32,251 nt of DNA from Leptospiraceae bacterium (GTDB lineage: Bacteria > Spirochaetota > Leptospiria > Leptospirales > Leptonemataceae), in assembly GCA_020440915.1 (NCBI GenBank), contig JAGRNE010000012.1, positions 1 to 32,251 of the forward strand. The letters run 5' to 3'. A model generated the notes under the pieces. The model saw nothing but the letters and a program-made list of their open reading frames with translations, was not told where the DNA came from and did not search any database. A program made the position numbers and the translations under genes. This document shows, one piece after another, positions 1-32,251 of this stretch (the stretch's first letter is position 1; the number at the start of each line of letters is the position of its first letter).

Positions 1-1824
1 AACTTCTCTGCGATGCAATGCAGCCGAAACGCACTCTGCGTAGCTGCGCGGTTTCAGTGGATCGTTGAAGTAAGCGGCCACAGGTTTCAGGTAGATTTCG
101 CTTCCCTCTTCAGAAAAGAGATCCTCGTAAACGTAATGCACATCGGGTTCCATGGCAACCTGGGCCAGGATTCGCGAGATGAATTGATTGGAAATCAAGA
201 AGTCCTTAACTCCGGTTTCCAGCACCAGATCCACGTTTTCCGAATCCATGATTTCTGATATCACTCGAGTGGCCGGCGGATGACCTAGCTTTTTCTCCAT
301 AGCCTTTAGATGCTGCCGAACCTGTAGCAGGCCTGCAATGCTGGCGGCGTCCACCGATTCCGGATTGGTGCCATCGCGGGCCAGAAGTATAACCGTTCCA
401 TACTCTTCCGGTCGCAGCTCGCTCATTTTTGCCGGATCGCTCCAGTCCAGTTCCTTCCAGCCCAGTTGCAGCGCCGGGTGCTTTTCGGCCAGGGTGGATA
501 TGGTGGATTGAACCAGATCATGGCTCTGGGAATCCGGCTGAATAACTACTGTCATCCTGGATTCCTGCGGAATATAATCTGCATACTCGCGCAGAATAAC
601 CGGGCCTTTCTGGTTCCAGCCTATGATAAGATAGGATTCTTGATGGCGATGGATGTCGTACTGAGGAAGTTCCTCCCGTTGCGGCCTGGTTGCTCCGACG
701 TCCAGATACTTAATGGCAGAATCATCTTCAGCAAGAATTATGGCCTGATCGTTGGAGGCCGGTCTAAATTCAGACGGAGGATTTAGCATGATGCTTCCAT
801 CTTCATGACGAAATCCCATGACGGCGCTACCGGAGAAGCGAAAGGTAATATCCTGGAAGCTTTCGTCCTGCCAGCCGCCTTCCGGACGATAGAAATATAA
901 CTCCTGGCCGTCGAAACCCACCATGGAGCTGTAAACAGAAAACAGACCCGGCACTCTGGAAGTCTGCACCAGCATGCGGGCCAGCAGTCCTTCGCGATCA
1001 ACAGCAATAATGCTGCCTTCCGATATGGTAGTGGCCACGTTGCGCAAAGTCTCGGAATGGATTTCCGCGACAATGGGTGGATGGTTTGTTTTGTCCGTTG
1101 CAGCCAGAACGGCAATGATGGACTTGAGTACACGGGCATCCGCATCGTCCCGGTCTTCTGGCGAATCCGCAGAAGTGGCATGGTTCAGAATCAGTACGGA
1201 GTTGGCTCTTTCTATGCCCATCTTCCTGAGCGAACCAATACTGCTGGTAGAGCCGCTTCTTGTTACGATGCGTGTGGTCTTGCGCTCCGTAAGGCGATCA
1301 TTGAGGAAATCATCCATCTCCTCTTTGTCTGTTTCCGAAAGGATGGCCACCGCCGCATAAGATTCGCTTTCGTTGGCAATGATCAGCTCCCCCAGTATGT
1401 CAAGAATCCGCTCTTCGAACCCCAGGATTATGCTATGACCGTCTTCCAGTACCGCCGATCTGCCTTTGCGTAGTTCCGCTAGTTTGGCCTCGAACTGACT
1501 GGTGATGAAGGCTACAAGGCTGGAAAATAAGATCAAGCCGACGAAGACAGTAACAATGCCTGCCACCCGGCTTAGCCAGTTTGCATCGGTGTCCTCCGCA
1601 ATGGCGCCCCCGTCCAGGATCTGAAGGAAAGCCCTCCACATTTGCGCAAAGATGCTGGAGGAGGTTTCATCCGGCATCAGCAGCCCAAAGACAATGCGCA
1701 GCCCTGAAAGTACAATAAAGGAAATGGCAAAAAGGGTGAGCAGGGCCAGGAAGACCGCCATGCCTCCCCTGGACATGAAATTATCAAAAGAATAGCGGAG
1801 TCTGGCTAATCGGGATCGTTGCAT
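1..1824 (-). CDS. CASTOR/POLLUX-like ion channel, C-terminus cut by window edge
   Basis: Inner-membrane cation channel homologue of the plant CASTOR/POLLUX (DMI1) family. My own translation from the ATG at 1824 stays open to base 1, giving 608 residues. A transmembrane helix lies near residues 20-50, then a pore-like stretch containing ILDGGAIAED, a second helix near 85-105 (VTVFVGLILFSSLVAFI), then the family hallmark LRKGRSAVLEDGHSIILGF followed by ELIIANES and a Rossmann-like cytosolic region. Near the left edge EDLFSEEGSEIYLKP matches the family's end, so probably only about 50 residues are missing. The plant proteins drive nuclear calcium spiking; bacterial members are little studied. 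Ion selectivity cannot be read here: the pore sequence is not a canonical potassium filter. It lies 36 bases after the ribbon-helix-helix gene and is probably co-transcribed with it. Confidence 0.88.
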   Translation of the reverse strand, partial: MQRSRLARLRYSFDNFMSRGGMAVFLALLTLFAISFIVLSGLRIVFGLLMPDETSSSIFAQMWRAFLQILDGGAIAEDTDANWLSRVAGIVTVFVGLILFSSLVAFITSQFEAKLAELRKGRSAVLEDGHSIILGFEERILDILGELIIANESESYAAVAILSETDKEEMDDFLNDRLTERKTTRIVTRSGSTSSIGSLRKMGIERANSVLILNHATSADSPEDRDDADARVLKSIIAVLAATDKTNHPPIVAEIHSETLRNVATTISEGSIIAVDREGLLARMLVQTSRVPGLFSVYSSMVGFDGQELYFYRPEGGWQDESFQDITFRFSGSAVMGFRHEDGSIMLNPPSEFRPASNDQAIILAEDDSAIKYLDVGATRPQREELPQYDIHRHQESYLIIGWNQKGPVILREYADYIPQESRMTVVIQPDSQSHDLVQSTISTLAEKHPALQLGWKELDWSDPAKMSELRPEEYGTVILLARDGTNPESVDAASIAGLLQVRQHLKAMEKKLGHPPATRVISEIMDSENVDLVLETGVKDFLISNQFISRILAQVAMEPDVHYVYEDLFSEEGSEIYLKPVAAYFNDPLKPRSYAECVSAALHRREV

Positions 1825-1860
1825 TATGGGAAGTGCAGGGCTTCCCGCAATTGCATGCAA

Positions 1861-2088
1861 CTACTTTCGTGGGGCTTTACCATCCTTTTCCATGCCTTCT
1901 TCGTAGGCCCTGGAAAGGAATTCTATGTCGCCAGCCTTAAGTCTAAGAATGGCATCACGGATGGCTTTCTCTACAAACTGACTCACCGAAGGGCGAAAGC
2001 CAAGTTTCTTCTCCATAAGTTCGGTTGCTTCTCTAGCTTCTTCGAAGAGCTCTCGCGGAACCCTTACGTTTGTAGTTTCCTTTGCCAT
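1861..2088 (-). CDS. small ribbon-helix-helix (Arc/CopG-type) DNA-binding protein
   Basis: A 75-residue protein with the layout of a ribbon-helix-helix repressor: a short beta strand at residues 6-11 (TNVRVPR), a first helix rich in E/A/K (residues 12-28) and a second helix starting at SVSQFVEKAIRDAI (residues 34-47), then a charged tail. Such proteins dimerise to form a beta ribbon that enters the DNA major groove; many are autoregulators or antitoxins. No toxin-sized partner sits beside it: the next gene, 36 bases downstream, is the channel. The ATG has AGGAAAAAG directly upstream, a reasonable ribosome binding site. I infer a regulator of its own operon with the channel; an orphan antitoxin is the alternative. 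Confidence 0.72.
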   Translation of the reverse strand: MAKETTNVRVPRELFEEAREATELMEKKLGFRPSVSQFVEKAIRDAILRLKAGDIEFLSRAYEEGMEKDGKAPRK

Positions 2089-2461
2089 CTTTTTCCTGAT
2101 CTCTGTCTTCGCGCTTGCGTGCGATATGTTCTTTTTTGCAGTCTGTTTGCTTGCCTTTACGGTCTAACGTTAAGAGCAAAAAAGCCCTGTTTTTCCAGGT
2201 GACTCTTGTAAATCACAGCCATCTAAGAGTAAAACCTTTTTCATTTTTATGCAAGTGGTCCAGTGCGAACGCAGTGGGTTATAATTACATCCTGATCCAA
2301 TCATCTGCGAATTGTAAGTAAATAGTGTGCAGAGTGTTTGCGATCCATGCGAAGCCGCGTTTCGCCTTGGAGGCGATCCCGGGCTAACCCATCCGGACAA
2401 TGGATGCTCTCCGGTGCGCTCAAAAAACGGGCAAATACGAATCCTCGAAGGCAGATTCATT
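2089..2461. other. non-coding intergenic stretch between the ribbon-helix-helix gene and the DUF2071 gene
   Basis: About 370 bases without a convincing gene; the open frames here lack a plausible ribosome binding site or protein-like composition. It must hold the end of the IcmF/DUF2071 transcript and the promoter of the ribbon-helix-helix/channel pair, both on the minus strand. Visible elements are several short inverted repeats between 2335 and 2430 (for example TCGCC/GGCGA around a TCCAA loop) and, on the minus strand at about 2205-2175, a short CCTG/CAGG hairpin followed by six T residues, which may be a weak terminator. I could not identify a convincing -35/-10 pair. Confidence 0.4.
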
Positions 2462-3199
2462 CTAAGAATCCCTTTCAATAGCAAATGGGAACCGAACCAG
2501 TATGTCCGAGCCTTCAGCCAGCAATCTGTACCGGGGTTGCGTATTCTGTAGGAAGGCCCAATCGCTACCGTACAAAGTCTCGAAGTTAAGGCTCATGTCG
2601 ACGCTTTCGATGGGAAAGACCTTCCATTCTGGATGTTCCACTCTGTAGCAAAGTGTACGCTGTCGGTGGTCCACACCAAAGCCCAGGTCATGCTCTTTGA
2701 AGTGGTACTCGGCAGTGCCTTTCCGGGGAAAATAGCCATCCAGGCGGGCCCGGGCCTGCAACTCTCCACCGCCCAGGTTGTGTCGAACGTTAATTACTTC
2801 TCCGTCCATGTTTACAGACGAAGTCATGGGTATTCGTCTGTAAGGTTCATTGTATAGAAGTTTGGCAGACCAGGCAATGGCTCTCTTTGGAACGTATTCT
2901 CGGATAAAGACTACAGCCGGAAGTTCACGCCAGCGCACATAGAACCGTAAGTTTACTTCAGGAAAGTTTGTGTACCCGGGAACAGGGATGCCCAGAAGTC
3001 TTGTAGATAAAAAATCGAAAGCTACGAGACTTACGTGGGCGGACCCCTCCCAGATATCCAGCTCCAGACCCGGAGGCAGATGAGGCCTCAGAAGTTCTGG
3101 ATCCACAGCATAGGTAAGGTTGATAAGGTGTTTCCATCTGGCTGTCAGAAAGACGGCTTTATGGGAACCAGGAGGTGCGACGCTTATTACATCCTTCAT
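2462..3199 (-). CDS. DUF2071 family protein (YqjF-like)
   Basis: A 245-residue soluble protein of the DUF2071/COG3361 family, of unknown biochemical function. The family signature is clear: an early ARWKHLINLTYAVDPELLRPH, then LPPGLELDIWEGSAHVSLVAF (residues about 42-62), and a following PEVNLRFYVR segment. Length is normal for the family. The ATG at 3199 is followed at once by family-like sequence. It lies 81 bases downstream of icmF on the same strand and may be its downstream cistron, which makes a link to acyl-CoA metabolism possible but unproven. No signal peptide or membrane helix is visible. Confidence 0.82.
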   Translation of the reverse strand: MKDVISVAPPGSHKAVFLTARWKHLINLTYAVDPELLRPHLPPGLELDIWEGSAHVSLVAFDFLSTRLLGIPVPGYTNFPEVNLRFYVRWRELPAVVFIREYVPKRAIAWSAKLLYNEPYRRIPMTSSVNMDGEVINVRHNLGGGELQARARLDGYFPRKGTAEYHFKEHDLGFGVDHRQRTLCYRVEHPEWKVFPIESVDMSLNFETLYGSDWAFLQNTQPRYRLLAEGSDILVRFPFAIERDS

Positions 3200-3280
3200 T
3201 TCTGCCCTTCCATCTTCCAGGATCTCATATACCGGTTGGACAGTTGCAGCCGGGAGCGGGTTCTTTTTTCTGAAAATTGC

Positions 3281-6200
3281 TTACATATTGCGGCGGTAGC
3301 TGCCTCCGGCTTCGTACAATGCCTGGCTAATCTGTCCCAGGGACGCTACCTTCACCGTTTCCAACAATTCTTCGAATAAGTTCCCTCCGGTGGTGGCTTT
3401 CTGCTTCAATTGATGGAGGGCCTTTTCGGCATCGCTTTGATGGTAGCGGTGGAATCGCTCCAGCCTCTGAATGCAGGTATCCTTCTCTTCATCTGTGGAC
3501 CGGATCAACTCTGTCACTGTTTCTGGATCGCTCTCGGAGGTGAAGGTATTGACTCCGATGACCGGGATCTGGCCGGAATGTTTTCTCTTTTCGTACTCCA
3601 TGGATTCGTCCTGAATCCGTGCACGCTGGTACATGGTTTCCATGGCTCCAATGACTCCTCCCCTCTCCGAAAGCCTGTGGAACTCTTCCAGTACGGCCGT
3701 CTCCACCATATCGGTAAGTTTTTCGATGATGTAGGAACCCTGCCAGGGATTTTGATTTTGATTTAGCCCTAGCTCTTTTTGAATGATCAGCTGGATGGCT
3801 ACGGCCCTTCGCACGGAAGCTTCCGTAGGCGTTGTGATCGCCTCGTCGTAGGCATTGGTATGCAGGCTATTTGTGTTGTCGAACAGCGCATACATGGCCT
3901 GCAACGTGGTGCGAATATCGTTAAAGTGAATCTCCCGGGCATGCAGAGATCGACCGGAAGTCTGAATATGATATTTCAGTTTCTGCGCTCGCTCGGAGGC
4001 GCCGTATTTTTCTTTGAGGGCTATAGCCCAGATTCTGCGGGCTACACGACCGATCACAGAATACTCCGGATCCAGACCATTGGAAAAAAAGAAGCTGAAG
4101 TTTGATGCAAAGGCGTCGATGTCAAGGCCGCGAGCAAGATAATACTCCAGATAGGTAAATCCATTGGCCAGGGTGAAGGCCAGTTGCGTAATCGGATTTG
4201 CTCCGGCCTCGGCCATATGATAGCCGGAGATGGAAACGGAATAAAAGTTTCGCACTCCATTCCCGGTGAAATACTCCTGCACATCGCCCATCATCTTCAG
4301 CGCGAAACCTGTGGAAAAGATGCAGGTATTCTGGGCCTGGTCTTCTTTGAGTATGTCGGCCTGCACGGTGCCACGAACATTCTGCAAGGTGTCATTTTTG
4401 ATTCTCCGGTACACTTCCGGTTCAATAAGTTCATTTCCGGAGATACCCAGAAGCAAGCCGGTGCCGTCATGCCCTCCCGGCAGGTCCGATTCGTAATCCG
4501 GAGAAGGTAGCCCTCGGTCTTCCCATTTGCTCCGAATGGTTTCCAGAGCGTCATTCAGTCTACCCTGGCTACGCAGATACTTTTCTACGTTTTGGTCGAT
4601 GGCCGTATTAAAGAACATCGCCAGGATCGCCGGCGCCGGACCATTGATGGTCATACTAACGCTGGTAAGAGGACTGGTAAGGTCGAAGCCGCTGTACAGA
4701 CGTTTGCAGTCGTCCAGAGTCGGGACGCTGACGCCGGAGTTGCCAATCTTTCCGTAGATGTCCGGGCGGCGATCCGGATCTTCGCCGTACAGAGTTACAG
4801 AATCGAAGGCCGTGCTGAGCCGCGCCACAGGATGTTCGCTATCTGCCTGGTCTCTGGAGCAAAGGTAATGAAATCTCTGGTTGGTGCGTTCCGGGCCCCC
4901 TTCGCCGGCAAACATTCGCGTAGGGTCTTCATCCTGTTTGCGAAAGGGAAAAACTCCGGCGGTAAAAGGATAATTACCCGGCAGATTTTCCAGATAGTAG
5001 AAGCTGGCGAGCTCGGACCAGTTCCGGGTCGAAGGCAGAGCCACCCGCGGAATCTGTAGTCCGCTCAAAGATGTGTGCTGAATACGCTGTGTAATTTCCT
5101 TGTTTCTAACTTTGTAAGTGTAGGTTTCGCTTTCGTAGGTCTTTTTCAGCTCAGGATAACCCTGCAGAAATTCCAGCAAATGATGATCCAGCTGTTCTTT
5201 GAGTTCCCCGGCCCTTTTTTGCAGCCCTTCGGCGATTTCCCCGGATCGCACATCCAGGGCATTCACAGATTTTTCCAGGGACTGTATGGCGTCGGCTATT
5301 TCCGTCTGTTTCTGTGCCCTGGCACGGTAGCTCTCCACCGCATGGGCAATTTCGGAAAGATAATTGGATCGATCTCTGGGAATTATATTTACGGAAATTT
5401 CGCTGGCTTCATCGCTCTGTAGCTGTTCTAGCTGGCTGTCCGGGAATACGGCACAAATACCGTTATAGAGTCGATGGACGCCTGCATCGTTAAATCGACC
5501 GGCCACCGTTGCAAATACAGGAAGTTCCTCTGGTTTCGTATCGAACAGATTTCTATTTCGGGCAAACTGCTTCTGGATGTATCGCAATGCATCGTCGGCG
5601 CCGGTCTTCTCCGCTTTGTTGAGCGCGACCAGGTCGGCATAGTCCAGCATGGCGATTTTCTCCAGCTGCGAAGGGGCGCCGTATTCTGAAGTCATTACAT
5701 ACAGAGAACGATCCGAGAGCTCCGTAATGAAGCTATCTTCCTGCCCGGTACCGGGAGTCTCCAGAATGATCAGATCGTAGCCGGCCTGTTGCAGCAGAAT
5801 CTGTATTCCTTGCGCTCGCTCCTTCAGTTCTGCGGATCTCTGGCCCCTGGTCGCCAGAGATCGAAAGTAAAGGCGATCCGGAAAAGAGCTCAAGCTATTC
5901 ATGCGAATGCGATCCCCCAGAAGGGCGCCTCCGGTCTTTTTTCTTGTGGGATCCACCGCCACCACAGCCAGCTTCAAATCCGGATTTTGATTCAGGATTC
6001 GCAGCGATAGCTCATCTGTAAGGGAAGACTTGCCGCTTCCTCCGGGCCCCGTAATTCCCAGAACAGGAATACTGCGAATGGCGCGGGGAGGTCTGTCCTT
6101 TCCGGATTCTAGAAGCGAAATCTGTCGGGCCAGAGCCAGAAGGGGAAAGGCATTGGGATGCGACGTCTCTCGGGCCAGGGAAGCCTCATCCATCATGAAA

Positions 6201-6631
6201 TCGATGATACCCTCCAGACCCATGGTTCGGCCGTCTTCCGGAGAAAAAATTCGAGTGATTCCGCTGGAATGGAGCTCCTGGATTTCTTCCTGAACAATAA
6301 CTCCGCCGCCACCGCCAAAGATGCGAATATGATCGCCGCCCATTTCATTGAGCCGTTGACGCAAATACTGGAAGTATTCCATGTGTCCGCCCTGGTAGGA
6401 GCTAAGCGCCACACCCTGCACGTCTTCCTGAATGGCAGCCAGCGCAACATCCTCCACGCTTCGATTGTGGCCCAGGTGCACCACTTCGGCGCCGGCGGCC
6501 TGAAGCATCCGGCGAAACATGTTGATCGATGCATCGTGACCGTCAAAGAGGGAGGCTGCGGTTACAAATCGTACCGGCTCGGAGGTCTCAACGGCCGGGG
6601 AGGATTCTCGAACTGGTTGCTGCGAAGACAT
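3281..6631 (-). CDS. icmF: fused isobutyryl-CoA mutase IcmF (B12- and GTP-dependent)
   Basis: Cytosolic adenosylcobalamin-dependent acyl-CoA mutase interconverting isobutyryl-CoA and n-butyryl-CoA, fused to its own G-protein chaperone; 1116 residues, normal for IcmF. Order: cobalamin-binding domain (residues about 20-150) with base-off motif D30-G-H32 and LGHNRS; MeaB-like GTPase (about 185-400) with P-loop GPGGSGKSS at 195-203, ETPGTGQ at 291 and NKAE at 338; linker; mutase barrel (about 530-1116) with SISGYHMAEAGA around H805. Substrate-pocket positions are F561 (in TAGVFPF) and Q767 (in AQNTCIFST), the Phe/Gln pair known from isobutyryl-CoA mutases rather than the Tyr/Arg pair of methylmalonyl-CoA mutase. 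The ATG at 6631 is preceded by GAGGT. DUF2071 follows 81 bases downstream. Related pivalyl-CoA activity cannot be excluded. Confidence 0.95.
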   Translation of the reverse strand: MSSQQPVRESSPAVETSEPVRFVTAASLFDGHDASINMFRRMLQAAGAEVVHLGHNRSVEDVALAAIQEDVQGVALSSYQGGHMEYFQYLRQRLNEMGGDHIRIFGGGGGVIVQEEIQELHSSGITRIFSPEDGRTMGLEGIIDFMMDEASLARETSHPNAFPLLALARQISLLESGKDRPPRAIRSIPVLGITGPGGSGKSSLTDELSLRILNQNPDLKLAVVAVDPTRKKTGGALLGDRIRMNSLSSFPDRLYFRSLATRGQRSAELKERAQGIQILLQQAGYDLIILETPGTGQEDSFITELSDRSLYVMTSEYGAPSQLEKIAMLDYADLVALNKAEKTGADDALRYIQKQFARNRNLFDTKPEELPVFATVAGRFNDAGVHRLYNGICAVFPDSQLEQLQSDEASEISVNIIPRDRSNYLSEIAHAVESYRARAQKQTEIADAIQSLEKSVNALDVRSGEIAEGLQKRAGELKEQLDHHLLEFLQGYPELKKTYESETYTYKVRNKEITQRIQHTSLSGLQIPRVALPSTRNWSELASFYYLENLPGNYPFTAGVFPFRKQDEDPTRMFAGEGGPERTNQRFHYLCSRDQADSEHPVARLSTAFDSVTLYGEDPDRRPDIYGKIGNSGVSVPTLDDCKRLYSGFDLTSPLTSVSMTINGPAPAILAMFFNTAIDQNVEKYLRSQGRLNDALETIRSKWEDRGLPSPDYESDLPGGHDGTGLLLGISGNELIEPEVYRRIKNDTLQNVRGTVQADILKEDQAQNTCIFSTGFALKMMGDVQEYFTGNGVRNFYSVSISGYHMAEAGANPITQLAFTLANGFTYLEYYLARGLDIDAFASNFSFFFSNGLDPEYSVIGRVARRIWAIALKEKYGASERAQKLKYHIQTSGRSLHAREIHFNDIRTTLQAMYALFDNTNSLHTNAYDEAITTPTEASVRRAVAIQLIIQKELGLNQNQNPWQGSYIIEKLTDMVETAVLEEFHRLSERGGVIGAMETMYQRARIQDESMEYEKRKHSGQIPVIGVNTFTSESDPETVTELIRSTDEEKDTCIQRLERFHRYHQSDAEKALHQLKQKATTGGNLFEELLETVKVASLGQISQALYEAGGSYRRNM

Positions 6632-6720
6632 ACCTCGAAAATCCGCCGCGTTCCTTTGCAGGTAAACCGATTTTTTTACGCTCTGTCATGTTTGGATTGG
6701 ACCGGGCCGACTATTCGCTT

Positions 6721-6745
6721 CGGCCACGTAATACTGCAGTGGCCG
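6721..6745. promoter_or_regulatory. perfect inverted repeat upstream of icmF
   Basis: CGGCCAC and GTGGCCG, a perfect 7-bp inverted repeat separated by 11 bases (gtaatactgca), lie in the 147-base gap between the end of the LamG-domain gene and the start of icmF, about 90 bases before the icmF ATG. No T-run follows on either strand, so a regulator-binding site is at least as likely as a terminator. Function is inferred only from position and symmetry. Confidence 0.35.
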
Positions 6746-6778
6746 TTGGATGCGATGTATTCCCCATCGGCTGTGCAG

Positions 6779-8398
6779 TCAGCGCAGCAGATACACTAAT
6801 TCCGCCGACAGATCTGAAGGCGAGTCCGGATGGTTATAGGCAGAGATGGCAAAGAAGTAGGCTTTTCCCTGCTCCAGGTAGGGATAAGCTTCTCGGCGTC
6901 CCAACCATGCGCGATTTCTCTCTATGATATCGCGATCCACAATGAAACGTACCTTCTGCTGCTTCAGTCGGCGTACAGCCTCCGGGCGAACCCGCGCTTC
7001 CAGCTTTTCCTTTTCCGTTAGCGGGAACTCCAGAGAAGCGGCCCGCAGGGGCTTCTGACTTCTGGAATACCGCAGCACGGCAACATAGTTTTCGGAACGG
7101 GCGCCTATATGGATGGTATATCCTCCATCCCTCTCCAGGGAAGATTCAGGGTTGCGATTCCATTCCAGACAGACCGAACCTGGACCGGATAGCTCTGAAA
7201 CCACGCGCAAACCCGTGGGTCGGGATGGAATGTTGAAGGGGCGGGGATTGAGGTTCAGAGCCGTAAGGCGGGGCGTTTTCTGGCCGGAAGGATCCGGCTG
7301 CATGGTGATCCTCCATTGCACGTAAGCCGGACCGTCCCATGAAAGCTTTCGCGCCGGGCTCAGCGTATGATAACGGTAAGGCTCGGCCGGGTATTCATTG
7401 GCAGAGAAGGGATTTTTCGAAATCCGGTATTCGACGCGTAGCATGCTACCCGGCGGCTCTTCGCCTGCATAGCTCAACTCCAGTCCACGCAGAGGTTCGC
7501 CATATTTTATCACCGGAGACAGCGCCACCGAGCGATCCTGATAGATGCGTCCGCTGTACGAATCGTACTGCGCCGGATCATAGGTGGCCATGGTTCCCGG
7601 ATGCGAAAGAGGGGAAATGCGAAACTCGTCGATCCAGCCCGAGTAATGCCCGGCCAGCTTGATAGGCGATCGATCCATGGAAGGATTCACGGCACGCAAT
7701 ACCTGACCCTCTTTCTGCGCAAACTCCACCTGTTGCTCCTGTCCATTGAGATGGAGGGCCAGCTTCCCGCTGGAGGCATCATAGGAGAAATAGAGCAGAT
7801 ACCATCGGTTGAGCTGAATGCGCTGGGAGGAGCGAAGCTCATAGCTATGATTCTGACGGTCCAGGTCCTGAAACAGGCTGGGCAGGGAAACTCGAAGATA
7901 GCCGTCCTCGATCAGGATTTCCATGCCCCGTCGGTAGCCGTCCAGGAAGCCGACCCTGGATAGTAGTTCATTTCTTCTATAAAGGTGGGCGGTCTTGAAG
8001 TAAAAGGATATCTGAAAGGATTCCAGCGGGCCGGAACCGGGCCAGAGCTCCGGGGGGGATTCCAGAATCACTCCGCTTTCCCTTCGATTAAAGAGAGCCG
8101 ATGCCGTGCCCCCCCTGGCGTCCGATACTCGAACGTATTCGGATCGCTCCACCCGAAAATTTCCGGACAGATCTCTCAGGAAGGCCGGGGTTTCCTGGTC
8201 AAAGCCCAGAAATAGAAAATCCTCCGCCGGAGCGTTCCGAGCGCTGGAAATCTGAAGTACGGTTCGCCCGTCCCGGTTCAGAATTTCCATTCCCTGAAGA
8301 TTCCAGCCATCAAACTGATTTTTTTGAAGGGCCGTGCCTGTATGGTAAGGAAGGCTCAAGGCCAGAAGTGCAAGTATGAGCAGGAAGCGACGCCCCAT
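6779..8398 (-). CDS. secreted protein with LamG-like and fibronectin III-like domains
   Basis: Exported protein of about 539 residues, function unknown. Numbering from a possible TTG start at 8416, residues 8-29 form a signal peptide (GRRFLLILALLALSLPYHTG). A concanavalin/LamG-type sandwich covers about residues 127-272, shown by QLNRWYLLYFSYDASSGKLALH-like strands, a following LNGQ, and the closing GWIDEFRISPL. A fibronectin III-like module spans about 396-545 (RPTGLRVVSELSGPGSVCLEWN, then a final AYFFAISAYN strand). Such modules bind glycans or proteins at the cell surface. I prefer the ATG at 8398, directly at the signal peptide, but neither start has a well-spaced ribosome binding site. 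The preceding gene stops at 8434, so the two are probably one transcript. Confidence 0.75.
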   Translation of the reverse strand: MGRRFLLILALLALSLPYHTGTALQKNQFDGWNLQGMEILNRDGRTVLQISSARNAPAEDFLFLGFDQETPAFLRDLSGNFRVERSEYVRVSDARGGTASALFNRRESGVILESPPELWPGSGPLESFQISFYFKTAHLYRRNELLSRVGFLDGYRRGMEILIEDGYLRVSLPSLFQDLDRQNHSYELRSSQRIQLNRWYLLYFSYDASSGKLALHLNGQEQQVEFAQKEGQVLRAVNPSMDRSPIKLAGHYSGWIDEFRISPLSHPGTMATYDPAQYDSYSGRIYQDRSVALSPVIKYGEPLRGLELSYAGEEPPGSMLRVEYRISKNPFSANEYPAEPYRYHTLSPARKLSWDGPAYVQWRITMQPDPSGQKTPRLTALNLNPRPFNIPSRPTGLRVVSELSGPGSVCLEWNRNPESSLERDGGYTIHIGARSENYVAVLRYSRSQKPLRAASLEFPLTEKEKLEARVRPEAVRRLKQQKVRFIVDRDIIERNRAWLGRREAYPYLEQGKAYFFAISAYNHPDSPSDLSAELVYLLR

Positions 8399-8433
8399 GC
8401 CTGAAATATCGGTCAATTCCTGGATTTACAGAA

Positions 8434-9105
8434 TCATCTGTTGTAGAGCACGGTCTTTCTTTCTTCCAGTGTGAGCCGACTCAAGAAGCGAAACAATGCA
8501 AGCCGCATGGATAGAACGCTTTTTTCCAGGCCTTCCATCCGCCTGCGCCAGTGCTCCTTCTGTTCCGCCACCGGATCCGAAAACCAGGCGGTCCGGCCCT
8601 GGCAGCTTGCTTCCTGCCAGGCAAAATAGGCCATCCACGCTGCATATAGTTCCGCATCCCTTTCCCGGCGAAGTTGAAAGTACAGGGATCGCTCTGCCTC
8701 ATGCTCCGGAACATGGCGGGCCATATTGGTCTGCAAATGCTGGTTGGCCTGCAGAATCATCTGAAATCGGCTTTCTGTATCCCTTTTCAGGTCCTGCAGG
8801 CCATTACAGACTTTGCCATTCCAGGCAATCATCTTACCTTGAGTGTATTCTTTGAGCCGCTGGCCGTCCTGTAGAGCCTGCCGGGCTACGGATTGAGGAT
8901 CCATGGTAGGTGCGAGAAAGAGGTTGCGGCTGGCAGCAATTTCGCTTGATACCCCAGGGGGGTATGGAAAAGTGGGCCACAGAAGTGAGGATTCCGCATA
9001 TAGGGTGTTGACGCTCAGGGCCAGAAACAGACTAAAGCGTATCAGGGGTCTGAAAACGCCGGCAGTCGGTAGCTTGCTGCAAGGTTTTTTGAATAGACAG
9101 TGCAA
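8434..9105 (-). CDS. putative exported protein of unknown function, start uncertain
   Basis: The C-terminal 180 residues look like a real protein: helical and rich in E, R, Q and aromatic residues (for example RRERDAELYAAWMAYF), ending LTLEERKTVLYNR. I recognise no family. A signal peptide is suggested by IRFSLFLALSVNTLYA with cleavage before ES, at about 9045-8998. The frame stays open to 9474, but that would run inside the divergent TolC gene, so the true start is downstream of about 9162. Candidates are the ATG at 9162, which overlaps the TolC start by 17 bases, or the TTG at 9105 used here; neither has a convincing ribosome binding site. Its stop is 35 bases before the next gene's ATG. 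Probably periplasmic. Confidence 0.55.
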   Translation of the reverse strand: MHCLFKKPCSKLPTAGVFRPLIRFSLFLALSVNTLYAESSLLWPTFPYPPGVSSEIAASRNLFLAPTMDPQSVARQALQDGQRLKEYTQGKMIAWNGKVCNGLQDLKRDTESRFQMILQANQHLQTNMARHVPEHEAERSLYFQLRRERDAELYAAWMAYFAWQEASCQGRTAWFSDPVAEQKEHWRRRMEGLEKSVLSMRLALFRFLSRLTLEERKTVLYNR

Positions 9106-9145
9106 GCCGGGGGCGCAGCCCAGTAAGTGTAACGGATAATATATT

Positions 9146-10864
9146 ATGAATCGATATTTCATCTCAATCGTGCTCGTTCTGACAACCCTTCTGTCCGGAT
9201 GCCAGAGCGCCGAGAACCGGCAAACCGGACCGGAGAATACAGATCCTGAGGCCGGGGCCGATTCTTCCACTGAAAATCCGGAACTGGACCAGGAAACTGC
9301 AACTGATGCGGATTCCGGGGAGGACATGGAAGAGCTGGCCGAAGAGGAAGCCGAGCTTTCTGCAAAGGAGCCGGAATTTGCCACCATACCGCTGGGACCC
9401 AACGGCAGACCCAGGCCTCTGAGCATGAAACAGACCATCCAGCTGGTTTTGAACAACAATACATCCGTGCGCATTCAGCAGCTGGAAATCCTGAAATCCG
9501 ACACCGAGTTGCTCAAGGATGATTCCCAGTATACTCCCAAAGTAGATTTTAGCTTTCAGAGCTACGTAAGCAAGGATAAGCAGACTCCCAGCACCGTTTT
9601 TCAGGGAACCCAGACCAATCAAGACACCTATACAGCCGGTATCGAAAAGTTGTTCCGTAGCGGGACCTATTTCCGCCTTGAGGGATCGGACACTCGACTG
9701 GATACCAACGCGGGCGAAGGGACCGCAGCGCTCACCAATTCCTTTCTTTCGCAGTTGGCCCAGCCACCTCTCCATACCGGCGCGGTTAAAATCTTGCTGC
9801 AACAGGAATTGCTGAAAAATGCCTTTGGTTACAATCAGAGCCGGCTGACAGACATTCGTCGCAAGCAGGCGCTGATCGAACGCGAAAGACTGGAGTTTGA
9901 ACTGGCTCAGCTCACAGTAAGCGCCATGGTGGACTACTGGACTCTTGCCATCGCAGAGAAGGAAGTGGAGACTTCCAGGGAATTGCTAAAGAATGCTAAC
10001 TATATTCGCGGAATCACGGCCCAGAAAACGGGGCTGGGGCTGGCCGAGCCTTTCGAAGTAAATCAATGGAATGCAGTGGTGGCCCAGGCCCGTTCCCGAT
10101 TGCAACAGGCCGAACTGGACCGGGACACCAAGCGCCGGGATTTGCTAAGAGTGTTGAATCTGGATCCGAATCTACCGCTTTCCGGAGCCACCGAGCTTAT
10201 CGAAGCGGCTCCTCCAGAGGTAGACCTGGATGCGGACATTCAAAACGCTCTGGCTACCCGCCCGGACATTCGAATTCTTCGCCGGCAGCTGGAGATTGCA
10301 CGACTTTCCGAAGATATCGCGGAGAACAATCTTCTTCCTTCGGTTACCCTCGGCGGTAGCTATTCCAGCCGTGATGTGGCCCGCTACTCTGGCAGCGCCT
10401 TCGATGCAGTGCCCAGAGGAAAGTATCCGGAGTATTCTGTACAGTTCAAGGTAGAGTATCCACTGTGGGATGAAGGCGCCCGTGTGGAAGCGCGTAACGC
10501 TCGCATTAATCGACGGCAGCTGAGGTTGCAGGAAGAGCAGATCAGCCGTCAGGTTGCAGATGATATTCGCCAGAGCCGCGAACAGATCAAAGTGGCGTAT
10601 CAATCGGTGCAGGAAGCGAGAGTGGCCCTGGCCAATACACAGGCTTTCTACTATGGATTGGTGCGAAGATACCAGCAGGGACGCTTTTCCGCCGATGCCG
10701 TAAAGAATGCTCTGGATGCCCTGGTGCAGTCCCGGCAGGCGCTAACGCGGGCCCTGATCAACTATAACATCTCATTGATTCGCTACGACCTGGCAAGAAA
10801 TGCAGTCTTCACCAAATACGAAATCGATATAGATGCGGTGATCGATCGCCTGCGAGACTCCTGA
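9146..10864 (+). CDS. TolC-family outer membrane lipoprotein
   Basis: A 572-residue outer-membrane efflux protein. A lipoprotein signal ends in LLSGC with the lipidated Cys at residue 19. Then comes an unusual linker of about 55 residues dominated by D/E/A (residues 25-80). The OEP domain begins near LSMKQTIQLVLNNNTSVRIQQ (residue about 92), a typical TolC opening, and continues through two helical-hairpin/strand repeats to about 560 (KNALDALVQSRQALTRALINYNISL). TolC proteins trimerise as an outer-membrane barrel and periplasmic tunnel for RND, ABC or type I exporters. No inner-membrane pump or adaptor gene is adjacent, so its partner lies elsewhere. The ATG is preceded by AACGGATAATATATT, a poor ribosome binding site. 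Confidence 0.9.
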   Translation: MNRYFISIVLVLTTLLSGCQSAENRQTGPENTDPEAGADSSTENPELDQETATDADSGEDMEELAEEEAELSAKEPEFATIPLGPNGRPRPLSMKQTIQLVLNNNTSVRIQQLEILKSDTELLKDDSQYTPKVDFSFQSYVSKDKQTPSTVFQGTQTNQDTYTAGIEKLFRSGTYFRLEGSDTRLDTNAGEGTAALTNSFLSQLAQPPLHTGAVKILLQQELLKNAFGYNQSRLTDIRRKQALIERERLEFELAQLTVSAMVDYWTLAIAEKEVETSRELLKNANYIRGITAQKTGLGLAEPFEVNQWNAVVAQARSRLQQAELDRDTKRRDLLRVLNLDPNLPLSGATELIEAAPPEVDLDADIQNALATRPDIRILRRQLEIARLSEDIAENNLLPSVTLGGSYSSRDVARYSGSAFDAVPRGKYPEYSVQFKVEYPLWDEGARVEARNARINRRQLRLQEEQISRQVADDIRQSREQIKVAYQSVQEARVALANTQAFYYGLVRRYQQGRFSADAVKNALDALVQSRQALTRALINYNISLIRYDLARNAVFTKYEIDIDAVIDRLRDS

Positions 10865-10876
10865 TTTGCCTCCCGG

Positions 10877-10906
10877 GATGCAGACCTTCGTACGGTGGTC
10901 TGCATC
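10877..10906. terminator. perfect 10-bp hairpin between convergent genes
   Basis: GATGCAGACC and GGTCTGCATC pair perfectly over 10 bp around a 10-base loop, 13 bases after the TolC stop and facing the end of the convergent glycosyltransferase gene. No T-run follows on either strand, so it may be a factor-assisted or bidirectional terminator, or a 3'-end stabiliser. Confidence 0.5.
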
Positions 10907-10932
10907 ATTGGCGCCTGCCTGAATATTGGTCC

Positions 10933-10972
10933 GGCCCGGTCTTGCCTGGTCCAGCCTGGTCTGGCCCCGGGG
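10933..10972 (+). repeat. four degenerate 10-bp tandem units
   Basis: Four consecutive 10-mers read ggcccggtct, tgcctggtcc, agcctggtct and ggccccgggg. The middle two differ at two of ten positions. They lie in the 173-base non-coding gap between TolC and the convergent glycosyltransferase gene. The unit equals about one helical turn. No function is apparent. Confidence 0.5.
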
Positions 10973-11037
10973 CCTCTACGGAGGCTGGATTCTTCCAGGA
11001 ATGCGGAAAGCCCCTGGCCTTGCAAGGTAAGCGTAAA

Positions 11038-11943
11038 TCAGATATCCGTCGGCGAATGTCTGGCCGCCAGGAATTCAATCCTGCGAAGCAACCTTTCCGC
11101 CCTTCGGGCCCATCTGTCCGGCAAACCTCCCAGGATTTTTCCCCTTCTTCTGGCCGATTCCAGCAAACTCTGTTGCAGTCCTCTCTTGCAGAGCGATGGC
11201 GTATGCAGAAGCAGCGCCCTGAGTCTTTGCAGATCCAGCAGTCCTTCGCCAGAAACCTGTTTCCAGGCGCCGGATCGCTTGATTACCAGAGGATGAGGTA
11301 TGCAACCCATAGAATCCTGGAGAAAGTACCGGATCCAGAATTCAAAATCTTCGCAAGAAGGGAAGCGTTCATCAAAGCCTCCCAGCTCCAGAAAGGTCTG
11401 CCTTTGAATCATGATGGAACTGGCAGATACAAGACAAACATGCAGGCTTTCTTCCAATGGAGCGCCGGTCACAGGCTGAAGGCGAAGCGGAACCGAAAGC
11501 TGCCGCTGGTCTTTTTTCCAGTCCTCTCTGGAATGACATGCCTTTAGATGGGGGCGAGCCTTCAGGAAATTCCATTGCATCTCCAGCTTTTCAGGTTTCC
11601 ATAGATCGTCAGAATCCAGAAAAGCCAGCCAGGGCTGATTGGCTTTCCTGGCGCCGAGGTTTCGGGCCCCGGCCGGACCGGGTTTCGAGCGCTCCAGGAA
11701 ATGGGCTTCGGGAGGGTCAGCAACCAGATTACCTGCATTGATTAGATCCTGTCTGTGAACCTGCCAGTGCTCAAAGGCTTTTCGGTCCGCCTCCCGATCC
11801 TCTGCAGTTCCGTTGCTCACCACCAGTAGCTCTGAAGGCCAGACAGTACCGAAAACAGAGTCCAGGGCTTGCCGAAGAAGTTTCGGGCGGTTACGGACGG
11901 GAATGATTACAGTTACGGGAAGACGGAATTCTTTTCGATTCAC
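11038..11943 (-). CDS. family 2 glycosyltransferase
   Basis: GT-A fold glycosyltransferase of about 301 residues, transferring a sugar from a nucleotide (or lipid) donor; acceptor unknown. Visible hallmarks are the opening beta strand LPVTVIIPVRNRPKLLRQAL, the ARNLGA segment, the metal-binding FLDSDDLW motif about 110 residues in, a GGFDERFPSCEDFEFWIRY region carrying the catalytic-type ED, and a basic C-terminus. The frame is open to 12246 but the extra N-terminus runs through the divergent prenyltransferase gene and is not GT-like. I chose the GTG at 11943, eight residues before the first beta strand, with GGGAA just upstream; a TTG at 11982 is possible. No membrane helix is seen, so it probably acts at the cytosolic face. 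The gap to the divergent gene is only 48 bases. Confidence 0.85.
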   Translation of the reverse strand: MNRKEFRLPVTVIIPVRNRPKLLRQALDSVFGTVWPSELLVVSNGTAEDREADRKAFEHWQVHRQDLINAGNLVADPPEAHFLERSKPGPAGARNLGARKANQPWLAFLDSDDLWKPEKLEMQWNFLKARPHLKACHSREDWKKDQRQLSVPLRLQPVTGAPLEESLHVCLVSASSIMIQRQTFLELGGFDERFPSCEDFEFWIRYFLQDSMGCIPHPLVIKRSGAWKQVSGEGLLDLQRLRALLLHTPSLCKRGLQQSLLESARRRGKILGGLPDRWARRAERLLRRIEFLAARHSPTDI

Positions 11944-11991
11944 TGATTCCCAATTTGTTGACCCCAGCGGCCACAGGGGCAAGTTGAATTT

Positions 11992-12897
11992 GTGCAGAAG
12001 ATAAAGGCCGTGCTGAAACTGATTCGAGTCTACCAGTGGACCAAGTCCGGATTTGTAATCCTTCCTTTTGTCTTTTCCAGCCACCTCTATACAGTGGTCA
12101 GGGAACCGTTTTCCGAAGGCACCCTGGGTCTGGTGATCCGGCTTGCATTTGCCTTTTTTGGCTTCTCTTTTCTGGCCAGTTCCATCTACGTTATTAACGA
12201 CTTCAAAGATCGAAAACTGGATCGTCAGGATCCCAGAAAGCAGCATCGACCCCTGGCCAGTGGCGAAATCCCGTCCGGACTGGCCTTTCTGGTGGCCGCA
12301 GTACTGCTTACCGCCGCACTCTGCCTCGGTTTTCAGCTCAACGAAGCTACCGGGATGACATTTCTGACCTATTTTCTGATGAATTTGATCTACAGCGCCG
12401 GCGCCAAGAGGATTGTGCTTCTGGATGTATTTATCATCTCCGCCGGCTTTGTATTGCGTGTACTGGCCGGCGCTTTCGCATTAAATGTAGATGCCAGTCC
12501 CTGGTTATTGAGCTCTGCCTTCTTCCTCTCCCTTTTTCTGGGATTCTTCAAACGCTACTACGAAGTGCGAATGTCTCCGGCGGAGGCGATGATCGGAGGC
12601 AGCTATCATTCCGAATCGCTGAAAAGCTTCATTAATATAACCGCTTCCATTTCCATTATCAACTACTCCATCTACACATTGCAGGGAACCCATGCGGCGG
12701 CCAATCTGTTCTGGACGATTCCCCTGGTAGTTCTGGGAATCTTTCGCTACTACACTTTGTTGCAGACTCCTGAATCCGTGAAAGATGGGAATCCATCCGA
12801 CATCCTTCTGGCCGATGGATTTCTGATCACTACCATCCTCATCTGGGTAGTGCTCTGTGCCGTTCTGATACTGCACAACGAGCCAATTCTATCCTGA
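11992..12897 (+). CDS. UbiA-family prenyltransferase, DPPR synthase-like
   Basis: Integral membrane enzyme of 301 residues with about eight or nine predicted helices. The first aspartate-rich motif reads INDFKDRKLDRQDPRKQHRP with N69, D70, D73 and D77; a second conserved segment is LLDVFIISAGFVLRVLAGA (from residue 143), and KRYYEVR follows at 187. This pattern, especially HRPLASG and DVFxxxxGFVLR, is that of the decaprenyl-phosphate 5-phosphoribose synthase branch (mycobacterial Rv3806c) rather than quinone- or heme-pathway UbiA enzymes. DPPR synthase attaches phosphoribose to polyprenyl phosphate, giving a lipid-linked pentose donor. The GTG start at 11992 has AGGGG twelve bases upstream. 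The divergent glycosyltransferase could belong to the same glycan pathway. Exact substrate is inference. Confidence 0.82.
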   Translation: MQKIKAVLKLIRVYQWTKSGFVILPFVFSSHLYTVVREPFSEGTLGLVIRLAFAFFGFSFLASSIYVINDFKDRKLDRQDPRKQHRPLASGEIPSGLAFLVAAVLLTAALCLGFQLNEATGMTFLTYFLMNLIYSAGAKRIVLLDVFIISAGFVLRVLAGAFALNVDASPWLLSSAFFLSLFLGFFKRYYEVRMSPAEAMIGGSYHSESLKSFINITASISIINYSIYTLQGTHAAANLFWTIPLVVLGIFRYYTLLQTPESVKDGNPSDILLADGFLITTILIWVVLCAVLILHNEPILS

Positions 12898-12953
12898 GGA
12901 CTTGTTGCGGGATTTTGAATTGATGTCGAAGGGCCCCTGCGGACTTTTGGACC

Positions 12954-13241
12954 ATGCCAACCTATTCCTATCGATGCACTGAATGCGGTCATGAATACGA
13001 TGCTTTCCAGTCCATGAAGGACGATCCGCATACGGAATGCCCGAAATGCGGGGGCAAGGTAGAGCGTCTCATTGGGGGCGGAGCGGGTATCGTCTTCAAG
13101 GGTAGCGGATTCTACGTTACCGACTATAGAAAACCATCCGGCGGTTCCAATGAAGGGGGATCCGGAGGAAGCTCCAGCGGATCCAGCGGTTCGAGCAATT
13201 CCTCGAGTAGCAGTTCTTCCGGCTCGGGCAGCCAGGGTTAG
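12954..13241 (+). CDS. FmdB-family zinc-ribbon protein
   Basis: A 95-residue protein with the FmdB regulatory-family zinc ribbon at its N-terminus: MPTYSYRCTECGHEYD with C8 and C11, and ECPKCGG with C29 and C32, forming a four-cysteine zinc site. The family consensus continues to about residue 57 (GAGIVFKGSGFYVTDYR). The remaining 38 residues are a Ser/Gly tail (residues 61-95), as in many FmdB-like proteins. The role of the family is poorly defined; a transcriptional regulator label comes from the formamidase operon. It sits 56 bases after the prenyltransferase and 9 bases before lpxI, so it probably shares their transcript. Confidence 0.88.
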   Translation: MPTYSYRCTECGHEYDAFQSMKDDPHTECPKCGGKVERLIGGGAGIVFKGSGFYVTDYRKPSGGSNEGGSGGSSSGSSGSSNSSSSSSSGSGSQG

Positions 13242-13250
13242 GTTTCCGGT

Positions 13251-14117
13251 TTGAGCGATGGAGCCCTGGGAATACTGGCCGGTAGAGGCGAACTCCCCTG
13301 GATGGTGGCGGAAAATGCCATCCGGGCCGGAGAAGAAGTGCATATCTTTCCCTTCACCGAAGATCCCATTCCATCCCATCTCCAATCGCATTGCACTCCC
13401 GTAGTGCTAACCAGGATGTATGCCTCTGTCTTTGCTTCGCTGAAAAAGAAGCAGGTGAGGCGACTGATTTCCATCGGCAAAGCCAGCAAAGATATTCTCT
13501 ACAAGAATCCTCGCTTTGATGCGCGAACGCTTTTGCTTCTTGCACGAATGGAGAACCTGAACGACTACACAATCTTCAAACACATAGCCCGGGAACTGGA
13601 TAAAATTGGAATCACAGTGCTGGATCAGACAACCTATCTGGGCGATTGCTTTCTGGAAGAAGGTAGGTACGGAAAAAAACTCAAGGACAAACAGATTGAA
13701 GATGTGTCCTATGGGATGATGTATGCAAGGGAAATGAATCGACTGGACATTGGCCAGACCGTGGTTGTGGGACAGCGCTCGGTGATTGCGGTAGAATGTG
13801 TAGAAGGCACCGATCAATGTATACGCCGGGGAGGTGCCCTGTACGCCCGGGGAGGGGCCGTGGTTTGCAAAGTGGCCAAGCGTAACCATGATCGTCGATT
13901 TGACATTCCTGTTACGGGCGAAAGCACACTTCGAAGCATGCAGGAGTCCAGATGTCATGTTCTGGCCATCGAGGCCGGCGCCACCATCGTAGTGAACAAA
14001 TCGGAATTCTTAAAAAGCGCAAAGCAAAAAGGGATTACAGTGATCTCCTTGCACGAATCGGAACAGGGCTTTACGGACATGAAGAAGCTCCGTAAATTGA
14101 ATCGGAGCGGCGCATGA
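13251..14117 (+). CDS. lpxI: UDP-2,3-diacylglucosamine pyrophosphatase LpxI
   Basis: Cytosolic/peripheral enzyme of lipid A synthesis that hydrolyses UDP-2,3-diacylglucosamine to lipid X and UMP; the LpxI alternative to LpxH. It has 288 residues, slightly longer than typical. The N-terminal domain opens LGILAGRGELPWMVAENA; the C-terminal catalytic domain has VVVGQRSVIAVECVEGTDQCI (residues 170-190), then VVCKVAKRNHDRRFDIPVTG (204-223) containing D214 and D218 of the conserved KxxxDxRFDxP block, and VLAIEAGATIVVN. The start is a TTG at 13251, nine bases after the FmdB stop; no ATG in this frame lies before the conserved LAGRGELP. Its end overlaps lpxB by four bases (ATGA), so translation of the two sequential pathway enzymes is coupled. 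Confidence 0.93.
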   Translation: MSDGALGILAGRGELPWMVAENAIRAGEEVHIFPFTEDPIPSHLQSHCTPVVLTRMYASVFASLKKKQVRRLISIGKASKDILYKNPRFDARTLLLLARMENLNDYTIFKHIARELDKIGITVLDQTTYLGDCFLEEGRYGKKLKDKQIEDVSYGMMYAREMNRLDIGQTVVVGQRSVIAVECVEGTDQCIRRGGALYARGGAVVCKVAKRNHDRRFDIPVTGESTLRSMQESRCHVLAIEAGATIVVNKSEFLKSAKQKGITVISLHESEQGFTDMKKLRKLNRSGA

Positions 14118-15487
14118 GTTCCGAAAAATCCTCCATAGAAATGCAGGGCGAGCTATTCGCCGAAATGACCTCCGACGAAAGGAAGCCGGCAAAGAAAAAA
14201 GCGTCTCCAGGCAGAAGCGAAAAACGACTCAGAAAGTCGGCCAGCCCGGCCACCGGTGAGTCCATTGAATCCAGAGGAAAGCCGGCCAGATCGCCTGCAA
14301 GAAAGGGCCAATCCTCGGCCGCAGCGACATCGAATCAACATTCCGATCTATCTTCCGGCGTTCTTATTATGACCGGGGAGCATTCCGGCGATTTGCTGGG
14401 CGCCGACGTTGCCCGGGAACTCAAGAAGCAGGGTGTGAAGAAGTTATTCGGCACCGGCGGACCGGAGATGCGTTCTGCCGGCGTTGAGCTTCTGGAAGAC
14501 ATCGAAACCATGAACGTTGTGGGTTTCGTAGAGGCGCTCAAAGCCTACCGGCGTCTAAAGGCTCTGGCCGGGCGTATTGTAGAGTTTGCGCGAAAGAACG
14601 GAATCAGCCATGCCATCCTTGTGGATTATCCGGGATTTAATCTTCGACTTGCAGAAATGCTTAAGCGCGATTCCTTCTTTATTACCTATCTGGTGAGCCC
14701 TCAACTCTGGGCCTGGCATTACAGCCGCATAAAGACAATCCGAAAATACGTGGACCTTATGCTTCCACTTTTTCCCTTCGAAGAGGAGATGTATCGCAAC
14801 GAAGGAATCACAGCCCATTGTGTAGGTCATCCCCTGGTGCATCGCATTGGTCAGCAGTTAAAAACCCAGGAGCCTATTGCTACTTTTGCCGGAAAAACCA
14901 TCGGTTTGCTACCTGGAAGTCGTGGATCTGAAATTCGTCGCCTTTTGCCGCCGATGCTGGAAGCCGCCCAATTGCTCAAGGAGAAATACGGAAAGGTGCG
15001 ATTCTTGCTGCCCGGAATCAACGAAGAGGCCCGAACTTACGTCGAAGAGCAGACGTCGGCCTATCCGGATCTGAAGATCGAGATCATGCCGGGACGATCC
15101 TTACGAGTTATGGAAGCCAGCGATCTTCTTATTCTATCCTCCGGTACAGCAACCATGGAAGCCGCCTACTTTCAAACTCCCATGGTTGTCCTCTATAAAG
15201 TAGGATGGATCAACCTGATGATCATTAGCCTGGTCATCCGTACTCGCGTAATTGGAATGGTGAATCTTCTGGCCCGGCGGCAGGTGGCGGTGGAGCTTCT
15301 GCAAACCGAGGTTCGGCCCGATACTATATTCAAGCATGCTTCGGATATCCTGGATAATCCTGCTTTACAGCAAGAAATCCGAAAAGAGCTGGAGTTTGTT
15401 AAAAGCAGCCTGGGCAAAGGCAGGCCGGCCCTGGAAGGGGCCCGGCTTTTTCTGCAATATGCCCGGCAGAGGAAGGGCGAACTGTGA
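14114..15487 (+). CDS. lpxB: lipid-A-disaccharide synthase LpxB with N-terminal basic extension
   Basis: GT19 glycosyltransferase joining UDP-2,3-diacylglucosamine and lipid X to form the tetraacyl disaccharide-1-phosphate of lipid A, at the inner membrane. The LpxB core begins at residue 83 (VLIMTGEHSGDLLGADVA) and includes FGTGGPEMRSAG, MNVVGFVEAL, DYPGFNLRLA, VSPQLWAWHYSRI, GHPLVHRI and the donor-site LLPGSRGSEIRRLLP. The core, about 375 residues, matches E. coli LpxB in size. The first 82 residues are extra: a low-complexity stretch rich in K, R, S, A and P, possibly disordered. The ATG overlaps the lpxI stop by four bases, which supports this start and hence the extension. Its own stop overlaps the argF GTG start. 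Confidence 0.94.
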   Translation: MSSEKSSIEMQGELFAEMTSDERKPAKKKASPGRSEKRLRKSASPATGESIESRGKPARSPARKGQSSAAATSNQHSDLSSGVLIMTGEHSGDLLGADVARELKKQGVKKLFGTGGPEMRSAGVELLEDIETMNVVGFVEALKAYRRLKALAGRIVEFARKNGISHAILVDYPGFNLRLAEMLKRDSFFITYLVSPQLWAWHYSRIKTIRKYVDLMLPLFPFEEEMYRNEGITAHCVGHPLVHRIGQQLKTQEPIATFAGKTIGLLPGSRGSEIRRLLPPMLEAAQLLKEKYGKVRFLLPGINEEARTYVEEQTSAYPDLKIEIMPGRSLRVMEASDLLILSSGTATMEAAYFQTPMVVLYKVGWINLMIISLVIRTRVIGMVNLLARRQVAVELLQTEVRPDTIFKHASDILDNPALQQEIRKELEFVKSSLGKGRPALEGARLFLQYARQRKGEL

Positions 15488-16389
15488 GACATCTACTCAG
15501 TCTACTGGATTTGAAGGATGAGGATTTTACCAGAATCCTGCAGCGGGGCATTGAGCACGGAAAGAACCGCAAATTGGCGCCGAAAGCACTGGAGAACAAG
15601 ACAGTCACTCTTCTTTTTGAAAAGACCAGTACACGTACCAGACTTTCTTTTAGCGTAGCGGTCATGGAAATGGGCGGTCATTTGATTGCCCTGGAGTCTC
15701 AAATGCTTCAGGTGGGTCGGGGCGAAAGCGTCGAAGACACCACCGAAGTGCTCGCACGATATGTGGACTGCGTTATGGTTCGAACCCACAGCCATAGAAA
15801 GCTGGAGGTCATGAGCGGTCTGGATCGTATTTCGGTCATCAACGGACTTTCGGATCGTCATCATCCCTGTCAGGGGTTGGCGGATTATATGACTTTGCTG
15901 GAAGCCGGCAAGGATTTGAAAAAGACGACCATAGCCTTTGTAGGCGAGCCCAATAATGTCTTTAACTCCCTGGCGCTGGGAGCGCTGCATAGCGGAAGCC
16001 GCATTCATCTGGCCGCTCCCGAAGGGTATCCCATTCGTCCGGGAATCCGCGATCATCTAAGGAAAAGGAACGTGCAGCTGGAAGTATTTCACGATCCAGC
16101 CGCCGCCGTAAAGGATGCGGATGTGATCTACACCGATACCTGGGTTTCCATGGGCCAGGAAGAAGAGGCGGAAGAACGAAAGGCAGTCTTTCAACCATAT
16201 CGTCTGGACGACCAGCTACTTTCCCAGGCTCGCTCCGATGTTCTTGTAATGCATTGTTTGCCCGCCCATCGCGGCGAAGAGATTACCGATTCTGTTATGG
16301 ATTTGCATGGCCCCACCATATTCAAGCAGGCAGAGAACCGGCTGCATATTCAAAAGGCCATTCTGGAATGGATCTTTGAATTGATCTAG
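15484..16389 (+). CDS. argF: ornithine carbamoyltransferase
   Basis: Cytosolic enzyme forming citrulline from carbamoyl phosphate and ornithine in arginine biosynthesis; 301 residues, normal length. The carbamoyl-phosphate loop STRTR is at residues 49-53 (preceded by FEKT), HPCQ at 127-130, GEPNNVFNSL at 154-163 where the family usually has a GDGNN-type sequence, the ornithine-binding DTWVSMGQE loop at 218-226 and HCLPAHRGEEI at 257-267. The SMG loop supports ornithine over acetylornithine or aspartate as substrate. The GTG start overlaps the lpxB TGA by four bases (GTGA), so it is translationally coupled to lipid A genes, an unusual partner. No other arginine gene is in the window. Confidence 0.95.
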   Translation: MRHLLSLLDLKDEDFTRILQRGIEHGKNRKLAPKALENKTVTLLFEKTSTRTRLSFSVAVMEMGGHLIALESQMLQVGRGESVEDTTEVLARYVDCVMVRTHSHRKLEVMSGLDRISVINGLSDRHHPCQGLADYMTLLEAGKDLKKTTIAFVGEPNNVFNSLALGALHSGSRIHLAAPEGYPIRPGIRDHLRKRNVQLEVFHDPAAAVKDADVIYTDTWVSMGQEEEAEERKAVFQPYRLDDQLLSQARSDVLVMHCLPAHRGEEITDSVMDLHGPTIFKQAENRLHIQKAILEWIFELI

Positions 16390-16582
16390 GCACTGCCGTT
16401 GCGCCATCGTATCCAGCGCGCAGCCAATTCAGGGCCCGGGATTGGATTGCCCTGATTCTTCCGGCAATGCCAGAGTCGGCCGGGAATACCAGATTCGCCT
16501 GCACCCTCCCGACCCAGGGTGGCCTGCCCGCGCATCCCTGGACCAGCGTCCCGCCGAGGGCATTTTCTTCGCTTCTACGCGG

Positions 16583-17776
16583 CTACTGATTCTCCGACAG
16601 GTATCGCCCGGCCGCCAGTTTAAGTTCTGGCTCCACCATTTCTTCAAGCGCCCTTTTTGCCATTGCTTCGCATTCGTCGGAAGGTTGCCCGCATAGCTGT
16701 TGAAAAGATCTCGAATTTACGAAGCGCTCTTTTTTCCAGTAATCCAGGAGGAGATCATCGTAATAGCCATCTTTGTTCATGGCCGCCGCCGCGGAGAAAG
16801 CGAAATGGGCTGCCATCGGGTCCACGTCCTTCTCGGAACAGAAAAACAGGCAGCTTATGGGCGCTTTTAGAATGTCCCGGGCCTCCTCGTTGGCATAGGC
16901 GGCCACAGCAAGGAAGTAATAGGCCCGAACGCTCAGATCCAGATAGCGATCCTGTAGCATCCTTTCTGAGAGCTCCTCAATCTGCGCAAACAGCTCCGCT
17001 TGCGGATAGATGGCAGCAACGCGAAATAATTTGATCATATGATCCGTAGCATGTTTCTGGAAAAAAGGAGTGTCCTGAGCATCTTTCATTCGGGCAAGAG
17101 CGAGCAATGAGTCCAGGTCTCCGGTTGCTGCTTTCTTGCGAAGGCTTTCGCGTTGTAAGGGTTCCGGAGGGGCAACCAGGGCTTCTTCCTTCGCCCGTCG
17201 GATTACAATGAGCTCAAACAGATAACCCATATCCATTTTCTGGGAATAATGCACTTCAGCTGCCATCAGTTCTATGACCGAGGCTCCGCTTACAATGCAG
17301 CCGCTCATATATGGCAACATGGCCCAGTCGTCCGAATGCTGAAGCAGCAATTCCAGGGAGTCCTGGACTTTCTTATAGCGAACCAGACCCCAGAAAGCAT
17401 AGACGCGCACTGTTGCAGAAGGATGCCACAGAAGCCTCCTTAATTCTGCTTCCGTGGCCAGCTCCGCCATATCGGCGAAGTCGATGTACTGTTGCGGAGT
17501 GCTTCCTCCTACGCCCACTGCAGATTCCATCACCATCCGTCCTTCGGCGATCTTGCTGGCATAGTCCAGCACGGCAGGGCGCACCGATTCCGGCTGGAAG
17601 GCTTCTGGCAGGGCATAGATGGGATCCGATGGACCCGACGTATTCTTAGCGAAGGAGACATGGGAACCCGGGCCCCGGGTTTCCGGCCAGGCGGTCTTGC
17701 AGGCAGTGCAAAGAAGGATCAAAACCAGAAAACGCTGCAGGAAGAGCCGGACGTTGATGTCCGTTGAGAAAACCAT
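16583..17776 (-). CDS. putative HEAT-like repeat lipoprotein
   Basis: A 397-residue exported protein. The N-terminus has a hydrophobic segment LFLQRFLVLILLCTAC; the Cys at about residue 26 fits a relaxed, spirochaete-type lipobox, so a lipoprotein is likely. The mature part is almost entirely alpha-helical with HEAT/Armadillo-like helical pairs, clearest at ATEAELRRLLWHPSATVRVYAF followed by GLVRYKK, which resembles other HEAT-type scaffolds. Conserved function is not recognisable. It is the last gene of a four-gene minus-strand chain and starts 14 bases after its upstream neighbour stops. The ribosome binding site is weak (AACGGTA), suggesting dependence on upstream translation. The 193-base gap to the convergent argF contains a bulged hairpin near 16455-16487 without a T-run. 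Confidence 0.65.
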   Translation of the reverse strand: MVFSTDINVRLFLQRFLVLILLCTACKTAWPETRGPGSHVSFAKNTSGPSDPIYALPEAFQPESVRPAVLDYASKIAEGRMVMESAVGVGGSTPQQYIDFADMAELATEAELRRLLWHPSATVRVYAFWGLVRYKKVQDSLELLLQHSDDWAMLPYMSGCIVSGASVIELMAAEVHYSQKMDMGYLFELIVIRRAKEEALVAPPEPLQRESLRKKAATGDLDSLLALARMKDAQDTPFFQKHATDHMIKLFRVAAIYPQAELFAQIEELSERMLQDRYLDLSVRAYYFLAVAAYANEEARDILKAPISCLFFCSEKDVDPMAAHFAFSAAAAMNKDGYYDDLLLDYWKKERFVNSRSFQQLCGQPSDECEAMAKRALEEMVEPELKLAAGRYLSENQ

Positions 17777-17790
17777 TACCGTTGGACGTT

Positions 17791-18420
17791 TCAGGAGGAG
17801 GGCGGGTTTTTGAGGATTTCTACTTCACGATTGATGTTTTGAAAACGAAGCATAAGAACAGCGCCCCCTGGAGAATGTAGCAACTCCAGCCATTTCTTCT
17901 CCTTTCCTTCCGGGGGCAGGATGCGAAACTCCACGACCTTGCCCGCCTCCCAGTTATCCGGCAGAGTACCTTCCGGCAACTCCAGCTCCAGCTGTTCGCT
18001 CAATGCAAAATCCATGGAATGTACCGGACCAGGTCGTAATGCGGCCGAGAGCAGTCGAAAGGAGTTGTTTTCTTCTCCCGGCCGCACTTCTCGACCGGCA
18101 TCGTTTCGCAGAAGGACGCGGATGGACGGGGCTGCTGAAATGCCGGCCGGCGCAGGTTCTCCGGCCATGGCCGAAGTCTCGGACGAAGCAGGGTTTCCCT
18201 GCCTGTACTGAATCTCCGCATTGATTTTCAGATCGGTAGGAGAAGGAAAAAAGGAACTCAGACTGCCCGTCTTATACATGATTCCAAAAATCAGAAGTAG
18301 CAACGCTACATCTGCAAGTATCATCCAGAAGGTGCGATTGCGAAAGGGATTGAAAACTTTTTCCGGTTTTCCGGGATAGTCTTCCTTAACTTCCTGCGGA
18401 CTTTTGTAGTAGAATTTCAA
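17791..18420 (-). CDS. single-pass membrane protein of unknown function
   Basis: A 209-residue protein with a cytosolic N-terminus of about 30 residues, one transmembrane helix at residues 31-49 (FWMILADVALLLLIFGIMY) and an extracytoplasmic domain that seems beta-rich (for example VEFRILPPEGKEKKWLELL). I recognise no family. The start is a TTG at 18420 preceded by AAGGAAGGA, a strong ribosome binding site; the TTG overlaps the TGA of the upstream NAD(P)HX repair gene by four bases. Its stop is 14 bases from the HEAT-like gene. The tight packing implies a co-regulated set, but nothing in the sequence links the functions. Confidence 0.7.
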   Translation of the reverse strand: MKFYYKSPQEVKEDYPGKPEKVFNPFRNRTFWMILADVALLLLIFGIMYKTGSLSSFFPSPTDLKINAEIQYRQGNPASSETSAMAGEPAPAGISAAPSIRVLLRNDAGREVRPGEENNSFRLLSAALRPGPVHSMDFALSEQLELELPEGTLPDNWEAGKVVEFRILPPEGKEKKWLELLHSPGGAVLMLRFQNINREVEILKNPPSS

Positions 18421-20033
18421 TGGAGTCCTTCCTTTTGTACGGTCGGGCGATAACCTGTGGACGGCCCGGATTCCGTTCCATCGCCAGATTTCAGGGCTAC
18501 CCGAATGAGCGAAGGAAAATCCGAGCTCAGGGGATGTACGGAGCCCTGGCTACAGCTATGGAGCAGTTCCATGGCAGCCTTTGCCGCGATCGCAACATCG
18601 GATGTACGCGACAGGGCCGTCATTAGAATCCCAACCAGACAATCGCCGCTTCCTGCCACCGCCAGGCTGGCATTTGGCCAGGGAAATACCAGCGCCTTTT
18701 CGGAAAATGGATCCAGTAGCACGGAAGAGGGGCCTTTGTATAAGACGTAGGAACCAACCCGCGACTGCACGAATTCCAGAGCGCGCAAAAGCGCCGAAGC
18801 ATCCTTGATGACCCGGCCGCCCATCGCTTTCCATTCGCCAGGATGGGGCGTAAGCACGGTTCGACTTCCCTGAAGGGAGGGGAAGTCCAGGCTGGCTACT
18901 GTGGCGGCCGCATCCAGAACCAGAAAAGGAGTGGAAACATTGTCTGATCGGTGCGGTTTTTTCCCGTGAATCTCATCGGGAACCTGCGCAGGCATCGAAC
19001 CTGGTTGCTCAGCATGTGTTGAACGGTCGCCTATTTCGGGCAGTATCGAGGCCAGGTTCGAAAGATAAGATCTGGCCTCTTCGCCGGACGTGCCCGGTCC
19101 CACGGCGATAACAGAAGTGCGATCATCGATCTCGGGGCTTTTGGCCCACAGGATAGAAGGCTCTTCGAGCAGGCGCGGCGAAGAACTCAGAGCCCGGAGA
19201 ATTCCTCCTCCAGAAGCGAAAAAGGTGCGAGACGAAAGCAACAGAGCCCCTTCCATGCCCGGGCTTCCGCCCAGTATCCAGGCCGATCCATTCGCGTACT
19301 TATGGGAATCCTGAGATTTTTCAAACAGCCTCAGCCTCCGGCTATCTCGGCGGATCCAGGAGGAATGGTATCCTTTAGTGGGTACGAAACCAATGGGATG
19401 CGAAAAGACAGTGGACTTCAAAAGCTCAGGCGAAAGAGCGCAGGCAAGTCTATGGGGCCCATAGGTATGGATTTCATCTGGAACAAATAGGGAGGTTTCG
19501 TCGTACGGATGATCTTCCAGCAATCCTGCAGGCACATCCAGGCTAAGTACAAATGCGCCCCTCTGCTGAAGGCGCGCAATGCGCTGACACAGCATGCGAA
19601 GCATCCCTTCCAGGATTCGATCCTGACCGCTACCCAGCAAAGCCTCCACAACCATGTCTGGATTTTCCATGTGCGGCGAATCCAGGAACGATTCGGCATT
19701 CTGCCTTGGAATACTCCCTTTCTCAATCAGGGATTCATAGAACTGAGCCGCCTGGGAACGCGCCGGCGCTGTCTGGACCACCAGCAGCTTATGGGCTGGA
19801 AGGCCTGCCGAAAGTAGATGCCAGGCCAGGGCCAGACCGTCGCCGCCATTATTGCCCGGCCCGCAGAGTAATAGCGTGTTCGCTTCCTGGATTTGTAGGT
19901 ATTGCTGGAGTCTGTAAAGAGAGGAAAGGGCCGCCTGGCCCATGAGCTGGGTGGGGGTCCATCCAAGCTCCATGGTTTTCTTGTCCAGTTGTCTGGATTC
20001 TTCGTAGGTTAGTAGAGCGTCATCGCCATTCAT
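18417..20033 (-). CDS. nnr: bifunctional NAD(P)HX epimerase/dehydratase
   Basis: Repairs hydrated NAD(P)H: an N-terminal epimerase (YjeF_N, residues about 1-220) interconverts R and S NAD(P)HX, and a C-terminal ADP-dependent dehydratase (YjeF_C/ribokinase-like, about 235-535) restores NAD(P)H. The epimerase carries LCGPGNNGGDGLALAWHLL (residues 56-74) and SLDVPAGL; the dehydratase has GGSPGMEGALLLSSR, AVGPGTSGEE, VLTPHPGEWKAMGG, YVLYKGPSSVLL and SLAVAGSGDCLVG with the catalytic-type GD near residue 465. Length of 538 is close to E. coli Nnr (about 515). An odd point: the usual DALLGTG motif reads EALLGSG, with Glu at 130. The ATG at 20033 overlaps the upstream gene's end by 14 bases. Confidence 0.94.
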   Translation of the reverse strand: MNGDDALLTYEESRQLDKKTMELGWTPTQLMGQAALSSLYRLQQYLQIQEANTLLLCGPGNNGGDGLALAWHLLSAGLPAHKLLVVQTAPARSQAAQFYESLIEKGSIPRQNAESFLDSPHMENPDMVVEALLGSGQDRILEGMLRMLCQRIARLQQRGAFVLSLDVPAGLLEDHPYDETSLFVPDEIHTYGPHRLACALSPELLKSTVFSHPIGFVPTKGYHSSWIRRDSRRLRLFEKSQDSHKYANGSAWILGGSPGMEGALLLSSRTFFASGGGILRALSSSPRLLEEPSILWAKSPEIDDRTSVIAVGPGTSGEEARSYLSNLASILPEIGDRSTHAEQPGSMPAQVPDEIHGKKPHRSDNVSTPFLVLDAAATVASLDFPSLQGSRTVLTPHPGEWKAMGGRVIKDASALLRALEFVQSRVGSYVLYKGPSSVLLDPFSEKALVFPWPNASLAVAGSGDCLVGILMTALSRTSDVAIAAKAAMELLHSCSQGSVHPLSSDFPSLIRVALKSGDGTESGPSTGYRPTVQKEGLH

Positions 20034-21174
20034 TTAGCTGATAGTTGCCTTCCAGGATGCGAACGCTAAAGATCCGATTATCCAGGTTCCGGTAGGTTTC
20101 TCTCCAGGATTCTCGAATCCCTGGAAAACGGAGCAACTGGTTGTTCAGATACTCCCCGTTGGAACTAAAGATCTTAAAGAGTATTCCCCCGCTGTCATCC
20201 AGCGTTTCCAGTATAAAGCCCCCATCGGTAGCCGACCAGCTCAGAGCATCCTGCGGTTCATCGGTGGAATAGACCTCGGTGGCCGAACCGTTCAGAGGTT
20301 GTTCGTAGATCTTTCTTTCTTCCGGGGCGAAGGTGGATGGATTTCGCAAAACGGCGCTGATCAGAAATCGCTCTCCCCCTGGATAGGGAATCATCCTTTC
20401 AATTTCCAGCCGATGCTTCTTGAACTGTTCCGGTATCTGGATGCCTTCCGGAGCCACGGTTCGAACCAGGATACCTTCTCTGTACACCGTCACCACCGGG
20501 CCTTCGGAATTCATATGAAGTACATAAAGGGTATCGTCTTCGCCCATGGCCAGACGCCGAATGCGCTGGAAGCGAGCGGGGCCATCCTCGGCTTTAAGGG
20601 TAGTTACCGTTCGTTCATCCAGATCCACTCTCACCACCCGGGCTGGAGCGGATGTGGAGAATTCCGGCCGCAGGATTCCTGGCAGTCGGTTTTCGGGAGG
20701 CAGGTCCGGATTGTTGTCCGGCGGTGAATAGGTCTTCTTTTCTTCCTCGCTGATTTGATGCACTTCTATGTAGAGCGCATCATCGCTGGCGGCCAGACTG
20801 CCGGGTATTCCATCCGGAATGGCCGTCGTCTCAATCTCGGTGGTCAGCGGTTTACCGGATGCGTTTAGAATCCAGGTTGGCTTCGCCTGACTGCCCGGAA
20901 AGAAGCGAACCACTCGATAAGAAACGTCGCTGAGAAAAATGCCGTCGTCATTGAGCGCCGGCATATACGGAAAATTGCCGTAGATTCGCTCGTTTCGAAT
21001 TACAGGCAGGCCGTCCGGGAATTCGCCGTCCGTTATATCCATTTGTAGCGGAATGGAATACAGAGGCGTAGGCGCCAGCTCATCGATACGGAATCGAGCG
21101 CAGCTAAAGAGCGTGGGCATTAGGCCCAGAAAGAGGATTAAAATGGATCGATATATTGCGCGGGAATAGTGCAT
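20020..21174 (-). CDS. putative beta-propeller-like lipoprotein
   Basis: An exported lipoprotein of about 384 residues. The signal sequence reads YRSILILFLGLMPTLFSC with the lipid-modified Cys at residue 25 from the start chosen here. The mature part shows repeated beta-strand units of the NHL/propeller type: MPALNDDGIFLSDVSYRVVRF, GSLAASDDALYIEVHQI, IRRLAMGEDDTLYVLHM. No enzyme motif is visible. The frame is open to 21315, but the extra 47 residues run into the rimP leader and are not signal-like, so the ATG at 21174 is preferred; its AGGA is only two bases away. It is the first gene of the chain leading to the NAD(P)HX repair enzyme and is divergent from rimP. Confidence 0.72.
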   Translation of the reverse strand: MHYSRAIYRSILILFLGLMPTLFSCARFRIDELAPTPLYSIPLQMDITDGEFPDGLPVIRNERIYGNFPYMPALNDDGIFLSDVSYRVVRFFPGSQAKPTWILNASGKPLTTEIETTAIPDGIPGSLAASDDALYIEVHQISEEEKKTYSPPDNNPDLPPENRLPGILRPEFSTSAPARVVRVDLDERTVTTLKAEDGPARFQRIRRLAMGEDDTLYVLHMNSEGPVVTVYREGILVRTVAPEGIQIPEQFKKHRLEIERMIPYPGGERFLISAVLRNPSTFAPEERKIYEQPLNGSATEVYSTDEPQDALSWSATDGGFILETLDDSGGILFKIFSSNGEYLNNQLLRFPGIRESWRETYRNLDNRIFSVRILEGNYQLNEWR

Positions 21175-21238
21175 TCCTATTTGATTCGGGGTTTTCAAAT
21201 TCTGCCTCTCCACCGGGAACCATCTGGATTGAATTAGA

Positions 21239-21267
21239 TTGACAGTAAAGCGACAAAACGATTCTTT
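21239..21267 (+). promoter_or_regulatory. possible promoter of the rimP-nusA operon
   Basis: A perfect TTGACA (21239-21244) is followed after 17 bases by TTCTTT (21262-21267), only a partial match to TATAAT. It points at rimP in the divergent gap between the lipoprotein gene and rimP. Transcription would begin near 21274, right at the hairpin described at 21276. The weak -10 keeps confidence low. Confidence 0.4.
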
Positions 21268-21275
21268 GTAGGGGA

Positions 21276-21300
21276 AGTGGGTTTCACCCGCTTTTTTTTT
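21276..21300 (+). terminator. terminator-like hairpin with T9 just before rimP
   Basis: AGTGGGT and ACCCGCT form a 7-bp stem (one G-T pair) around a TTC loop, followed at once by nine T residues (21292-21300). The ATG of rimP begins 16 bases later. In the plus direction this has the form of an intrinsic terminator; on the minus strand there is no T-run. No plus-strand gene ends within 4.9 kb upstream, so it most likely belongs to the rimP-nusA-infB leader as an attenuator, or is a 5' stabilising hairpin. Confidence 0.65.
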
Positions 21301-21316
21301 GCCGGATGGCCGCAAA

Positions 21317-21850
21317 ATGGAAGTTCTGGATGAAATTGCGGCGGAGGCGCTTCTGCCGGGGACGCAGATCTATTCTCTGCGGCTCCTTAATGCAGGGGGT
21401 GGCTACCATATTGAAGTCCAGCTGGATGATCTGAACCACCCCACCGGTTCCGTGAATCTGGAACAGTGCGAAGCGTTTAGCCGAGCGCTTGTGGAAAGGC
21501 TGGATGCTGCCCTGGATTCCGGGCAAACGGAACTGCCTGCAGACTTGAATGCCGAAAACTATTCCCTGGAGGTTTCTTCGGCCGGGGCGGAGCGTCAGCT
21601 ACGGCTACCGGGCGATCTGGAGCGGTTCAAGGTTCAGCCTTTGAAGCTTCAGTTTGAGCTGGACGGAACGGTTCATACCGAGATCGTTCAGTACCAGGGG
21701 AAGGAAGACCGGGAGGGCCCGGAGATATTATTTTTTCGATCCTATAAAACAGGAGGGTCCAGAAAGAAAGGAAAGAGCAAGAAGGAAGAAAAGACCTTCC
21801 AGCTTTCTATAGAACAGATTCGCAAAGCGTTTTTGTATCTGGACGTATGA
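21317..21850 (+). CDS. rimP: ribosome maturation factor RimP
   Basis: Cytosolic factor needed for maturation of the 30S ribosomal subunit. It has 177 residues from the ATG at 21317. The N-terminal alpha/beta domain includes YSLRLLNAGGGYHIEVQLDD and the SVNLEQCEAFSRALVERLD segment; ENYSLEVSSAGAERQLRLPGDLERF (about residues 85-108) is the family hallmark (usually LEVSSPGLdRpL with Pro; here Ala), followed by the C-terminal SH3-like domain with a basic insert GSRKKGKSKKEEK. An in-frame TTG lies 18 bases upstream, but it abuts the T-run and leaves no ribosome binding site; GGATGG precedes the ATG. The stop overlaps the nusA ATG (ATGA), the usual rimP-nusA coupling. Confidence 0.9.
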   Translation: MEVLDEIAAEALLPGTQIYSLRLLNAGGGYHIEVQLDDLNHPTGSVNLEQCEAFSRALVERLDAALDSGQTELPADLNAENYSLEVSSAGAERQLRLPGDLERFKVQPLKLQFELDGTVHTEIVQYQGKEDREGPEILFFRSYKTGGSRKKGKSKKEEKTFQLSIEQIRKAFLYLDV

Positions 21851-23220
21851 AGATGGCAAAAGCAAAGAAAAAGCAACAATCCGGCCCCGATATCCGGGCC
21901 TTTTTCGATTCCATGGACGCTCTGGCCGCAGAAAAGGGCCTGGGCAAAGATGAAATCATGGAGATCTTTCGCGGCAGTCTTATCACTTCCTATCAGAGAA
22001 AGCATGGGCCCGACGCACGCATCGAAGTGCAGCTGGATGCGGAGACTCCTTCCATAGGAGTTCAGGTGCACAAGCAGATCGTGGATTCTGTGGAAGACCC
22101 TTCCCTGGAGATCACCGTTGAAGAGGCAAAGAAGTATCGAGAGGATGCAAAAGCCGGCGAAGAATTGATCATTGAAGAAGAGCCTTTCGCTTTCTCGCGG
22201 ATTGGAGCTACCAATGTCCGCCACATCTTTTTCCAGCGTCTCAAGGAACAGGAAAGAGAAATTGTCTACAATGAATTCAAACACAAGGAAGGCGAGCTAA
22301 TCAACGGTCAGTTTCTTCGCTGGAGAGACCGGGAAGTTGTATATGTGGATCTGGGCCGTGCTGAAGGAGTGCTTCCTCGAAGAGAGCAAATTCCCAGGGA
22401 AAGGTTTCATCCCGGCGATCGCATCAAGGCTGTTATAAAGTCCGTGGAGCTCCGACGAGAAAAGTCCAGGGATCCAGGTCCGTACATCCTTCTTTCCAGG
22501 GCGGCTCCGGACTTTGTTCGCCGACTGTTCGAGCAGGAAATTCCAGAGATCTACGATGGCGTTGTGGAGATCATGGATATTGTACGGGATGCTGGCTTCC
22601 GCAGCAAATTGCTGGTGCGTTCCAATCGTTCTGATGTAGATCCTGTAGGCGCCTGCGTGGGCATTAAAGGGGTTCGGATTCAGTCCATTGTGCGAGAACT
22701 GGGAAATGAAAGAATCGATATTGTGAATTACTCCCCGGAAGCCGCAGAGCTTATAGCAAATGCTATTTCTCCGGCCCGGGTAGCGGAAGTTCGCGCCGAT
22801 TCCGGTACCAAAGAGGCGCTTGTGCTTGTACCGGACGACCAGCTTCGTCTGGCCCAGGGGCCGGACAATAAGAATGTAAAGCTGGCAGCGAGATTAACCG
22901 GCTTCCGGCTCATCGTAAAGTCTTTGACGCAATTCGGGGAAGAAATGTCATCTCCGGAAGCGAGGGCTCAGCTGGAGCAACTGTTCAGTCCCAAAGAGGA
23001 AGAAGGCAGCGAAGCCGATTCGGATTACACTCCGCTCAACGAACTTCCTGGCCTTTCCAGCCGGATTATCGATTTGCTGGAGCAAAGCGGCGTGAAGAGT
23101 GTGGAAGATCTGGTTGAGTTGGAGCCGGAAGAGCTGGAAGCTCTACCGGGAATTGGAAAGACAACAGCTGCTCAGATTCTGAAGATACTGGAGGATGTGG
23201 TCTCCTTCGAAGAGGTTTGA
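21847..23220 (+). CDS. nusA: transcription termination/antitermination factor NusA
   Basis: RNA polymerase-associated factor controlling pausing, termination and antitermination; 457 residues. Domains in order: NusA N-terminal domain (about 12-140), S1 (about 148-215, INGQFLRWRDREVVYVDLG), KH1 and KH2 (about 240-385, with DPVGACVGIKGVRIQSIVRELGNERIDIV, the most conserved block of NusA), a short acidic linker, and a C-terminal helix-hairpin-helix domain (about 405-457, LPGLSSRIIDLLEQSGVKSVEDL then LEALPGIGKTTAAQIL). The ATG overlaps the rimP stop by four bases; a second ATG is two codons further in. The genes ylxR and ylxQ, often found between nusA and infB elsewhere, are absent. Confidence 0.97.
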   Translation: MKMAKAKKKQQSGPDIRAFFDSMDALAAEKGLGKDEIMEIFRGSLITSYQRKHGPDARIEVQLDAETPSIGVQVHKQIVDSVEDPSLEITVEEAKKYREDAKAGEELIIEEEPFAFSRIGATNVRHIFFQRLKEQEREIVYNEFKHKEGELINGQFLRWRDREVVYVDLGRAEGVLPRREQIPRERFHPGDRIKAVIKSVELRREKSRDPGPYILLSRAAPDFVRRLFEQEIPEIYDGVVEIMDIVRDAGFRSKLLVRSNRSDVDPVGACVGIKGVRIQSIVRELGNERIDIVNYSPEAAELIANAISPARVAEVRADSGTKEALVLVPDDQLRLAQGPDNKNVKLAARLTGFRLIVKSLTQFGEEMSSPEARAQLEQLFSPKEEEGSEADSDYTPLNELPGLSSRIIDLLEQSGVKSVEDLVELEPEELEALPGIGKTTAAQILKILEDVVSFEEV

Positions 23221-23253
23221 TTGAGTGCACCGGCCACGATGGCAGGATAATAT

Positions 23254-25665
23254 ATGGCGGAACAGAACGAAAATCAGGGCAGCATCAAGAAGCAGCTAAC
23301 CGGGTCCGGCGGGGCCAAGGGGAAGAAGAAGCTGGTCATCAAGAAAAAGGTGGACCAGAAGAAGGATATCTCCGAGCACTTCGACTCGCCCAAGAAGTCA
23401 GCCAGGCCGGCAGCGTCCAAGACTGCGCCGGCTCCGGAAAAACCTGCAGCCGGCCAGAGTGGGCCACCTCCTCAAAGACAGGAGTCCCAGCGACCGCCTC
23501 AGTCCCAGCCTCGACCCCAGGGTAGGCAGGGCGAACAACGCCGAGGCCCCGGTGGTCCTCCGGGCGGAGGTCAGGGCGGACCCAGGCCGCAGCGACCGGG
23601 TGGAGATCGTCGACCGCCGCAGGGCGGTCAGAAAGGGCAGGGCACCGGCGTTAGCCGGGTGAGCTTCGCAGGAGCGGGCACCCCCTTTGATGCATTACTG
23701 GAAAGTACCAGAAAAGCTGCCAGCGCCAACCAGGCGCAGGGAAGAGGCGGCAAAGGGCCGGGAGCGCGCGGTCCAGGGAAGCCCGGAGAACCGGATCGTC
23801 CGGATGCTGGTGGAGGACGTCGTGGCGGCGGAGGACGCCGGGGCGGACACGATAACGAAAACATCAATAAGTTTCAGCGCGCCGTAAAGCGCAAGCCTCA
23901 GCCTAGCGGGACTACAGTACCTACCTCCATCGATATTATGGAAAGCGTTCAGGTGGGCGAACTGGCCAAGAAGCTGAACCTCAAACCAGGGGATGTAATC
24001 GGTCGCTTGATGAAGATGGGCGAAATGGTTACCATCAACAAAATCATCGATTCAGAAACGGCCGCTCTGGTAGCCCAGGAATTCGGATGTAAAGTGAACG
24101 TAGTTTCTCTCTACGATGAAACTGTTATCCAGGAAGAAGAGGACAAAGAAGAGGATCGCTCCATTCGTCCGCCGGTAGTTACTATCATGGGTCACGTCGA
24201 CCACGGTAAGACCAAATTGCTGGATACCATCCGAAAGTCCAACGTCATTGATACAGAAGCAGGGGCAATTACACAGCACATTGGCGCTTATCAGGTAGAG
24301 ACTCCTAACGGAAAGATTACCTTCCTGGATACTCCAGGTCACGAAGCCTTTACGGCCATGCGATCCAGAGGGGCTGCGGTAACTGACATTGTTATTCTGG
24401 TTGTGGCTGCCGACGACGGGGTAAAAGAGCAGACCAAAGAAGCCATTACCCATGCCAAAGAAGCGGAAGTTCCGATCATTGTAGCCGTAAACAAAATCGA
24501 TCTTCCGGGCGCAAACCTGGAAAAGGTACTGCAGGAACTGGCCACGGCCGGGCTGCAGTCAGAATCCTGGGGTGGCGACATCGTAGTTTGCGAAATCTCG
24601 GCCAAGAACAACATCGGTATTGAACATCTCCTGGAGATGGTCCTCCTACAGGCCGAAATCCTGAACCTCAATGCGAATCCAAAAGTCCGGCCGGTGGGTC
24701 ACGTGATCGAAGCCAGGGTGGATGCTGGAAAAGGTCCTGTGGCCACGCTGCTCATCGAAAAGGGAACCCTTCGCGAAGGCGACCCCTTTGTTGTGGGGGT
24801 CTACTCCGGAAAGATTCGAGCCATGTTCGACGATCTGGGACGACGAAGAACCGAAGCTCCTCCGGCCACTCCGGTGGAAATCATCGGTCTGGACGGCGTT
24901 CCCCAGGCGGGGGATCCGTTCCAGGTCGTGGAGTCCGAAAAATATGCCCGGGAAATGGCCTCCACAAGGCAGCATTACGAACAGATCAGCCGTGCAGCCG
25001 AACGTGCACAGCCCAGTATGGATGCTCTGGCCGAATGGATGCAGGAGCACAAAGAGCTCAAGATCATTGTCAAGGCAGACGTTCAGGGTTCTGTCGAAGC
25101 GATTCGCGACGGCCTGATGAAGCTGGCCCACGACGATGTAAAAATCCGCGTCATTATGGGCTCCACCGGCGCTATCAGCGAGTCCGATGTAAGCCTTGCC
25201 TCGGCTTCCAATGCCATGGTGCTGGGCTTTCATGTCCGGGCCACACCGCAGGCCACGGAACTGGCCGAAAGAGATGGCGTGGATATTCGCTACTACAGCA
25301 TTATCTACAACCTCATCGAGGACATGGCCAAAGCCATGGAGGGTCTGCTGGAGCCGGACTACGTCGAAGAAGTGAAGGGCCGGGCAGAAGTTCGCAAGGT
25401 GTTCCGCATTTCCAGAGTTGGAAACGTTGCCGGTTGTATGGTGATTTCTGGAAAGATTCATCGAAACAACAAGATTCGCATTCTGCGAGACAACGTTGTT
25501 CTTTACGAAGACGGCGAGCTGGACAGCCTCAAGCGTCATAAAGATGACTCCGCAGAGGTGGCAGAGGGCTTCGAATGCGGTATCTCTCTGAAAGGCTACA
25601 ATGACCTCAAAGAAGGGGACATCATTGAAGGTTATGTGATCAATGAGGTGGCCAGAACTCTTTAA
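23254..25665 (+). CDS. infB: translation initiation factor IF-2
   Basis: GTPase that brings initiator fMet-tRNA to the ribosome; 803 residues. The first 225 residues are low-complexity and rich in G, P, Q, R and K with repeated GGGRRGG-like runs. An IF2 N-domain follows at about 230-285 ([23 protein letters not shown]), then the G domain with G1 GHVDHGKT near 312, G3 DTPGHEAF near 359 and G4 NKID near 413. Domains II-IV complete the protein ([17 protein letters not shown], then VLGFHVR and [15 protein letters not shown]). The ATG has AGGA seven bases upstream and lies 33 bases after nusA. Its extended N-terminus is probably disordered and varies greatly within the family. Confidence 0.97.
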
Positions 25666-25691
25666 GGTTTCCTTGGAGACGGGCTTAATCT

Positions 25692-26033
25692 ATGAATCCG
25701 GTTCGCCAGAAGCGCCTGGAATCCACCATGGTTCGGGAACTCTCGGAGCTTATCATCAAGCGCCGGATCAAAGATGAGCGCATTGGATTTGTCTCGGTAA
25801 CTCGAATCAGTCTGGCGCCGGATCTTTCGGAAGCCACAGTCTTCGTTTCTCTTTTTGGTCCCGAACAGGAGCACAAAGAAACCTGGCGGGGATTGCTGGC
25901 TGCGGTTAAATTCTTTCAGAGCGAGCTCGGTCGCTCGCTCAGGCTCCGACAAACCCCGCGGATTCATTTCGAACTGGACACCAGTATTCGAGAAGGCGAT
26001 GCCATCCTGGACAAAATCGAAAAGGGTCAATAG
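25692..26033 (+). CDS. rbfA: 30S ribosome-binding factor RbfA
   Basis: Small cold-shock-associated protein that binds the 30S subunit near the 16S rRNA 5' helix during maturation; 113 residues, usual size. The KH-like fold is recognisable from the opening RQKRLESTMVRELSELIIKR, the central IGFVSVTRISLAPDLSEATVFVSLFG, and the closing LRQTPRIHFELDTSIREGDAILDKIE, which matches the family's LRxxPxLxFxxDxSxxxGxxI pattern. It starts 26 bases after the infB stop. Its 3' end overlaps the truB start by 35 bases. Confidence 0.95.
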   Translation: MNPVRQKRLESTMVRELSELIIKRRIKDERIGFVSVTRISLAPDLSEATVFVSLFGPEQEHKETWRGLLAAVKFFQSELGRSLRLRQTPRIHFELDTSIREGDAILDKIEKGQ

Positions 26034-26961
26034 CATAGAAGAAGCCCGGCCCGCCGTAACAGATGGAATTCTGCTGGTGGATAAGCCTGCCGGACCTGGC
26101 TCAGCGGAGATGGTCAGTCGAGCGCGAAGGGCTACGGGCATTCGTCGGATTGGCCATACAGGTACGCTGGATCGATTCGCCAGCGGTCTTCTGGTTCTGG
26201 TAGTGGGCCGTGCCACCGTGCTGGCCGACACAATTCTTCGATACGACAAAGTCTACGATGCGGTCTTTCGAGCCGGGCGATTTACAGACACTCATGATCC
26301 TCATGGAGAAGCGCTGGAAGAAAGGTCCGCCCAGGACTGTCTCGAATTTTTGCAGCGCCAGGAAGCCAGAATGCGCGATTGGGTGGAAGGCTATGCCGGG
26401 CCCCATTCGCAGATTCCCCCGGATTATTCCGCGCTGAAAAAGGATGGCAAAAGGGTTTCGGATCGGGTGCGGCGAGGAGAGGTAGTGGAGCTTGCCCCGC
26501 GCCCGGTAAGGATCTATGAATCCGAAGTGCGCTCCATTGAGACCGACGAAGAAGGCTTTCGCATACAGTGTCGTTTTCGAGTGAGCTCCGGAACCTACAT
26601 TCGCTCCATTGTTCGGGACTTCTCCCGGGACCTGGGATTCCCATTCTTTCTGGAAGGACTGCGAAGAACAGCGGTGGGCCCATTCTCTCTGGAGGAAGCC
26701 TGGCAACCGGAATTCGAAGCCGGACAACCCCTGGAGATACCGCGAATTGTGCCGCTGGATCAAGCCTTTCCGGAATGGCACCAGGTCCGTGTGGATGTGA
26801 ATCGTGCAGCCCAGCTTGAACAGGGACGCAAAATTCCTGTGCCTCTTCCTGCAGAGGACGGTGAGAATTTCCTTATCCTGCGTCCTGACGGTCGCACCCT
26901 GGCCATTGCTCGGAGGGATGGGGCGGCCTACAGTCTCCGAAAGGTCTTTGTAGATTCTTGA
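25999..26961 (+). CDS. truB: tRNA pseudouridine-55 synthase TruB
   Basis: Converts U55 of the T-loop of tRNAs to pseudouridine; 320 residues. The opening DGILLVDKPAG is followed by RIGHTGTLDRFASGLLVL carrying the catalytic Asp (usual form GHTGTLDPLATGVL; here Arg and Phe replace Pro and Leu), then PPDYSALKKDGKRVSDRVRRGE and VSSGTYIRSIVRDFSRDLG, both family blocks, and a C-terminal PUA-like region. The frame is open from 25855, but that part lies inside rbfA and is not TruB-like. The ATG at 25999 with GAGAAGG just upstream is the last usable start before the conserved region and overlaps rbfA by 35 bases, indicating coupling. Confidence 0.94.
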   Translation: MPSWTKSKRVNSIEEARPAVTDGILLVDKPAGPGSAEMVSRARRATGIRRIGHTGTLDRFASGLLVLVVGRATVLADTILRYDKVYDAVFRAGRFTDTHDPHGEALEERSAQDCLEFLQRQEARMRDWVEGYAGPHSQIPPDYSALKKDGKRVSDRVRRGEVVELAPRPVRIYESEVRSIETDEEGFRIQCRFRVSSGTYIRSIVRDFSRDLGFPFFLEGLRRTAVGPFSLEEAWQPEFEAGQPLEIPRIVPLDQAFPEWHQVRVDVNRAAQLEQGRKIPVPLPAEDGENFLILRPDGRTLAIARRDGAAYSLRKVFVDS

Positions 26962-27119
26962 CCCGGGGCCTCATCCCGGCAAGGAATCGGAATAAGGGTG
27001 TCCGGTCATCTGGCGAAGTGTGGGGCTCTTTTTGTCCTTGCCGCGGGAAATTTGCTTTTCCGCACAGCACTTCAGCGAATTATGGAAGATTAAGCTAAAA
27101 AAGGTAAAAAAGAAGAGAG
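26962..27119 (+). promoter_or_regulatory. leader region of rpsO
   Basis: A 158-base non-coding gap inside an otherwise tight cluster, upstream of rpsO. It contains a CCGGG/CCCGG hairpin soon after the truB stop and an A-rich purine stretch (AAAAAAGGTAAAAAAGAAGAGAG) ending at the rpsO ATG, which acts as the ribosome binding site. S15 represses its own mRNA through leader structures in several bacteria, so a regulatory leader or separate promoter is expected here by analogy. I could not identify a specific S15-binding fold or a clear promoter. Confidence 0.35.
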
Positions 27120-27386
27120 ATGATCACAGCCGAACGCAAAAGAGAAATCCTGAAGCAGTATGGGAAGGGAGAAAAGGATACCGGATCCTCGGAAATCCAA
27201 ATCGCCCTGCTCACCGAACGCATTCGGGAACTTACCGAGCACTTCAAAACCCACAAGACCGACCATCATTCCCGTCGCGGTCTGCTGAAGCTGGTGGGCC
27301 GCCGTCGCAAATTGTTGGACTACCTGAAACGGAAAAACGTGGAAGGCTACAAGAAGCTAATTGGCGAGCTCGGCATCCGAAAGTAA
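27120..27386 (+). CDS. rpsO: 30S ribosomal protein S15
   Basis: Primary 16S rRNA-binding protein of the 30S platform; 88 residues, the standard length. The sequence is typical throughout: [22 protein letters not shown] (residues 20-41), [28 protein letters not shown] with the conserved His-His-Ser-Arg-Arg rRNA-contact region, and the C-terminal GELGIRK. GAAGAGAG directly precedes the ATG. It is followed after 30 bases by pnp, the classical rpsO-pnp pairing. Confidence 0.98.
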
Positions 27387-27416
27387 TGTTTTCCTCTCTC
27401 GGTTCGGAAGGAATTA

Positions 27417-29681
27417 ATGGACTATCACAAGTCAGAAACAGACTGGAATGGAACCGGTCTGTCCATAGAAACTGGTAACTGGGCCAAGCAGGCTCATGGG
27501 TCCGTAGTCTATCGCTACGGAAATCTTGTAATGCTCGCCACGGTCTGCGCGGAAAAAGAAGCGCGCGAAGGGCAGGAATTCTTCCCCCTGACTGTGGATT
27601 ATCGAGAAAAGATCTACTCTGTGGGACGAGTTCCCGGCGGCTACTTCAAGAGAGAAGCCCGTCCTCTGGAGCACGAAACCCTTACATCCCGTCTCATTGA
27701 CCGCCCCATTCGACCGCTTTTTCCGGAAGGATACTTCTGCGAAGTGCAGTTGCTGGTTACGGTACTTTCTGCGGATCCAGAGGTCTCCATAGAAGGGCAT
27801 GCTATCGCCGCTGCCTCGGCAGCCCTGGGCGTTTCCGACATCCCTTTTCATGGGCCTGTGGCCGGCGTACTGGTTGGCCGGAAAGATGGCAAATTGATTG
27901 CTGATCCTTCCAAAACAGAAATCCAGGAAGGCGATCTGGAACTTCTGGTGGCAGGATCCAAAGATGCAGTAATGATGATCGAGGGTGGGGCCCAGGAGAT
28001 CTCTTCGGAAGAGATGATCGAAGCTCTGGACTTTGCGCATAAAAAGATCAAAGAAAAGATCGAAATTCAAGAAGATCTCATCAAGAAAGTCTCTCCTGAG
28101 AAGCGTGAAGTGGCTCTTCGCAAGCCGGATGAGACCATCCGGGAACAAGTTAAAGCAAAATTCTTTGCCAAGCTCGAAGAGGCCAACTCGGCAAAAGGTA
28201 AAGAAGGCCGTGCCGAAGCTGTTAAATCGGTGTACAACGAAGCGCTGGAATACGTTCAGACTGAACTGGTAGCCGATCGAGATGAGAAAGAGCAGGAAAC
28301 GGTTCTTCGCGACATCAAAGGCTATATGCATGAACTGGAATACCTGGTAGTGCGAAAGTCCTGTTTTGAACAAGGTATTCGCGCCGACGGCAGAAAGCTG
28401 GACGAGATCCGGGACATTTCTATTGAACTGGACGTACTTCCGGGAGTCCACGGCTCCGCGGTGTTTACTCGCGGCCAGACCCAGTCGCTGGGAGTAGTGA
28501 CTCTGGGAACAGGCGACGATTATCAAAAAATCGAAACCCTTTCCGGAGAGCGTCAGAAGCATTTCATGCTACACTACAACTTTCCGCCGTATTCTACCGG
28601 CGAAGTAAAGCGCATGATGGGCCCCGGTCGACGAGAAGTAGGACACGGGAACCTGGCAGAACGAGCGCTGAAGCGTATGGTGCCCGAAAAAGGGGCATTC
28701 CCCTACGTAATTAGAATCGTTTCTGAAATCCTGGAATCCAACGGATCCTCATCCATGGCTTCCGTTTGTTCCGGCTCTCTTGCAATGATGGCTGCCGGCG
28801 TTCCGGTGCCACGAAGCGTGTCCGGTATTGCCATGGGCCTCATCATGGGCGACAACAACGATTACTGCATCCTTTCGGACATCGCAGGAATCGAAGACCA
28901 CTTTGGCGATATGGACTTCAAAGTGGCCGGTACCAAAAAAGGGATTACCGCTTTCCAGCTGGACATTAAAGTAAAGGGACTGAGCGTAGAGATACTTCGC
29001 GCAGCTCTGGCCCAGGCGGAAAAAGGAAGACTGCATATCCTGGACAAGATGGATGCAGCCATTGCAGAAGCCCGTCCTGATGTTTCTCCCAACGCTCCGA
29101 GAATCACTACCATTCAGATCGATCAAGATCGAATTGGAGAGCTTATTGGTCCGGGGGGAAAGGTTATTCGAAGCATTATCGAAAAGAGCGGCGCCGACCT
29201 GAATGTAGAGGACGATGGAACGGTTACCATTGCCGCTACCAGTTCCGAGGCGGCTGCCCTGGCTCAGAAACTGATCGAAGACATCTTCCGCGAGGTAGAG
29301 GTGGGCGAATCGTACGATGGAACTGTGAAGCGAATCGTGGATTTTGGCGCCTTTATCGAACTGTTCCCTGGAAAAGAAGGCCTGCTGCACATCTCCAAGC
29401 TGGCGAAAGAACGAGTGAACTCTGTAAAAGATGTGGTGGATCTTGGAGATACCATCAAGGTTCGCGTTCTGGGTGTGGATCAGTTCGGACGAGTGGATCT
29501 GATTCGCGAAGAGTTGGCCGATGAATTTGCAGCATCCGGCGCTGGCTCCAACGGAGGCGGCGGTCACCGTGGCGGCGATCGCGGAGATCGTGGCGACCGT
29601 GGAGGTCGTTCCGGTGGAGGCGGCCCTCGAAGAGGGGGAGGCGGACGCCCGGGCGGTGGAGGAAGAGGCCCCAGAAGATAG
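27417..29681 (+). CDS. pnp: polyribonucleotide nucleotidyltransferase (PNPase) with Gly/Arg tail
   Basis: Phosphorolytic 3'-5' exoribonuclease of RNA decay, acting as a trimeric ring; 754 residues. Domains: first RNase PH core (about 12-145, [29 protein letters not shown]), helical linker (about 245-320), second RNase PH core (about 325-550) with the catalytic-site blocks [47 protein letters not shown] and [12 protein letters not shown] (about 558-615, [14 protein letters not shown]) and S1 (about 628-695, [26 protein letters not shown]). Residues from about 702 form a Gly/Arg-rich tail with repeated GDRGDRGG and [15 protein letters not shown] lies six bases before the ATG. A strong terminator follows about 90 bases after the stop. 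Confidence 0.97.
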
Positions 29682-29771
29682 GCCGCTAGCCATTCCGTTT
29701 GAGGCGGCTGTAGGTGGCTGTCTGTCGATGCATATGAGATGCACAGCAAGCAGCGCATTCGCAAACAGGAG

Positions 29772-29799
29772 AAGGCAGGGAGTTTCCCTGCCTTTTTTT
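29772..29799 (+). terminator. strong intrinsic terminator after pnp
   Basis: AAGGCAGGGA and TCCCTGCCTT form a 10-bp perfect stem with a GTT loop, and the run of seven T residues (29793-29799) completes a classic Rho-independent terminator. It ends the rimP-to-pnp cluster about 90 bases after the pnp stop and lies just before the end of the convergent SnoaL-like gene. On the opposite strand only a mixed T/C stretch follows, so it is mainly plus-directed. Confidence 0.93.
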
Positions 29800-29811
29800 G
29801 TCAATGGGACG

Positions 29812-30669
29812 TTACTGAAAACCAAACATGGTATTGTCATTTGCCAGGTTTTCGGATGGGATATCCTGGATTACATCCCAGTGCTCGGCGATGGTGCCAT
29901 TCTCGAACCTTAGAAGATCATAGAATACGGCCGGTTTTCCCCGGTGGGTCCCTTCTGATATAGATAACACAAAATTGCCCTCGCCCAGTACTTTGTGCTG
30001 CTTCTTGAATTCAAATACCAGATCGCCGCTCTTCCGGGCGGCCAAAAAGCCCTGAATACCATCCCCTGCAACCGGATTGTGCTGATGGTAATCCTTTTGA
30101 AAGTTTTCCTGGAAGGCATTACCGGCTTCCTCCGGGTTGCCACTGATCAGTGAATCAAATAGGGACGCTACTTTTGCCTTGTATTCGTCTGTGGGATGAC
30201 CTTCCAGAATCTCCGTCGGACCATCAGTGAGGCTTCGGCCGGCGGGATTCGGCGAGGTATTGATCATCATTGCATCCCAGTGCTCGGCGATGAGTCCATC
30301 CTTGTCGAAGCGAATCACATCGAAAGCGACCATGATCGGGGCGCCAAAGGGTTCAGCGTTTTTCCAGATATTGTGAAGGACTACATAATTTCCATCCTGA
30401 AACATTCGGACGGTCTCGGCCCTGGTGTTGTATTTCTTCAGAATGGGAAATAGATTCACAAATCCATCCCTTCCTGTGGGAACAAAGGGATTGTGTTGAA
30501 TATAATCCGAGTGCACCAGTTTCTCCACTGTCTCCACATCCTGATTATTCACAGCCTTTATAAACTCCGCGGCCCTTGCTTTCAGGTCCGGTTCCTGCTG
30601 GCAGGCCGAAATCAGTAGAACCAGCGGCAGGGCCGTCCCCGCCAGTATTCTTTGCAGATTTTTGCTCAT
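29812..30669 (-). CDS. lipoprotein with two SnoaL-like (NTF2-fold) domains
   Basis: A 285-residue exported lipoprotein: signal GTALPLVLLISAC with the lipid-attached Cys at residue 23. Two tandem SnoaL-like domains follow (about 30-150 and 160-280). They are clearly duplicated: both contain a Q-H-N-P motif (YIQHNPFVPTGRDGF and YHQHNPVAGDGIQGF), a glycine-rich NYVVLH/NFVLSI strand and a closing IAEHWDAM/IAEHWDVI. SnoaL-fold proteins include polyketide cyclases and many small-molecule hydrolases or isomerases; the substrate here is unknown. AAGGAG lies six bases before the ATG. The gene is divergent from a TetR regulator with two operator-like palindromes between them, so it is probably that regulator's target. 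Confidence 0.88.
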   Translation of the reverse strand: MSKNLQRILAGTALPLVLLISACQQEPDLKARAAEFIKAVNNQDVETVEKLVHSDYIQHNPFVPTGRDGFVNLFPILKKYNTRAETVRMFQDGNYVVLHNIWKNAEPFGAPIMVAFDVIRFDKDGLIAEHWDAMMINTSPNPAGRSLTDGPTEILEGHPTDEYKAKVASLFDSLISGNPEEAGNAFQENFQKDYHQHNPVAGDGIQGFLAARKSGDLVFEFKKQHKVLGEGNFVLSISEGTHRGKPAVFYDLLRFENGTIAEHWDVIQDIPSENLANDNTMFGFQ

Positions 30670-30692
30670 GTTGAACTCCTTTATTGTTGCGC

Positions 30693-30706
30693 CGCACTTC
30701 GGTGCG
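30693..30706 (-). other. 5' leader hairpin of the SnoaL-like gene
   Basis: CGCAC and GTGCG form a 5-bp perfect stem around a four-base loop (UUCG read on the plus strand, CGAA on the transcribed minus strand), placed 24 bases upstream of the SnoaL-like ATG and just before its AAGGAG site. It could stabilise the 5' end of the message. Function is inferred. Confidence 0.35.
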
Positions 30707-30715
30707 TGAATCGTA

Positions 30716-30733
30716 AGTAACAGATCGGTTACT
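30716..30733. promoter_or_regulatory. TetR operator candidate 1
   Basis: AGTAACAGATCGGTTACT is an 18-bp palindrome with one mismatched pair, centred on GATC. It shares 15 of 18 bases with the second site 31 bp away, and lies between the divergent TetR and SnoaL-like genes. Size and symmetry are typical of TetR-family operators; binding itself is inferred. Confidence 0.7.
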
Positions 30734-30746
30734 AATTCTCCGGCAA

Positions 30747-30764
30747 GGTAATCGATCGGTTACT
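30747..30764. promoter_or_regulatory. TetR operator candidate 2
   Basis: GGTAATCGATCGGTTACT is an 18-bp near-palindrome centred on the same GATC core as candidate 1 with two mismatched pairs. The centres are 31 bp apart, about three helical turns, so two dimers would sit on the same DNA face. It ends 27 bases before the TetR ATG, a position suited to autoregulation. Confidence 0.68.
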
Positions 30765-30791
30765 TTTGTCAAGCAGAGTTCGAAAAAGTCT

Positions 30792-31397
30792 ATGGGAAGA
30801 GACAAGAAATACCACCGCGAGGAATTACTGGAGCGGGCACTCCAGTTGTTCTGGCAAAGAGGTTACAATGCCACAAGCACTGCGGAACTTGTGGAAGAAC
30901 TGGGCGTAAACCGAAAGACCATGTACAGCGAATTCGGGTCCAAGGAGGCTCTCTTCACGGCCGTTCTGGACCACTATAACCAGGACATACTGGGGCAGAT
31001 TCTTGAGCCCATCGAAGCTGAGGACGCATCCATCGACGGTATCAAGAAGTTGTTTCTCAATCTTGTAGAGATCATTGAAGAGAATCCGAATGGGCCAGGC
31101 TGCCTTATGTGTCATGCGGCCTCAGAAAGGGCTGCTGTGGATTGCGACCTTGCGCCCTACATAGATCGATATTTTGAGCGAATCGAGGAGGGGTTTCGGC
31201 ATGCACTGCACAATGCGCAAGGGGATCGGCACCTGAATGGTTCTATGGATGTTTCCAGAACCGCCGCCTTCCTCACCACTTGTTTCATTGGCGCGGTCAC
31301 CGGAATCCGGGCCGGGGCCCCATCGGGCCAAATAAGGTCTACCTATGAGACAATACGCCTGCTTCTGGACAGCAATACCGGCAAGCTTCATCTGTGA
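30792..31397 (+). CDS. TetR/AcrR-family transcriptional regulator
   Basis: A 201-residue one-component repressor. The N-terminal DNA-binding domain is typical: REELLERALQLFWQRGYNATSTAELVEELGVNRKTMYSEFGSKEALF, with the helix-turn-helix at about residues 27-48 and the family-specific KxxxYxxFxSKEAL end. The C-terminal ligand/dimer domain contains NPNGPGCLMCHAASERA (about 97-113), resembling the ComR/YcfQ-like subgroup in which a GCL motif follows an NP segment. It is divergent from the SnoaL-like lipoprotein with two palindromic sites in the shared promoter region, arguing for autoregulation and control of that neighbour. The ATG lacks a strong ribosome binding site (GAAAAAG only). Confidence 0.93.
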   Translation: MGRDKKYHREELLERALQLFWQRGYNATSTAELVEELGVNRKTMYSEFGSKEALFTAVLDHYNQDILGQILEPIEAEDASIDGIKKLFLNLVEIIEENPNGPGCLMCHAASERAAVDCDLAPYIDRYFERIEEGFRHALHNAQGDRHLNGSMDVSRTAAFLTTCFIGAVTGIRAGAPSGQIRSTYETIRLLLDSNTGKLHL

Positions 31398-31491
31398 AAT
31401 CGTCGCTTGCCTAATCACCTCGCGTGGCACCTGTAATAATTGTGCTTTGAATCCGATGCGTTCTCAGCCAGCGCTGCTTCAGCTGAGGCCG

Positions 31492-31665
31492 GATCAAGGA
31501 CAGTCAGCGCAACTCAAGGACAGGAGCGCTCCTGTAGCTGATGGACAGCTCAAGGTCAGCCAGCACGGGTTCTGATCAAGGACAGCCAGCCCAGCCAAAG
31601 CCATCTAAGCACAGCCAGCGCCACTCAAGAGCAGGCAGCGTGGCTTCACTTCAGGGACAGCTAAG
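31492..31665 (+). repeat. degenerate TCAAGGACAGCCAGCG repeat array
   Basis: In the 253-base non-coding stretch after the TetR gene a unit of about 18 bases, roughly gatCAAGGACAGcCAGCg, recurs at about 31492, 31511, 31549, 31573, 31604, 31622 and 31649 with irregular spacing of 18-38 bases. Examples: gatcaaggacagtcagcg, gatcaaggacagccagcc, actcaagagcaggcagcg. A perfect 16-bp palindrome ACAGGAGCGCTCCTGT (31520-31535) is embedded. Open frames across it look like translated repeat, not a gene. The last copy slightly overlaps the end of the partial gene on the minus strand. Confidence 0.6.
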
Positions 31666-32251
31666 CGTGGAAGGCGAAGACTGGGCGGTTACCGGCGGCG
31701 AACAGGACGTACAATTCTCGCTGGTCCAGGAGCCGCTACCGGCAAGCATTAGATTGATCCAATCGGAAAGAACCACTGAATCCGATCCTGTTGTTTCAAA
31801 GAACCGCGATCCCGTTGTGAGCACATGCAGATCCCCGGGCGCAGTGAACGATCGATAGTTGGCGGCCCCGGCGGCGGTACTTCGATAGGACTCCATGGTA
31901 CTTTTCCAGTCACAACTGTTGGAGTCCGCCACATCGTATCCGTTGGAGCTACCCCACATGCTGCTACTGGCAACGTAGGACTTGTTGGAGTCAATAAGCA
32001 GACCCACGTTATAGAAGTACCGCTGCGCCCCATCGTAGGCCGTGGTTAACTGTGCTACCGGCGTCGTAGAGTAATGATCGGCCACGGCACGAATAAAGGC
32101 GCCAGCCGTAATACTGGAAAGACCGGACGAAGAAATACCGGTAATCCAATCAGGAGCATTGGGTCCGGCGCCCCAGTTGGCAATGGATTGGCTCTGGGAA
32201 TTTGAACTTTGAACGCCGGCCGCCGCATCCACAATCAAGTAGGTATTATTG
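31651..32251 (-). CDS. C-terminal part of a pectinacetylesterase-like secreted hydrolase
   Basis: The frame is open from the right edge to a stop at 31651, giving the last 199 or so residues; the N-terminus lies beyond the window, and reading through 32251 continues as NNTYLIVDAAAGVQ. That segment, the FIRAVADHYSTTPVAQLTTAYDGAQRYFY region, and near the end SFTAPGDLHVLTTGSRFFETT followed by VVLSDWINLMLAGSGSW resemble the last third of pectinacetylesterase/Notum-type alpha/beta hydrolases, in which a conserved SLH/DLH His is catalytic and a DWI..ML..W segment follows. A Ser/Thr/Cys-rich tail (ENCTSCSPP) follows. Exported location is inferred from the family. The nucleophile Ser would lie outside the window, so the assignment is tentative. 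Confidence 0.6.
   Translation of the reverse strand, partial: NNTYLIVDAAAGVQSSNSQSQSIANWGAGPNAPDWITGISSSGLSSITAGAFIRAVADHYSTTPVAQLTTAYDGAQRYFYNVGLLIDSNKSYVASSSMWGSSNGYDVADSNSCDWKSTMESYRSTAAGAANYRSFTAPGDLHVLTTGSRFFETTGSDSVVLSDWINLMLAGSGSWTSENCTSCSPPVTAQSSPSTLSCP

Follow-up and report, generated by a model that had tools for sequence, protein, structure and literature searches.

The window analysed here, that is, the whole stretch of 32,251 nucleotides from a Leptospiraceae bacterium, carries on its plus strand the genes rimP (21317..21850; Pfam RimP_N), nusA (21847..23220; Pfam NusA_N and KH_5) and infB (23254..25665; named by eye from its translation). The ATG of rimP (21317-21319) is kept in congeners, and that of nusA overlaps the rimP stop. 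As had been claimed, no plus-strand gene lies directly ahead of this operon; its upstream neighbour is a divergent minus-strand ORF (20020..21174), which appears lipoprotein-like by eye and has no Pfam match. Judged by NusA, the closest named relatives (92–93% identical) are the MAGs Leptospiraceae bacterium SP332 and Spirochaetaceae bacterium NP47 and NP120.

The leader of the operon contains a -35-like TTGACA (21239..21244, plus strand) and, 30 nt 3' of it, a terminator hairpin (21275..21293, plus strand) recognized from the sequence, its folding (-11.3 kcal/mol) and covariation across the class. Read from the plus strand, the hairpin consists of the 5' arm AAGTGGGT (21275-21282), the loop TTC (21283-21285) and the 3' arm ACCCGCTT (21286-21293), and it is joined to a T9 tract (21292..21300) that ends 16 nt short of the rimP ATG, two T of the tract pairing with AA in the stem. 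The hairpin, the T9, the TTGACA and the distances between them are all present as described in the original prediction, which had counted seven pairs in the stem; a recount gives eight, one of them a T.G wobble.

By folding energy alone, the hairpin is not beyond chance: the 76-nt leader stretch folds at -22.0 kcal/mol (z -0.94), and 39 of 200 shuffled sequences fold as well. A simple terminator scan of the window did not include the hairpin among its calls, and an Rfam search of the window returned no match at gathering cut-offs and, with E up to 5, four matches to unrelated families far under their cut-offs. The hairpin rises above chance because of its conservation and its spacing from TTGAC.

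NusA was found in 45 of the 48 genomes of the class, and rimP leaders were assessable in 41 of them, the remaining four being cut by a contig end (G012), lacking an adjacent rimP frame (G013 and G014) or absent from the leader set (G026). When the proposed comparison with relatives was carried out, a hairpin with a T-run was found ahead of rimP in 28 of the 41 leaders, from 16 genera and four families; the species are related, and the 28 leaders are not 28 independent events. The lack of conservation that was to speak against the original prediction is not observed across these 16 genera. The detector recognized 24 of these and four were recognized by eye (L010, L011, L013, and L014). The 13 leaders without the element, four from the AT-rich genus g2, seven from family f2 and two from family f4, indicate that the operon can do without it. 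The detector demands three G-C pairs and T5 and would overlook a hairpin made solely of A-T pairs in g2 or f2. All 28 positive leaders have a T-run of at least four after the 3' arm, and in 26 it is an uninterrupted T5 or longer, the interrupted cases being L013 and L014, the latter with a degenerate stem as well. In two leaders of genus g3 (L010 and L011), a second hairpin is inserted in the terminator loop; L010 still folds closed with this insert, and L011 has the same letters there. On two contigs of one genome (G003), both ending at this point (L175 is the end of G003:C28), the rimP leader is present, apparently reflecting an assembly break.

The spacing is equally regular: with stem bounds set by hand, TTGAC starts 31–42 nt 5' of the stem in all 28 leaders with a hairpin. 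Among 80 background terminator-like hairpins (detector score of at least 13, drawn from 0.4 Mb of G032 and as much of G004, about 0.8 Mb in all), none has TTGAC 28–43 nt before it, 0.8 being expected from TTGAC density. The Rfam model of the rimP leader (RF01770) exceeds its curated cut-off in none of the 48 class genomes and in one of 14 control genomes, and it gives no match in the window.

Base-pair covariation was examined in a MAFFT alignment of 25 leaders (24 distinct rows) with the structure assigned by hand; L010, L011, and L014 were left out on account of the loop insert or degenerate stem, and L008 lies a few columns off. In the distinct rows, 95.8% of stem cells are paired. Both sides have changed in five of the eight stem pairs, a number reached by 1 of 500 shuffles, and the covariation score was reached by none of 500; further pair types were unremarkable, their observed value being reached by 49 of 500. 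One stem position is U.G in 18 of the 24 distinct rows, and a stem that covaries while retaining a U.G wobble argues for an RNA element and against a DNA operator. A palindromic operator, bound by a repressor that overlaps +1, would account for an inverted repeat lying just 3' of a promoter, but it would not be expected to keep a non-complementary T.G position in those 18 rows, to vary in loop length (two species have a larger loop that holds a nested hairpin) or to carry a T-run on one side only; we therefore consider such an operator highly improbable.

The position of the transcription start was approached by fitting a -10 motif to 36 leaders (25 from rimP and 11 from greA, the near copies L002, L003, and L011 having been dropped). 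The fit reached 4.17 bits, compared with a mean of 3.19 and a maximum of 3.38 in 20 shuffled controls, which were given fewer restarts than the real fit. The fitted 6-mer lies mostly at a spacer of 19–20 and, if taken as the -10 itself, would put +1 at 33–39 nt from TTGAC, which in the window is about 21278, within the 5' arm, as it also is in some other leaders. This register matters because transcription beginning within the 5' arm would weaken or spoil the hairpin. We infer instead that the conserved T is the last base of the -10 (xAxxxT, spacer 16–17), with +1 about 34 nt from the first base of TTGAC and near the base of the stem; the adopted register is the fitted 6-mer moved 3 nt upstream, and the start is uncertain by several nt. 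In the window, this gives a weak -10-like ATTCTT/TTCTTT at 21261..21267 and a predicted start at 21273..21275 (both plus strand). Even with the adopted register, the stems of L005 and L111 as drawn begin 1–3 nt ahead of the predicted start. For L. interrogans, a published study identified no promoter motif except that of sigma54 (PMC5243855).

The original prediction had cautioned that, if the TTGACA promoter is real, the transcript would start at the hairpin itself; such a start is favoured by the conserved TTGAC-to-stem spacing and by the weak motif at the -10 position. If the predicted start is right, at most a few nt lie 5' of the stem, too few to hold either a leader peptide or an antiterminator, and the terminated RNA would be about 26–28 nt long. 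Directly 5' of the -35 lies a conserved block, CACCGGGAACCATCTGGATTGAATTAGA (21211..21238, plus strand), which is kept in four congeners (L001-L004), the sequence beyond it diverging. In three relatives, the left end of this block completes an inverted repeat, TGGTTC-ACCGG-GAACCA, which the window does not have and which could be an operator for the divergent gene or for the promoter.

Attenuators of this kind are known from other bacteria. The rimP-leader attenuator published by Naville and Gautheret (2010; PMC2965389) is likewise a short terminator with a T-stretch directly 5' of rimP-nusA-infB, with a G-rich 5' arm and a C-rich 3' arm, and its published range of terminator-to-gene distances (4–130 nt) includes the 16 nt of the window. 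It was reported without a visible antiterminator, a feature that in our case would follow from the predicted +1. The published signature, GGGc(...)gCCC, differs from the GGGT...ACCC of the window, in which the three G-C pairs are present and the next pair is U-A instead of C-G; across the class, the stem is mostly GTGGC...GCCGC with a U.G wobble (consensus GUGGC/GCCGC). The main text of that paper contains no word beginning with Spirochaet or Leptospira. Outside the class, we scanned 28 loci, hand-chosen from 80 and including one spirochaete record (L050), and found a hairpin with a T-run before rimP in 24; a TATATTT lies 16–21 nt ahead of the stem in six of nine non-Lactobacillales loci inspected more closely, a hint that terminators sitting near the start may be common.

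Termination has been measured at one such leader. In S. agalactiae, transcription of the rimP-nusA-infB operon (gbs0413-gbs0418) terminates 31 nt after its mapped start, and feedback by NusA has been suggested (PMC4448216); that organism belongs to a different phylum, whereas both start and termination in the window are predicted. In B. subtilis, NusA autoregulates by attenuation, stimulating intrinsic termination in the leader of its own rimP(ylxS)-nusA operon (reviewed in PMC12288461), as we suppose for the window, although the B. subtilis leader is about 180 nt long and only a few nt are predicted before the stem here. Older evidence for an effect of NusA in E. coli is cited in the rimP-leader literature (PMC2965389). 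The E. coli greA leader (GraL) likewise belongs to an elongation-factor gene and has its intrinsic terminator near the start, yielding RNAs of 37–59 nt, read-through of about one third and autoregulation (PMC6829880); it differs from the window in preceding another gene and in needing leader sequence upstream of the terminator (PMC6829880). The stop at 31 nt in S. agalactiae (PMC4448216) and the 37–59-nt RNAs of E. coli greA (PMC6829880) answer the earlier objection that an extremely short RNA is a poor terminator substrate.

These same comparisons bear on whether the hairpin might instead protect the transcript, as the original prediction had also considered. A 5'-terminal hairpin could guard against 5'-end-dependent decay of the mRNA, with the T-run either incidental or a U-rich stretch for ribosome binding; the predicted +1 near the stem, the want of a clear Shine-Dalgarno in the leader and the short distance from the end of the T-run to the ATG (16 nt in the window and, by eye, 3 nt in L124) would all fit such a role. 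A pure stability hairpin nevertheless leaves the T-run of all 28 leaders unexplained, and the conservation of the stem sequence and the termination measured at the homologous S. agalactiae leader (PMC4448216) also speak against it, so that we think it improbable.

We conclude, with a probability of about 0.7, that the element is a promoter-proximal attenuator of the rimP-leader type, at which NusA most likely raises termination. This develops the attenuator proposed in the original prediction, which is supported by the conserved stem and T-run, by covariation and by agreement with the published rimP leader. RNA polymerase would start at about 21273-21275, so that the nascent RNA is almost solely the terminator; once U9 has been made, the hairpin would fold and part of the polymerases would stop, releasing an RNA of about 26–28 nt, while the remaining polymerases would read through into rimP-nusA-infB. 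By analogy with other phyla, NusA is a plausible effector at this leader and most likely raises termination, whereby abundant NusA would cut its own synthesis. If this geometry is right, there is no upstream RNA, the terminator itself is the sensor and control has to be exerted on the early elongation complex. In this marine spirochaete, the predicted start of the nusA operon would thus carry a built-in stop, a known type of feedback brake. The findings suggest that, in this class, an attenuator that ranks among the most widespread in bacteria takes the form of a bare terminator placed at the start site or beside it.

The same arrangement precedes other genes in sister families. A class-wide search with a model of the rimP leader (R1) also matched a second gene in G030, G032, G033, and G042, which encodes a long GreA with TPR, GreA_GreB_N and GreA_GreB domains. 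Among 41 greA leaders scanned (L197, of 73 nt, dropped), the promoter-terminator arrangement was found in 11, namely all 11 from families f3 and f4, and in neither of two loci from f5 (both G038) nor any of 28 from f1 and f2 (one of the 28, L214, being covered hardly beyond the gene start), the greA leader of the window's own genome (L178) included among the negatives. TTGAC lies 33–43 nt from the stem in these greA leaders. Their stem has a covariation score reached by none of 500 shuffles and both-side changes in six of 10 pairs (reached by 4 of 500), but in further pair types it does not exceed the shuffles, 491 of 500 of which attain the observed value. An AGTGGC is common to the rimP and greA stems in some species, and f4 genomes have the greA element and no rimP element.

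In genus g21, the element heads a tRNA-Ser-Ser-Thr-Trp cluster followed by NusG (Pfam) in all five assessable genomes, always with 36 nt from TTGAC to the stem; a sixth locus (L259) is cut short. The survey comprised 30 nusG loci, 12 more genomes having a nusG match outside it, and the other 24 loci show no element, at least one of them (L271) being without upstream sequence. A nusG was not found in the window's own assembly, and two congener nusG loci (L275 and L277) are without the element. Most of the f3 loci (L256-L265) have tRNA-Ser, Ser, Thr, and Trp ahead of nusG. Among L256-L265, it is in the g21 loci alone that a hairpin lying 36 nt downstream of TTGAC stands before the first tRNA, and the tRNAs rather than nusG may be the controlled target there.

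These arrangements, which are apparently new in the sister families, bear on which factor is sensed at the rimP leader. A true promoter-proximal terminator could have its read-through set by the state of the polymerase at promoter escape, by ppGpp or NTP levels, by RimP or by another elongation factor, and not by NusA. Since the geometry recurs before greA and tRNA-nusG, something other than NusA may be what is sensed, and the terminator in the leader of E. coli greA showed no response when Nus factors were overproduced (PMC6829880); NusA feedback has, however, been reported in B. subtilis (PMC12288461) and suggested in S. agalactiae (PMC4448216), and we regard control by something other than NusA as the less likely, if serious, alternative to NusA-raised termination.

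In Turneriella-like g21 (the name is inferred), each of the three leaders, for rimP-nusA, greA and tRNA-nusG, has TTGAC, a distance of 33–39 nt, a hairpin and a T-run, and their stems differ. We tentatively propose, while thinking it rather doubtful, that promoter-fused terminators are a shared elongation-factor device in this genus, each factor metering itself through termination of early polymerases, in a regulon whose only readout is the strength of the terminators. Should the greA and nusG cases be true, they would form a natural set for learning how an elongation factor can gauge its own abundance solely through termination. In the window's own family, only the nusA member is present as far as seen. 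No description of a nusA/greA/nusG set was seen among the papers listed by the literature search, most subscription papers lying outside that search.

The specificity of the arrangement was examined across whole genomes. In G032, the pattern TTGAC-N42-64-T6 is rarer than its control (107 versus 134 matches). Tests covered the 87 distinct strings among 100 matches listed, of which nine have a hairpin (score of at least 10) 28–43 nt after TTGAC, scoring 22.4 for greA, 17.1 for rimP, 13.8 for tRNA-nusG and 11.1–15.8 for six others. Four of these nine listed matches are intergenic (rimP, greA, tRNA-nusG and one before an RRM-protein ORF), and five of the six others lie inside open frames of 214–504 codons. 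The tRNA-nusG hairpin does not score above three of the others (14.1, 14.2, and 15.8), so that this case rests on position and on recurrence in five genomes. In the 280 kb of the G032 tail where unlisted matches could fall, none of 32 was positive; about 54 kb and a second contig lay outside the scan.

In the window's own genome (G000), where all 18 distinct strings were tested, rimP was the one leader found, and rimP alone stood out by eye among the matches of G004 and G009. A strong hairpin on G000:C409 with TTGAC 27 nt before it was set aside as an ordinary terminator with a chance TTGAC, since it follows the end of one ORF and lies ahead of a convergent ORF. Weaker R1 matches were read at 20 places. 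Besides the tRNA-nusG leader, a rimP-leader copy at a contig end and four leaders of greA, these were for the most part ordinary terminators at 3' ends or a TTGAC accompanied by a poor hairpin. A weaker hairpin (score 12.2) with TTGAC 31 nt before it was seen at G000:C50:3377-3441. In G032, the intergenic match at positions 989-1048 of L316 (G032:C1:3287788) has TTGACA 34 nt before a weaker hairpin, 5' of the ORF for the RRM RNA-binding protein, and is a possible fourth promoter-fused hairpin.
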